52,374 nucleotides of DNA from Bryobacterales bacterium. Lineage in GTDB: Bacteria > Acidobacteriota > Terriglobia > Bryobacterales > Bryobacteraceae. A program made the position numbers and the translations under genes. The notes under the pieces were generated by a model, which saw only the letters and a list, made by a program, of their open reading frames with translations, was not told where the DNA came from and did no database searches. The stretch covers positions 3,000 through 55,373 of the forward strand of contig PMTR01000006.1 of the NCBI GenBank assembly GCA_003167255.1. The letters are read 5' to 3'. This document shows positions 1-52,374 of this stretch, in pieces. Numbering within the stretch: the stretch's first letter is position 1; each line of letters starts with the position of its first letter.

Positions 1-127
1 GCTGGCGTTTGCATGATGCCGATATCGCTGATCCGATTGCGGGACGAGGGCATCCCGCGCGGACTAAGGGGTCCGCCCTCCAATTATGCGTGCGCCACTT
101 GATTGGGCCATCTCTGAGAAAAGCAGG

Positions 128-964
128 TTAGTTCGGAGTCGGTTCCACGCTTGCGCGCTCCACCACCAGGGTTTTCTGCATCTGCTTTCCCGCCTCCAGC
201 TTCAAGCCAAGTTTCTTCGCAACGGCAAACCCTACGTTCGGATCGTCGCCAGGCCGGCCCGTTGTCGCGTGGCTCCAGTCCTCATCGAACTGGTAGCTTC
301 CAGTGATCCCGGTCTTATCAAAGACGGGGGTTCCCGTGAAAAACGTTAGAAAGCTTGCCAGGTCGGCGAGGGTCGCCGATTTCCTCCTGAAGACGCCCCG
401 TTGATAGGACACGGTGTTGGAATCCACTTCGGTTGACGGTATCAGTTTCGGCTCGCCGCTTCCCCGCAGCAGGTTACAGATGCGCTTTTCCCGATCCACC
501 AGTTTGCACTGAAGCCCGAGCCGATCGGCCAGCGCGGTTCGTAGCATCGCTCGCGCCGTCTCGTTGGTGGTCCCAACTGGCGCTATCGCCTCTATCTGGT
601 AAACCTCTTGCTCCATCCAAAAGGGTGATTCGAAGTAGTAGGGGTTCAGGAGAGGAGAATATGCGTATCGCAAGATCCTGTTCAGTATAGCTTCACCCGA
701 AAGTCTCACACCTCTGTAATTCAGAGGGCGCTCCTCTCTGAATTCCTGGTGGCCTATGCTACCCACAAGAACTGGTTCACCTACCTTAATGTTTCCAACG
801 TGCTTGAGCGAAACGACTTCAAACTGCGGCTCAGCAGGGGCCGCCGCGTGCGTCTGGGCGGTGCTATGCACGGCAAGGGCGAACAGGCACCAGCAAAGCA
901 TGGCAACTCTGAATGATGCGCACGCGGTGGAGGGGACCTGGGCCGGCACTGGCACGGAATTCAC
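128..964 (-). CDS. TIGR03435-type secreted protein
   Basis: A 278-residue protein with a hydrophobic signal segment at about residues 15-38, ending near TAQTHAAAPAEPQFEVVSLKH. The mature part has the layout typical of the TIGR03435 family: an opening FEVVSLKH-like strand, a RGVRLSGEAILNRILRYAY segment, then MLRTALADRLGLQCKLVDREKR, and a C-terminal D-x-T-G-I-T-G-S-Y-x-F-x-x-DW motif (DKTGITGSYQFDEDW). These proteins are expanded in Solibacter-like Acidobacteriota; their function is unknown and they are probably exported. It stands alone: the next gene is more than 450 bases away. The start is the first in-frame Met before the signal segment. Family assignment is from pattern recognition, not a search. 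Confidence 0.85.
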   Translation of the reverse strand: MNSVPVPAQVPSTACASFRVAMLCWCLFALAVHSTAQTHAAAPAEPQFEVVSLKHVGNIKVGEPVLVGSIGHQEFREERPLNYRGVRLSGEAILNRILRYAYSPLLNPYYFESPFWMEQEVYQIEAIAPVGTTNETARAMLRTALADRLGLQCKLVDREKRICNLLRGSGEPKLIPSTEVDSNTVSYQRGVFRRKSATLADLASFLTFFTGTPVFDKTGITGSYQFDEDWSHATTGRPGDDPNVGFAVAKKLGLKLEAGKQMQKTLVVERASVEPTPN

Positions 965-1072
965 AGGTCCGATTGTAACGCCTGGCCCGGCGGAATTCGG
1001 AATCCGGTAGGAGGCCGTTCCGAAATCGGGAGGACTGGCGCAGGCGGGCCTTTGCTATCAATTGATTCCATA

Positions 1073-1088
1073 TGGCACGCGGGTTGCA
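1073..1088 (+). promoter_or_regulatory. Sigma-54 (RpoN) promoter
   Basis: The 16 bases TGGCACGCGGGTTGCA match the -24/-12 consensus TGGCACG-N4-TTGCA without a mismatch. The GG doublet (1074-1075) and GC doublet (1086-1087) are separated by exactly 10 bases, as RNA polymerase with sigma-54 requires. The predicted start of transcription is near 1099. The DNA behind it is intergenic and ends in an intrinsic terminator before the hydrolase gene, so the promoter appears to drive a short non-coding transcript. Confidence 0.7.
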
Positions 1089-1098
1089 TAACAGTCCA

Positions 1099-1205
1099 TA
1101 AGGTTCTTTAGAGGATATTCTCACTTTGGTGCGTTGTTGCCTCTGTTCCGGCTCGACGCCGCCGCCCCGCCCGGTCCCATCTGCCGGAGCGGGGCGCTTT
1201 TTTTT
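1099..1205 (+). ncRNA. Candidate sigma-54-driven small RNA
   Basis: A transcript starting about 12 bases downstream of the -12 GC doublet would run to the T-run at 1198-1205, about 105 nt. It holds no open reading frame with a ribosome binding site. Its 3' end is a strong hairpin plus eight T. The size and architecture (regulated promoter, short unstructured 5' part, terminator hairpin) match trans-acting small RNAs. No known family is recognised. The 5' end is inferred from the promoter match only. Confidence 0.45.
1163..1205 (+). terminator. Intrinsic terminator of the candidate small RNA
   Basis: An 8-bp GC stem (1163-1170 with 1189-1196) is extended by CCGG/CCGG (1171-1174 with 1184-1187) with one bulged A. 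It is followed almost at once by eight T (1198-1205). This is a textbook Rho-independent terminator on the plus strand. Confidence 0.8.
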
Positions 1206-1274
1206 GGTCTGTTGCAGAGGGCCTTCGGCCCGCGAAATTTCATGAAAAACTGTGAGGACCCTGGCTGGTTGTGG

Positions 1275-1370
1275 GGCGGGTTATACAGCCTGGTTATACA
1301 GCCCGCGGACCGGCTTTCCAACGGGTCCAGCCGCCTGAAGGCGGCTGCGGCCAGAATTGGCCGCCCCACC
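1275..1370. repeat. Palindromic intergenic repeat cluster
   Basis: Between the terminator and the hydrolase gene lie two direct copies of GTTATACAGCC (1280-1290, 1293-1303). Two adjacent hairpins follow: AGCCGCC-TGAA-GGCGGCT (1329-1346) and GCGGCC-AGAATT-GGCCGC (1347-1364). A close relative of the first hairpin recurs at 50552-50569. This resembles REP-type elements spread between genes. No gene is seen here. Confidence 0.5.
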
Positions 1371-1423
1371 TCCGTCGGCGCCCTGCTTTTTCGACCCTGC
1401 TAAACTGAGATTTCTCACTACAA

Positions 1424-2458
1424 ATGGGACCCTATGCCTACTGGATGGATCGCTGGGAGCGGAAGCTCGCCACTCGGGACACCAACCGCGTGGTTCGTCC
1501 GTTTGAATGGGGCACCGAATGGCTGCACTCGATCGGCTTCCCGCCCTGCCCCGCGGAATCGAACGGCGATGCGGCTGCCTGTTTGGCCCGTTTCGCAACC
1601 GAAGCTGTCGCCCACTCCGAGCGCCTTTATTCCTACGTGCCGGTTCAGGATTTCCGGCTTCAGGAAGACCGGCTGACTTTTACCAGCCCGGTGGAATCCC
1701 CGTACCCAAAGAACAATACCGTCCACGCGCGATGGTTTCCCGCCGATCGGGACCGCGGCCGCGCCCTCGTCGTGCTGCCCCAGTGGAATTCCGGTCCCGA
1801 CGGACACGTGGGACTGGCAAAGCTGCTGAACCGGTTCGGAATCAGCGCACTGCGCATGACCATGGCGTACCACGCGGAACGCATGCCGGAGGAACTCTCC
1901 CGCGCCGATTACCACGTCTCGAGCAATATCGGGCGCACCATTCACGCCACCCGCCAATCCGTAATCGACGCCCGCGCCTGCCTGGACTGGCTGGCCCAAC
2001 AGGGCTACCAGCGAGTGGGGTTGTTGGGGACCAGTCTGGGTTCGTGCGTGGCCTTCGTCGCCGCCGCCCACGACCCGCGCGTGAAAGTGGGCATCTTCAA
2101 CCACGTATCCAACTACTTTTCGGACCCGGTCTGGACCGGAATATCGTCCCGGCACATCCGCAAGGGTTTCGGCGACATGCTGAGCCAGGACGATTTGCGG
2201 CATTACTGGTCGGTGATCAGCCCGGCCAGTTACCTGAAGCTCATCCAGGGCCGCGATATGCGCAACCTGCTGATCTGGGCCCGGCACGACTCGACTTTCC
2301 TACCGGTTTATTCCCGGCAAGTGCTCGCCAGCTTCCGGGAAATGCAGTTGCCGCATGAAGTTTTCACGCTGCCGTGCGGCCATTACACCACTGGCCGTTT
2401 TCCCTTCAACCTCATCGACGGCCTCGTGATGTGCCGTTTCGCCGCCCGCAACATGTAA
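1424..2458 (+). CDS. Alpha/beta hydrolase (ABHD18-like)
   Basis: A 344-residue alpha/beta-hydrolase-fold protein with no signal peptide, so probably cytoplasmic. The nucleophile elbow is GTSLGS at residues 202-207 (Ser204). The likely acid is Asp289 in WARHDS and the base is His320 in PCGHY. The central core (VLPQWNSGPDGHVGLAKLL, then RMTMAYHAERMPEEL) resembles the DUF2048/ABHD18 group, whose substrate is unknown. The ATG lacks a clear Shine-Dalgarno sequence. The gene is monocistronic, with a hairpin cluster upstream and a separate short transcription unit downstream. The substrate cannot be told from the sequence. Confidence 0.85.
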   Translation: MGPYAYWMDRWERKLATRDTNRVVRPFEWGTEWLHSIGFPPCPAESNGDAAACLARFATEAVAHSERLYSYVPVQDFRLQEDRLTFTSPVESPYPKNNTVHARWFPADRDRGRALVVLPQWNSGPDGHVGLAKLLNRFGISALRMTMAYHAERMPEELSRADYHVSSNIGRTIHATRQSVIDARACLDWLAQQGYQRVGLLGTSLGSCVAFVAAAHDPRVKVGIFNHVSNYFSDPVWTGISSRHIRKGFGDMLSQDDLRHYWSVISPASYLKLIQGRDMRNLLIWARHDSTFLPVYSRQVLASFREMQLPHEVFTLPCGHYTTGRFPFNLIDGLVMCRFAARNM

Positions 2459-2507
2459 CCCAAACATTACATGGCGCTTAGCGGCAGCCTTCCAAAAGAA
2501 TTTCATA

Positions 2508-2539
2508 TTGACAAGCCGAAATCCCCGTGAGAGCATGTA
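2508..2539 (+). promoter_or_regulatory. Possible sigma-70 promoter of the short transcript
   Basis: TTGACA (2508-2513) is a perfect -35 hexamer. The best -10 candidates nearby (around 2533-2539, CATGTAA) are weak and the spacing of 19-20 bases is long, so the exact start is uncertain. It lies just upstream of a strong ribosome binding site and structured region. Confidence 0.35.
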
Positions 2540-2571
2540 AACATCACTGGAAAAGGAGGTGGTCCAACATA

Positions 2572-2613
2572 ATGGAAAGTAACATACGACCGCGAGAGGT
2601 GGCCGACTGTTAA
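2572..2613 (+). CDS. 13-codon mini-ORF behind an extended Shine-Dalgarno
   Basis: ATG at 2572 opens a 13-codon frame (MESNIRPREVADC) that stops at TAA 2611-2613. Before it lies AAAGGAGGTGGTCC (2552-2565), complementary to the whole 14-base 3' tail of 16S rRNA except for one G-U pair. That is far more pairing than ordinary genes show. The stop codon sits in the loop of a stem formed by 2601-2607 and 2616-2623. It could be a leader peptide, a ribosome-loading site in a regulatory RNA, or a tiny gene. It is too short for coding statistics, so the call rests on the ribosome binding site. Confidence 0.35.
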   Translation: MESNIRPREVADC

Positions 2614-2722
2614 AGGTCGAGCCGATCATGTAGCCGATTCCGTCCAGTATCGGAATCAACGTTCCTGTGGACCGGCTGCCTCAAGCGTCAGCTTAAGCCT
2701 CAGGTTTTTTCTTTAGCTACCT

Positions 2723-2764
2723 CCCTCGTGGCCCGAAAGCGGGTCACGGGGGATTCGTCTTTTT
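2723..2764 (+). terminator. Hairpin terminator upstream of rpmE
   Basis: Arms 2723-2735 and 2740-2752 pair over 13 bp (two G-U pairs) around an AAAG loop. TTTTT follows at 2760-2764. It would end the short transcript and also lies where the -35 box of rpmE is expected. Confidence 0.55.
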
Positions 2765-2769
2765 AGTGG

Positions 2770-2775
2770 TATACT
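2770..2775 (+). promoter_or_regulatory. Likely -10 box of rpmE
   Basis: TATACT at 2770-2775 is a good -10 hexamer placed 30 bases before the rpmE ATG. No good -35 box is present, since that position is occupied by the hairpin. The leader would be about 25 nt and contains AAAGG (2786-2790) as ribosome binding site. Confidence 0.4.
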
Positions 2776-2805
2776 GAAAGTCTCGAAAGGAATCCCCGTA
2801 ACAAA

Positions 2806-3039
2806 ATGAAGGTCGGTATTCACCCCGCTTATAACGAATTGAATGTAATCTGCGCCTGCGGCCATACCTTCAAGACACGGTCGACGCACAAAGGCGATAT
2901 CCGCGTGGAAATCTGTTCTTCCTGCCACCCGTTCTACACCGGCAAGCAGAAGCTGATGGACACCGCCGGCCGCATCGACAAGTTTGAGAGAAAGTACAAG
3001 GAATCGCGCGCCGCCAAGAAGGCACAACCGGTGGCGTAA
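2806..3039 (+). CDS. rpmE: 50S ribosomal protein L31
   Basis: A 77-residue protein starting [20 protein letters not shown], the typical L31 opening. Four cysteines (Cys16, Cys18, Cys37, Cys40) form the zinc-binding C+ pattern, followed by [24 protein letters not shown], the conserved L31 core. It binds the 50S subunit near the central protuberance. The zinc-containing form is the one usually replaced by a C- paralogue when zinc is scarce; no such paralogue is in the window. The gene is monocistronic and closes with a strong terminator. Confidence 0.97.
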
Positions 3040-3067
3040 GCGCGGAAAACAAGTTTGGAAATGGCAA

Positions 3068-3099
3068 GGGGCCGGACGGTGTCCGGCCCCTTTGGTTTT
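3068..3099 (+). terminator. rpmE intrinsic terminator
   Basis: GGGGCCGGAC (3068-3077) and GTCCGGCCCC (3081-3090) form a perfect 10-bp stem with a GGT loop. It is followed by TTTGGTTTT. It lies 28 bases after the rpmE stop codon. Confidence 0.9.
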
Positions 3100-3119
3100 G
3101 TCCAGCTCGCATTTCTCCT

Positions 3120-3381
3120 CCAGAAGTTAAGGGGACGCATTTTCCAGCCTTCACTCGTCGCTGTCCCGGGTGAACCTGGAAATCGCGTCTCCTTTCGTTC
3201 TCGGCGCGCATACCTGCGAACATCCCGTCCATATCGGCGCCTGCCTGGTTGGTGTTGATCGGCAGCGTGGCGGGTATGCCCGGCATAATAGCGCGCGGGT
3301 CTTTTGCGGGGGGATCGGGAGCTGAAAGCTGACCGCTCGAATCGAATGCAGCCACGACGAGTTTGATACTCTTGCAGTCCG
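3120..3381 (-). other. Possible decayed coding remnant
   Basis: No intact gene fits this stretch, but the minus strand has an open frame with protein-like composition, including CKSIKLVVAAFDSSGQLS and TLPINTNQAGADMDGMFAG. It has no start, no ribosome binding site, and runs into the SnoaL-like gene in another frame. It may be the tail of a decayed secreted protein. Weak evidence. Confidence 0.2.
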
Positions 3382-3783
3382 CTAGCCGTGCACGGCGTGA
3401 GCGGCCTGGGCGGTGTCGGTGTACTGCTGGAAGGCCGTGATCTTGGCGTCGCGCAGGCGCCAGATGTGGGCGAATTGGGCGTTGAGAGGAGCGCCGGTCG
3501 CCTTGTAAGTGGCCTTGTAGTAGCCGAGCGCCACGACGGTGTCGCCGGCGTCTAGGAGCTCGGAGGGGAGGGCCTGGAAGTGATCCCATTCGGTGGCGAG
3601 ACGGAAGAAGATGCCCTCGGCAATGGCGGCATGGCCGACGTAGGGATTGCGGTCGGCGTAAGGGAAGTTCTCCGCTTCGTTCCAGACAATGGCGGGATCC
3701 ATGCTGGCGAGGACCGCTGCGCCGTCGCCACGGGCGAAGGCTGCGTAGAGGCTTTGGATGAGATCAATGTTCGCTTGGGACAT
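3382..3783 (-). CDS. SnoaL-like / nuclear transport factor 2 family protein
   Basis: A 133-residue protein starting MSQANIDLIQSLYAAFARGD, a standard opening of the SnoaL-like polyketide cyclase / NTF2-like fold. WRLRDAKITAFQQYTDT near the C-terminus is the usual closing strand of the family. The fold is a small alpha+beta barrel that binds hydrophobic ligands or catalyses isomerisation; the ligand cannot be told. The frame is open further upstream (to 3972), but the added residues look unlike the family, and GGAGA stands 9 bases before the chosen ATG. No operon partners. Confidence 0.85.
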   Translation of the reverse strand: MSQANIDLIQSLYAAFARGDGAAVLASMDPAIVWNEAENFPYADRNPYVGHAAIAEGIFFRLATEWDHFQALPSELLDAGDTVVALGYYKATYKATGAPLNAQFAHIWRLRDAKITAFQQYTDTAQAAHAVHG

Positions 3784-4057
3784 GGAAAGGGTCTCCGGTA
3801 CCTCGAAGCAGTATACAGGAAAACCATCCCTGTCGAATAACTGCCTCCTAATTGACGTTGTTCCACAGTGGACGTAGAGTCGCGGAGATGTGGCTCCATC
3901 CGGCGCTTGACCGGCTGTGCCTGACGGCGCACTCGGAAACTGCCGCATGCGGGTGTCACGAGCCAGGCCCATTGTGGGAAACTTGACCGCATCGGGAACG
4001 CGCCCGGCTTTGCCGATTGGGCTTCAGGACCGGCCTTTGCTGCGTTAGGTGGCGGCC

Positions 4058-4489
4058 TTACTTCCTTCCGCCGCCTGATCCTTTTTTGCGCGCTTTGCGT
4101 TCGGCCTCGTGCTTGGCGTGGAGAGCTTCGTACAAAGGAAGCTGGTCGGGGCGAAGCATGGCCTTGATTTGCGCCACCTGGTCGTCAAAAATCGCGCGGG
4201 CTTCGGCGTTGTGTTTCTGCGAAACCTGGTCGAACTGTTCACGGGTATGATCGTAGATCTTCTCCGCCTGAACCACTTGCTGCGGGTCCAGGTGGACCGC
4301 CTGGGTCAAATCATCGATATTGCGCCTGCGGATGGCTTCCGGATCGCGCTTTTCTTCGGGGCCTTTGGGATTGGAAGGCGCGACCGCTGCCGTGGTGCTA
4401 TATACACGGTAGGCGAAGCCGCCCACCACCACGCCACTGAAAAACACCAGCAGCAGAGAGAAGAACGCGGACAATTTCGTGTTCGCCAT
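4058..4489 (-). CDS. Membrane-anchored protein of the ECF sigma operon
   Basis: A 143-residue protein with one N-terminal membrane segment (about residues 8-28, FFSLLLVFFSGVVVGGFAY). A charged, mostly helical periplasmic part follows (about 45-135), ending in a Lys/Arg/Gly-rich tail. The helical part (DLTQAVHLDPQQVVQAEKIYD, then MLRPDQLPLYEAL) has the look of small periplasmic sensor proteins of the Spy/CnrX type, but key motifs are not clear. It is the third gene after the ECF sigma factor and the short membrane protein, 8 bases behind the latter. That context suggests a role in sensing or restraint of the sigma factor. Confidence 0.7.
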   Translation of the reverse strand: MANTKLSAFFSLLLVFFSGVVVGGFAYRVYSTTAAVAPSNPKGPEEKRDPEAIRRRNIDDLTQAVHLDPQQVVQAEKIYDHTREQFDQVSQKHNAEARAIFDDQVAQIKAMLRPDQLPLYEALHAKHEAERKARKKGSGGGRK

Positions 4490-4497
4490 GAATCAGC

Positions 4498-4836
4498 CTA
4501 CCGGCCGGAGAGGTCGAGGCGCGCCGGGGTGACGATATCGGGGGCGTCCAGCGGATGGGCGTCCGCCAAGGCCTCGATGTAAGTCTCGCTGGAGGTGACG
4601 GCGCTCGAATGCGGGATCGACATGTACACGCCCAGCGCGATGGTCAGAGCCACGGCCGCGGTGACAAAGCCATTCGCCATGCGACGGAAGGAGAACGTGA
4701 AATTCTGGCGCGATTCAATCCGCCCCCAAAGGGTCGGCATAAAATTCGCGCTGGCCTCCGGTGTGGGGCAGGCATCGCGATACGCCCGGAACAGAGCGTC
4801 CAATCTTTCTTCGTCGTTGCCGCGCATAGAATTCAT
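4498..4836 (-). CDS. Short membrane protein, possible anti-sigma factor
   Basis: A 112-residue protein. The N-terminal half is cytoplasmic-looking (DEERLDALFRAYRDACPTPE, then NFMPTLWGRIESRQ), with a single membrane segment at about residues 54-72 (GFVTAAVALTIALGVYMSI) and a short outer tail. That layout and its position 27 bases after an ECF sigma gene fit a transmembrane anti-sigma factor. It lacks the His-x3-Cys-x2-Cys motif of zinc anti-sigma factors. The stretch NFMPTLWGRIE is typical of small anti-sigma-like proteins beside Acidobacterial ECF genes. Function inferred from context. Confidence 0.7.
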   Translation of the reverse strand: MNSMRGNDEERLDALFRAYRDACPTPEASANFMPTLWGRIESRQNFTFSFRRMANGFVTAAVALTIALGVYMSIPHSSAVTSSETYIEALADAHPLDAPDIVTPARLDLSGR

Positions 4837-4863
4837 ATAATACCTCCAACCGCCTGCCGGCGC

Positions 4864-5442
4864 TCAGCCGGCCTCCTGCCGCTTCTCCGCTGCGCCAAAG
4901 GCTTTCAACACCCGTTGGCGGGCCCGGAATAACCGGACCTTGAGAGCATTTTCGTTGACTTTATAAATCTTTTCAAGCTCCTTCAACGAAAGCCCTTCCA
5001 CTTCTTTCAACATCAGCAGAATCCGGTCCGCTTCCGAAACCGCTCCCAAAAGGGAAGCCACGGACTCGCGGAGCTTCTTCTTATGCTTATCGTCCTGGTC
5101 CGCTTTCCCGCCCGCCACAGCGTCGGCCATCATCACCTGCTGCTCCGACAGGTCGGACATCCGGAATTCCTGGCGGCGGCGCTGCTTGCGAAGATAATCG
5201 TAAGCCGCGTTAACCGTCAGCCGATACAACCACGGTTCAAAGACCTCTGCCGTCCGCAATTGGTCGAGAGAAAAATAAAGCCGCAAGAAAACTTCCTGTG
5301 CGACATCCTCGACATCTTCCGTACGGGCGATCAACCGGGTGATCGTGCCCAGAATCCGCTTCCGGTACACCGTCACGATTTCGTTGAAAGCAGCGCTATC
5401 GCCCTTCTGTGCGCTCTTGATCAGCTCGAAATCAACCAGCAT
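4864..5442 (-). CDS. ECF-family RNA polymerase sigma factor
   Basis: A 192-residue sigma factor. Region 2 spans about residues 20-90: DVEDVAQEVFLRLYFSL (core binding, region 2.2), then WLYRLTVNAAYDYLRKQRRR (regions 2.3/2.4). Region 4 spans about 125-185, with ADRILLMLKEVEGLSLKELE and the recognition helix NENALKVRLFRARQRVLKAF. The linker between them is rich in Gly, Ala, Asp and Lys. It is the first gene of a three-gene minus-strand unit with two membrane proteins, the usual arrangement of an envelope-stress sigma factor with its regulators. Confidence 0.93.
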   Translation of the reverse strand: MLVDFELIKSAQKGDSAAFNEIVTVYRKRILGTITRLIARTEDVEDVAQEVFLRLYFSLDQLRTAEVFEPWLYRLTVNAAYDYLRKQRRRQEFRMSDLSEQQVMMADAVAGGKADQDDKHKKKLRESVASLLGAVSEADRILLMLKEVEGLSLKELEKIYKVNENALKVRLFRARQRVLKAFGAAEKRQEAG

Positions 5443-5493
5443 TCGGCACCATACGTGCCGGCGTCCAAAAGCTTCAAGTGTTCCATTTGGATA

Positions 5494-5520
5494 GGCGTAC
5501 CGGCAAGTTGACAGGTTACA
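5494..5520 (-). promoter_or_regulatory. Possible ECF-type promoter upstream of the sigma gene
   Basis: Read on the minus strand, TGTAACC (5520-5514) resembles the AAC-containing -35 element of many ECF-dependent promoters. GTACGCC begins about 14 bases further on and could serve as the -10. It lies some 50-80 bases before the sigma gene and may reflect autoregulation. Weak match. Confidence 0.25.
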
Positions 5521-5688
5521 AAGGGGGAAAGGGAATTGCGCATGCCGGATTTCGCCGGTTGTACGGTCATCAAACTAACTCGAAGGGGCCATCGAAGCCC
5601 CCAACCGTTTTGCGCAAACAACCTCATGAGGCGACTACCATTATTCCACAAGTTCCGCCAAACCTGCTCATAATACAGGGATTACCAA

Positions 5689-7437
5689 TCATCCCCGCAC
5701 CTTCATCGCGAAAAGCGTCTGATCGTCGAAGGCGGTGGTGGAAAACTGGTCGAGCGCCTCGAAGATCGCCTGGATGATGGCGGCGGGCGGTTTTTGGCAG
5801 TGGGCGCGCACCACCTGAGCCAGGCGGCCGCGTCCGAATTCCAGGCCGGCGGCGCTCAAATGGTCGGTGATGCCGTCGGAGTAGAGCAGTATGACGTCAC
5901 CAGGCAGGGTCTGAAAAGTTACCTCCTCGTATTCGCGGGATTCCAGCAAGCCGACCGGTACACCTTCGGCCCGCACTTTCAAAATCTCGGTGCCGCGGCA
6001 GATCATGGGCGGAATCGCGCCGGCGTTGGCCATCACGATCTGGCGTGTCGCGGGGTCCCACAGCAGCACGCTCAAGGTGGCGTAGCGGGCTTCCACCTTG
6101 CGTTCGATGAGCGCGTCGTTGACCGCCTTGAGAAGTTCGGCCGGCCGGTGGCGGCGCGGCGCCAGCGTGCGCAGCAGGCCGCTCATCAGCCCGCCATAGA
6201 GGGCTGCCGCCGCACCCTTGCCGCTGACATCGCCGAACGCGATCACCGTGCGGCCGTCGCGACGTTCAAACAGGTCGTAAATATCGCCCGAGATTTCCCG
6301 TGCCGGCCGCAGGCGCACGGCGGAATCCAGGCCTTCGATTTCCGGATCGGCGTCGGGCAGCAGCACGCGCTGCAATTCGCGCGCGGCTTTGAAGTCCTCT
6401 TCCAGGCTCTTCTCGCGGACGGCCACTTCATGATAGAGCCGCGCGTTCTCGACGCTCGACGCCACTTGCGGGGCCAGCAGCGTCAGCGTGCGCACGTGGT
6501 CGTCGGTGAAGTAACCCACGCGGTCGCTTTCCAGGTCCATCACGCCCACCACGCGGTCCTGCACGGCCAGCGGCACGGCCACTTCGGAACGGATATCGGC
6601 GTGCGAAGCGATGTAGCGCGGGTCCTTGGCGGTATCGTGCACGCGGACCACGCCGCGCGATTCGGCGGCCGCGCCGGTGATGCCTTTGCCGAGCGGCACG
6701 TTGTCGGTCGACACGCGCTGGTCGTAGCGGATGCTGAAAAGATGCCGCAGCGCCTTGGCATCCGGATCCACCACCAGGATGCTGAAAGCATCATAGGCGA
6801 TCAATTCGCGCACCGTGGAAGCGATTTTTCCCAGCAGCTCGTTGAGATCGAGAATCGAAGAGAACTCGTGCGAAATATTGGCCAGAGTCTTGAGCGTGCG
6901 ATTCTGGCGCTCCACGCGCCGGTACAGGCGGGCGTTGTCTATGGCAATCGAAACACGCGCGGTGATGAGGCGCAGCAAGGCGCGGTCGTACTCGGTGTAG
7001 GCGTTGACGCGCGTGGATTGCAGATCGATCACGCCCACCAGGCGGCCGCGCGCCATCATGGGAACGGCCAGTTCGGTGCAAACGGCGTCCACCGCCGCAA
7101 GGTAACGCGGATCGTTGCGCACGTCGCCCACCAGCACCGGTTCCCGCCGCGCCGCCGCCTGGCCCGTGATGCCCTCACCCAGCGCGATCGAAAGGCTGCG
7201 GATCACTTCCGCGCGATGGCCCACGCCATAGCGGATGCGCAGATCCTGCCGCTTCTCGTTGAACAGCAGAATCGCGAACAGGTCGTACGGCAGCACCTTG
7301 CGGATGATCTCCGCCACGTTGGCCAGAAGCTGATCGAGATCGAGCGTCTGAGCGGTGGCCGCGGAGACTTCCAACAGGTAGTCCAGCAACTCCGACCGCT
7401 CGCGAAACCGGACCGAAGCTTTGCGGGTGGTTTGCAT
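5689..7437 (-). CDS. GAF-GAF-PP2C (SpoIIE-type) phosphatase
   Basis: A 582-residue cytoplasmic signalling protein. Two GAF domains, about residues 30-170 and 190-335, each carry a GEGITGQAA / GKGITGAAA motif and a VPMMARGRLVGVIDLQS / VPLAVQDRVVGVMDLES strand. A coiled linker (KSLEEDFKAARELQRVLLP) leads to a SpoIIE/RsbU-type serine phosphatase domain (about 375-580). There REISGDIYDLF and FGDVSGKG supply metal-binding Asp residues, and LLYSDGITDH the C-terminal one. Such enzymes usually dephosphorylate anti-sigma antagonists. The start lies 22 bases after the deoC stop, so it is probably the last gene of the rpiB-deoC operon. The GAF ligand is unknown. Confidence 0.93.
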   Translation of the reverse strand: MQTTRKASVRFRERSELLDYLLEVSAATAQTLDLDQLLANVAEIIRKVLPYDLFAILLFNEKRQDLRIRYGVGHRAEVIRSLSIALGEGITGQAAARREPVLVGDVRNDPRYLAAVDAVCTELAVPMMARGRLVGVIDLQSTRVNAYTEYDRALLRLITARVSIAIDNARLYRRVERQNRTLKTLANISHEFSSILDLNELLGKIASTVRELIAYDAFSILVVDPDAKALRHLFSIRYDQRVSTDNVPLGKGITGAAAESRGVVRVHDTAKDPRYIASHADIRSEVAVPLAVQDRVVGVMDLESDRVGYFTDDHVRTLTLLAPQVASSVENARLYHEVAVREKSLEEDFKAARELQRVLLPDADPEIEGLDSAVRLRPAREISGDIYDLFERRDGRTVIAFGDVSGKGAAAALYGGLMSGLLRTLAPRRHRPAELLKAVNDALIERKVEARYATLSVLLWDPATRQIVMANAGAIPPMICRGTEILKVRAEGVPVGLLESREYEEVTFQTLPGDVILLYSDGITDHLSAAGLEFGRGRLAQVVRAHCQKPPAAIIQAIFEALDQFSTTAFDDQTLFAMKVRG

Positions 7438-7459
7438 GAGAGGCTGCGCCGGGCGCGGA

Positions 7460-8359
7460 TCAGGCAGCGGTGGCCTCGACGATCTTCACGCTGGCGCTGG
7501 CGCCGATGCGCGTGGCGCCGGCCGCGGTCATGGCCTGAACATCCTGCAGTGTGCGGATGCCGCCGGAGGCCTTCACACCCATTCGCGGCCCCACCACTTC
7601 GCGCATCAGCGCGATGTCGTGAGCGGTGGCGCCGGATGGGCCAAAGCCAGTGGAAGTCTTGACAAAATCCGCGCCGGCCTCTTTCGCCAGCATGCAAGCC
7701 ACGGCCTTCTGGTTATCGTCGAGGAGCGCGGTCTCGAGGATCACTTTCACGATCGCGCCGCCCCTATGGGACACCCGCACGACTTCTTCGATATCAGCCT
7801 TGACGGCCTCCTGATCGCCGGAGCGGAGCGCGCCCACGTTGATCACCATGTCGACTTCCTGCGCGCCGGCGCAGACCGCCGTAGAGGCCTCAGCGGCTTT
7901 GGCCTCGGTACTGGCTGCGCCCAAGGGAAAGCCGACCACCGTGCAGACCTTGACGGGAGAGCCCGCCAGTTCCTTGCGCACCAGCGGCACCCAATAGGAA
8001 TTCACGCACACGCTGGCAAAATTGTACCGGCGCGCCTCGCGGCAGACCTTGATAATGTCGGTGCGCGTGGCTTCGGGTTTGAGGATGGTGTGGTCAATCA
8101 ACGCCGCGATGCCGGGATCGATCTTTGTCAGCCTCTCGCTGGCCGAGATGCGCGTTGCTCCGACGGCGATGATCTCCTTGGTGTTCCGCGAGCAGGTCTG
8201 CGCGCAACGCTGCACGCACCCCGGGCAAACCTGGTCCGGGAGATTGAGGCCTTCCCCCTTCTTGGGAGCGGCCGCGGGTGCGGTGTCCGGGCGGCCCACC
8301 CGGGCCAGAATTTCTTCGCCGATTTGCGCGACTAAGGTGTCGAGTTCAGCTTGCGTCAC
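7460..8359 (-). CDS. deoC: Deoxyribose-phosphate aldolase with N-terminal extension
   Basis: A class I aldolase cleaving 2-deoxyribose 5-phosphate to glyceraldehyde 3-phosphate and acetaldehyde. The barrel (about residues 80-299) has the Schiff-base Lys234 in [10 protein letters not shown], Lys263 in [10 protein letters not shown] and Asp170 in EVDMVINV. At 299 residues it is some 75 longer than ordinary DeoC. The extra N-terminus holds an amphipathic helix (residues 1-22, [20 protein letters not shown]), a Pro/Ala/Lys linker, and a four-cysteine cluster (Cys45, 48, 52, 56). That helix-plus-linker layout is the one seen in cargo enzymes of bacterial microcompartments. The gene overlaps rpiB by four bases (ATGA), so the two are translationally coupled. 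Confidence 0.93.
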
Positions 8360-8979
8360 AACGTTCCTTTTTTCAGATACCGCTGCTCGATAGCCATGAT
8401 CTTGTCGACCCGCGCCTGATGCCGGCCGCCGCCAAACGAAGTGGCGATCCAGGTGCGCACGACCTCTTCCGCCTGGGTCCCGGTCAAGAGCCTGCCGCCG
8501 AGCGTAAGCACATTAGAATCATTATGTTCACGGCTGTTTCGGGCGGAAGCTTTATCATAACACAGGGCCGCTCGAATGCCCGGAACCTTGTTGGCGGCCA
8601 TGCAGGAACCGATGCCCGCTCCATCGATCACGATGCCGCGTGTGGCGGCGCCCGAAACCACCAGTTCGGCCACCTGGCAGGCGATGTCGGGATAGTCGGC
8701 GGGTTTCTCTTCGTGTACGCCCACGTCGCGCAGTTGGAGGCCCAGGCTTTCGAGCACCGGCTTGAGTTCTTCCTTGAGCCGGAAACCGCCGTGATCGGAG
8801 CCGATGGCGATGGTCTGGTTGGGAGGCGCGACCCCGGAGATCTGATCGTCGGGGACTTCCAGGATGCGCACGCCGCGCGCCGCCGCCACCTCACACGCCG
8901 AGGGCGTGACAATCGACCCGACGGGAACGCGAAGGTCCCCGGCGGCCGGCACGTCCTGTGCGGTAATCACTCGCTTCAT
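8356..8979 (-). CDS. rpiB: Ribose-5-phosphate isomerase B with N-terminal extension
   Basis: The RpiB domain begins near residue 55 ([15 protein letters not shown]) and includes [20 protein letters not shown] and the phosphate-site [21 protein letters not shown]. It interconverts ribose 5-phosphate and ribulose 5-phosphate. About 55 extra N-terminal residues contain VITAQDV and [20 protein letters not shown], a motif also found at the start of other microcompartment-associated enzymes (VTPxAxxxAxxxGI). The usual catalytic Cys of CGTGIG is Asp here (DGAGIG). The ATG at 8979 is preferred over the upstream TTG at 9000. First gene of the rpiB-deoC-phosphatase unit, divergent from the NicO gene. 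Confidence 0.88.
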
Positions 8980-9018
8980 AGGGCCGCTCGTCGTATACAA
9001 TTCGTAAGGACCATTGTA

Positions 9019-9840
9019 ATGAAATCAGGCTTGGTGCTGCCGGTTATTCTGGCCGCCATTCCCAGTGACTATCTCTCGCGCCTGTTGCAGCGCGGCGACC
9101 TGGGATGGGGCGTGCTGTCGATCGGCATGGTGGCCGCTTTTGCAATGGGAGCGGTGCACGCGCTTTCGCCGGGCCACGGCAAGACGATTGTGGCGGCTTA
9201 CCTGGTGGGAACGCGCGGCACCGTGAAGCACGCTGCCTTCCTGGGCCTGATGGTGACCTTCACCCACACCATCACGGTCTTTTTCCTGGGCTTCGTCACG
9301 CTGTTCCTTTCCCGCTATGTGTTGCCGGAGAAAATCTATCCGGTGTTGGGCGCCGTCTCGGGCCTGGCGATCGCGTGGATCGGCGTGTCGCTGTTTTGGA
9401 AACGGCTACGGGTCGCGCGCGGTGTTGCGGCACACGGGCATCACCATCATCACGACCACGCGCACGATCACGGCGACGGCCAGGTCCACAGCCACATGCC
9501 GGAAGGCGAAGTCAGTATGGCGAGCCTGGTGGCGTTAGGCGCGAGCGGCGGCCTGGTGCCTTGCCCTTCCGCGCTGGTGCTGCTGCTGAGTGCGGTAGCG
9601 CTGGGCCGCATCGCGCTCGGCCTGACCCTGCTGGTGGCATTCTCCGCCGGCCTTGCGGTGGTGCTGATGGCGATCGGCATCACAGTGGTCTATGCCAAGC
9701 ACTGGATTCCGGACAGCGGAAAAGCGGCCAGCCACCCGGCGTTTCGCTATCTGCCGGTGGCATCAGCCGCGGTGATCGTGTGTGCGGGCGCGATCATGAC
9801 CGGTGTAGCGCTGGGAGTGATTCGGGGGTTGGGAGTGTAG
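9019..9840 (+). CDS. NicO-family nickel/cobalt exporter (RcnA-like)
   Basis: A 273-residue membrane protein with about six hydrophobic segments. The signature HALSPGHGKT lies at residues 47-56, a second half-motif GGLVPCPSALVLLL follows the central loop, and a His-rich cytoplasmic loop (about 134-162, HGHHHHHDHAHDHGDG) separates the halves. These are hallmarks of the NicO/RcnA family exporting nickel or cobalt. The ATG at 9019 follows TAAGGA and starts at the membrane region; a longer open frame upstream is the shadow of rpiB. It is divergent from rpiB with a 39-base gap and is followed 3 bases later by a secreted-protein gene. Confidence 0.9.
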   Translation: MKSGLVLPVILAAIPSDYLSRLLQRGDLGWGVLSIGMVAAFAMGAVHALSPGHGKTIVAAYLVGTRGTVKHAAFLGLMVTFTHTITVFFLGFVTLFLSRYVLPEKIYPVLGAVSGLAIAWIGVSLFWKRLRVARGVAAHGHHHHHDHAHDHGDGQVHSHMPEGEVSMASLVALGASGGLVPCPSALVLLLSAVALGRIALGLTLLVAFSAGLAVVLMAIGITVVYAKHWIPDSGKAASHPAFRYLPVASAAVIVCAGAIMTGVALGVIRGLGV

Positions 9841-9843
9841 CGT

Positions 9844-10683
9844 ATGAAAGTTAGGTTCGGCGCGTGTTGCGTTGTCGGGGCCGGCATGCTGCTGGCGAGC
9901 TTCGCACAGCAGACCAAGCCGGGGGCGAGTTCGGAATATCCGACTCCGGAAGTTCGCGAAGAACAGACCGTAGTGGTCGACGGACGTGCTGAAGTTTGGC
10001 GGCTGCAGTGGGCCGCGCCGCCCAAGCCCGTCTGCCCGCCGAGTGACTCCTCGCTCACATGCCCTTGCACGGGCTTCGCGTTTGGCGAGGGTGGTGACCT
10101 GGTGCTGACCCGCTCGCGGGCCGGAATGGAAGTCGACCGCCTCCCGATCACCCCGTTCTTCGATGTCGAATTCCCCGCCCAGGGACGGCTCGCGATCGTC
10201 CAGCGCTGGTTACCGAACTACACTCCCGACTCTGAGGATTGGCAGTATCCTCCCGTTGAAGGCTATCTCGACCTCGTCAGCAAGCGTCCTGTGGTCCAGT
10301 TGATGCATTTTGCGGACTACGAACACAACGGTGCGCCCAATGAATTCTACCTGCAAACCACATCGCTTCCGTGCGGAAAAAGCGCGGGCGTGGTAATTGG
10401 AGTATCCAGGAAGAGCCCGCGACTCCATGCGGTCGGCACGGCACCCAGACCGGACAGGCCGCTGTACTTGAAAAAGGACGAATGGGAAGCGCTGCGTGAC
10501 GCCTCGGGACCAGTCGACGTTTTGGATTGGGCCTGCGGCGACCATGGCGCGGACACGGAAACCACGGTGCACCTTCACTGGAGTGCGGACGGCGTTGACG
10601 GCACGCGCCGCGAATACACCTGCCCGGTGGGCGGCGCAGCCAGACGGCTGATCCGCGAAGAAGCGCTGTCGGCGAAGCAGTGA
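9844..10683 (+). CDS. Secreted protein of unknown function
   Basis: A 279-residue protein with an N-terminal signal segment (about residues 5-20, CCVVGAGMLLASFAQQ). The mature part has six or more cysteines (for example PPSDSSLTCPCTGFAFGEGG and VLDWACGDHG). No family is recognised. It starts 3 bases after the NicO stop codon, so the two are almost certainly co-transcribed and coupled. It is convergent with the OmpA-family gene downstream. Confidence 0.75.
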   Translation: MKVRFGACCVVGAGMLLASFAQQTKPGASSEYPTPEVREEQTVVVDGRAEVWRLQWAAPPKPVCPPSDSSLTCPCTGFAFGEGGDLVLTRSRAGMEVDRLPITPFFDVEFPAQGRLAIVQRWLPNYTPDSEDWQYPPVEGYLDLVSKRPVVQLMHFADYEHNGAPNEFYLQTTSLPCGKSAGVVIGVSRKSPRLHAVGTAPRPDRPLYLKKDEWEALRDASGPVDVLDWACGDHGADTETTVHLHWSADGVDGTRREYTCPVGGAARRLIREEALSAKQ

Positions 10684-10714
10684 AACGATAGATCTCGAAC
10701 TGACTGGCGGGCGG

Positions 10715-10938
10715 GCCGGGCTGCGCCCGGCTTTGGCAGGCTGAAGCCTGCCCGGGCCTCCTGGCCTGTCAAGGACCGATTAACAATCGGTCCGCAGGAT
10801 ACCATCCTGCCCCACCAAACACCGGCGGCGAAGACCGCCGGCGCTACCAGTTGGTCTTTGCAGGGCTTGAAAATGTACAAACTCCAGTGGCAGGCTGAAG
10901 CCTACCCCACCTTGCTGGACAGGCCAGGAGGCCTGTCC
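10715..10938. repeat. Cluster of dispersed hairpin repeats
   Basis: This stretch between convergent genes consists of hairpins and holds no gene. GGGCCGGGCTGCGCCCGGCT begins it, then 10773-10817 forms two back-to-back palindromes (GGACCGAT/ATCGGTCC and GCAGGAT/ATCCTGC). An almost identical copy of both parts lies at 34646-34710. GGACAGGCC-AGGA-GGCCTGTCC (10917-10938) closes it and could terminate transcription from both sides. Confidence 0.7.
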
Positions 10939-10941
10939 CAC

Positions 10942-12603
10942 TCATTGCTTGAGGAATTCTACTCGCCGATTCTCGGCTCTTCCTTCGGGCGTATCATTTG
11001 ACCCGATCGGCTGGGCTGCACCGAAGCCATTGGATGTCAGCCGGCCGGCATCAACGCCGAACTGTGTCACCAGCACGGATGCGACTGCCTGCGCGCGCCT
11101 CTTCGAAAGGTCCAGGTTGTGGGCCGCGTCGCCGACCGAATCCGTGTACCCATCGATCTCCAGTTTCAGGTTGGGGTTCTTTTCCAATCCCCCGGCCACC
11201 TGCTTGAGTATCGGGGCCGACTCGGGTTTCAGCCGGTCGCTGTCGGTATCAAAATGAATTCCGTGGGTCACATACTTACCGGTTGCGCCGATCACGGTGG
11301 AGAAATCCGGCGTCGATTCCGCGACACGGACGCGGCGGATTCCGACATCCGCCGCGGCGGCCCCTCCATTAAAATCAACGTGAATCAGGGAGGGCGGAGG
11401 AACGTCCGTTTCGTTGACATCCAGAACCCGCTCGCTGTTCACGTAAACCCGCACGCGCTTATTCTGCACCCAAAGGGCGATGTGCACCGGTTGAGTGAAA
11501 TCGATATCAGGCACATCTTTCCCGCCGAGGTGGCCTTTGGAATCGTTAGCCTGGAAAGCCAAGAGGTGTTCCGCCAGACGCGCGCCAGTTGACAGAGTGG
11601 CCGACGCGCCACCATCTTTTCTCAGGAATTGCCAATCCGCACTGGGCCATGATTTGGTTTGTGGCGAGAAGACTTCATCCACTTCAAACGTAAAGTTCTC
11701 CGGGAAGGCGATGGGCGCCGACGTCAGAGTGGAGTGCCCGGTGATGGTCAACTGGTGAATGCCGCCACCGATGCGCAATTCCACTGTGTCGCCGCGGACT
11801 TTCCAGTGCGGCGGCGGCTCGTCTTCGGCCATGTCGCTGATGTCATCGAAGAAGACAGTTCTTTCGCCCGGAATGAAATCAATCTTGGTGGACTTCAACT
11901 CGGGTTGGCCGCCGGCGGCGCCCGCAGCGGCTGGCTGCGAACTCGCCCCTGCCGGCGGCGCTGTGGCAGATGCGGCCGGCGGGTTCGAAGCAGCGGCAGG
12001 GCGGGCAGGCACATTCGGGCTGAGGCTTGCCAGGTCCGGGCCGCTAGTCGATTTCGCCGATAGCATGAGCGTCGCGCCGGCTCCCAGTTCCAAACTCGAT
12101 CCCTGCGCGGCTACTTGAATCGCGGGCGGCGATCCCGCCGTTGCAGGCGCGTCAGGGACAGACACGCCCGTACGCGAGCCGATCAACCCCCCCAGTCTCG
12201 ATACTTTCGGCTGGCTCGGTTGGGTGCCGGGAGTGTTGCTGGCGCGGAGCGAGCGCCCCTGTTCGTCCACGCCCTGTTGCCCGTTGGAATTCCAGACCGA
12301 CTGAATATCGGCTGTGATGGCTACGTCCGTGTGGCCGTGATGAAGCACGTTGAACGTGAACTCCAATACGGCCTGGCCGCGCGATGAGCTGACTTGAGTC
12401 ACCTTTCCCTGGATGGCGTCGCCTTTGAGCGAGTCGGGGCTTGCGACATATGCCGTGATTGGGTCGCCTTTGTGAGCGGATGCCATGCTGAGCGGGTTGT
12501 TCAGTTGCACGGTCATCGGAACTTGAGCCGATGCCGGCGCGGACGCCATCGCCGCCATGGCCCCGGCGAACCCCGCCGCCAATAACAAATTCCTTCGCGT
12601 CAT
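10942..12603 (-). CDS. OmpA-family protein with a lectin-like central domain
   Basis: A 553-residue exported protein. A signal peptide covers about residues 1-27 (TRRNLLLAAGFAGAMAAM, then SAQ). An N-terminal beta region (about 28-120) and a Pro/Ala/Ser-rich linker (about 190-250) follow. Then comes a concanavalin-like jelly-roll region (about 255-420: FFDDISDMAEDEPPPHWKV, VHIALWVQNKRVRVYVNSER). The C-terminal OmpA/MotB peptidoglycan-binding domain (about 435-553) has FDTDSDRLKPES, DGYTDSVGDAAHNLDLSKRR and NRRVEF. It probably anchors the envelope to peptidoglycan. The ATG at 12603 fits the signal peptide and has GGGGGAA upstream; the longer start at 12645 would bury it. Confidence 0.88.
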   Translation of the reverse strand: MTRRNLLLAAGFAGAMAAMASAPASAQVPMTVQLNNPLSMASAHKGDPITAYVASPDSLKGDAIQGKVTQVSSSRGQAVLEFTFNVLHHGHTDVAITADIQSVWNSNGQQGVDEQGRSLRASNTPGTQPSQPKVSRLGGLIGSRTGVSVPDAPATAGSPPAIQVAAQGSSLELGAGATLMLSAKSTSGPDLASLSPNVPARPAAASNPPAASATAPPAGASSQPAAAGAAGGQPELKSTKIDFIPGERTVFFDDISDMAEDEPPPHWKVRGDTVELRIGGGIHQLTITGHSTLTSAPIAFPENFTFEVDEVFSPQTKSWPSADWQFLRKDGGASATLSTGARLAEHLLAFQANDSKGHLGGKDVPDIDFTQPVHIALWVQNKRVRVYVNSERVLDVNETDVPPPSLIHVDFNGGAAAADVGIRRVRVAESTPDFSTVIGATGKYVTHGIHFDTDSDRLKPESAPILKQVAGGLEKNPNLKLEIDGYTDSVGDAAHNLDLSKRRAQAVASVLVTQFGVDAGRLTSNGFGAAQPIGSNDTPEGRAENRRVEFLKQ

Positions 12604-12728
12604 TATTGTTATTCCCCCACTTGACAACGCAGCGTGCCCGGCCAAAATAGCTCATGCGCGCCGCCCTCTCGATGATCGGTAGTCATGTGCATATTACCGC
12701 AGGATGGTGAACACATCAAGCATGTTGG

Positions 12729-13139
12729 TTAGAGATCCGAAGTGCAGAACTTGCAGCGGGACGCGTCCACGGCCACGGTTTCCTTGCACCGTGGGCAGGT
12801 CTTGGAGGGCGGCGGCGGCGGGGCCGGCGCTTCCTTCAAGAGCATCTTGGTGATCAGGTACACCACGATGGCGATAATCAGAAAATCGACCACGTTGCCG
12901 AAGAAAGTACCGATGTTTATGGTATTGACGACTTCCTTGCCGTCGGCGCCAATACGCTTGCCGAATTCGATGGTGGCCGTGCGCCAGTTCCCGCCCCGAA
13001 ACGCCGGGCCGATCAACGGCATGATGATATCGGCCGCGAGCGAGGATACCACTTTCCCCACCGCGCCACCGACAATCACCGCGACGGCCAGCGCGAGCAC
13101 GTTGTTCTTCAGCAGGAATTCTTTGAAACCTTTGATCAT
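12729..13139 (-). CDS. mscL: Large-conductance mechanosensitive channel with zinc ribbon
   Basis: MscL of 136 residues. The first membrane helix (about residues 15-45, LALAVAVIVGGAVGKVVSSL) and second helix (about 75-100, IGTFFGNVVDFLIIAIVVYLI) flank the periplasmic loop. It opens under membrane tension to relieve hypo-osmotic shock. After a Pro-run (APAPPPPPS) the C-terminus carries a zinc-ribbon-like module with Cys115, Cys118, Cys129 and Cys132 (CPRC, CKFC) in place of the usual charged helical bundle. AGGAG lies 5 bases before the ATG. It is monocistronic. Confidence 0.95.
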   Translation of the reverse strand: MIKGFKEFLLKNNVLALAVAVIVGGAVGKVVSSLAADIIMPLIGPAFRGGNWRTATIEFGKRIGADGKEVVNTINIGTFFGNVVDFLIIAIVVYLITKMLLKEAPAPPPPPSKTCPRCKETVAVDASRCKFCTSDL

Positions 13140-13168
13140 GGGTTCTCCTAATTGGCGCGGCGCGGGCC

Positions 13169-14353
13169 TCAGGAGCCGCTCCGCAGAAATTTAGTCAGCC
13201 GTTCCATGGCGGGCTCCAGAATCGAGGGCTCCGCCGCGTAGCAAATGCGAATCGAGCCTTCCCCGCCGGCGCCGAACGCCACGCCTGGCGCCAGGCCCAC
13301 GCGCGTCTCTTCGAGCAGCCGCTTGCAGAAGGCGAAAGAATCGTCCAGGCCGTCGATGCGCGGGAAGACGTAAAAAGCGCCGTCGGGCGTCGGCAGCGTC
13401 ACGCCGCGGATGCCGGAGAGCGCCTCCATGCAGATGCCGCGATTCTCCCGCAGGCGTTCCAGCATGCGCACCAGTTCGCTCTCCCCTTCGGCAAGGGCCG
13501 TTTCGCCGGCCTTCTGCGCGATGGTGGGCGCGTGGGAGATGACGAATTCGTTCAACTGGGTGGCCTTGGCAGCCAAGTCGCGCCGGGCCACCAGCCAGCC
13601 CACCCGCCAGCCGGTCATACAGTAACTCTTGGAAAAAGAATGTATCACCATGACGGCATCGTCGCGCGTGGCCTTGCGCAGAATCGATGGCACCGGTTCG
13701 CCCAGGCGTGCGCCGCCGTAATACAGCCGGTCGTAAACTTCGTCGGCGATGAGCCAAAGGTCGTGACGCCGCGCGAAATCGAGCAGCCCCTGCTGTTCTT
13801 CTTCGGTGGCCACCCAGCCGAGGGGATTCGAGGGCGAGGTGTAGAGCAGCAGCCGCGTGCGCGGCGTCACGGCGGCAGTGAGCGCGTCGAAATCGATCGA
13901 GTAGCGGGCGCCGCGGAGCGGATGCGGAATCTGGCGCACGGCCGCGTTGGCCATCATCACGCTCGAAGAGCCGTTCGGCCACGCGGGCGTCAATACGATG
14001 GCTTCGTCGCCAGGATCGAGCGCGCAGCGGATGCCGAGGTTCAACGCCTGGACGCCCGAAGCCGTGACGACGATCTCCGTCGCGGGGTCGAGTTCCACGG
14101 CCTGCAGCCGGCGGTAGTTCTCCGCGATGGCGCGACGCAGCGACGGCAAGCCGGCGTTTTCCGTATAGAATGTGAAGCCGTCCTGCATGGCACGCACGGC
14201 GGCCTGCTTGATGTAATCCGGGGTCGGCAGATTGGACTCGCCGAAATAGAGACGCAGCACGCCATCCATTCGCATGGCGATTTCAGCCAACTCGCGGATT
14301 CGCGAGCGAGGCACCCTTTCGACGGAACTGGCAACTGCGGGCATCTTTGACAT
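13169..14353 (-). CDS. Class I/II PLP-dependent aminotransferase
   Basis: A 394-residue fold-type I aminotransferase. Conserved features are TENAGLPSLRRAIAENY (substrate-binding start), TSPSNPLG with Asn176, ADEVY with Asp204 contacting the pyridine nitrogen, and SFSKSYCMTGWRVGW with the Schiff-base Lys242. GSIRICYA near the C-terminus supplies the carboxylate-binding Arg. It resembles the aspartate/aromatic aminotransferase I-gamma group. The amino donor cannot be told. The gene lies 29 bases upstream of mscL on the same strand and follows the short HisKA-like gene after 35 bases. Confidence 0.93.
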   Translation of the reverse strand: MSKMPAVASSVERVPRSRIRELAEIAMRMDGVLRLYFGESNLPTPDYIKQAAVRAMQDGFTFYTENAGLPSLRRAIAENYRRLQAVELDPATEIVVTASGVQALNLGIRCALDPGDEAIVLTPAWPNGSSSVMMANAAVRQIPHPLRGARYSIDFDALTAAVTPRTRLLLYTSPSNPLGWVATEEEQQGLLDFARRHDLWLIADEVYDRLYYGGARLGEPVPSILRKATRDDAVMVIHSFSKSYCMTGWRVGWLVARRDLAAKATQLNEFVISHAPTIAQKAGETALAEGESELVRMLERLRENRGICMEALSGIRGVTLPTPDGAFYVFPRIDGLDDSFAFCKRLLEETRVGLAPGVAFGAGGEGSIRICYAAEPSILEPAMERLTKFLRSGS

Positions 14354-14388
14354 TCTCTCATTACCTCAGCCCGATCCCGGCATTGGCG

Positions 14389-14643
14389 CTACAATTTCGT
14401 GAGGCTTTCGAAAGACGCCCGGACGGGTCCATGGTTGTTGCGGGCACAAAAGTTCAACAGGCCCGAGGCTTTCCACGTGCATCGCTGAGCCGCGGCCCGC
14501 AGATCGAGCAGGTAGGCGCGTGCCGGGTGGCCGGCTTCCAGAGTTTGCAGGGATTCGGTCACGCTGCTTAAGATGACGGTCAGTTCGTTATTCAGTTCGT
14601 GGGCAGCAGCAGCAGCCACGATTCCGGTCCGGTCTGTTTTCAT
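14389..14643 (-). CDS. Stand-alone histidine-kinase dimerisation segment
   Basis: An 84-residue protein whose residues 8-30 read IVAAAAAHELNNELTVILSS, an H-box with phosphoacceptor-like His15. A second helix follows (ARAYLLDLRAAAQRC, then SGLLNFCARN), the normal hairpin of a HisKA domain. The ATPase domain is absent, and the protein stops where it would begin. The ATG at 14643 has AGGAA 7-8 bases upstream, so this looks like an expressed small gene, not debris. Possible roles are a phosphotransfer or dimerisation partner. Alternatively it is a truncated kinase remnant. Confidence 0.6.
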   Translation of the reverse strand: MKTDRTGIVAAAAAHELNNELTVILSSVTESLQTLEAGHPARAYLLDLRAAAQRCTWKASGLLNFCARNNHGPVRASFESLTKL

Positions 14644-14688
14644 GATGGGTTCCTGGCGCGGCAAGACGGCGAATTCCGCTTCTTTTCG

Positions 14689-14767
14689 GCCTCAATTGAG
14701 GCCGGAATTTCAGAGTATTTATTAGAAATAAAAGACTTATTCGAAAATACTGGCTTCAATCGAGGCC
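14689..14767. promoter_or_regulatory. Twin operator-like palindromes in an AT-rich gap
   Basis: GGCCTCAATTGAGGCC (14689-14704) is a perfect 16-bp palindrome. GGCTTCAATCGAGGCC (14752-14767) is a degenerate copy 63 bases further on, six helical turns away. The DNA between is AT-rich and holds promoter-like TATTTATTA. The region divides the HisKA-like gene from the S9 peptidase gene, so a repressor could serve either. The rest of the 14644-15011 gap shows no gene. Confidence 0.4.
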
Positions 14768-15011
14768 GAGTTACTACAGGTATCGAAGAACGCGGGCCAC
14801 TTTCGGGGGAAAACATGTGGGTAGCCCGCGCGACTCTCACCCGTCTTCAGGTTAGCAGGCACCTGGAGCAAGAAATGTCCGGAAAGTGATTGATTTTGAA
14901 CGAAAAAAAGGTTGAACTGAGCGAGTGGAGGATGAAGAAAACCGTGAAAAGTGTCCCTAATTCCCGTGTCTCAGTTTTGGGGTGCAGTCCAGATGTGATA
15001 TAAGTTTCTTC

Positions 15012-17462
15012 GTGTCCCTTATAAGAACGATTAACAAAACGCTTTCCCTGCTTGGGCTGTCGGCTCTGGCGCTGTTCAGCGCAGAGACCTACCAGAAGCC
15101 GCCCAAGGCCGTGCTGGACGTGTTCAACGCGCCCACCACGCCGGCGCTGGCGCTCAGCCCCACCCACGATTTCGCCCTGCAGGCTCAGCCGGTGGTCTAT
15201 CCGCCCATCGCGGAGCTGGCCGAGCCGATGCTGCGCATCGCGGGCATGCGCATCAACCCGAAGACTAACGGGCTGCACAACACCACGTTCGCAAGCTCGC
15301 TGAAACTGCGAAAGATCCCAGAGGGCACGGAGATCGCGGTCGAGCTGCCGCCCAATCCGAAGATCGGCGGCACGCGCTGGTCGAGCGACGGCAAGCACTT
15401 CTCGTTCACCAACAGCACCGCGGCGGGCATCGAGCTGTGGATCGGCGACACCACCGGGAAAACGCACAAAGTGGAAGGCGTCCGCATCAACAGCGTGATG
15501 GGCGGCGGAGGCCGTGGCGGCGGGGCGAGCGACGTGCAGTGGATGCCGGACAACAAGACCCTGCTGGTAGAGATCGTGAAGCCCAACCGCGGGGCGGCGC
15601 CGCGCGAACCGGTGCCCACCGGGCCGCACGTGCAGGAAAGCCTGGGTGGCGGCGCGCCGGCTCCCACGCTCGAAGACATGCTGGCCAGCCCGCACGATGA
15701 GGACCTGTTTGTTTACTACGCCACGTCGCAGCTTGCCATGGTGGATCCGGATAGCGGCAAGCTGGCGCCGCTCGGCAAGGCGGGGATCATCGCTTCGGCT
15801 CGCATCTCGCCGAATGGCAAGAACCTGCTGGTGACGACGATTCACAAGCCGTTCTCGTATCTGCACTCGGCCGGCTCGTTCCCGCGGGAGATCGAAGTCT
15901 GGGATCTGACCGGCAAGGTGCTGCACAAAGTGGCGAGCGTTCCCCTGGAAGACAAGGTGCCGATGAACGGCGTGATGACCGGCGCGCGAAACGTGATGTG
16001 GCGGCCGAGCGAACCAGCCACGCTGGTGTGGGTGGAGGCGCTGGACGGCGGCGATTTGCGGAACAATGCGCCCTTCCGCGACCACATCCTGGCGCTGAAG
16101 GCGCCGTTCACCGGCGAGCCGCGCGAAGTCTTCAAAACCGAGCAGCGCTTCAGTGGGATCCAGATGGGCGCCAAGGGCGGCTTCGCGCTGGTATCGGACT
16201 CGGAGCGCCGGACGCGGCGCGTGCGCACGTTCGAGATTGATATGGACCAGCCCGGGCAGGCCGCCAAGCTGATCTGGAGCCGTAACAACCAGGACCGCTA
16301 CCACGACCCCGGCACGCCGCTCGGCAAGACGATGCCGAACGGCGAATCGGCCATCCTGCAGGACGGCGGCAACATTTTCCTGACCGGCCCGGGTTCTTCG
16401 CCCACCGGCGACCACCCGTTCCTGAACCGGTACAACCTGGCGACCCAGAAAACCGACACGCTGTTCCAATGCGACGACGACCATTACGAAACCGTCGTCG
16501 CGCTGCTCGACGACCACGCCGGCAAGTTCCTGACGCGGCGCGAGAGCCCCACCGAGCCGCCGAACTATTTTGTGCGCCCGCCCAACGGCGCGCCGGTGGC
16601 GGTGACCGGTTTCCCGGATCCGCAGCCTTCCATTCGAGGCATCCATAAGGAACTCGTCAAATACAAACGGGCCGACGGCGTGGAACTCTCGTTCACGTTA
16701 TACCTGCCGGCGAACTACCAGACGGGCGTGCGACTGCCGACAGTGATCTGGGCCTACCCCTACGAATACAACGACGCCGATACCGCCAGCCAGGTGAGCG
16801 GCTCGACCAAACGCTTCACCGAAATGCGCGGATACTCCGAACTGTTTTTCGCGCTCGAAGGCTACGCGGTTCTGGCCAACACGGCGATGCCGATTGTGGG
16901 CAGCGACCCCGACATCGTGAATGACGGCTTCGTCGACCAAGTGGTGATGGACGCGAAGGCGGCCATCGATAAAGCGGTCGAGATGGGAGTGACCGATCGC
17001 GCGCGTGTGGGAGTGGGCGGCCACAGCTACGGTGCGTTTATGACGGACACGCTGCTGGCGCACTGCGATTACTTCCGGGCAGGCATCGCCGAGAGCGGCG
17101 CGCCCAATCGTACGCTGACACCATTCGGCTTCCAGAGCGAGCGCCGGACCATATGGCAGGCGCCCGAAACATACCTGAAAATGTCGCCCTTCATGTACGC
17201 CGACAAGATCAAGGCGCCCATTCTGTTTATTCACGGCGAAGCGGACGATAACAGCGGCACCTTCCCGATTCAATCCGAGCGCATGTATGAAGCGGTGCGC
17301 GGCAACGGCGGCATCACGCGGCTGGTATTCCTGCCGTTCGAAGCCCACGGCTATCGCGGCAAAGAGACCATTGAGCACGTGCTGTGGGAGAAGTTCACGT
17401 GGTTCGATAAATACGTGAAGAACGCGAGCGCGGGAACAACGCCGAGCGCGAATGACCGCTAG
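15012..17462 (+). CDS. S9-family serine peptidase (glutamyl-endopeptidase-like)
   Basis: An exported prolyl-oligopeptidase-family peptidase. A signal segment (INKTLSLLGLSALALFSAE) is followed by a long beta-propeller-like region (to about residue 550) with Gly/Ala-rich inserts, then the alpha/beta-hydrolase catalytic domain. The nucleophile is about Ser672 in VGGHSYGAFM, the acid lies in HGEADDN, and the base is in FEAHGYR. GGHSYGAFM with FEAHGY is the pattern of the S9D glutamyl endopeptidase group. The start is uncertain: GTG at 15012 places the signal peptide correctly, and the frame is open to another GTG at 14982. Neither has a good ribosome binding site. Confidence 0.9.
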   Translation: MSLIRTINKTLSLLGLSALALFSAETYQKPPKAVLDVFNAPTTPALALSPTHDFALQAQPVVYPPIAELAEPMLRIAGMRINPKTNGLHNTTFASSLKLRKIPEGTEIAVELPPNPKIGGTRWSSDGKHFSFTNSTAAGIELWIGDTTGKTHKVEGVRINSVMGGGGRGGGASDVQWMPDNKTLLVEIVKPNRGAAPREPVPTGPHVQESLGGGAPAPTLEDMLASPHDEDLFVYYATSQLAMVDPDSGKLAPLGKAGIIASARISPNGKNLLVTTIHKPFSYLHSAGSFPREIEVWDLTGKVLHKVASVPLEDKVPMNGVMTGARNVMWRPSEPATLVWVEALDGGDLRNNAPFRDHILALKAPFTGEPREVFKTEQRFSGIQMGAKGGFALVSDSERRTRRVRTFEIDMDQPGQAAKLIWSRNNQDRYHDPGTPLGKTMPNGESAILQDGGNIFLTGPGSSPTGDHPFLNRYNLATQKTDTLFQCDDDHYETVVALLDDHAGKFLTRRESPTEPPNYFVRPPNGAPVAVTGFPDPQPSIRGIHKELVKYKRADGVELSFTLYLPANYQTGVRLPTVIWAYPYEYNDADTASQVSGSTKRFTEMRGYSELFFALEGYAVLANTAMPIVGSDPDIVNDGFVDQVVMDAKAAIDKAVEMGVTDRARVGVGGHSYGAFMTDTLLAHCDYFRAGIAESGAPNRTLTPFGFQSERRTIWQAPETYLKMSPFMYADKIKAPILFIHGEADDNSGTFPIQSERMYEAVRGNGGITRLVFLPFEAHGYRGKETIEHVLWEKFTWFDKYVKNASAGTTPSANDR

Positions 17463-17512
17463 CTCTGGTGATCTGGTAAGCCTCTGAAAAAAACCGGGGG
17501 AAAACCGGGGAC

Positions 17513-17830
17513 CTACCGCCTTAGCAAAAGCTCGAACCGGACGCCTTCCGTTTTTTGTAACGCCGTCAGGATGCTGGAAAGATTCGCAGCAGATGGGCTG
17601 CCCTTGGGCCCCAGCATGCGCATCAGGCTCTTGGCAGGTATGTGCGTGCGCTTTTGGAGGTCCTGAAATCCGGCCGTCGCGTTGACGTAGTCTCGTAGGA
17701 CGGCCTTGCCGGTCGCAAGGTCGCCGTTGATGACGCACTCGACGGCCTCGCGCAGAAGCGCTTGACGGAAATCCGGGTCGCGCTGCGCGCGCGCCCGGAT
17801 GGTTTCCTTGAAGTCGTGGGTTAGGGGCAT
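17513..17830 (-). CDS. HigA-like antitoxin
   Basis: A 105-residue DNA-binding-type antitoxin (MPLTHDFKETIRARAQRDPD). The N-terminal half (FRQALLREAVECVINGDLATG) resembles addiction-module antidote proteins. The C-terminal half (THIPAKSLMRMLGPKGSPSAANLSSIL) has the helix-turn-helix of HigA-type proteins. Its ATG shares one base with the toxin stop codon (TAATG), so translation is coupled, toxin first, as is usual for HigBA. It presumably neutralises the toxin upstream and represses the pair. Confidence 0.85.
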   Translation of the reverse strand: MPLTHDFKETIRARAQRDPDFRQALLREAVECVINGDLATGKAVLRDYVNATAGFQDLQKRTHIPAKSLMRMLGPKGSPSAANLSSILTALQKTEGVRFELLLRR

Positions 17831-18177
17831 TATTGAATCTCCTGTTTCTTCCTTCGTTTGTATGCGGCCCAGCATTCCTGCGCCGACGCGATGTCCTGTT
17901 GTTGCCGTTTCTTCGTGCCGCCGCCAATCAGAATCACCAGGCGATCGCCATCCTTGCCGAAGTAGATGCGGTAGCCGGGGCCGAACTCGATCTTATATTC
18001 AAAGACGCCATATTCAAAGACGCCGGAACCAACGCCTTTGACCTTCGAGAAATTTCCCTGCTCCATACGCGCAAGCGCGATGGTCGCCTTGGCGGCTGCC
18101 GCCGCGTCGGGCCCTTCGAGCCATTGGGCGAACCGTTTGTTTCCGCGTTCGTCAATATAGCCGCGCAGATCGATCAT
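17830..18177 (-). CDS. RelE/HigB-type toxin (Gp49-like)
   Basis: A 115-residue protein of the RelE/ParE superfamily, phage-Gp49/HigB-like branch: GNKRFAQWLEG near the start, KVKGVGSGVFEY, then EFGPGYRIYFGKDGDRLVILIGGGTKK. Such toxins are mRNA interferases acting at the ribosome. The core EYRI-x-FGPGYR strand is interrupted here by a repeated GVFEY (residues 52-56 and 57-61), caused by a 15-bp tandem duplication in the DNA. The reading frame is preserved, so the protein may or may not still fold. It heads the two-gene unit with the antitoxin. Confidence 0.85.
   Translation of the reverse strand: MIDLRGYIDERGNKRFAQWLEGPDAAAAAKATIALARMEQGNFSKVKGVGSGVFEYGVFEYKIEFGPGYRIYFGKDGDRLVILIGGGTKKRQQQDIASAQECWAAYKRRKKQEIQ
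17995..18024. repeat. 15-bp perfect tandem duplication within the toxin gene
   Basis: ATATTCAAAGACGCC occurs twice head to tail (17995-18009, 18010-18024). Five codons are duplicated in frame, giving GVFEYGVFEY in the toxin. Replication slippage is the likely cause. Confidence 0.9.
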
Positions 18178-18387
18178 CTAAGAATTGATGGTAACTAATT
18201 CGTTACCACGCGCGTCAACGCCTGTTCCAGGGTCAGGACGCACGCCACCCCGTTGCTCCGCGCGGGGGGGTGGACTCGGTTTTCCCTGCCCGTGCCCGTC
18301 AGTGGTACGCTAGCAGCGCTAGGAATCACCTTGCAACGGCTGGGATTGGCCAAAGTTCAAAAAGCTAAAAGGTATGGCGCACGGGTT

Positions 18388-18831
18388 TCATCGAAAGGAC
18401 CCAACAAAGACTGGTATTTTACCGATGCTTGGGGGCGACCCTTTGTGGAATTCGAACCAGCGGCCGTCACCAGTGGACATCTTCAAACGGCTAATGGTGA
18501 CGCCCTGCCACACTTCGAGCGCTCTTGAATCTGTTCCTGACACCGCTCCAAAAATCGGCTCTACCACGGCCTGGGCACGTAGCAAATCCTTGACGCTTAG
18601 AATTGTCCCGTCACTAACCCAACTTGCATACGTTACGGTCTTGGTAAAGCCTAGGACAGGTGACCCATCTGGCTCAAGCCCTAAATAAGAGTTCGGCGTC
18701 CCGTCTGGAGTCGCGACGAATTCCATTCCGAGGTTTGGCCTTTGCAGCTGTGCGTCCGGGTATCCTCCTAAGTGAACGTGATCATTGTGAAAATGAATAT
18801 TTATAAGAAGAGATTGCATTAGACTAGCCAT
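18388..18831 (-). CDS. Hypothetical protein
   Basis: An open frame of 147 residues from the ATG at 18831 (MASLMQSLLINIHFHNDHVH). It has no recognised domain, but the composition (SYLGLEPDGSPVLGFTKTVTYAS, VSDGTILSVKDLL) looks like a real soluble protein. The frame runs further upstream through the shadow of the acyl-CoA synthetase remnant, so the start is uncertain. The DNA is more AT-rich than its neighbours, which suggests transfer. It overlaps the last bases of the synthetase remnant. Confidence 0.4.
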   Translation of the reverse strand: MASLMQSLLINIHFHNDHVHLGGYPDAQLQRPNLGMEFVATPDGTPNSYLGLEPDGSPVLGFTKTVTYASWVSDGTILSVKDLLRAQAVVEPIFGAVSGTDSRALEVWQGVTISRLKMSTGDGRWFEFHKGSPPSIGKIPVFVGSFR

Positions 18832-19469
18832 CGTACTTCCGGGTTTTGGGTACACGGTAGACGCGTTTTTGATGAGATAACTAACAAACGTCGGAGCAGA
18901 TCGTTCAGGCAGCGGTCCTGGGGGGTGAGAGCGAGAGTGCGGCCGATGTTTCGGGCGGAGGCGGAGAGGTTGGCGTGGCTCAGAGGGACGATTTTGGGGC
19001 GTGAGGTGGTGCCGGAGGTGTGGAGGACGAGGGCGATGTCGCCCGGTTGCGGGAGGCCGGCGGGAGCGCAGCCTTCGGAGAGCAACCCCGGCGTGAGTTC
19101 GAGGATGGGGATGCCGAGTTCGGTCGAGACAGCGCGCGCCGGCGAGTCGAGGCCTTTCTGGACGATCAGGAGCCTGGGCCGGTGGTCTTCGAAGTAGAAG
19201 GTGAATTCGGAGCGGCGGTAGCCGGGGTTGAGCGGGGCGCAGACGGCGGCGCAGGCGACGCCGAGGAAGGCGATGGCCATTTCGGGGCCGTTGGGGAGGA
19301 CCACGGCGACCCGATCGGTGCGGGAGACTCCGGCGGAGCGGAGGCGCTCGACGATGGACCATACCTGGCCTACCAGTTGGGAGTGAGAGAGCGGGGGCCG
19401 GCCGAAGGCATGGATCGCGGGGGCGTCCGATGGAGTTCGAAAGAGCTCCGCAACGGTCTCGATTCCCAC
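18819..19469 (-). pseudogene. Truncated AMP-dependent acyl-CoA synthetase
   Basis: The frame opens GIETVAELFRTPSDAPAIHA and carries the N-terminal domain of the adenylating enzyme family up to the ATP-binding motif LHTSGTTSRPKIVPLSH (about residues 148-165). Similarity ends soon after LTPQDRCLN (about 18900), and the frame closes with unrelated residues at about 215, against 500-550 in intact enzymes. The catalytic C-terminal part is missing, so adenylation and thioester formation are lost. GTG start. The break coincides with a change to AT-rich DNA, pointing to a recombination joint. Confidence 0.75.
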
Positions 19470-19709
19470 ATTCCATTATAGGACGCCAGACAGATTGACT
19501 CTTATCCGGAGCTTTGCGAAGGTGCGGGACATATCAGTGAGCTCTGCCTCCGGCGGGGCAGGATTGAATAGGCTGTGACTCCAGATGGGGGCCGCGCCGC
19601 ATTTTTTGGAGAAGCAAGCGATATTGAAAATAAACGACTTGACCGGGAGTCACAGGCCAGCTTTACGCAAATGCCGGCCAATTGAGAGAATCCTAGCGTA
19701 GGGAGTACT

Positions 19710-19792
19710 CCAATCGGAGCCGCGACCGTAAGGGAGCGTTAGGTCTATGGGCAACGCCAGCAACGCTCCCTTACGGTCGCGGCTCCGATTGG
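19710..19792. repeat. Perfect 31-bp inverted repeat
   Basis: Arms 19710-19740 and 19762-19792 are perfect reverse complements over 31 bases, with a 21-base spacer. The arm includes GAGCCGCGACCGTAAGGGAG. A diverged single arm of the same family lies inside the start of the engB gene (44507-44532). There is no transposase gene beside it. It may be a MITE-like or REP-like element. The surrounding 19470-20003 stretch shows no gene. Confidence 0.85.
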
Positions 19793-20003
19793 GGCTTCCT
19801 TCTCATCCACTTCTGTGTCGCACACCCGCTTTGCGAGGACAGCAACCCGCGTACCGAGTGGGGTCACGCCGCGACCGCCAGATCTGGTACTCTCCGCAGG
19901 TCAGGAAAGTACCACAACCGAAGTGCAGGGGTTCGCGTATACTTCCGCATGTCTTGTTCTAACGGGGCCCCAGGCCTATTGTCGGGTAGAACAGGAGCAA
20001 ACG

Positions 20004-20180
20004 ATGACCCAAGACTGCAAGGTCTGCCTGGCACAACACGACGAAGAGATCCACGCCGCCACCAACCGCGTCCTCGGGTGGTTCCGCGCTCAAGTGACGA
20101 AACACCTGCACGACGCAGCGGATGACCCGATGCTGAGCGAGGAGGAGGAATTCGGGGCGCCCCAACTCAACGCCGCCTGA
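20004..20180 (+). CDS. Small conserved-looking protein
   Basis: A 58-residue protein, MTQDCKVCLAQHDEEIHAAT at the start, with a CxxC-like pair (Cys5, Cys8) and helical middle (RVLGWFRAQVTKHLHD), ending in an acidic segment. GGAG at 19994-19997 sits 6 bases before the ATG, a good ribosome binding site. Small proteins with this opening seem to occur in other Acidobacteriota. The function is unknown; the two cysteines might bind metal. It is monocistronic between the 31-bp repeat and the toxin-antitoxin scar. Confidence 0.65.
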   Translation: MTQDCKVCLAQHDEEIHAATNRVLGWFRAQVTKHLHDAADDPMLSEEEEFGAPQLNAA

Positions 20181-20290
20181 AGGCTTCGGAGAGAATTGGT
20201 CGAGAAAATGGATCAGCCTCGAAAATGGGTCAGTCAAGTACCAGCAAGCAGTCCTTGACGTGGACATGGAGGCTGGGGCATTCTTTCTTT

Positions 20291-20419
20291 TACCGTCCCA
20301 GCGAAAGCTCGAACCGGACGCCTTCCTTTTTTTGTAACGCGCTGCCGCGTCGAGCCCTTCGAGCCATTGGGCGAGCCGTTTGTTCCCGTTTTCGTCGATA
20401 ACTGATTCCAATTCATCAT
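20291..20419 (-). pseudogene. Deletion remnant of a second HigBA-like pair
   Basis: Bases 20291-20340 match the 3' end of the antitoxin gene (17514-17563) at about 45 of 50 positions. Bases from 20341 on match the 5' part of the toxin gene (from about 18095) closely for some 60 bases. The two are fused directly, so about 530 bases covering the toxin's C-terminus and the antitoxin's N-terminus are gone. The result is a hybrid frame (NGNKRLAQWLEGLDAAA, then the antitoxin tail). It lies immediately before the end of the two-ATPase operon. Confidence 0.8.
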
Positions 20420-20425
20420 GACGTA

Positions 20426-23029
20426 TCATGATTTCTCAAGACCAGGTTCCCCGGCGTCAAAAAGATCGGGAGCGAGGCGTCGCAGAATCTTGGTTGCGGC
20501 CATACGGACTTCCGGGGCTACGGTACGGAGGTAGTCAGGCGTTCCGGCCCGTGCTGATTGCAGAGCTTCGTACAGCGGACGCCATCGTTCGTTGGCCCCG
20601 GTCCGTTCGAGGACGGCGATGGCGTCGTCGAGATGACCGGTCTGAATTGCAGACCGGAAAAATCCCTTGGAAAAGAACGCGGATTTGTTGGAGGCCAGTT
20701 GCTCCAGCAGTTGGCTCGCTTCCGGCCAGCTTTCGGTAAGTGTCAGAATTCGCGCCAGGAGGAATTGGATTTCCGGATTGTCTGGAACGAGTTCGTGGGC
20801 GTGCCGCACCATCTTCAGGAGTGCGGGAAGTTCCTTGGGCGTACCGAGGAGGTGATGGCAGGCTCGAACGAATTGCTCCAAATCCCATTCTCGTGTTGGA
20901 CCGATTTCGAAGGCGCGCAGAAGTGCTTCCGCTGCCTCCCGGTGGGAGAAACGCTCCATCAGCGTCCTTCCGAGGTTGCTCCACGGATAGACTAGCTGTG
21001 AGTCCAACTCAATGGCGCGGCGAAAAGCTTGCTCTGCCTCTTCGTAACGCTTCGAATGCCACGACAGCAAGTAACCAAGGCCACTCCAGGAAGGTACCTC
21101 AAACCCGGGCTCCGCCGTCATGGCCCGGAATGCCGACTCTGCCCTTTTCGTTTCTTCCCCAGAAACCGCTTCCCGATAAAGCGTTATGTCGACTCTGCAG
21201 GCAATGGCGATGTAGGGAAGCAGGAGAAGATCGTACTGCTTCGCGATCGCAATCGCGTTTTCATAGTCGTAAACGTCAGCCAGCTCGCCGCCCGCGAGGG
21301 CGTCGTAAAGCCGGGTCACGTCTGCGGCATACCCTGGAAAACTCTGCCCCAGACGCTCCTCGAAAAGTCTGAGCTTCCCATACAGTTCACGCAGACGAGC
21401 AGTTGGCAGCGATGGCAGCTGCTCAACCATCTTCGCCTTCTCCATTAATGAGAACGAAGGCGAACCTCCGAGGAGGCGCCAGAACTCCGCAGGGTCGATG
21501 CCGTCCCAATCGCGCTGGAGGTTGCAGGTGGCCGTTCGCAGGTCCCGGAGCTGCTGCATGCGGTCTTTCTTGTCCTGCAATTCCGGAGGGAGGTCGCTGA
21601 AATCGATGAGGCGGCGCACGCCATCGTCCAGGACTGCATGCAGACCGGCGGATTCGAGACTTCGCTGCAAGTACCGGTCGGGGACTGCCTGCGAATAGGC
21701 CAGCGCCATTTCGGCGTAGTGTTCGCGGCCCATGGTCTCCGGGTCGCGATCCAGGAAGCTGCGGGCGCGGGCGTGCAGTTCCTCGCGGTCAAACCAGGTT
21801 TCCAGAAACTTCACCAGCCAGAGCAAGCGGCGGCGCACGCGGCGGCTGGCGCGCATCAGGTACCAGATATTGAAAAAACGCTCGGCGATCTGATAGGCGT
21901 TTTTCTTTTCGCCGAACCACGGGGTCTTCTCCACCACTCCGAAGTCTTCGAGGCGCTTGAGCTGAGCGGAGACCTGGCTGACGGAGAGCGGGCTCAGGCG
22001 TTCGGTGAGATCGGCGGCGGTCAAGGGGTCCCAATGAATGGCCATGGCGTCGACCAGTTGCTGGGCTTGCGGGGCCAACTCTTCAAATCGCGCTTTGTAG
22101 AGAGCTGTGTACTCGTCCAGAAGCTGCTCGATGTCGCGCTGCACGTCGCCTTCGGGGCCTTGCGCCAGGACTTTGAAGAGCAGCACGAGGGTGCGCGGAT
22201 TGCCGCCGGTGAGAACACCCAAGGCCTTGATGCGCCCGGGTTGTTCGCGCAACAAGCGCGACACTTCCGTGGCGCCGGCTTGCTCGGCCAGTTGACACAG
22301 CGTGGAAAACGTCTCCTGTTCATCGAAACCCTTCAGCTCATGGATCTGAAAGAAGTCGTAGAACGCCCGCCCATACTCGTAGAGGGTTTCCAGCACGCGG
22401 CTGGATGCTCCCACGAAGTGCAGGCGGCGCTCCTGCGAGATGACGCGGCGGAATTCCCACTCCTCGTCTTTCTTGAGGCGGTCGAGAACGATATCCAGGT
22501 TATCGACCAGCAGGAGGACGCGCCGGCCGAGCCGGTCGGCTTCTTCCAGGAGGAGTTGAAGCGCGGCGGTGGATCGGTCGGCGCCGGAGGATGGCACGCG
22601 TTCCACCCGGGCGTCCAAAGCCTGAGAGGCGGCGCGGTCGCCGGTGCGGTCCAGCGCATCGCTCAAGGCATCGACGCAGTTCAACCAAAAGTCGCCCAAG
22701 CCGGCCACGTTGTATTGTTCTTCGGGGAAGACCAACGGCATCCAGGCCACGGCCAGGGCGGGATCGTCTTCGACGGCAAAGGCCAGGCGGCGCAGCAGGG
22801 TGGTCTTGCCGAGGCCGCGCTGGCCGATGATCAGATGGTGCTGCGGCGTGCTGCCGGGCGCTTCGCGGCGCAGGTCATCGAGCAATCTTTCAAGAAGTGG
22901 CTGGCGCGCCACAAAGCCGCGGATCAGGTCTTCCTTCTTCAGCAACGCGGGGTTGTAGACGGCCACGGTGAAGGGCGGGCTGGTCTTCCTTGCATCGGGC
23001 TTGGGATCGGCCGGCTTCGGTTCAGTCAT
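20426..23029 (-). CDS. Large P-loop ATPase with winged helix and TPR-like repeats
   Basis: An 867-residue protein. The ATPase domain (about residues 25-310) has Walker A GQRGLGKTT (69-77) and Walker B RRVLLLVDNLD. A winged helix (about 330-400: LTAADLTERLSPLSVSQVSAQL, then DFGVVEKTPW) follows. The C-terminal half is helical with TPR-like units at about 690-800 (YEEAEQAFRRAIELDSQLVYPW, REAAEALLRAFEIGPT). This domain order is that of STAND-like regulators and defence ATPases. The ATG at 23029 overlaps the upstream stop by 8 bases and has AGGAAG in front; the longer start at 23050 is less likely. It is co-transcribed with a second ATPase. The role is unknown. Confidence 0.85.
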   Translation of the reverse strand: MTEPKPADPKPDARKTSPPFTVAVYNPALLKKEDLIRGFVARQPLLERLLDDLRREAPGSTPQHHLIIGQRGLGKTTLLRRLAFAVEDDPALAVAWMPLVFPEEQYNVAGLGDFWLNCVDALSDALDRTGDRAASQALDARVERVPSSGADRSTAALQLLLEEADRLGRRVLLLVDNLDIVLDRLKKDEEWEFRRVISQERRLHFVGASSRVLETLYEYGRAFYDFFQIHELKGFDEQETFSTLCQLAEQAGATEVSRLLREQPGRIKALGVLTGGNPRTLVLLFKVLAQGPEGDVQRDIEQLLDEYTALYKARFEELAPQAQQLVDAMAIHWDPLTAADLTERLSPLSVSQVSAQLKRLEDFGVVEKTPWFGEKKNAYQIAERFFNIWYLMRASRRVRRRLLWLVKFLETWFDREELHARARSFLDRDPETMGREHYAEMALAYSQAVPDRYLQRSLESAGLHAVLDDGVRRLIDFSDLPPELQDKKDRMQQLRDLRTATCNLQRDWDGIDPAEFWRLLGGSPSFSLMEKAKMVEQLPSLPTARLRELYGKLRLFEERLGQSFPGYAADVTRLYDALAGGELADVYDYENAIAIAKQYDLLLLPYIAIACRVDITLYREAVSGEETKRAESAFRAMTAEPGFEVPSWSGLGYLLSWHSKRYEEAEQAFRRAIELDSQLVYPWSNLGRTLMERFSHREAAEALLRAFEIGPTREWDLEQFVRACHHLLGTPKELPALLKMVRHAHELVPDNPEIQFLLARILTLTESWPEASQLLEQLASNKSAFFSKGFFRSAIQTGHLDDAIAVLERTGANERWRPLYEALQSARAGTPDYLRTVAPEVRMAATKILRRLAPDLFDAGEPGLEKS

Positions 23030-24212
23030 TGCGGTCTTCCTGAGGGGCAAGCCTTCTTAGCCAGTATTCGCGGAGCAGCGGGGAGAGGAAGCGCCACCGG
23101 CCATCCGCTTCCACGAGGTACCCGTCGTTCTGCAGCACGTCCACCAGATAACGCAGTTTGTCCTCGCGCGCCGTGGGATCGGGGATCGGGCAGGCCAGCA
23201 CGAGGCTCAATGTGCTCCGCGTGGAGCCTTCGGGAGCGCGGCAGCAGTGATGCAAGAGCGATACGGCGAGTTCCGCGTCCGGTCTGCCGAGTTCCTCGTA
23301 GAGGCGCTGCCGCCAGTAATCAAAGTAGTTGCGATGGTGTGGACCCAGCAGGTCTTCGATGGCCCGGTCGACATCCGACTGGGTTACTTCACCGTTGACA
23401 CCGCGGAGTTGGTGAAAGATCAACTGGAGATAGTAAGGAGCGGTCCAACCGGTGCGGGTCACGATGTGGGCGCGGACGGCTTCGCCGAGCTGAACAGAGT
23501 GCGCTGCCGCAAGAGCCTGGAGGAACGCATCGGCGACGGGAGCCTCGAAAGAGCCGAGCTTCTCGATGTGCAGATCGTTGATGGCATCGGCGATGTTCAG
23601 GCGGGTGGTGATGGTGTCGAGGCCGATGGAGCCGGCCAGCATCCAGCGGACACCAGTGTACTTCTGGCGCAGGCGGCGCAGCCAATACAGAAACTCTCTG
23701 ACGCGGGCGCGCCCGGCGGGTACGTCGTGATCCAGGAGCTTGAGCACGAAAACCGGGAGTTCATCGATCTGAATGAGCCAGCGGCCTTCCAGCTTGGAAA
23801 GAGCTCCGGCCAGTTCCTCGCCGAGACGGGTCCAGTCGGCGCCATCGGAGCGGAATTCGAGGCTGAAACCGGCGGCGCCGACCTTTTGGATACGGTCAAT
23901 GGTCTTTCCCAGCCAGTTCTCCTTGATCTGATGCCAGAGGGGGTCACCGAGGGGGCCCTCAAGGATGGCGGCGTAGAGGCGCTGCACGAAGTGAAGCTCG
24001 TCCGCGCAGTCGGAGACATCGACTAGGGCGGTGGTGAAACCATAAGCGGCTGCCTCTTCGGCCATTTTCCGCATCAGGGAAGTCTTGCCGACGCGGCGAG
24101 GCGCGAGGAGGAGAAGGTTGTCAGTTTCCAGATTCCGCCAGAACAGCTCCATCTCATTGATACGATTAAAAAAATCGTCTCCTTCGGCGACGGCTCCGGT
24201 CACGTTTCTCAT
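23022..24212 (-). CDS. AAA-type ATPase, partner of the large ATPase
   Basis: A 396-residue protein. Walker A APRRVGKTS (residues 37-45), Walker B WLIQIDELPVF (about 145) and a sensor-like ARVREFLYWLRRLRQ follow, then a C-terminal winged-helix-like part (LRYLVDVLQNDGYLVEADGRWRFLSPLLREYWLRR). It resembles the archaeal-type ATPases with a C-terminal DNA-binding domain. The ATG at 24212 has AGGAG five bases upstream, and the longer frame to 24266 runs into the TTGTACA boxes. First gene of a two-ATPase operon; it may load or recruit its partner. Function unknown. Confidence 0.85.
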   Translation of the reverse strand: MRNVTGAVAEGDDFFNRINEMELFWRNLETDNLLLLAPRRVGKTSLMRKMAEEAAAYGFTTALVDVSDCADELHFVQRLYAAILEGPLGDPLWHQIKENWLGKTIDRIQKVGAAGFSLEFRSDGADWTRLGEELAGALSKLEGRWLIQIDELPVFVLKLLDHDVPAGRARVREFLYWLRRLRQKYTGVRWMLAGSIGLDTITTRLNIADAINDLHIEKLGSFEAPVADAFLQALAAAHSVQLGEAVRAHIVTRTGWTAPYYLQLIFHQLRGVNGEVTQSDVDRAIEDLLGPHHRNYFDYWRQRLYEELGRPDAELAVSLLHHCCRAPEGSTRSTLSLVLACPIPDPTAREDKLRYLVDVLQNDGYLVEADGRWRFLSPLLREYWLRRLAPQEDRND

Positions 24213-24222
24213 AGCGGCTCCT

Positions 24223-24264
24223 GTTGTACAACTGAAATATTGTACAGCAATTATTTTGTACAAC
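24223..24264. promoter_or_regulatory. Three TTGTACA boxes at exact 16-bp spacing
   Basis: TTGTACA starts at 24224, 24240 and 24256. The first is part of the perfect palindrome GTTGTACAAC (24223-24232). The others are ATTGTACAGCAAT and TTTGTACAACAAA, both near-palindromic. The array starts 11 bases before the ATPase operon's ATG, in an AT-rich gap. The regular spacing of about 1.5 helical turns suggests cooperative binding of a dimeric regulator. No regulator gene of known specificity adjoins it. Confidence 0.6.
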
Positions 24265-24315
24265 AAATTTGATGCACAGTCAAGCAGGAGTCGTACGGGT
24301 TTAGTGGAATCACGC

Positions 24316-24414
24316 CTAATGCTTGTGCCAGCGACTGAGCACCACGTTCACCAGGCCGAAGACGCCGATGGCAATGCCGGCCGCGAACAGCTTTAGCTTC
24401 AAGGTTCTATCCAT
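24316..24414 (-). CDS. 32-residue membrane micro-ORF copied from a LysE 3' end
   Basis: The frame opens with MDRTLKLKLFAAG and then continues GIAIGVFGLVNVVLSRWH, matching the last 20 residues of the LysE transporter at 27286-27915. It ends HKH and stop. The match covers about 60 bases (24325-24380 against 27295-27350) and is nearly exact. One hydrophobic segment would span the membrane. There is no clear ribosome binding site. It could be a captured membrane micro-gene or simply duplicated DNA with a chance start. Confidence 0.4.
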   Translation of the reverse strand: MDRTLKLKLFAAGIAIGVFGLVNVVLSRWHKH

Positions 24415-24466
24415 GTGGCAAACCGAAATGGATCAGTCTATCAGAAGCGACCATTCGGCCAGATGG

Positions 24467-25849
24467 TTAGGGCTGCTGCCGGACCAGCTCGAGCCTGGTC
24501 CAGTTGCCGTTGAGGTTGCCGTTGGGGTTGAAGTTGGGGTCGCCGGTCATCACGTATTCGTTGGTCCCGTTCAGCCAGGCGTGATCGTATTGGTTGCTGA
24601 GCTCTAAAGTTGCGCCGGTGGATGGATCGCGGAAGGTTTGGACCCCGCGGATGATCTGGTCCTGGCCGAAGGCGGCGCGGTTCGCGCCGGCCATGGAATT
24701 CGCCGTGACGCCGTTGATGGTGTCGGCGACGTGGCGTTGGAACTCGGCGATCATGGCTCCCTGCTTCGCCAGCTCCGCCTGTTTCTTGCGATACAGCGTG
24801 GAAATGACGCCGTTGCTCCAATTGCGCCACTCCGGTTCGGGGTGAATGGTGGCGGCCATCAGCTTAAAGAGCCGGTCGTTCGAGTCGAGCTGGCCTTTGG
24901 GAGTGCGGAAAAACATGACCATCATGGCGTGAGAGTCGTAGGACGCGCCGCGGCCGCCAGCCGGAACGGAGCGCACCACCATGGCTGCGGTGAGCCACGC
25001 TTCGGCCGGTTTGCCGTCGTCGTCGTTATAGGCGATGCGCGCGCGAGCGGCTTCGGTGCGAATGCCGCCGCTGTCTCCGCCAGTGGAGGCTGGCGGCAGA
25101 CCAAGTTGGTGCCGCACGATCTGATCGAGTTCCGGGAAGGAATCGATCGAGACGACAGTACTGTTCTTGGGGCCCTTGGGAATCAGGTTCTGGCGTATGA
25201 ACTCCTCGGCACGGAAGGGGGCATGCACGGGACAGGGTTTCATGCCCACTTGCCCATCGCGCTGATTCTGCTGCTGCATCTGGCGCTGCGCCATGGGGTC
25301 GTCCATGTACTGCCAGGTGGACTGCGGCAGGAGTTGGAGCTCGATTGAGTTGTCGGGGCTGGTGGCATCCCCGAAGACCGAGAACCAATCGGCGAAGCAA
25401 CCGCCCTCGGCCACGCCGACGTTGACCCAGCCTTTGAAATTCCAGGTGGATGGAATCAAGAGGTCGTAGGCGGGGCGTCCCTGGCCCATACCCTGGTCGA
25501 TGATTTTGACTTGCTTCATGAGGAAATAGCGGTCCGAGGGAGCCGCCGAGGCGGCGGGCTGCGGGCTGGGATTCTTCGGCTGGGCCGCGGGAGACGGGGT
25601 GGGCGGAGGAGTGGCCGGAGCAGGGGTGGAACCGGATGGCTGCAGGGCTTTGAGTACGGCCTGTTTGCAGGTGGCGGAGACTTGATCCTGGTGCTGTTTG
25701 AGGCAGTCGAGAATTCGCCCACTGCCCTGCGGTACGTTCGGGCAGAGCTTCTGCACGTCGGCCGCACAGGCTTCGCGGGGGTCGGCCTGGGCAAAAAGCA
25801 GCCCCTCGCAGAGTAGGAGCAGAAACACTGGCAGAATGCGAGACATCAA
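24467..25849 (-). CDS. Secreted protein with an N-terminal Cys-rich repeat
   Basis: A 460-residue exported protein. A signal peptide (about residues 1-20, ending LLFAQA) is followed by one cysteine-rich repeat (about 26-66: ACAADVQKLCPNVPQGSGR, CLKQHQDQVSATCKQAV). Its four-cysteine spacing resembles the repeats of Golgi GLG1/ESL-1 proteins, which also occur in bacterial secreted proteins. A Pro/Ala/Ser linker (about 72-104) leads to a large globular domain with no recognised family. The C-terminus has an Asn/Gly repeat (DPNFNPNGNLNGNW). The function is unknown. It is monocistronic, in the same direction as the ATPase operon. Confidence 0.8.
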   Translation of the reverse strand: MMSRILPVFLLLLCEGLLFAQADPREACAADVQKLCPNVPQGSGRILDCLKQHQDQVSATCKQAVLKALQPSGSTPAPATPPPTPSPAAQPKNPSPQPAASAAPSDRYFLMKQVKIIDQGMGQGRPAYDLLIPSTWNFKGWVNVGVAEGGCFADWFSVFGDATSPDNSIELQLLPQSTWQYMDDPMAQRQMQQQNQRDGQVGMKPCPVHAPFRAEEFIRQNLIPKGPKNSTVVSIDSFPELDQIVRHQLGLPPASTGGDSGGIRTEAARARIAYNDDDGKPAEAWLTAAMVVRSVPAGGRGASYDSHAMMVMFFRTPKGQLDSNDRLFKLMAATIHPEPEWRNWSNGVISTLYRKKQAELAKQGAMIAEFQRHVADTINGVTANSMAGANRAAFGQDQIIRGVQTFRDPSTGATLELSNQYDHAWLNGTNEYVMTGDPNFNPNGNLNGNWTRLELVRQQP

Positions 25850-25900
25850 ATGTATCCTACCGCAAGGAGTAAGAGGCTTGCTCTCACCTCACCTGCAAGG

Positions 25901-26163
25901 GTGTGCGACATAAAAGTGGCGGAGATCCCGATCCGGCGAAATTCGCAGGAATCTGAGCGTAGGGGTACGCGAGGTTTGGTCTTCGGCTTTGTATCAGGGC
26001 ACGCCTTTAGTCGTGCCGTAGGGTTGCTCGGAAAGTCGGGCTTTAGCCCCTGTGGTGCCGGAAAACTCACAGTGGCAAAAGCCTCTGGTGCGGCGACTTG
26101 CGGCACGGCTAAAGGCCGTGCCCTGATACAAACCAGCCGGAGTCCCACTTTTATGTCGCGCAC
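25901..26163. repeat. Nested palindromic element with 19-bp terminal inverted repeats
   Basis: Termini 25901-25919 and 26145-26163 are inverted repeats matching at 18 of 19 bases (core CGACATAAAAGTGG). Inside is a second pair, 25988-26018 and 26101-26132 (core TTTGTATCAGGGCACG), differing by one indel and one or two bases. GGGCTTTAGCCCCTG lies at 26039-26053. The inner unit recurs at 51077-51144 beside a transposase remnant. No gene lies inside. It resembles a MITE or composite REP element. The 25850-26518 gap otherwise shows nothing. Confidence 0.75.
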
Positions 26164-26518
26164 CGCACCTGCAATAGGGTAACGGTACCGCCCTATCGGA
26201 CCATCCAAAAGCGGCTGGACACGTCAGCGCCGACCATTTCGACACTGGAGGGAGCGATTTGAAAAGCAACGCGTGGCTGGCCTCTTGGAGGTCCCGTCAA
26301 CGGATATCGAGTTTGATAGATGCCGCGTGGCCACTGGGGAGGTAGGTCCCGTGATACGCCGCTCGCGGCAGTTGCCGACCACATGAGTCGCGGGCGCGCT
26401 TCGACGGCGGTCGCCGTTGGCATTCAACGCATCACAATCGCAGCATGAGGGCGCCTCCCATTTAGCGCAGGAGCCGAGCGATAGATACCGACCGGATGCC
26501 GGTGGTATAACGGAAGCC

Positions 26519-27040
26519 ATGGAAAACCCGGTACGGTGGGGCAGGGGGCTCACGGTGATAAGGCCGGGAGTCCTGAAGCTGGAAAACGGAAGGCTGTCGC
26601 TGGTGAGCGAGGGCAAGGAAGTCTTCGGCGTCGGAGTTCCCGCCCCGGAACTGTTTCGCTGGCCGTGGTATGGGTTGAATGCGTCATTTACCCTGCACAT
26701 CGGCGGGCAGAAGTATTCCGTGACATTCATGCCCCTGGGAGCGCTGGGAAGCCAATACCAGGCGTCACTGGATACGGGAGCGCGGTGGAAAGCGGCGCTC
26801 GAAGGCGGCGCCCCGCCCGTTGGTGGCCAACGCGCATGGATTCGAGGAGTGCGTGTCCTCACCGGGTTGCGTTGGATCCTGCTGGCGTTGATGGGTTCGC
26901 TGCTCGGTTTGGTCATGCTGGCAAACCCAGCCGGTGGCCCATTTCAGATTTATCGTGCGATTGGCGGGCTGATCATGCTAGTCTGTCTCGCCCGGGTATG
27001 GGTGAGAATCCGCGACTCTCGGGGCGGAAACGCGCGGTGA
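26519..27040 (+). CDS. Membrane protein of unknown function
   Basis: A 173-residue protein. The first 110 residues are soluble and beta-rich (VIRPGVLKLENGRLSLVSEG, FTLHIGGQKYSVTFMPLGAL). Two hydrophobic segments follow (about 122-140, RWILLALMGSLLGLVMLAN; 148-165, AIGGLIMLVCLARVWV). The ATG at 26519 is chosen because the open frame upstream, which begins at 26417, has no protein-like character and GGAAG stands close by. No family is recognised. It is preceded by the palindromic element and followed by a small minus-strand frame. Confidence 0.6.
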   Translation: MENPVRWGRGLTVIRPGVLKLENGRLSLVSEGKEVFGVGVPAPELFRWPWYGLNASFTLHIGGQKYSVTFMPLGALGSQYQASLDTGARWKAALEGGAPPVGGQRAWIRGVRVLTGLRWILLALMGSLLGLVMLANPAGGPFQIYRAIGGLIMLVCLARVWVRIRDSRGGNAR

Positions 27041-27069
27041 CACCGCGTCGACCAACGAAAGTAGACGCT

Positions 27070-27207
27070 TCACGCGCGCGCGAGAAACCCAAAAAAGCAA
27101 TCCCGGATTAACCGTTGTGCCTTCAATGCGACCATAGCGTAGGTTTTTCCGTTGTCATCGGCGTCTTCGAGCAGCGCGACCACGGAATGTATGTCAATGC
27201 CTGTCAT
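27070..27207 (-). CDS. Small protein of 45 residues
   Basis: Below usual size limits. The frame starts MTGIDIHSVVALLEDADDNG and ends FFGFLARA. AGGA stands 9 bases before the ATG and TATAAAT a little further up. The composition is protein-like (KTYAMVALKAQRLIRD). No family is recognised. It might be the truncated start of a larger gene. It lies between the membrane protein and the LysE gene. Confidence 0.4.
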   Translation of the reverse strand: MTGIDIHSVVALLEDADDNGKTYAMVALKAQRLIRDCFFGFLARA

Positions 27208-27285
27208 GAAGAACCGTCCTATTTATAGTAAACAACTCGTCAGTCGCGGCAGCTCGTCTCCGATCCGCTTCCGCGTGAACCTCGC

Positions 27286-27915
27286 CTAACCCCTGTGCCA
27301 GCGGCTGAGCACCACGTTCACCAGGCCGAAGACGCCGATGGCAATCCCTGCCACGCGGTTCATCCAGCGCATGCCGGCATAGGTAATCCTGCCGCGCAGC
27401 AGGTTTGCCGCGCTGGCCAGAATGGTCCACCAGAGCATCGACCCGCAGAATATGCCGGCCACCAGAAATGAGGTCTGCCACAGCAGCCGCTGCTTTCCCA
27501 GGCCGAGCATGGCCAGCACCGCCAGAAAAGAGAGCACGGTAGTAGGGTTGGTCAAGGTCAGGAGAAGAGTGGAGACGAAGTCCGAATGGGCGGAGGAGCG
27601 GACCTGGACCGCTTCGAGCGGCTTTGGCGGCTTGCAATAATACACCACTCCGATGCCCATTAAGAGGATCCCGCCAACCAGCCGGATCCAGGACTCTTCG
27701 CGGATCAGAAACTGAATCACCAGGCTGATGCTGAACCCCGCGATGGCGCCGTATAGCGTGTCCGCGATCGCCGCGCCCAAACCGGAGCGGATACCCGATT
27801 TCCAGCCCCTCTCGATGGTCCGCTGAATGCAGAGCACGTTGACGGGGCCGACCGGCGCCGCGATGATCAGGCCCACAGCCAAGCCACGGATGGGCAATAC
27901 GAAGTCCATCATCAT
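27286..27915 (-). CDS. LysE/RhtB-family amino acid exporter
   Basis: A 209-residue protein with about six membrane segments. It opens GLAVGLIIAAPVGPVNVLCI, the conserved APVGP start of the LysE/RhtB superfamily, followed by GWKSGIRSGLGAAIADTLYG. It also has LTNPTTVLSF in the third to fourth helix, another family mark. These proteins export amino acids or related metabolites; the substrate is not predictable. Its last 60 bases were copied to 24316-24385. It is divergent from the TetR-ABC1 unit. Confidence 0.93.
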   Translation of the reverse strand: MMMDFVLPIRGLAVGLIIAAPVGPVNVLCIQRTIERGWKSGIRSGLGAAIADTLYGAIAGFSISLVIQFLIREESWIRLVGGILLMGIGVVYYCKPPKPLEAVQVRSSAHSDFVSTLLLTLTNPTTVLSFLAVLAMLGLGKQRLLWQTSFLVAGIFCGSMLWWTILASAANLLRGRITYAGMRWMNRVAGIAIGVFGLVNVVLSRWHRG

Positions 27916-28146
27916 GGCATTAGATTCCGGGATGGATGAGCCCAGCCGGGCCGCCCAGTTGAGGATTCGGACTGTTCTTCAGAACGCCTGCTTCAATCGA
28001 CCGAGTTTGCAAACTGGGCACCGCCTCCATTATGCGCATGAGTTGGCGCCCGTCGTGTCAGTTGGACATTTTTTTGCGTTGGGCGAATGGGACATTATCC
28101 GAATGTCGGGCTAGCGGCCTCCGGGGTGTCACAGCCAAGATCATTA

Positions 28147-28208
28147 TGAGCATGCTCATTATTGTCTTGACATTGGACTCGGGTTGGATTATTTTATGAG
28201 CATGCTCA
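28147..28208 (+). promoter_or_regulatory. Promoter with twin operators for the TetR gene
   Basis: TGAGCATGCTCA occurs twice as a perfect 12-bp palindrome, at 28147-28158 and 28197-28208 (50 bases start to start). Between them lie TTGACA (28167-28172) and TATTTT (28190-28195) at a 17-base spacing, a good sigma-70 promoter. The second palindrome covers the expected transcription start. This is the classic layout for autorepression by the TetR-family protein encoded directly downstream. Confidence 0.8.
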
Positions 28209-28230
28209 CTTTAGGGGGCCAGCAAAGCCT

Positions 28231-28857
28231 GTGAGGATTACCGCCGAAGCGAAGTCCGCCACCCGGCTGCGCATTCTGCAAGCGGCCACGAGCCTTTTCG
28301 TGAGCGACGGCTGGCAGAACACCACCACGCGCGGCATAGCCGTGGCAGCCGGGATCGCCACCGGGACGTTGTTCAACTACTTTCCGACCAAGGAAGCCAT
28401 CGCCGCCGCGCTTGTGGCCGAAGCCATGGAACGTGCCGGCGAGGAGTTTCGCGCCGGCCGGAGGGAGGAGGTTTCTTTGGAAGCCGACCTCTTCTCGCTC
28501 ATCTGGTCCGGCCTCCGCCACCTCCGTGAGTTTCGCAAATTCCTGGCACCCGCCTCCGATACCATTTTCAGCCCGCTGGCGCGCCAGTCGCCCGACAGCC
28601 CCGGCGATGCCATCCGCGTCGATCATTTGGAACTGGTGGAAGCGATCGTCACCTCTCACGGTTTTTCCGCTCCCCGGCCTGCGGTAACCGTGCAACTTTA
28701 TTGGACTCTCTATCTGGGCGTTTTCGCATACTGGGCAGCCGACGATTCACCCGGCCAGGAGGACACCCTGGCCCTGCTGGATCAGTCGCTGAAGCTGTTT
28801 GTCGCATCGCTAGGCATCGACCAAGGAAGGGGAACATATGGACGTCAATCTCAGTGA
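28231..28857 (+). CDS. TetR-family transcriptional regulator
   Basis: A 208-residue regulator. The N-terminal helix-turn-helix covers about residues 8-55: RLRILQAATSLFVSDGWQNTTTR, then GIATGTLFNYFPTKEAI, the standard TetR recognition helix and following helix. The C-terminal domain is an all-helical ligand-binding and dimerisation domain with no recognised ligand type. GTG start, preceded by AGGGGG. Twin palindromes at the promoter suggest autorepression. It overlaps the ABC1 kinase gene by 20 bases, so the two are co-regulated. Confidence 0.92.
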   Translation: MRITAEAKSATRLRILQAATSLFVSDGWQNTTTRGIAVAAGIATGTLFNYFPTKEAIAAALVAEAMERAGEEFRAGRREEVSLEADLFSLIWSGLRHLREFRKFLAPASDTIFSPLARQSPDSPGDAIRVDHLELVEAIVTSHGFSAPRPAVTVQLYWTLYLGVFAYWAADDSPGQEDTLALLDQSLKLFVASLGIDQGRGTYGRQSQ

Positions 28858-30253
28858 ATTAATGGCCGCGCTTCCCGACGACGATCTTTCGTCCACGGCG
28901 AATGCCGCCTGGGCGCAGGAACAACTCCGGGAGATTCTCGCCGATCTGGCGCAGCGCCCGGCGCCGGCCGGCTCGCTCCACCGGCTGTGGACACTCTCGG
29001 AACTCTCCGCGCAGATCGCCCTGGCATACCTGGCACTCTGGATACGCCGGTGGTTCAGCGATGCCGAGGCATCCAAGCGGCGTCTGATGGAGACGAACCT
29101 GCGCGTGGCGCTGAAGACGTTTCATCGTCTGGGCTACCTGCGCGGCGCCATGACCAAACTCGGCCAGGCCGCGGGCAACCTGCCGGGTATCCTTCCCGGT
29201 CAGGTGGCCGATACTCTGGACCGCCTCCACTTCGAGGCCCCGCCGATGCACTACGCGCTGATCCGCGAGGTGGTGCGCAATGAGTTCGGCAAGGAATCCG
29301 AAGAACTGTTTCTCAGCTTCGAGAAAGAGGCCTTCGCCGCCGCATCGGTCGGCCAGGTCCACCGCGCCCGGCTGAAATCGGGCGAGCGCGTCGCCGTCAA
29401 GATTCAGTACCCGGGTATCGCGCGAACCATCGATGCGGATTTTCGAAATCTCTCCGCCCTGGTCCTCCCTCTGCGCCTCGGCAAAGATTGGGAATCGGTC
29501 AAGGCGCAGTTCGAAGAAGTCCGTCGCATGCTCAACCAGGAAGTCGATTATCTGCAGGAAGCCGAATCGCAACGACTCGCCCGCGAACTCTTCCGGCCCG
29601 AAGACGGCATTGTCGTGCCGCGGGCCTACCCCGAGTATTCCGGCAAGCGCGTCCTGACCACCGATTACGTTCAGGGCCTGCACCTGCAAGACTATCTCGC
29701 CACCAACCCTACGCAGGCATCGCGCAACGCCTTCGGAACCAAAATCTACATTTCCTGGATGCGCATGTACTACGCCTTCATGCCCTACGTGGATCCCCAT
29801 CCCGGCAACTATCTGTTCCTCAGCGACGGTAGCCTTGGGCTGATCGACTTCGGCTGCGTGCAGCACTACGGCCCTGAAGAGCGCGAACTCGTGCGGATGG
29901 CCGACAAAATGGCGTACGAGGATCCGTCCATCATCCCCGAAGTCGTCCAACGCGCCTGCGGCGTGAGCGCGAACGATCCCGAACTGGAAGGCTATGTCCG
30001 CATGATGGAGGAATCGCTCGATTGGATGATGGAGCCGGTCCGCCAGCCGGGCGCATTCGATTTCGGAGACGAGGCTCACTTCCAACGGGGCGTGGACTGG
30101 TTTTCGCGCGTCGTCCGCAAACGGCACCTCCGCGCCCATCCGATGTACGTCTATTGGAACCGCAGTGTCTTTGGCTTCAAAGCGCTTCTCTACCGGCTCC
30201 GCGCCCAAGTGGACGTACACGCGGTCGTCCGGCAGGAGCGGCCCGGATGGTAA
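28838..30253 (+). CDS. ABC1/UbiB-family atypical kinase
   Basis: A 471-residue protein of the AarF/ABC1/UbiB family. A KxGQ-type motif (MTKLGQAAGNLPGI, about residues 107-120) precedes the kinase core, with FAAASVGQVHRARL (Ala-rich loop) and VAVKIQYPG (nucleotide-binding Lys). The catalytic segment is DPHPGNYLF with LGLIDFGCVQ as the metal-binding Asp loop. The family supports isoprenoid quinone or lipid metabolism. AAGG-AGGGG lies before the ATG. It overlaps the TetR gene by 20 bases, so TetR probably controls it. No ubiquinone genes adjoin. Confidence 0.93.
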   Translation: MDVNLSELMAALPDDDLSSTANAAWAQEQLREILADLAQRPAPAGSLHRLWTLSELSAQIALAYLALWIRRWFSDAEASKRRLMETNLRVALKTFHRLGYLRGAMTKLGQAAGNLPGILPGQVADTLDRLHFEAPPMHYALIREVVRNEFGKESEELFLSFEKEAFAAASVGQVHRARLKSGERVAVKIQYPGIARTIDADFRNLSALVLPLRLGKDWESVKAQFEEVRRMLNQEVDYLQEAESQRLARELFRPEDGIVVPRAYPEYSGKRVLTTDYVQGLHLQDYLATNPTQASRNAFGTKIYISWMRMYYAFMPYVDPHPGNYLFLSDGSLGLIDFGCVQHYGPEERELVRMADKMAYEDPSIIPEVVQRACGVSANDPELEGYVRMMEESLDWMMEPVRQPGAFDFGDEAHFQRGVDWFSRVVRKRHLRAHPMYVYWNRSVFGFKALLYRLRAQVDVHAVVRQERPGW

Positions 30254-30343
30254 TTGAGCGAGAAGCTGGATTACGGTGAGATGGGGCTGGGTGAATTCAG
30301 ATTGGGAGTTTGGTAGCCTGTCCCCGAATTAAACCCGCGAAGA

Positions 30344-30380
30344 GCCGGACCAGGGGGTCCGGCGCAGGCGAGGGCGCCTG
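30344..30380. repeat. Two adjacent intergenic hairpins
   Basis: GCCGGAC (30344-30350) pairs with GTCCGGC (30357-30363), and CAGGCG (30365-30370) with CGCCTG (30375-30380). They follow the ABC1 gene and lie before the S55 gene; they may end transcription or be repeats. GTTGTACAATAAGT nearby (30389-30402) contains TTGTACA but only once. Confidence 0.5.
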
Positions 30381-30421
30381 CCCCACGTTGTACAATAAGT
30401 GACAACTGGAGTTTTTCCCCA

Positions 30422-32284
30422 ATGAACATCCGATCCGCCGCAGTCCTTTTGGTGTTCGCGGCTGTTGGCCTGCCTTTAATGGCGGCTGACGCCCTTCCTT
30501 CCCGGCCTAAGGCCGGACCTGTGGAGATCATGCACCTGAAGGACGTCAAACCCGGTATGAAGGGTATCGCGTGGACCGTCTTCCAGGGGACGGAACCGGA
30601 AGCGGTGCCGATTGAAATCGTGGGGCGGCTCAAGAACCAGAACGGGCCGAACCAGGACATCATCGTAGCCAAGATGTTGGGCAAAGCCAAAGTGACCAAC
30701 GTGGCGGGCGGCATGAGCGGCAGCCCGGTGTATATTGACGGCAAACTGGTGGGCGCGGTGGCGCTGCGCATGAGCACGTTTTCGCCGGATGCGGTCTGCG
30801 GAATCACGCCTATCGAATTGATGCTGGAGATCAACGATCTGGATAAATCGCGGCCCGACGACGCGCGCACGCCGGAAAAGGCGCGCTCGCGCAATGGCGC
30901 GGTTTCAGTTCCGGATGGCATGCTGGACTACCCGGTTTCGGCCGGCCCAATGCCCCAGCCAATGATGGTGCCGATTGAAGCTCCGCTGATGCTCTCCGGC
31001 TTCACCGACAGCGCGCTGCGCGAGTTCGGGCCCATGTTCCAGCAACTCGGTGTCAACGCCGTGCAAGGCGGCGCGGCTTCCGATATACAAAGCAATAAGC
31101 CGGCCCCCGGCTGGGAACACGCGCTCAACCCCGGCGACAGCATCGCGGGCGTGCTGGTGGACGGCGATATGAGCGTTACCGGCCTGGGCACGGTGACCTA
31201 TAACGACGGCAAGCGCGTGCTGGGCTTCGGCCACTCCTTCTTCAACCTGGGGCCGGTTGATATTCCGATGAGCAAGGGCGAAGTCATCATGACGCTCGCC
31301 TCCAGTTACCAGCCGAGTAAGATGGCGAACGCCACCGAGATTGTAGGCGCGCTACACCAGGACCGCTTTACGGGCATCATGGGCGTGCTGGGCGCGGAGT
31401 CCGATATGATTCCCGTGACGGTAAAGCTGAGGTCGCTCGACGACAAGGAGAAGCTGACGCACGAGAAGGATTTTCACTTCAACGTCTTCGTCCACCAGAA
31501 GTGGACGCCTTACCTGATGATGTTGACGCTCTACAATTCGCTCTCGGAATTGAACGAGCTGGCCGATGAAACCACTTACCGCCTGAGCGGCAAGGTGGAA
31601 CTCGACGGCGCGGGGCTTTCGCTTTCGCCCATTTCACTTTCCACCATGACGGCATCCGGGGAGGCGCCCATGCCGCCGCCTCTGGCGATGGCGGCCTGGT
31701 GGGGCAACATGTTCAACCGGCTTTACCTCAACAACGTGAACACACCCAACGTGAAGCGCGTGAACGTCACGGTGGATCTGCTGCCGGAGCGGCGCGTCGC
31801 GACCATTGAAAGCGCCTGGGTGCAGGAACCGGAAGTGCGCGCCGGCGATTCCGTCCCGGTGAAGGTCTTCCTGCGTCCCTACCGCGGTGAGCGCATCGAG
31901 CGCGATTTCACGGTGAAGATTCCCGAAGGGCTGGCCAAGGGTGACCACCGCATTATGCTGAGCGACGCCGACACCGTGAACCGCATGCAGAACATGGCGG
32001 GCATGATGAACCGCTACATCGATCTGCCGCAAACCGTGTCTTTGCTCAACCAGGAGCGATCGAACAACAAGCTGTATGTGTCGCTGGTGGAATCCACGCC
32101 GACGGCCTATTTCGACGATAAGACGCTGCCCAGCCTGCCGGCTTCGGTGCTGAATGTGATGCAGGCGGGGCGGGCCTCCAGCCGGACCGTGGTGACGTCT
32201 CCGGAGACGGCCACGGAACAGATGGCTCTGCCGTTCGATTCGGTAGTGACGGGCAGCTATTCGCTGCGGATCCATGTGAAATAG
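30422..32284 (+). CDS. SpoIVB-like (S55) domain secreted protein
   Basis: A 620-residue exported protein. A signal peptide (about residues 1-21, ending LMAA) is followed by an S55-like domain: IVAKMLGKAKVTNVAGGMSGSP with a GMSGSP serine motif at about residues 97-102, then VYIDGKLVGAVALR. Later come GLGTVTYNDGKRVLGFGHSF (His of the S55 fold) and FTGIMGVLGAES. The C-terminal part (about 400-620) is beta-rich. SpoIVB cleaves SpoIVFA in spore formers; Acidobacterial relatives have unknown targets. It is followed 36 bases later by the propeller protein gene, same strand. Confidence 0.85.
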   Translation: MNIRSAAVLLVFAAVGLPLMAADALPSRPKAGPVEIMHLKDVKPGMKGIAWTVFQGTEPEAVPIEIVGRLKNQNGPNQDIIVAKMLGKAKVTNVAGGMSGSPVYIDGKLVGAVALRMSTFSPDAVCGITPIELMLEINDLDKSRPDDARTPEKARSRNGAVSVPDGMLDYPVSAGPMPQPMMVPIEAPLMLSGFTDSALREFGPMFQQLGVNAVQGGAASDIQSNKPAPGWEHALNPGDSIAGVLVDGDMSVTGLGTVTYNDGKRVLGFGHSFFNLGPVDIPMSKGEVIMTLASSYQPSKMANATEIVGALHQDRFTGIMGVLGAESDMIPVTVKLRSLDDKEKLTHEKDFHFNVFVHQKWTPYLMMLTLYNSLSELNELADETTYRLSGKVELDGAGLSLSPISLSTMTASGEAPMPPPLAMAAWWGNMFNRLYLNNVNTPNVKRVNVTVDLLPERRVATIESAWVQEPEVRAGDSVPVKVFLRPYRGERIERDFTVKIPEGLAKGDHRIMLSDADTVNRMQNMAGMMNRYIDLPQTVSLLNQERSNNKLYVSLVESTPTAYFDDKTLPSLPASVLNVMQAGRASSRTVVTSPETATEQMALPFDSVVTGSYSLRIHVK

Positions 32285-32320
32285 GGCGCGTCAAATAGAG
32301 TGCGGCTTCAGAATCTCAAC

Positions 32321-34555
32321 ATGAAAAAACCGATGGGTAAGTGGATGGGGCGCGCCTCCGGCATTTTGCTGGCAGTGACGGCTCTGGTGGCGGGCGAGAC
32401 ACGGAACTGGACGCAACGCGAATCCGCCGATTTTGAAAAAGGCGTGATCCAAAAACTCTCGCTGCGCAGCGATGGGCTGTTGACCCTGGCGCCGCGCTCG
32501 CGCGAAGTCTTCGACACTTCCGCGGCCTATCTCTGGTCGCTGGCGCGGGATTCCAAAGGCAACCTCTACGCCGGCGGCGGCACGGGCGCGAAGCTGTTCC
32601 GCATCCCTCCGGGCGGGCCCGGCAAGCTGCTGGCGGAACTGGATGCGCTGGAGATCCACGCGATCGCCGTGGACGCGCGCGATCGCGTTTACGTGGCCAC
32701 CGCGCCCGACGGCAAAGTCTACCGCATCACGGGCAATGCCAAGCCGGAAGTTTTCTACGATCCCAAAGCCAAGTACATCTGGGCCCTGGCTTTCGACCAC
32801 AAAGGCGACCTGCTGGTGGCGACCGGAGACCATGGCGAGATTCATCGCGTGACGCCCGACGGAAAAGGCAAAGTTTTTTTCCAAAGCGACGAAACCCACG
32901 TGCGCTCGATGGCCGTGGACGCCGCGGATAACCTGATTGTGGGCACTGACCCCGGCGGGCTGGTACTGCGCGTTACGCCCGCGGGCGAAGGCTTCGTGCT
33001 TTACCAGATGGCGAAAAAGGAAGTGACCGCGGTGGCCGTGGAGCGCGATGGCGCAATCTACGCCGCCGCGGCGGGCAACAAACAGCCGGCCGCGCCATCG
33101 TCCCTCATGCCGGTTGCGGCGCCGCCCGCCCCGGCCGGCGGGTTGACGGTTACGGTGAATCAGCCGGGCACGCCGGCCGGCGCGGCGAGGCCGCCCGCCC
33201 CGCCGCCGGTGGCCCCGGGAGCGTCGGCCGTGGCCGGTGGCAGCGAGGTGGATCGCATCGAACCCAATGGATATTCGCGCCGCATCTGGAGCCATGCGCA
33301 GGACGTGGTCTACGCGATTGCCTTCGACTCCTCCGGGCGCGTGTTGCTGGGCACGGGGAACAAGGGCGGCGTCTATCGGGTGGAATCGCCGGTGCTTTCG
33401 ACCGCATTGCTGACCCTGCCGGTGACGCAGGTGACGGCGTTCCAGGCATCGCCGGACGGCCACCTTTATGCGGCCAGCGGCAACACCGGCAAGGTCTACG
33501 AGATCGGGCCGGAACTGGAGCACCAAGGCTCGATCGAGAGCGACGTCTTTGACGCCGCCATGTATACGCTGTTTGGACGCCTCACCTTCGAAGCACACCT
33601 CAACGGCGGGCAGGTGGCGGTGGAGACGCGCAGCGGCAACCTGGACCAGCCGCAAAAGAACTGGAGCCCATGGTCGGCCGCGATTACCGCGACCACCGGG
33701 GCGCGAATCACCTCACCGGCGGCGCGGTTTGTACAATGGCGCGCCACGCTGACGGCGGCGGGGACGGGCAGCGGTCAATCGCCGGAATTGGAGTCGGTGG
33801 ATGTGGCCTATCTGCCCAAGAACGTGGAGCCGCGGGTGGACCAGATCGAGATCACAACGGCGAACTACAAATTCCCGGCGCCATCGTCTTCCCCGCTGCT
33901 GGCGATTGTGGCGCCCTCGCAGACGCTGAACCTGCCGCCGCTGGGCCGCCGGTCCGCCGTAACGGTTCCGCCGCCGCCCTTCGAGAACACCACGACGACA
34001 CCGGCCATGCAGTTCGCCAGAGGCTACCTGGGCGCGCGGTGGCTGGCGATCGACCCCAACGGCGACAATATGGTCTACCGCGTGGAGATTCGCGGCGCTG
34101 GCGAGACCGAATGGAAGCTTTTCAGGGACAAAGTGGCCGAAAAATATATCTCGTGGGACTCCACGGCCTTCCCGGATGGAGAGTACCGGCTGCGCGTGAC
34201 GGCTTCGGACGCACCGAGCAATCCGCCGGCCGAGGCGTTGACGGGGCAGATGGAGAGCGATCCGTTCTGGATCGACAATACGCCGCCGAAGATCACGGCG
34301 CTGGCCGCCACGCGCGCCGGCGGCAAACTCGAAGTGCGCTGGCACGCCGCCGACGCGCTCAACGACATTGCCAGAGCCGAGTATTCGCTGGATGGCGGCG
34401 AATGGACCGTGGCGGCGCCGGTGAGCAAGCTGTCGGATTCGCTGGAGCTTGATTACGCGCTGAGCCTGGAAGCCGCGGCCGGAGAACATACGATTGCGGT
34501 GCGGGTGGCGGACGCCAATGACAACCAGGCGGTGGAAAAAGTAGTGGTGAAGTAA
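32321..34555 (+). CDS. Exported beta-propeller protein with C-terminal Ig-like domains
   Basis: A 744-residue exported protein. A signal peptide (about 1-26) is followed by a six-blade-like propeller of repeating units such as LYAGGGTGAKLFRIPPGG, VYVATAPDGKVYRITG and LLVATGDHGEIHRVTPDG. A Pro/Ala-rich insertion lies at about residues 260-310. The C-terminal third has fibronectin/Ig-like segments (VYRVEIRGAGETEWKLF, FPDGEYRLRVTASDAPSNP, DNTPPKI). It is a binding or scaffolding protein rather than an enzyme. The ATG at 32321 suits the signal peptide; a GTG at 32300 is possible. It probably shares a transcript with the S55 gene. Confidence 0.8.
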   Translation: MKKPMGKWMGRASGILLAVTALVAGETRNWTQRESADFEKGVIQKLSLRSDGLLTLAPRSREVFDTSAAYLWSLARDSKGNLYAGGGTGAKLFRIPPGGPGKLLAELDALEIHAIAVDARDRVYVATAPDGKVYRITGNAKPEVFYDPKAKYIWALAFDHKGDLLVATGDHGEIHRVTPDGKGKVFFQSDETHVRSMAVDAADNLIVGTDPGGLVLRVTPAGEGFVLYQMAKKEVTAVAVERDGAIYAAAAGNKQPAAPSSLMPVAAPPAPAGGLTVTVNQPGTPAGAARPPAPPPVAPGASAVAGGSEVDRIEPNGYSRRIWSHAQDVVYAIAFDSSGRVLLGTGNKGGVYRVESPVLSTALLTLPVTQVTAFQASPDGHLYAASGNTGKVYEIGPELEHQGSIESDVFDAAMYTLFGRLTFEAHLNGGQVAVETRSGNLDQPQKNWSPWSAAITATTGARITSPAARFVQWRATLTAAGTGSGQSPELESVDVAYLPKNVEPRVDQIEITTANYKFPAPSSSPLLAIVAPSQTLNLPPLGRRSAVTVPPPPFENTTTTPAMQFARGYLGARWLAIDPNGDNMVYRVEIRGAGETEWKLFRDKVAEKYISWDSTAFPDGEYRLRVTASDAPSNPPAEALTGQMESDPFWIDNTPPKITALAATRAGGKLEVRWHAADALNDIARAEYSLDGGEWTVAAPVSKLSDSLELDYALSLEAAAGEHTIAVRVADANDNQAVEKVVVK

Positions 34556-34645
34556 GGGGAGTCGCCCGTACGGCATCTTAGTTATGGCTTGTCAGGAATC
34601 GGCCAGATGGAGTGGTTATCTGCTGACAGGATCTAAGAAACTGCA

Positions 34646-34710
34646 GGGCCGGGCTGCGCCCGGCTGGACCGATTGACAATCGGTCCGCAGGTTAACAACC
34701 TGCCCCACCA
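34646..34710. repeat. Second copy of the 10.7-kb hairpin repeat
   Basis: GGGCCGGGCTGCGCCCGGCT (34646-34665) is followed directly by 34666-34710, which differs from 10773-10817 at only a few bases: GGACCGATTGACAATCGGTCC and a GCAGGTT/AACCTGC palindrome. A dispersed intergenic repeat. Confidence 0.75.
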
Positions 34711-34711
34711 G

Positions 34712-34795
34712 TCAGAACGCATCACGGCAGTTGCCCACTCCATCCAGCCGGCTGAGCAGCTCCTTAGTCACTGTGATGGATGTCTTGATTCTCAC
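34712..34795 (-). pseudogene. Inverted RHH-antitoxin N-terminal remnant
   Basis: On the minus strand a GTG-started frame reads MRIKTSITVTKELLSRLDGV and stops after 27 residues. It matches the start of the RHH antitoxin at 36097 (RVKTSITLPKQLLSRLDRVD) in both protein and DNA, at about 80% over 80 bases. The rest of the antitoxin is missing. It lies in opposite orientation on the other side of the secreted-protein gene. Confidence 0.7.
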
Positions 34796-34885
34796 AACGT
34801 AATCGTACTTCCGAATACGATAGCTTTGAGCTGGCGCACGCAGGCCACTAGACCATTCAGGATGAGCCGCTGTAAGATGGTCGCC

Positions 34886-36100
34886 ATGCGGCTTATCGCA
34901 TCGGCACTTTTCATTTGTATCCCGGCATCCGCGCAAGGCAATGTCACGGATCGTGTGCGCCCACCCATTTGCGCATGTACCGGCCAGATTCCGACCTACC
35001 CAGCCGGCACGGAACCATTGTGCGATGCGGCCACTCGCAGCAGTGTGATCATCACGCTGGGCGGGACCGGCCAACCCGACCTGGTCCTGACCTGCGCCCG
35101 CGACGGCGCTGGACGATATGCGTGGGTGGGAGTGGGCCAGCAGAACACCAACACGTTCGTGAATTCCCGGAACGTCGGGGGCTGCCCGCTGTTCCCCGAC
35201 GACAATGTTTGGAACTCGAGGGTAGACTCGCTGCTGGTCGGCCCTGGTTCCGATGCGATCATCGGCACCTTCGCCGCCAACCGGCTGGGCACCGCCCCTT
35301 CGATGGCGATCAACCTGGCTACCAGCGGCACTCCGGCATTCCACGTATCATTCGGCGGGAATCCGCAAAGCGATGGCGGCTCGTACCCCATCACCGGCGG
35401 GATGCAGATGGAGGGATATGGGTTCAACGCATCCTTTCCCGTCTCGGGCGGGCCTTACAACGGCGATGCGCACCTGCTGGTGATCCAGACCGACCAGTGC
35501 AAGCTGTACGAAATATACGCTCTCGGGTCGGCCACGCCGCCTTACAGCGGCGGATCGGGGGCGATTTTTGACCTGATGGCAAACGATCTTCGTCCGGATG
35601 GCTGGACTTCATCCGATGCGGCGGGTCTGCCCATCTGGCCGGGAATCTTGACGTACGGCGAAGTGTATGGCGCCGGCGAGATCCAACATATGATCCGGTT
35701 TACCGTCAACTCGACGCGTGATACATATATCTGGCCGGCGCGGCACTACGCGAGCCACAACGACTCCGCGTCGGTGCCGCCAATGGGATCGCGGTGGCGA
35801 TTGAAAGCAACTTTCAACGAAGCCACTTGCGCCGCCGACGAGCATGTGGGTGGGACCTTTCCGCCGGAAGTGCAGCGCATCATTCGCGCCATGAAGCGCT
35901 ACGGGATGATCCTCGCGGATAACGGCTTGCCGATTTTGATCACCACCGATTCCGACCCACGGTGGGGGGACCCGAATTCTTCCAGCAGCCAGAACTGGAT
36001 TTTCAACGGCTGGACACATTGCATCCGCGGCAGTGATTTCGAGGTGGTCGATACCAGCACGATGATGGCGAATCCGAATTCGTCGGCGGTAGCAAAGTGA
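34886..36100 (+). CDS. Secreted protein of a widespread uncharacterised type
   Basis: A 404-residue exported protein. The signal peptide (residues 1-14, RLIASALFICIPASAQ) is followed by a cysteine-containing N-terminal segment and the domain proper, from CPLFPDDNVWNSRVDSLLV. Further marks are CKLYEIYALGS, NDLRPDGWTSSDAAGLPIWP, YIWPARHYASHND, PPMGSRWRLKA, AMKRYGMILADNGL and DPRWGDPN. The same motif series occurs in secreted proteins of many soil bacteria; no function is known to me. The conserved acidic and histidine residues could bind sugar or metal. The start is a choice between ATGs at 34886 and 34877. It ends inside the antitoxin remnant (GTGA overlap). Confidence 0.8.
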   Translation: MRLIASALFICIPASAQGNVTDRVRPPICACTGQIPTYPAGTEPLCDAATRSSVIITLGGTGQPDLVLTCARDGAGRYAWVGVGQQNTNTFVNSRNVGGCPLFPDDNVWNSRVDSLLVGPGSDAIIGTFAANRLGTAPSMAINLATSGTPAFHVSFGGNPQSDGGSYPITGGMQMEGYGFNASFPVSGGPYNGDAHLLVIQTDQCKLYEIYALGSATPPYSGGSGAIFDLMANDLRPDGWTSSDAAGLPIWPGILTYGEVYGAGEIQHMIRFTVNSTRDTYIWPARHYASHNDSASVPPMGSRWRLKATFNEATCAADEHVGGTFPPEVQRIIRAMKRYGMILADNGLPILITTDSDPRWGDPNSSSSQNWIFNGWTHCIRGSDFEVVDTSTMMANPNSSAVAK

Positions 36101-36310
36101 GAGTCAAGACATCTATCACACTCCCGAAGCAACTGCTCAGCCGGCTGGATCGAGTGGATAAGAACCGTTCCGCGGTGCTCGAGCGGGCGGCGGTTGCTTA
36201 TTTGACCCAGTTGGAGAGACAGGCGCGGGGCCTGAAAGATATCGCGATCATAATCGCAATGCTGAACGCTTGAATCGCGAGGCGATGGACACGCTGGAAT
36301 ACCAGCAATT
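36097..36310 (+). pseudogene. Frameshifted RHH antitoxin (MazE/PemI-like)
   Basis: The GTG-started frame reads RVKTSITLPKQLLSRLDRVD, then NRSAVLERAAVAYLTQLERQ, a ribbon-helix-helix antitoxin, and stops early at 36273. Inserting one A near 36252 restores a typical tail (NRNAERLNREAMDTLEYQQL) in the next frame. So a single-base deletion has destroyed the C-terminus that would bind the toxin. It overlaps the stop of the secreted protein. The toxin behind it is also broken. Confidence 0.75.
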
Positions 36311-36445
36311 GCCGCGACACGGGGCCAGTTCTACCTGGTGCGGAGACCGGGTTCTCAAGACCCGCGGAAGCAGCGTGCTTTCGTGATTGTGAGCTGGCAG
36401 GCGCTCGCGGACACGCGATTCTCGACGCTAATTTATACTCCCGGA
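36311..36445 (+). pseudogene. Truncated MazF/PemK-like toxin
   Basis: From 36320 the frame reads RGQFYLVRRPGSQDPRKQRA, then FVIVSWQALADTRFSTLIYTP, the N-terminal half of a MazF/PemK endoribonuclease. There is no start codon in the expected place, and similarity ends at about 36440, where the 3' end of the M14 gene begins. The C-terminal half is missing. It is therefore inactive. Confidence 0.75.
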
Positions 36446-36451
36446 GCCCCT

Positions 36452-39400
36452 CTATTGATCCGGAGTAGTCCGCGGCGGCGGTGTTCCGGGCGGAAGGATG
36501 GGGCGCGGGCGTTCCACGCGCCAGTTCACGCCTCCGGCGGCATCGCGTTCCGTGCGGGTGATGCGGAGATCGCCCTCGGCCAGATACTTGAGGTGCACGT
36601 AGTCGAAGGCCAGGCCGGCGGCGGCCATGAGCTTCATGTAATCGCCGTGCGCGGTTTCATCGGGTGCTTCGGTGTAGCCGGCGTCCCAGGTGACGTCGGC
36701 CGAGAGGCCGGTGACGCCGCCGCTGCCGGGCGTTCCGGCTGCGGAACCGGCATCGCCGGCGGCGCCGCCGGCGCCACCCGCGCCTCCGCGGCCGCCCGAT
36801 CCCTTCAGCGACATGTAAATGCGAATGCCGTTCACGATGGGCTGGAACATGTCGCGCGGCTGCCAGCGCTGGCCGAAGCGCTGGTAGCGGGCGTTCATGC
36901 GGTCTTCCAGCGGCAGCAGGCCGGGGACGTTGCGTTCGGCCTCCACGATGCGATCCTCGAGGGCGTAGGCGATAGCTTTGCTGTAGGGATGCGTGTCGTC
37001 GCGCACGTAGCCCAGGCTGGTGAACCAGCCGCGCGGAATCCACCAGGCGCGGCCAGGATTCGCGCCTTGCCGGCTTTGCACCCAGGCGGTGTATTCGGAG
37101 AACGGCTGCACCCATTCGTGCGACGGATAGCCGTGGGGATTCAGGAAGGCATCGGGCTGCCAGGCTTCGATCAACTGGCGGCGCGTGCGCGATTCGGGAT
37201 AGATGGGATCGGTCTCGCCCTGCCCGGTGGAAACGTCGGCGCTGAGCGCGCCGTGATAACCGGGATGCAGCATGTTGTCGGGCGTAATTTTGGCAAGGTC
37301 CACGGCAAGCTGCGCGCCATCGGGATTGGTGATGGGATGCAGCACCACGTTGACCTTGTTCAGCATGGCGCGCTTCTGGGGATCGGTGACGAGCTGCTCG
37401 GCCAGCTTATCGATATGGCTGGTGCTGGAGACTTCATTGGCGTGCTGGCGGCCGGAATAAACGATGGCGGCTTTGAGCGTGGTCTCCTTGGGCCAGGAGC
37501 GCAGCAGCGCGGGAGTGGGCAGCATGACGTCGGCGGCCCAGATGTCGCGGCCCAGGTAAGTGCGGCCCATCCAATAGACCGTGACGCCTGGATAAGTAGC
37601 GAGGCGCGCCAGGATGGCGGTGTTTTCATCCGGGCTAATGGGCTCGTCCCATTGCACGAAGGGAGTGCCGGCGAGCGGTTTGACATCGGCGATCATGGGG
37701 CGCGGCGTAGCGGGCGGCGCGACGGCAATAGCCGCGTATTCGCGCGGCGCAGGGCTCTCCACCGGCGCACCCAGGGGCAGCGGTAAATCGAACTCGACAG
37801 CCATGCGGCCGAGGTGCGGATAAGCCACCTCGTCGCGGTAGAGGCCGGCGGCGTGCATGCGCTCCAGCCATTGCATCTGGCCGCGCGCCTGCTCCGCGGA
37901 GAAGATGCTGCGATCCACCTGGTCCTGGCCTTCCACGTTGAGCCACTCGTCGTACTTATCTTCGGCGAAATCGGCGGGAAGCAGCCAGGTGAGGCTTTCG
38001 ACGCCCGGCTCGCCGGCCTTCACGCGCGCCTGAATCAGGCGCGGCTGGAACTCGCCGGTGAGCGCCGGCAGGTTGCGCTCCTGTTTGTGGTGCTTGCCCT
38101 GAGCGTCGGTCCAGGCCAGGCGCACCAGTGGATTCGCGGCCGGCTTGCCATAGAACTCAATGTGCACACGGCCGTCCTGGCCGTCTTCGGAAGCATGCAC
38201 GATGGGGAGGACGCGGCCGGTGTAAGTGATGGGGCGGCCGGTTTCCAGATCGCCCATCATGCTCATGAAAACACCGGTGGAGTAGAGCGTGTCTTCCTGC
38301 AACGCCTCGAGCGAGGAGATGCGCTCGCGGTCGAGATCGAGGTTGTAATCCGGCTCGCTCAGGTGGATGTCGAGCTTGAGAGTGTCGAAGGGCGGCGCGT
38401 ATTCGGAGCGCAGATCGCCATGGGCCTGCGCCATGACGAACTGATAAACGCGCGGCAGGGTCTGGTTCTGATAGTGGTCCCAGAACTCTTCGATATCGGT
38501 CTTGATGCGCTCATTGAGGATCGCTTTGGAAGCGGCTTCCAGGCGCACCCAGCCGGTTTCCACCTGCACCTGTTCGTAGCGCGGGATCACGCCGTTGTAA
38601 GGCTGCATGACGGTGGATACCGTGAAATCGCGCGTGAGTATTTCGTGGGCGGCGGCGTCGAAGGCGTGTACGCGGTAGGTGGGGGTTTTGGAATCGGGCT
38701 CTTCGACTTCGTTCAGCCCGATCTTCTCGAGCGGCAGCTTCAACTGGCGCGCGAGCATCTCGTCGGCCGGGTAGATCTCCTGCACCCAGCGCGCATCCGA
38801 CTGCATGGCGCGAACGCTGGTGGAGTCGACGTTCTTGGCGAAGTCGATGCGCAGTGAGGCCACCGGCTTTCCGGCGAGCGCGGGCGCGATTTCATCCATC
38901 AGCCAGCTATAGCCCTGCTTGAACGCGCAAAGCACTTCGATGGTAGAGTGCGCGGAATCGGCGCCGGCGGATGTGAGAATTCCCTTGAGCTGCTCGCCGA
39001 GTTTGCGGCGCTCCTCGGGGCCCTCGCTGACGCGAGCCACCAGCTTGACCGGCTGGCCGGCGGCGATCCTGGCGGATGCGCGGCGCACGGCTTCCACCAG
39101 GCGTTTGCCCTCCCAGGGAATCACGATGTCTTCGGTGAAGGTGGGCGCGGCCGGCTGAAACTTCGTCGTAGGGGACTGGAAGTGCAGGTTGGGACTCTGT
39201 TCGCAGCACCCGGTGCCGGCATGCAGGCTGGCGGTTTTCACTGCGGCGATGGTGTGAAGCTGTTGCTGGATTTGCTGGCGTACGAAAGCAGTGAGCGCGG
39301 GGTCGGCGAGGTCGGCATAGATCTCGGCTTTGACGTCTTTGATGCCGGCGGCGTCGATCTTCTTCATCCAGCGGTCCAGGTGATAAAGCGCGGCGGCGGC

Positions 39401-40741
39401 CTGGCCGGCGCTGGAGTGAAGGGAGAAGAATTTGTGCAGATCGTAACGGATCTCTTCGAGGGAAAGATACGGCTTGCCCTGTTCCCAAAGGTTGGGGAAG
39501 CGATCGGAAAGCAGGCCGAGGGCCGTGGCGGCGCCGGCATCGTCGCCGCGGGCGAGGATGGCGGCGCGGCGGCCGAACGCGTCGTCCACGATGCGCAGTT
39601 CCCCCTCGCCGGCGGAGAGCGGAGTCTCAGACTGCGCAGCGGCGGTATCACCAGCGCGAAGCTTTCGATCGGCCTCCTGCGAGAGCGGAGAATCGCCGGC
39701 CAGCACGGCATGCGCGCGCACGTCGCGGACGGCGCCGGAATCGGCGGGGGTCGAGAGCGGCAGATTGATGCCGGTGGTTTCGAGGCCGAGCCGCGCTGCC
39801 AGGTTCGCCATGGCGATCCCGGCGGCGCCCGCCGGCACGTAGAGGTGGCCGTTCCAGGTGGCCGGCACGGGGATGCGCCCGGATGCACCGAAGAGACCGC
39901 GCGTGGTGTAGAGCGTGGCGAGATCGAGTCGCGCGGGTCCGGCCGCGGCGGCGGCGTCACCGGCGGCGGCATTGCCACCACCAGCCGCGCCAGCCGCGGC
40001 AGGAGCGGCGGGTGGGACGGCGGCCTCTGGCTTGGAATTGGTCGCCGTGGCCCCGCCCATCACCACCAACTGATGCACGGCCGCCAATCGCGGCGAGGCC
40101 AGCGCGGCTTCCAGCGCAGCTTGCGGAACCGCGCCGCGGAGGAAAGCGCGATGCACGCCGGCTTTGCCGCGCAGGTAGGTTACACCGGCCAGTTCGACCG
40201 GTTCCGTTGGAGCGGCGGAGCGCAACACTTCGACGATGGCCGAGAGCTTCTCGCCGGGTACGCGCCATTGATACGGCGCGCGCGCCGCATAGGCTTCGGA
40301 CGCGGCCAGCAGGCCGGCATCGTCGTTGGCGACAATCGCCAGATTGCCTCCGCTAGAGAAGATGCCGCCTTCTTCTTTCTCGAGACCCGGCTGGAGCGGC
40401 ACCAAATCGGCCGGCGCCGCGCGTCCCACGAAGATGCGCGGACCGGCGGGGTAGGCGATTGCGCTATCCACCACCAGCGGCGGCGTCAGACCGGTGGAGC
40501 CGAACCCCAGACGCGCGGCCAGGTTCGCGGCGGCGCTATTTTCGGCGGCGCTCGACCGCGCCGGCACCACGATTTTTCCCTGGATGAAATCGGCGATGCC
40601 GTCGCCATTGGTGTCGGTGAGCATCCAGCCGGTCGAGAACGGGTCGGCAACGCGGCCGGGCTCGGCCGGCGCGGGCGGCCCCTGGAACGCCAGGCAGCAA
40701 GCAGTGAGCAATACCAACACCGGCACGATGGAACGCGGCAT
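36452..40741 (-). CDS. Giant secreted M14 zinc carboxypeptidase
   Basis: A 1,429-residue exported protein. The signal peptide is followed by FSTGWMLTDTNGDGIADF and two Ala/Gly-rich regions (about 90-420). A middle part has no recognised fold. The M14 metallocarboxypeptidase domain covers about residues 1030-1300: the zinc motif YSGRQHANEVSS (HxxE, about 1097), then HPITNPDGAQLAVDL, and NPHGYPSHEWVQPF (about 1205). A Gly/Ala-rich insert (about 1320-1350) precedes the tail. Such fused peptidases are common in Acidobacteriota. AGGAGG stands 9 bases before the ATG at 40741; the frame is open to 40975 but without a signal. It is divergent from the DUF1028 gene, with a 50-base gap holding both promoters. 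Confidence 0.9.
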   Translation of the reverse strand: MPRSIVPVLVLLTACCLAFQGPPAPAEPGRVADPFSTGWMLTDTNGDGIADFIQGKIVVPARSSAAENSAAANLAARLGFGSTGLTPPLVVDSAIAYPAGPRIFVGRAAPADLVPLQPGLEKEEGGIFSSGGNLAIVANDDAGLLAASEAYAARAPYQWRVPGEKLSAIVEVLRSAAPTEPVELAGVTYLRGKAGVHRAFLRGAVPQAALEAALASPRLAAVHQLVVMGGATATNSKPEAAVPPAAPAAAGAAGGGNAAAGDAAAAAGPARLDLATLYTTRGLFGASGRIPVPATWNGHLYVPAGAAGIAMANLAARLGLETTGINLPLSTPADSGAVRDVRAHAVLAGDSPLSQEADRKLRAGDTAAAQSETPLSAGEGELRIVDDAFGRRAAILARGDDAGAATALGLLSDRFPNLWEQGKPYLSLEEIRYDLHKFFSLHSSAGQAAAALYHLDRWMKKIDAAGIKDVKAEIYADLADPALTAFVRQQIQQQLHTIAAVKTASLHAGTGCCEQSPNLHFQSPTTKFQPAAPTFTEDIVIPWEGKRLVEAVRRASARIAAGQPVKLVARVSEGPEERRKLGEQLKGILTSAGADSAHSTIEVLCAFKQGYSWLMDEIAPALAGKPVASLRIDFAKNVDSTSVRAMQSDARWVQEIYPADEMLARQLKLPLEKIGLNEVEEPDSKTPTYRVHAFDAAAHEILTRDFTVSTVMQPYNGVIPRYEQVQVETGWVRLEAASKAILNERIKTDIEEFWDHYQNQTLPRVYQFVMAQAHGDLRSEYAPPFDTLKLDIHLSEPDYNLDLDRERISSLEALQEDTLYSTGVFMSMMGDLETGRPITYTGRVLPIVHASEDGQDGRVHIEFYGKPAANPLVRLAWTDAQGKHHKQERNLPALTGEFQPRLIQARVKAGEPGVESLTWLLPADFAEDKYDEWLNVEGQDQVDRSIFSAEQARGQMQWLERMHAAGLYRDEVAYPHLGRMAVEFDLPLPLGAPVESPAPREYAAIAVAPPATPRPMIADVKPLAGTPFVQWDEPISPDENTAILARLATYPGVTVYWMGRTYLGRDIWAADVMLPTPALLRSWPKETTLKAAIVYSGRQHANEVSSTSHIDKLAEQLVTDPQKRAMLNKVNVVLHPITNPDGAQLAVDLAKITPDNMLHPGYHGALSADVSTGQGETDPIYPESRTRRQLIEAWQPDAFLNPHGYPSHEWVQPFSEYTAWVQSRQGANPGRAWWIPRGWFTSLGYVRDDTHPYSKAIAYALEDRIVEAERNVPGLLPLEDRMNARYQRFGQRWQPRDMFQPIVNGIRIYMSLKGSGGRGGAGGAGGAAGDAGSAAGTPGSGGVTGLSADVTWDAGYTEAPDETAHGDYMKLMAAAGLAFDYVHLKYLAEGDLRITRTERDAAGGVNWRVERPRPILPPGTPPPRTTPDQ

Positions 40742-40791
40742 GGAGCGAAGCCTCCTGTGGGATTCTGGCCTATGGTATATAACATCTCTAT

Positions 40792-41787
40792 ATGAAACAA
40801 CTCGGCTGGCTGTTATTCGCCGCGTCCACGCTCTTCGCCGCGGATGTGAACACGTTCTCGATTGTGGGCTTCGACCCGGCGAATGGCGACTGTGGCGTGG
40901 CGGTGGCGTCGCGCTACTTTTCGGTGGGCGCGGTAGTGCCGTGGGCGGAAGCCGGCGTGGGCTGCGTCGCAACACAGGCCAATGTCAATGTGGGCTACGG
41001 ACCGCGAGGCCTGGAATTATTGCGGCAGGGTCTCACCGCTAAACAGGTGCTCGACAAACTGCTGGCCGAAGATACATTCCCGGATAAGGTGGGGCGCCAG
41101 GTGGCGATCATCGACCGCAACGGCGGCATCGCCACCTACACGGGTTCCAACGCGCCCACGTGGGCCGGCGACCGGCAGGGCAAGACGTGGTCGGCGCAGG
41201 GCAATATCCTGGTGGGGCCGCAGGTGCCGGAGGCCATGGGCCGCGCGTTTGAAGCCACCGATGGCGAGCTGGCGGAGAAGCTCTTCGCGGCGCTCAAAGC
41301 GGGCGACGATGCCGGCGGCGATTCGCGCGGCAAGCAATCGGCGTCGATGATTGTGGTGCGCAAAGGCGGCGGGCGGAATATCAATAACGACCGCTACCTG
41401 TATCTCAATGTGGACGACAATCCGCTGCCGATCCCTGAGCTGCGGCGGTTGCTGGACATGAATCTGGGGTATCTGTGGCAGGCGCGCATCGGGCCGATGG
41501 CGGGCGCCGGCAAGGCAGGCGAGGCGCGCGACGCGGCGGCAAAATACGCGCGCTACATGCCATCGGCCAACGCCTGGATTTCCCTTGGCGTGATGGATTA
41601 CAACCTGGCGGACAAGCCCGCGGCGCTGGCCGATCTCCGCAAGGCGTTTGCACTCGATCCGACGGTGCGCAGCCAGTTCGAGCCGCCGGCGGCGGGAGCG
41701 GCGCCCACCGGTGGCCGCGGCGGCCAGCGCCTGAGGGCGATTTTGGAAGACCAGGAATTTCTGAAGCAGTTGTTCCCGGACAAGTAG
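40792..41787 (+). CDS. DUF1028 (Ntn-hydrolase-like) exported protein
   Basis: A 331-residue protein. A signal segment (about residues 1-17, KQLGWLLFAASTLFAAD) is followed by the DUF1028 domain: FSIVGFDPANGDCGVAVASRYFSVG, QANVNVGYGPRGLELL, and later GKQSASMIVVRKGG, its core pattern. The C-terminal 130 residues form a helical, TPR-like tail (WISLGVMDYNLADKPAALAD). The family is thought to be of the Ntn-hydrolase fold; activity is unknown. It is divergent from the M14 peptidase, so both may act on exported peptides. Confidence 0.9.
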   Translation: MKQLGWLLFAASTLFAADVNTFSIVGFDPANGDCGVAVASRYFSVGAVVPWAEAGVGCVATQANVNVGYGPRGLELLRQGLTAKQVLDKLLAEDTFPDKVGRQVAIIDRNGGIATYTGSNAPTWAGDRQGKTWSAQGNILVGPQVPEAMGRAFEATDGELAEKLFAALKAGDDAGGDSRGKQSASMIVVRKGGGRNINNDRYLYLNVDDNPLPIPELRRLLDMNLGYLWQARIGPMAGAGKAGEARDAAAKYARYMPSANAWISLGVMDYNLADKPAALADLRKAFALDPTVRSQFEPPAAGAAPTGGRGGQRLRAILEDQEFLKQLFPDK

Positions 41788-41819
41788 CGGATCAGAGTGT
41801 TCGTGTCGGGGTGAATCAT

Positions 41820-42053
41820 TCACCCCAGCGGCTTCCGGAGAATGTCGGGGCCGGAGCTTGCACGAATCTCTTTCAGGCTGGGGAAGCCGGGGAGAACTCC
41901 GGCAGCATCCAGCACGGCTTTCGGCCAATCGTCGTCGAGGCAGCGCACCACCTCATCGGCGATCCACCGGCTGACGGACTTACCCTTCGCCTTGGCCGCT
42001 TTGCGTGCCTTGGATTCGACGGCATCCGGCAGGTAGATGGTGAGCTGAGCCAT
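41820..42053 (-). CDS. Orphan ribbon-helix-helix antitoxin-like protein
   Basis: A 77-residue protein. The first 40 residues fit a ribbon-helix-helix fold: AQLTIYLPDAVESKARKAAKAKGKSVSRWIADEV, with the beta strand QLTIYLP. The C-terminal tail (KAVLDAAGVLPGFPSLKEI) looks like the toxin-binding end of a VapB-type antitoxin. No PIN or other toxin gene lies on either side, so it seems orphaned. The ATG at 42053 starts at the strand; the open frame upstream to 42350 lies across the repeat. No clear ribosome binding site. Confidence 0.75.
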   Translation of the reverse strand: MAQLTIYLPDAVESKARKAAKAKGKSVSRWIADEVVRCLDDDWPKAVLDAAGVLPGFPSLKEIRASSGPDILRKPLG

Positions 42054-42084
42054 ATTTGGGGGCTTAATTAATTTACCCTGCATT

Positions 42085-42203
42085 GTAGCGCACGCACTCA
42101 TGCGTGCCGTGTCGAGACTCTTCTCGATACCGTGATGGGGTACGGAACGTCTGGCGGGCGTCGGCAGGAGTGCCGACGCGGCACGCACGAGTGCGTGCGC
42201 CAC
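42085..42203. repeat. Inverted repeat with 25-bp arms
   Basis: Arms 42085-42109 and 42179-42203 are inverted repeats matching at 23 of 25 bases (core GGCACGCAC/GTGCGTGCGCCAC). Between them is a small hairpin, GTCGGCAGGAGTGCCGAC (42159-42176). It lies between the orphan antitoxin and the end of rho. No gene inside. Confidence 0.7.
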
Positions 42204-42232
42204 GGCCACGCCCAACCTTCGAAATGTGGGCC

Positions 42233-43975
42233 CTACCCGCTCATCGAATTGAGGAACTCGGCGTTGCTGCGGGTCTTGCTCAGCTTGTCGAGCAGCAGTT
42301 CCATGGTTTCCACCGGCGAGAGCGGGTTCAGCACCTTGCGCAGAATCCACACGCGGTTGAGCTCTTCCTTGGGCAGCAGCAGCTCTTCCTTGCGGGTGCC
42401 GCTCTTGTTGATGTCGATAGCCGGGAAGACGCGCTTGTCCACCAGCTTGCGCTCCAGGTGGATTTCCATGTTGCCGGTGCCTTTGAACTCTTCGAAAATC
42501 ACGTCGTCCATGCGGCTGCCGGTGTCGATCAGGGCGGTGGCCACGATGCTCAGCGACCCGCCTTCTTCGATATTGCGCGCGGCTCCGAAAAAGCGCTTGG
42601 GCCGCTGCAAGGCATTTGAATCCACGCCGCCCGAGAGCACCTTGCCGGAGGGCGGCACGATGGTGTTATAGGCGCGCGCCAGGCGCGTGATGGAATCGAG
42701 CAGAATCACCACATCACGCTTGTGCTCCACCAGGCGCTTGGCCTTTTCGATCACCATTTCCGCCACCTGCACGTGGCGCGTGGCCGGTTCGTCGAACGTG
42801 GAGCTGATCACTTCGCCGCGCACGCTGCGCTGCATGTCGGTGACTTCCTCGGGACGCTCGTCGATCAGCAGCACGATCAGCGTGATTTCGGGATGGTTGG
42901 TGGTGATGGAGTTGGCCAGGCTCTGCAAGAGCATGGTCTTGCCGGTGCGCGGAGGCGAAACGATGAGACCGCGCTGGCCCTTGCCGAGCGGCGTCAGCAG
43001 GTCCATGACGCGGCCGGAATAACCTTCGCGGACGGTTTCGAGCTTGATCCGTTCGTTGGGATAGAGAGGGGTGAGGTTGTCGAAGAAGATTTTGTTGCGG
43101 GCTTCCTCGGGCGGCTCGAAATTGATGGCGTCGACTTTGATCAGCGCGAAGTAGCGCTCGCCTTCCTTGGGCGGACGGATCTGGCCGGAGATGGTGTCGC
43201 CGGTGCGCAGATCGAAGCGGCGGATCTGCGACGGCGACACGTAGACGTCGTCGGGACCCGGCAGATAGTTGTACTCCGGCGCGCGCAGGAAGCCGAATCC
43301 ATCCGGCAGGCACTCGAGCACACCCTCCGAGAAGATCAGGCCGCTCTTCTCGGCCTGCGTCTGAAGGATTTTGAAAATGAGTTCCTGTTTGCGGAGCCCG
43401 GCGGCCCCGGCAATCCCCATTTCTTTGGCCACCAGGTTGAGATTCTGGATACTCATATCCTTCAGCTCTACGAGGTCTAGCGTGGGGGTGCCGTTCTTGA
43501 CGCTTTGTGCCGTCTGTTGTTTGCGGCGCTGCTGGCCGGGATGTCCGGTCATGAGGTCCGAGGGCGGCGCGGCGACCGGCGCCGCAGCGGCTTTCGGCTC
43601 GGCGGCCTTGGCTTCCGCAGGCGGAGCCTCGGCCGGTTTGGTTTCGACGGCTTTGGATTCGGCGGGCTTGGCCTCGGGCGCTTTGGCTTCGGGCGCCTTG
43701 GCTTCTACCGGTGGCTGCGCGGCGGCTGACGCCTTGGCGGCGCGCGCCGGCTTTTCGCCGTCCGATTTCTCGGCGGCTGCTCCGGCAGGTTTTTCGGCCT
43801 TCTCGGCTTTTTCAGCCTTTTCGGGCTTTTCGGGTTTTTCCGTCTCGGCGGAGGCGGCGGGCGCCGCGTTCTCCCGGGCGGGTTGCTTGTCGGCGGGCTT
43901 TTCGGTTTTCTCGGATTTTTCCTGCGGCAGGTTGTTGCCTACCGTGTTTGCAGTGTTTTCGCTATTGCTTGCCAA
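42233..43975 (-). CDS. rho: Transcription termination factor Rho
   Basis: A 580-residue Rho. The first 140 residues are a low-complexity extension rich in Ala, Glu, Lys and Pro ([38 protein letters not shown]). The conserved part starts with [20 protein letters not shown], then the RNA-binding region [21 protein letters not shown]. Walker A is [12 protein letters not shown] (about residue 320) and the Walker B region is [16 protein letters not shown]. It acts as a hexamer to terminate transcription. The gene overlaps the end of engB by 37 bases, and is the last gene of the tig-to-rho block. Confidence 0.97.
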
Positions 43976-44535
43976 ATTTCCCTCACTCCCCGGCCCGTTA
44001 GGGCCGAGAACAGCAACGGTTCCACGCCTTCTTTGCGAATAGCGTTTAAACCGCGCCCCTGCTCAGATTGATTTGCTTTGTCGGTCTTAGTGGCGATTAC
44101 CAGGTACGGTCTGCCGCGATCCTCGAGCCACCGCTTCAGGTCGAGATCCTTCTCCATCCATCCACGGCGGGTATCCAGAATCAGGCAGGAAAGTCTTAGG
44201 GTATCTCGATTCTCCAAATATTGCTCGATCAGTTTTTTCCATTCGAGCTTGTGCTCGATCGGCACCCGGGCATATCCGTACCCGGGAAGATCGACGAAAT
44301 AGGTCGCGCCGTCCACCCTGTAAAAATTGATGGTTTGCGTCCGGCCCGGGGTATTGCTGGTGAAAGCCAACCCTCTCCGCCCCACCAGGGCGTTGATCAA
44401 GCTGGATTTCCCCACATTACTTCTTCCTAAAAATGCGACTTCCGGCAGCCGGTCCGAGGGGAACATCTCCGGGGTCCCGGCGCTGACTACAAATTCCGCG
44501 TCAGGCACAGAACCGCGACCATTCGGGAGCGGCAT
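43939..44535 (-). CDS. engB: Ribosome biogenesis GTPase (YsxC/EngB)
   Basis: A 198-residue TrmE-Era-type GTPase. G1 is [15 protein letters not shown]2 includes [13 protein letters not shown]3 is [12 protein letters not shown]4 is IATKTDK and G5 is FSALTGRG. It assists large-subunit assembly. The first 15 residues ([14 protein letters not shown]) are not conserved in the family and are encoded by a copy of a dispersed repeat. It starts 6 bases after lon and overlaps rho by 37 bases. A downstream start would restore the normal length. Confidence 0.95.
44507..44532. repeat. Dispersed-repeat arm forming the start of engB
   Basis: ACAGAACCGCGACCATTCGG and the bases after it match the arms of the 31-bp inverted repeat at 19710-19792 (CGGAGCCGCGACCGTAAGGG) at most positions. 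The repeat supplies the first codons of engB and its start. Confidence 0.55.
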
Positions 44536-44541
44536 GCCTCA

Positions 44542-46956
44542 TTAGTGCGCCCGGCTCTCTTCGAGCGCGGGCTTTACATCCAGATCCAGCGGCGTCATGG
44601 GGATCGCCACCAACTCGCGCTCCAGCGCAATCTTCAGAACCTCGTCCATCGAATCCACAAAATTCAGCTTCATGGATTGCTTGATGGCGTCCGGAATGTC
44701 GGGGAGATCTTTCTCATTCTCCCGCGGCATGATCGCTTCCGGGATGCCATAGCGGTGGGCCGCCATCAACTTCTCTTTCAATCCGCCGATGCCCAGTACC
44801 TTGCCACGGAGCGTGATTTCGCCCGTCATGGCCAGATCCCAGCGTACCGGAATCCGCGTCAGCGCGCTGCAGATCGCGGTAGCGAGCGTAATTCCGGCCG
44901 ATGGCCCATCCTTGGGAATGGCGCCCTCCGGGACATGAATATGGACGTCCAGGTTGCGGTAGAAATCGCGCGGCAACCCGAAGGTGTGGGCGCGCGAGCG
45001 AATGTAACTCATGGCCGCCTGGGCCGATTCCTGCATGACGTCGCCGAGTTTTCCAGTGATGGTGAGCTTGCCCTTGCCTTCCATCAGGGTGCATTCCACG
45101 GTCAGGATCTGACCGCCGACTTCGGTCCACGCCAGGCCGGTGGCCGCGCCGATTTCGTTTTTCTTTTCCACCCCCAGATCGCGGAACCTCCAGGGCCCCA
45201 GCAAATCCGGCAGTTTCGCGTCGTTGATCTCGACCTTCGCGAACGCCTTCTTCTCCTTGGCGCTTTGCGCGTTCACCACCTGGCGGGAGACTTTCCGGCA
45301 GACGTTGCCGATCTCGCGCTCCAGGTTCCGGACGCCGGCTTCGCGGGTGTAATACTGGATCAACCCGTTGATGCCCGAATCTTCAAACTCGATCTGGTTG
45401 CCGGTCAGGCCGGTCTGCTCCATCTGCTTGCGGACCAGGAAGCGCTTGGCGATCTCCATCTTCTCGAGCTCCGTGTAGCCCGGAAGACGGATCACTTCCA
45501 TGCGGTCCTGTAGCGCCGGCGGAACCGTGTGCAGCACGTTGGCGGTGGCTATGAAGAAGACCTGGCTCAAATCGTATTCCACGTCCAGGTAGTGATCGAC
45601 GAACATGAAGTTCTGTTCGGGGTCGAGCACTTCGAGTAGCGCCGCGGAAGGATCTCCGCGGAAATCCATCGACATCTTGTCGACTTCGTCCAACATGAAG
45701 ATGGGGTTGCGCGTCCCGGCCTTTTTCATCATCTGGATGATCTGTCCGGGCAGTGCGCCGATGTAGGTGCGCCGGTGGCCGCGGATTTCGGCTTCATCGC
45801 GCACGCCGCCGAGCGACATGCGCACGAACTTGCGGCCGGTGGCCTTGGCGATGGACATCCCCAGCGAAGTCTTGCCCACGCCGGGAGGCCCCACGAAGCA
45901 CAGGATGGAGCCCTTGGGGTTCTTCACCAGGCGGCGCACCGCCAGGAATTCCAGGATGCGCTCTTTGATTTTTTCCAGGCCGTAGTGGTCCGATTCCAGG
46001 ATGCCTTCGGCGAACTTGAGGTCGCGAATTTCCTTGGTCTTCTTCTTCCACGGCACCGCCAGCAGCCAGTCCAGGTAGTTGCGGGAAACCGTGGATTCGG
46101 CCGACATGGGCGGCATGTTTTCCAGCCGCTTCAACTCGGCCAGGGCCTTCTCCTGCGCATCCGCGGTCATGCCGGCGGTTTCGATGCGCTTCTTCAGCTC
46201 GTCGACCTCGCTCTTTTCGCCGCGGCCCAGCTCCTTCTGGATGGCCTTGATCTTTTCGTTGAGGTAATACTCTTTCTGCGCCTTCTCCATCTGGCGCTTC
46301 ACGCGGCCCTGGATGGTGCGGTCCACGTTGAGCTTTTCGATCTCGATATCCAGCATCTCGGCGACGCGCGTCAGCCGGTCGATGGGATCGAAGATCTCGA
46401 GCAGTTCCTGCTTTTCCTCCAGCGTCAGGGGAAGATTGGCGCCCACGGTGTCGGCGAGCTTGCCGGGCTCGTCCACCCGGATGGCCGCGATCATCGTCTC
46501 GTAATTCAGATTCTGGCTGAGTTTGACGTACTGTTCAAACAGTCCCGTGACCCGGCTGATGAGCGCGTCGAGCTGCGGACCGGCTTCCACTTTATAGGCC
46601 GAAACGCGCACGGTGGCGCGGAAAAAACCGTCCTCGTCGGAAACCGATACCACCCTGGCGCGCTCCACGCCTTCCACCAGAACCTTGATGTTGCCGTCCG
46701 GCAGCTTGAGGCTCTGCACAATGTTGACGATGGTGCCCACGCTGAAAATCTCGTTGGGTTTGGGCTCGTCGACGGAAGCGTCGTGTTGCGCCGCCAGGAA
46801 GATTTTCTTGTCTCCCGCCATGGCTTCTTCGAGCGCGCGCACACTGGATTCCCGCCCCACCACGAACGGCGTCATCATGTACGGAAAGATGACCACCTCC
46901 CGGATGGGCATCATCGGCAGACGTTTTGTATCGGATTTTTCCTTTGAAGTAAGCAT
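44542..46956 (-). CDS. lon: ATP-dependent protease Lon
   Basis: An 804-residue LonA protease. The N-terminal substrate-binding domain (about residues 15-200, [20 protein letters not shown]) and helical region lead to the AAA+ domain with Walker [12 protein letters not shown] (about 355-366) and Walker [11 protein letters not shown]. The C-terminal protease domain has Ser686 in [10 protein letters not shown] and its Lys partner in [11 protein letters not shown]. It degrades misfolded and regulatory proteins in the cytoplasm. It follows clpX after 75 bases and is followed by engB after 6 bases, all in one direction. Confidence 0.97.
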
Positions 46957-47031
46957 TGTCCCTATCCAGGGGCCGACTCGGTCCCTGGCCTCTCACTCGA
47001 ACCACAGACTGCGCTTTCGGGGATTCTGAAG

Positions 47032-48294
47032 CTAACCGGCCTTTTCTAATATTGTAAGACTGATTTTCTGCGACAGCACCATCTCTTTTGTGACCGAGAA
47101 CTCCCGGACCTTCTTGTAGGACGGGAGGTAGTACATGAGATCGAGCATCAGGTCTTCGAGAATCATGCGCAGGCCGCGCGCCCCCACCTTGCGCTCCATG
47201 GCCAGATCGGCAATGGCTTCCAGGGCTTCGTCGCTGAACTTCAGGCGAACGTTCTCGAACTCAAAGAGCTTCTGGTACTGCTTCACAATCGCGTTCTTGG
47301 GCTTGGAGAGAATCTGGATCAGCGCCGAGCGGTCCAGGTCCTCCAATACCGCGCTCACCGGCAGGCGTCCGATGAACTCGGGTATGAAACCGAATTTGAT
47401 CAAATCGAGCGGTTGCACCTGCGAGAGCAGGTCGATATCGCGCCGCCCGTTGGTGCGGATGGTCGCCTTATCGTCCTCCTGCAGGAAGCCCATGGACTTC
47501 TTGCCGGTGCGCCGTGCAATCACTTTCTCCAGCCCCACAAACGCCCCGCCGCAAATGAACAGGATGTTGGTGGTATCCACCGGCGTGAATTCCTGGTGCG
47601 GGTGTTTGCGCCCGCCTTGCGGGGGCACATTGGCCACCGTCCCTTCCAGGATCTTCAGCAGCGCCTGCTGCACGCCTTCGCCGGATACGTCGCGCGTGAT
47701 CGATGGGTTCTCGTCTTTCCGGCAGATCTTGTCGATCTCGTCGATGTAAATGATTCCCTGCTGGCACTTCTGCACGTCGCCGTCGGCCGCCTGCAACAGC
47801 TTCAGGATGATGTTCTCGACGTCTTCTCCCACATAGCCGGCCTCGGTGAGGGTGGTAGCGTCAACGATCGCGAAGGGCACATCCAGAATCTTCGCCAGCG
47901 TCTGGGCCATCAACGTCTTGCCGGTCCCGGTTGGCCCGATCAGCAGGATATTGGATTTCTGCAGCTCCACCTCGGTGTTGCGCATGCGGTTCAGGTGGAT
48001 GCGTTTGCAGTGGTTGTACACCGCCACCGCCAGCTTTTTCTTGGTGGATTCCTGCCCGATCACGTATTGATCCAGAAACTCTTTCACTTCGAGAGGTTTC
48101 GGGATCTTGTTGGGAGTGCCGGAAGGAGGCTCGACTTTGTCGTCTTCTAAAATCGAGTTGCAAACCGCGATGCACTCGTCGCAGATGTAGGCGCGCGGGT
48201 AGTCACTCGGCGAGGAAATCAGCTTTCCAACAACGTCCTGGCTTTTGTGGCAAAACGAACAGCGTAAAGCCTCGTCCGATCCGGCTCGCTTCAA
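47032..48294 (-). CDS. clpX: ATP-dependent protease unfoldase subunit ClpX
   Basis: A 420-residue ClpX. The zinc-binding domain has Cys12, Cys15, Cys38 and Cys41 (CSFCHKS, ICDEC). Walker A is [14 protein letters not shown] and Walker [11 protein letters not shown], with [15 protein letters not shown] and the IGF-type loop region [15 protein letters not shown]. The hexamer unfolds substrates for ClpP. Here it directly follows tig; the clpP gene is missing from its usual place between them. It keeps the zinc domain and the ClpP-contact IGF region (IKFGF), so it presumably still works with a ClpP encoded elsewhere. Confidence 0.97.
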
Positions 48295-48460
48295 GCAGTT
48301 TTCTCCTGTCCCGCCCGAAAAAGCGGAAGAGAACCTCCAACCGATGTCTCTCCTATTATCACCCCAACCGTCTCCCTAAGCAATGTACGCCGAAGGTAAG
48401 TAGCCCGCCGGCCCGGTACTCGTCAAAAGTTAACGCCAATCCCACCCCATTCGGAAACTG

Positions 48461-49729
48461 CTACGCTTCCGCCGTCTTGCGCGCGTGTTCGAACAGAAAG
48501 GCCAGGGTTTTGTCGGTCTGGATGTGGGACGCGATCCGTCCCAGCGTCCCATCCTTCTCAAACCGCACGTGCACCGCCGCCGCCGGCTCTTTCTGCTGGC
48601 GCGCGGCGCGCTCCACTTCCTTGTCCACTTCGTCGCGCGTGGCGGCAATCGATTCCCGCGCCGCCACCTTCGCGAGCAGCATGGAAGCCTTCACTTCGCG
48701 CAACGCTTTCTCGCGCTGCGTTTCCTTCACCTTGTTCCAATCGAGCTTGATCGACCGCGGATCCACGCCTTCGGCGGCCATGGCGCGCAGGCTCTGCTCC
48801 ACGCGGCTATTGATCTGCCGGTCCACGAAAACTTCCGGCACCGGAAACTCGTGCGCGTCCACCAGCTTGTCAATCAGCTTGTTCTTGGCTTCCTGCTCGG
48901 CCTCGTACTGGCGCTGCGCGAAGATGCTCTTGCGGATGGCTTCGCGGAGTTCCTCCACATTGCGGTAATCGCCCAGATCCTGCGCAAACTCGTCGTTCAC
49001 TTCCGGCAGTTCCTTCCTGCGAATGCCCTTCAGGGTGGCGTGGAACTGCACCGTGTGGCCCGCCAGCCGCTTTGCGCCGTAATCGGCCGGGTAGGTGACG
49101 GCGAAATCCTTTTCGTCGCCCGGCGTCAGGCCGCGGAGGTTTTCGGTAAAAGCTTCGAAGGTGTCTCCACCCCCGATTTCGAGCACCATTTCCTCGCTCT
49201 TCACCGGCTCGCCTTCCACACCGCCCGTGCTTTCCAGAGCCACCACGGCGAAATCGTGGTCTTCCACCGGCCGCGGATCGACGTTGACATGCTGCGCCTT
49301 CTGCTCGCGGATTTCTTCCAGCCGCTTGTCGACGTCCTCGTCGGTCACTTGCGGCTCGTGATACGGCACTTCCAGGCCTTTGTACTCCCCCAGCTCGATT
49401 TCCGGCACAACTTCAAACGTAGCCTTGAAACCGAGCGGCTCGCCCGCGTGAAAGTGGACATCGGCGATATCCGGCGTTCCCACCACGTTGAGGTTCTCGG
49501 CCTCGAGCTGCTGTTGCAGAAACTTGGGAATCAGGTTTTCCAGCACCTGTTGCCGGATGTCGCCGGCGAAGCGGCTGCGAATAATGCTGGACGGGGCTTT
49601 TCCCGGCCGGAAGCCCGGGAGTTTAGCGCGCTTCTGAACATCGGCAGCGACGCGGTTGGTCTCGCTTTCCACCTCTGCCACAGGGATGGAAATCTCAAGC
49701 GAGTGCTTGCAACCTTCAACTAAAGCCAA
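48461..49729 (-). CDS. tig: Trigger factor
   Basis: A 422-residue ribosome-bound chaperone. The N-terminal ribosome-binding domain includes FRPGKAPSSIIRSRF (about residues 40-55), the usual GFRxGKxP signature. The FKBP-type prolyl isomerase domain (about 150-240) contains LTPGDEKDFAVTYPADYGA. The C-terminal domain (about 250-420) is a long helical arm rich in charged residues. It shields nascent chains at the exit tunnel. First gene of the tig-clpX-lon-engB-rho set on the minus strand. Confidence 0.96.
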   Translation of the reverse strand: MALVEGCKHSLEISIPVAEVESETNRVAADVQKRAKLPGFRPGKAPSSIIRSRFAGDIRQQVLENLIPKFLQQQLEAENLNVVGTPDIADVHFHAGEPLGFKATFEVVPEIELGEYKGLEVPYHEPQVTDEDVDKRLEEIREQKAQHVNVDPRPVEDHDFAVVALESTGGVEGEPVKSEEMVLEIGGGDTFEAFTENLRGLTPGDEKDFAVTYPADYGAKRLAGHTVQFHATLKGIRRKELPEVNDEFAQDLGDYRNVEELREAIRKSIFAQRQYEAEQEAKNKLIDKLVDAHEFPVPEVFVDRQINSRVEQSLRAMAAEGVDPRSIKLDWNKVKETQREKALREVKASMLLAKVAARESIAATRDEVDKEVERAARQQKEPAAAVHVRFEKDGTLGRIASHIQTDKTLAFLFEHARKTAEA

Positions 49730-49770
49730 GTGGATTTAACCTCGGGAAAGAAGTGATGGTGTAAAACTCA

Positions 49771-49875
49771 ATGATACCACGTACAATGAAGCCTATCGGC
49801 TGGAAGACCGCACTCTCGGTGGTGGCTGTGGTGGTGCTGCTGGGCCTGTGGGCGGCCATTCTGCGCCGGGGGTGA
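49771..49875 (+). CDS. 34-residue membrane micro-ORF
   Basis: Below usual size limits. The frame starts MIPRTMKPIGWKTAL and continues with one hydrophobic segment (SVVAVVVLLGLWAAI) and RRG at the end, a classic single-pass small membrane protein with positive ends. It lies 27 bases before the M50 protease gene, in the same direction. A shorter start at 49786 is possible. No Shine-Dalgarno is evident; it may be unexpressed. Confidence 0.4.
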   Translation: MIPRTMKPIGWKTALSVVAVVVLLGLWAAILRRG

Positions 49876-49902
49876 CGCCGCGAGTGGCGCCACGAGCAAA
49901 AC

Positions 49903-50520
49903 ATGCACCTCAATTTCCAGACGGCCTTCATCAACGTCGTGCTCCTGTGGATTCTCACGGCCCCGCACGAGTTCGCGCACGCCTGGGTGGCCACCCAACT
50001 CGGCGACGACACGCCGCGCCTGCAAGGCCGCGTCACGCTGAACCCGCTGGCCCACGTGGATTGGATGGGGACCACCATCCTGCCCTTCCTGAGCTCCCTT
50101 TTCTTTGGCGGCTTCCTGGGATGGGGCAAGCCGGTCTACACCCAGATCAATAAACTCAAAGGCGGCCTGAACGGCCTCCTGCTGGTGGCCCTGGCCGGCC
50201 CCTTCAGCAACGTGATCATGGCCGTGATTCTGGGCGGAATCGCCGCCTTTACGCTCACTGCCTACCCGACCTTCGCCAGCTACGCCTATCGCGGCGCGGA
50301 GCTGAGCCTTTATTTGGGGCTTTTCAACCTGCTGCCGGTGCCGCCGCTCGACGGCTCCAAAATCCTGCTGGCCCTCCGCATTCCCGCCGTCATCTACCAG
50401 GAGATCGCGCGCGCCGGCTTTCTGGTGTTGATCGTGCTGATCACCGCGACCTCCCTGGGCCGCTGGATGGCCAACTGGAGCGCCGAAGGCGCGCTGTGGA
50501 TCGTCTCGACGCTGCGCTGA
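49903..50520 (+). CDS. Site-2-protease-like M50 membrane metalloprotease
   Basis: A 205-residue integral membrane protein. HEFAH at residues 22-26 is the zinc-binding HExxH of the family, with the catalytic Glu23. The second metal ligand is Asp150 in NLLPVPPLDGSKIL. Four to five hydrophobic segments surround them. The short single-domain form resembles the FwdE/YwhC-type soluble-periplasm-independent M50B group. Intramembrane proteolysis of a regulator is likely, the target is unknown. ATG at 49903; neighbour to the micro-ORF upstream and the NifX-like gene downstream. Confidence 0.9.
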   Translation: MHLNFQTAFINVVLLWILTAPHEFAHAWVATQLGDDTPRLQGRVTLNPLAHVDWMGTTILPFLSSLFFGGFLGWGKPVYTQINKLKGGLNGLLLVALAGPFSNVIMAVILGGIAAFTLTAYPTFASYAYRGAELSLYLGLFNLLPVPPLDGSKILLALRIPAVIYQEIARAGFLVLIVLITATSLGRWMANWSAEGALWIVSTLR

Positions 50521-50529
50521 TCATTGTTG

Positions 50530-50569
50530 TGGGGCGGGCAATTTTGCCCGCAGCCGCCTTTCAGGCGGC
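50530..50569. repeat. Intergenic hairpins, REP-like
   Basis: GCGGGCAATTTTGCCCGC (50535-50552) and AGCCGCCTTTCAGGCGGCT (around 50552-50570) are adjacent palindromes. The second resembles the hairpin at 1329-1346. They follow the M50 gene and may act as its terminator. Confidence 0.55.
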
Positions 50570-50623
50570 TTCTTTGGCGGCGCGAATACCGCCAGGCCGC
50601 GCCATGAGTTACCGTAAGCTTTC

Positions 50624-50977
50624 ATGAATTCCTCCCGCATCGCCATCGCCACCACTGACGGCATCACCGTTTCGGACCACCTGGCCCGCAGCACCGCCTT
50701 CCTGCTACTCGAAATTGAGGACGGCGCCATCACCTCCGGCACCTATCGCTCGCGTGCCACGGGAGCTTGCGGCAACCATGCCGGCTTCGTCGAGTTGTTG
50801 AGCGGCGCGCAAGCCGTGATCTGTGGCGGCATTGGCCAGGGCGCGGCCGATTCATTGGCCGCGCATGGCATTGAACCGCTGGTGATCGCCGGCGGACAAT
50901 CCATCGACGACGCCGTGAACCAATACCTGGCCGGCAGCCTCGCGCTGTCCGCCGAACGCGTCTGCCTCTGCCACTGA
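50624..50977 (+). CDS. NifX/NifB-type cofactor-binding-domain protein
   Basis: A 117-residue protein matching the dinitrogenase iron-molybdenum cofactor biosynthesis domain: RIAIATTDGITVSDHLARST, LLEIEDG, and later QAVICGGIGQGAADSLAAHGIEPL. The domain binds iron-sulfur or molybdenum-containing clusters, as in NifX, NifY and relatives. No nitrogenase genes are near, so its role is probably different. Cysteines occur at ATGACGNH, VICGG and VCLCH. The gene is monocistronic and ends with a hairpin. Confidence 0.9.
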   Translation: MNSSRIAIATTDGITVSDHLARSTAFLLLEIEDGAITSGTYRSRATGACGNHAGFVELLSGAQAVICGGIGQGAADSLAAHGIEPLVIAGGQSIDDAVNQYLAGSLALSAERVCLCH

Positions 50978-50980
50978 GTA

Positions 50981-51002
50981 GGACAGTCCTCCTGGACTGT
51001 CC
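50981..51002 (+). terminator. Hairpin after the NifX-like gene
   Basis: GGACAGTCC (50981-50989) and GGACTGTCC (50994-51002) form a perfect 9-bp stem with a TCCT loop, starting four bases after the stop codon. There is no T-run, so it may terminate weakly or be a repeat like the GGACAGGCC hairpin at 10917-10938. Confidence 0.45.
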
Positions 51003-51076
51003 CTGGAGTTTCTACATTTCGGTACGGATTTCCTGACGGTCCCACCGCGCGTCGACCAGGCCGAGGCTCATGCCTT

Positions 51077-51144
51077 GTATCAGGGCATGGCTTCAGCCGT
51101 GCCGTTGGAGGCAGTCACTTCAGGGCTTTAGCCCCTGCTGCCTT
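51077..51144. repeat. REP-like element related to the 25.9-26.1 kb element
   Basis: GTATCAGGGCATGGCTTCAG, then CCGTGCCG, and AGGGCTTTAGCCCCTG at 51122-51137, match the inner part of the element at 25989-26053 in the same order. Its second hairpin is the 3' end of a transposase remnant. Confidence 0.65.
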
Positions 51145-51253
51145 CCTCCTTGCCAGGTACGTGAAACAATAGGGGAACTCCTCAGGCCTCTCGACCAGTC
51201 CCGCCTTCACCGGGTTCGCCGCTATGTATTCCCTGAAGTGGGGCCGTGTCCGA
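51115..51253 (-). pseudogene. C-terminal remnant of a REP-associated tyrosine transposase
   Basis: The minus strand reads FREYIAANPVKAGLVERPEE, then FPYCFTYLARRKAAGAKALK and a stop at 51115. The first part is the conserved C-terminal signature of Y1-type REP-associated transposases (RAYT). The start and catalytic HUH/Tyr part are missing. The last codons lie within the REP hairpin. It is too short to function. Confidence 0.75.
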
Positions 51254-51276
51254 CGCTATACTGAGGGTGTCAATCC

Positions 51277-51606
51277 ATGGACGCCCTGCGCCAAGTCGAA
51301 AACCTGCTGCAGGCTCTCACCCGGGCGGAAAAGGCTGAGTTGCTGCGCATGGTGGCGCAGGACCTCGATGACGCCTTTCCTGGCGTTGAGTCCACACCGG
51401 GCGTTTGCGGCGGCGAGGCGTGCATTGTCCGTACCCGTATCCCCGTCTGGATCCTGGAGCACGCACGGCGGCTCGGCGCGAGCGAGCAGGAACTGTTGCG
51501 TTCCTACCCGACCCTTCGCGCGGAAGACCTTGCCAACGCCTGGGCTTATGCGCGCTCCCATGGCAGTGAAATCGAAGAGAACATCCGCGAAAACGAGAAT
51601 GCGTGA
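51277..51606 (+). CDS. DUF433 protein, likely antitoxin
   Basis: A 109-residue protein. The DUF433 part covers about residues 40-100: TPGVCGGEACIVRTRIPVWI, SEQELLRSYPTLRAEDLANA, WAYARSHGSEIEEN. DUF433 proteins pair with PIN-like toxins. The N-terminus (DALRQVENLLQALTRAEKAE) is a helical dimerisation-like segment. The gene ends 3 bases before the PIN-like gene, so the two form a single unit, antitoxin first. Confidence 0.88.
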   Translation: MDALRQVENLLQALTRAEKAELLRMVAQDLDDAFPGVESTPGVCGGEACIVRTRIPVWILEHARRLGASEQELLRSYPTLRAEDLANAWAYARSHGSEIEENIRENENA

Positions 51607-51609
51607 GGG

Positions 51610-51951
51610 ATGGCCCGGATCTACGCCAACGAAAATTTCCCGTTCCTGGTAGTCGCTGAGCTTCGCCGGCTGGGTCACGACGTTGTGACCGTGGCTGAAA
51701 CTGGCAAAGCGAACCGGGCAACGCCGGACGCGGAGATCCTCGAATTCGCCATATCCACGGGCCGGGCGATACTAACATTGAACCGCAAGCACTTCATTGC
51801 ACTGCACGCCAAGAACCCATTCCACGCCGGTATGGTAGTGTGTACGGTCGATGCCGACTTCGCCGGCCAGGCACAGCGAATCCATGAAGCAGTAGAAGCG
51901 CTTGCCGACCTGTCAGGCCAACTGGTCCGTGTGAATCGGCCGCCTCGCTGA
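51610..51951 (+). CDS. DUF5615 PIN-like protein, likely toxin
   Basis: A 113-residue protein of the PIN-like DUF5615 group: IYANENFPFLVVAELRRLGH, with an acidic active-site residue in the NEN motif, TPDAEILEFAISTGRAILTL, NRKHF, and a C-terminal Asp in CTVDADF. PIN-fold proteins are metal-dependent ribonucleases; this group is paired with DUF433 proteins. ATG start 3 bases after the DUF433 stop codon. Target RNA unknown. Confidence 0.88.
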   Translation: MARIYANENFPFLVVAELRRLGHDVVTVAETGKANRATPDAEILEFAISTGRAILTLNRKHFIALHAKNPFHAGMVVCTVDADFAGQAQRIHEAVEALADLSGQLVRVNRPPR

Positions 51952-51958
51952 CCGCCCG

Positions 51959-52374
51959 CTACGCTTCCAGCCCCATCTGCGTCAGCCGATACCGCAGCGC
52001 ATTCCGCGTCAGCCCCAGCATGCGCGCCGCCTGGCTCTTGTTGCCGTCTGCCCTCCGCAGCGCCTCCCGGATGAGTTCCTGTTCGTAGGCGTCCAGGCTC
52101 ATGCCCTCCGGCAGGAAGTGCGATTCATTCTGCGGCTTGGGCCGCGGCGCGCTCTCCAGCTTGATATCGGCGGCGTCCAGTTGCGTGCCCTGGGCCATTA
52201 CCAGGCTGCGCTCGATCACGTTCTCCAACTCGCGCACGTTGCCCGGCCAGTGGTAGCCCATCAGCTTTTCCATGCCCGCATCCGTGATGGATTCCACGCG
52301 CGAGCCGCTGTCGGGCGCCAACTTCTGCACGAAATGGTTCGCCAGGAACGGAATGTCCTGCTTGCGTTCGCGCA
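51959..52374 (-). CDS. NtrC-family sigma-54-dependent regulator (partial)
   Basis: The gene runs off the right edge, so only the last 138 codons are present. From the edge inward it reads RERKQDIPFLANHFV, the arm of the sigma-54-interacting AAA+ domain, then MGYHWPGNVRELENVIERSL, which is diagnostic of NtrC-type activators. The C-terminal Fis-type helix-turn-helix follows (ELIREALRRADGNKSQAARMLGLTRNALRYRL). It activates sigma-54 promoters. It could in principle serve the sigma-54 promoter at 1073, but nothing links them. Ends 8 bases after the PIN-like gene, convergent. Confidence 0.92.
   Translation of the reverse strand, partial: RERKQDIPFLANHFVQKLAPDSGSRVESITDAGMEKLMGYHWPGNVRELENVIERSLVMAQGTQLDAADIKLESAPRPKPQNESHFLPEGMSLDAYEQELIREALRRADGNKSQAARMLGLTRNALRYRLTQMGLEA

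Follow-up and report, generated by a model that had tools for sequence, protein, structure and literature searches.

A putative sigma-54-dependent small RNA and a homologous second RNA in one family of soil Acidobacteriota

Described systems and the locus

Several bacterial small RNAs, among them the Qrr RNAs of Vibrio and CrcZ/CrcY of Pseudomonas, are made by sigma-54 polymerase together with an enhancer-binding protein. The closest parallel to the present case is the enterobacterial pair GlmY and GlmZ, two homologous RNAs, with IHF acting at glmY. GlmY is a decoy RNA beside a second RNA that acts with the same protein, and its expression involves a sigma-54 promoter and activator sites (PMC6075780, PMC7073468). 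For Acidobacteriota, Weinberg et al. (2010, PMC2864571) list Solibacter-1, a candidate noncoding motif from Solibacter usitatus only, with a question mark as to its being an RNA and without an Rfam number, as well as the candidate RNAs Acido-1 and Acido-Lenti-1. Literature searches that included PMC3174227, and of which one sampled its subject thinly, brought up no account of a small RNA under sigma-54 control in this phylum.

The stretch of DNA analysed here (the window, 52,374 nucleotides) is part of contig C107 of a 7.35-Mb genome (G000). The close named relatives of one of its genes, the hydrolase gene described below, come from metagenome-assembled genomes of Bryobacterales, Solibacteraceae, Candidatus Solibacter and Candidatus Sulfopaludibacter, and the host is thus an acidobacterium. 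Positions 1099 to 1206 of the window very probably encode an independent small RNA that depends on sigma-54. By sequence comparison the promoter, enhancer-type sites, an IHF-type site, the RNA and its terminator are conserved together as one unit; from this arrangement we infer transcription of the RNA, an activator and a signal to which the activator would respond. A homologous RNA, here called RNA-2, is encoded elsewhere in the same genome.

The unit does not belong to a known Rfam family, since none reached its cut-off: with Rfam 15 no family attained the gathering score in the window, and 18 further loci gave only a tRNA. The best weak match in the region was sX13 of Xanthomonadaceae (RF02232; 21 bits, E 0.034, the gathering score being 50), in an alignment that spans the model and is best in the terminator. 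Acido-1 and Acido-Lenti-1, both of which are in Rfam, gave no match, and Solibacter-1 was set beside the small RNA by its table description. The locus differs from Qrr and CrcZ/CrcY in lacking an Rfam match and in belonging to another phylum. It resembles GlmY/GlmZ in that two homologous RNAs occur, one of them under predicted sigma-54 control, and differs from that pair in the absence of an Rfam match and in the position of the homologous RNA, which is usually beside dxr.

Conservation of the control region

The -24/-12 element TGGCACGCGGGTTGCA lies at 1073-1088 on the forward strand (TGGCACG-CGGG-TTGCA). Its GG (1074-1075) and GC (1086-1087) are separated by ten bases, exactly as the original prediction had it. 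The accompanying argument that nothing else explains a consensus RpoN promoter at this place does not hold for the string by itself: the exact pattern TGGCACNNNNNTTGCW occurs seven times in the 7.35-Mb genome and four times when the genome is read backwards, which is near the chance level. What raises the unit above chance is its conservation as a whole in relatives. One rpoN gene is present in the genome, by a single match to PF00309, the activator-interacting domain of RpoN; this model also matched 4 of 14 control genomes.

With the hydrolase gene (1424-2458) as query, 33 loci were collected; the upstream regions of 31 were examined, those of L054 and L063 being left out. The same RNA was recognised by eye and by its core pattern upstream of the hydrolase in 21 of the 31, or 22 loci with the window; among the ten without it, L032, L035 and L043 are close relatives and the other seven are more distant. 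Twenty-one of the RNAs, with the promoter excluded, were used to build a covariance model, R1. At E ≤ 0.1 it matched 175 of 200 genomes of the family, RNA-2 matches included, and many of these 200 genomes had no strong match to the small RNA. The better places, a part of all R1 matches, were fetched. From 82 matches, partial second matches on L070, L137 and L139 were removed; 16 of the remaining 79 were RNA-2, and of the other 63 we dropped L082, a duplicate of L081, and L167, a chance match to the terminator only. This left 61 small-RNA loci in 61 genomes and 32 genera of one acidobacterial family. One further member of the family, L241, which also has the promoter, stands outside this count.

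At E ≤ 0.1, R1 matched 85 of 297 genomes of the phylum, three of them in the family; 27 viewed loci of the other 82 genomes were mostly unrelated terminators. The core of L121 is similar, but the promoter spacing is missing there, and we regarded this match as chance. With a second model, R2, matches at E ≤ 0.001 were obtained in 78 of 329 genomes of the class; 24 of these genomes lie outside the family, and the core was absent from the six loci viewed among these 24.

The promoter could be followed through this set. TGG-N9-TGC is present in all 22 hydrolase loci that hold the RNA, the window included, and in all 22 the promoter and terminator keep a conserved spacing, with 94-112 nt between the predicted start and the last T of the run (L044 and L045 are identical there). 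GG-N10-GC was found no more than 45 nt upstream in all 21 loci used for R1 and, as the original prediction required of relatives, in 39 of the 40 loci outside the model, most often at 26 nt. Spacings of 7, 8, 9, 11, 12 or 13 occurred in 2-11 of the same 40 loci, and shuffled upstream regions gave GG-N10-GC in a mean of 7.7 of 40 and a maximum of 15. In an alignment anchored on the element, GG and GC are bound to be invariant; the T preceding GG (88%) and the T preceding GC (98%) were not required. L142 was the only one of the 61 loci in which the RNA is present without a proper -24/-12 element.

Further upstream are two putative enhancer-type palindromes on the forward strand, a distal one, ATTCGGAATCCGGTAG (UAS 1, 995-1010), and a proximal one, GTTCCGAAATCGGGAG (UAS 2, 1017-1032), centred at about -70 and -48 from the T of TGG. 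They are instances of the 16-bp motif CTACCGAATTCGGTAG, obtained by a de novo palindrome search in 60 upstream regions including that of the window. Its log-likelihood was 396, and eight shuffled sets (25 starts each, compared with 60) gave no more than 31. The positional counts cover these 60 loci, L142 being left out because it lacks a proper -24/-12 element. At a score of at least 8 the proximal centre lay between -50 and -46 in 52 of the 60, and a second copy was found in 41, either at -72 to -68 (21 loci) or at -83 to -78 (20 loci); three control bands contained no palindrome at score 8. The loci counted were also the source of the motif, though not of its position. The steps between the copies, approximately 22 and 32 bp, correspond to about two and three helical turns. 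The enhancer palindrome of GlmY is a different one.

Between the palindromes and the promoter lies an IHF-type site, TATCAATTGATTC (1056-1068, forward strand), which agrees with WATCAANNNNTTR at eight of nine fixed positions; its assignment to IHF is by consensus. At exactly -17 to -5, 45 of the 60 loci had at least seven of the nine positions, against 0-6 loci at twelve other offsets. The reading as a sigma-54 small RNA is supported by comparison, although the original prediction had overlooked the palindromes, the IHF-type site and the homologous RNA elsewhere in the genome.

These elements suggest how the RNA might be switched on. An enhancer-binding protein would occupy the two palindromes, at about -74 and -96 relative to the start; IHF, or a protein like it, would bend the DNA between them and the promoter, and sigma-54 polymerase would start at approximately 1099 and stop at the intrinsic terminator near 1205. 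Stimulation of the activator would then let the small RNA accumulate.

The PF00158 activator domain had 30 matches in the host genome, 24 of them above 150 bits; weak matches are unspecific, because the model also matched all 14 control genomes. None of the 24 genes had the enhancer motif paired with a -24/-12 element nearby. One sigma-54 activator domain match lies on the same contig at 55378-55782 (reverse strand of C107), five bases past the end of the window, and shows no sign of control over the small RNA.

The combined pattern CGAAWTCSG-N39-48-TGG-N9-TGCW was found once in the host genome and not at all in the control; the single match, at 1021-1088, is the promoter of the window. Searches with these patterns in the host genome and in sets of 121 and 237 genomes gave no convincing wider regulon. 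With one mismatch allowed, the palindrome had ten sites in the host genome against eight in the control, none of the ten convincing near a promoter. The perfect palindrome occurred at two places in 121 genomes of the family, at the small RNA of G076 and on contig C178 of G123, the latter with no good -24/-12 element nearby. Enhancer and promoter together matched 163 of 237 genomes, and far fewer in a reversed control of unmatched composition; among the matches listed, only those of G076 and G083 were recognised as the small RNA, and no other context recurred.

The RNA, its terminator and the neighbouring genes

From the predicted start the small RNA would extend for about 107 nt on the forward strand (1099-1206; covariance model match 1100-1204). 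Its conserved core (1111-1143) consists of GAGG (1111-1114) and CCUC (1140-1143) around CAC-UUUG-GUG and GUUG, so that a transcript would carry GAGG ... C-UUUG-G ... GUUG-CCUC. The core is followed by the intrinsic terminator that had been predicted (1163-1205), a GC-rich stem whose 5' arm begins at about 1163 and whose 3' arm ends at 1197, with a run of eight T behind it (1198-1205).

The RNA has a folding energy of -45.3 kcal/mol (200 shuffles, z -3.4), and the lowest-energy fold of the window's own sequence does not contain the conserved core hairpin. A terminator scan of positions 1-4000 gave five sites against a shuffle mean of 4.5, and an inverted-repeat search of 1150-1460 found none at the settings used, although the terminator lies there. 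In the terminator, 10 of 12 pairs were changed on both sides in 61 sequences, in a model-fitted alignment that leans towards the terminator, and seven of the same 12 when 21 sequences were aligned without such fitting. Compared as a whole with 500 shuffles, the named structure had four measures out of five that were never reached and a fifth that was reached once; slid controls were all lower. GAGG and CCUC are paired in 86% of the alignment cells with almost no covariation, and of the inner CGC/GUG pairs the two below the loop-closing one form in only 65%. Support for the core therefore comes from its conserved sequence and not from compensation. Conservation is high in CUUUGG and GUUGCCUC, with variable spacing between the two.

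It might be asked whether the conserved unit is instead a small-peptide gene, or merely DNA regulatory sequence for the divergent gene upstream; we regard this as highly improbable. In the window, as originally noted, no open frame fits between promoter and terminator: frames that start in the RNA (with ATG, GTG, TTG or CTG) all pass the end of the terminator and run on to 1245, 1255 or 1403. Closed frames within the RNA are absent from 28 of the 61 loci and are 1-21 amino acids long in the others. Similar ones, of 15-21 amino acids, are shared by a few close relatives, which would favour a peptide; no frame is common to all 61 loci, however, and the core spacing varies by lengths that are not multiples of three. 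With no common closed frame, and frames that overrun the terminator, a peptide gene was rejected. As regards regulatory DNA, a divergent gene of one cluster, identified as MFS by Pfam in the two members scanned, lies upstream in 49 of the 61 loci, and the enhancer might serve that gene too. Against both versions stands the covariation of the terminator pairs. In the window itself the divergent gene encodes a TIGR03435/DUF3738 protein.

Downstream of the RNA is the gene for an RcgR-like alpha/beta hydrolase (1424-2458, forward strand; NF047337, 194.6 bits with a cut-off of 182). The NCBIfam RcgR family, a putative quorum lactone hydrolase, owes its name to rhizobial plasmid transfer. A gene for ribosomal protein L31 follows at 2806-3039, and L31 also comes after the RNA in some loci without the hydrolase (L160).

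The position of the hydrolase gene raises the question of whether the RNA is its cis-acting leader, with the terminator attenuating transcription of the gene from the sigma-54 promoter. A hydrolase match on the same strand does begin 26-117 nt downstream of the RNA in 43 of the 61 loci, and 220 nt downstream in the window, and altogether the hydrolase follows the RNA in 44. In the remaining 17, however, it is missing from the available flank (1186-2018 nt) and the RNA is kept; the RNA precedes uvrD in L134 (L147 is alike by eye) and rpmE in L160. The hydrolase gene moreover has its own extended -10, TGCTAAACT (1398-1406, forward strand), past the terminator and kept in relatives: TANRCT, a -10-like sequence, stands no more than 50 nt from the gene in all 21 loci that have the RNA, and also in five of the ten that do not. 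In the window the two are separated by an insertion (1207 to approximately 1392), in part a dispersed repeat, which lies between the terminator and the hydrolase promoter, is not part of the unit and makes the spacer exceed that of the closest relative (L056 in G001) by about 190 nt. The first bases of this insertion match other places in the host genome, among the matches listed. Since the RNA is kept without the hydrolase, and the gene has a -10 of its own, the RNA is not simply a hydrolase leader; we rejected that role for it and consider attenuation improbable.

The homologous RNA-2 and possible modes of action

The second match of R1 in the host genome, on contig C15 (55479-55592, reverse strand; E 4.9e-6; 1980-2093 of locus L123), is RNA-2, which is structured, highly conserved and at least 100 nt long. 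It was also found at L124-L133 and other loci, in two tandem copies at L131. Both RNAs were read in nine of the 61 genomes (G000, G002, G008, G052, G069, G081, G082, G117 and G127). A gene of the dxr cluster, confirmed by Pfam in one case, adjoins RNA-2 in 26 of 28 loci. In six RNA-2 loci compared with Rfam, the RNA matched no family at E ≤ 1, and a model of RNA-2 itself matched three of 396 genomes of the phylum, all three in the family. RNA-2 is not 6S RNA, as the 6S-like match of the genome lies elsewhere (C93:18802-19001, reverse strand). That match, at 39.9 bits below its cut-off of 46.4, is possibly a divergent acidobacterial 6S RNA.

As judged from the sequences, the core of the small RNA is homologous to the middle and 3' part of RNA-2. 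An HMM of this core, with the terminator removed, matched 26 of 26 RNA-2 loci, with E values between 3.5e-7 and 0.0055, and not one of 130 block-shuffled sequences, in a test that was not blind, as nearly all of those loci had first been found via R1 or R2. In RNA-2 a preceding 5' arm closes the same core into a 10-bp helix with three compensated pairs, and a 27-nt core block is invariant across 25 sequences. Two of five measures for this helix were unfavourable or mixed, the compensated-pair count being reached by 8 of 500 shuffles and the pair types by 445. In the stretch scanned at 16 RNA-2 loci, GG-N10-GC was present in four, at 18, 18, 18 and 47 nt, and in none near the usual 26.

Two modes of action have to be weighed. 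In the first, the small RNA would compete with RNA-2 for a shared partner through the common core, as GlmY does for GlmZ. We favour such mimicry because the core is common to both RNAs and is held by RNA-2 in a closed helix, and because the small RNA is under predicted inducible control and RNA-2 shows no such promoter. Even so, a partner and a competition for it are put forward here by analogy and only tentatively.

In the second, which we rank slightly lower and regard as almost as likely, the conserved GUUGCCUCC of the sigma-54 small RNA would pair with Shine-Dalgarno regions (GGAGGCAAC) and block translation of target mRNAs. Conservation is higher in GUUGCCUC than in the GAGG strand with which it pairs, as would be expected of a seed, and a U-rich tail suits an RNA of the Hfq type. 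In RNA-2, however, the same strand lies within the 10-bp helix with its three compensated pairs, so that the common feature looks structural, and several changes in the loop, as far as can be judged by eye, retain a loop of the C(UUYG)G type. If antisense pairing were nevertheless correct, mRNAs with GGAGGCAA leaders would be common targets of the small RNA and RNA-2.

Mimicry of RNA-2 by the small RNA remains the preferred reading. Its fullest form, a two-RNA circuit in one acidobacterial family in which a shortened, sigma-54-inducible paralog mimics the core of RNA-2 and titrates a common partner, is rather less likely than not. RNA-2 supplies a concrete hypothesis for how the small RNA acts, and its role can be tested; with a control region that is fully legible, the activator, the signal and the partner should be within reach of ordinary genetics. 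Should the circuit prove real, this family would possess an independently evolved counterpart of GlmY/GlmZ, governed through a new enhancer-binding palindrome.
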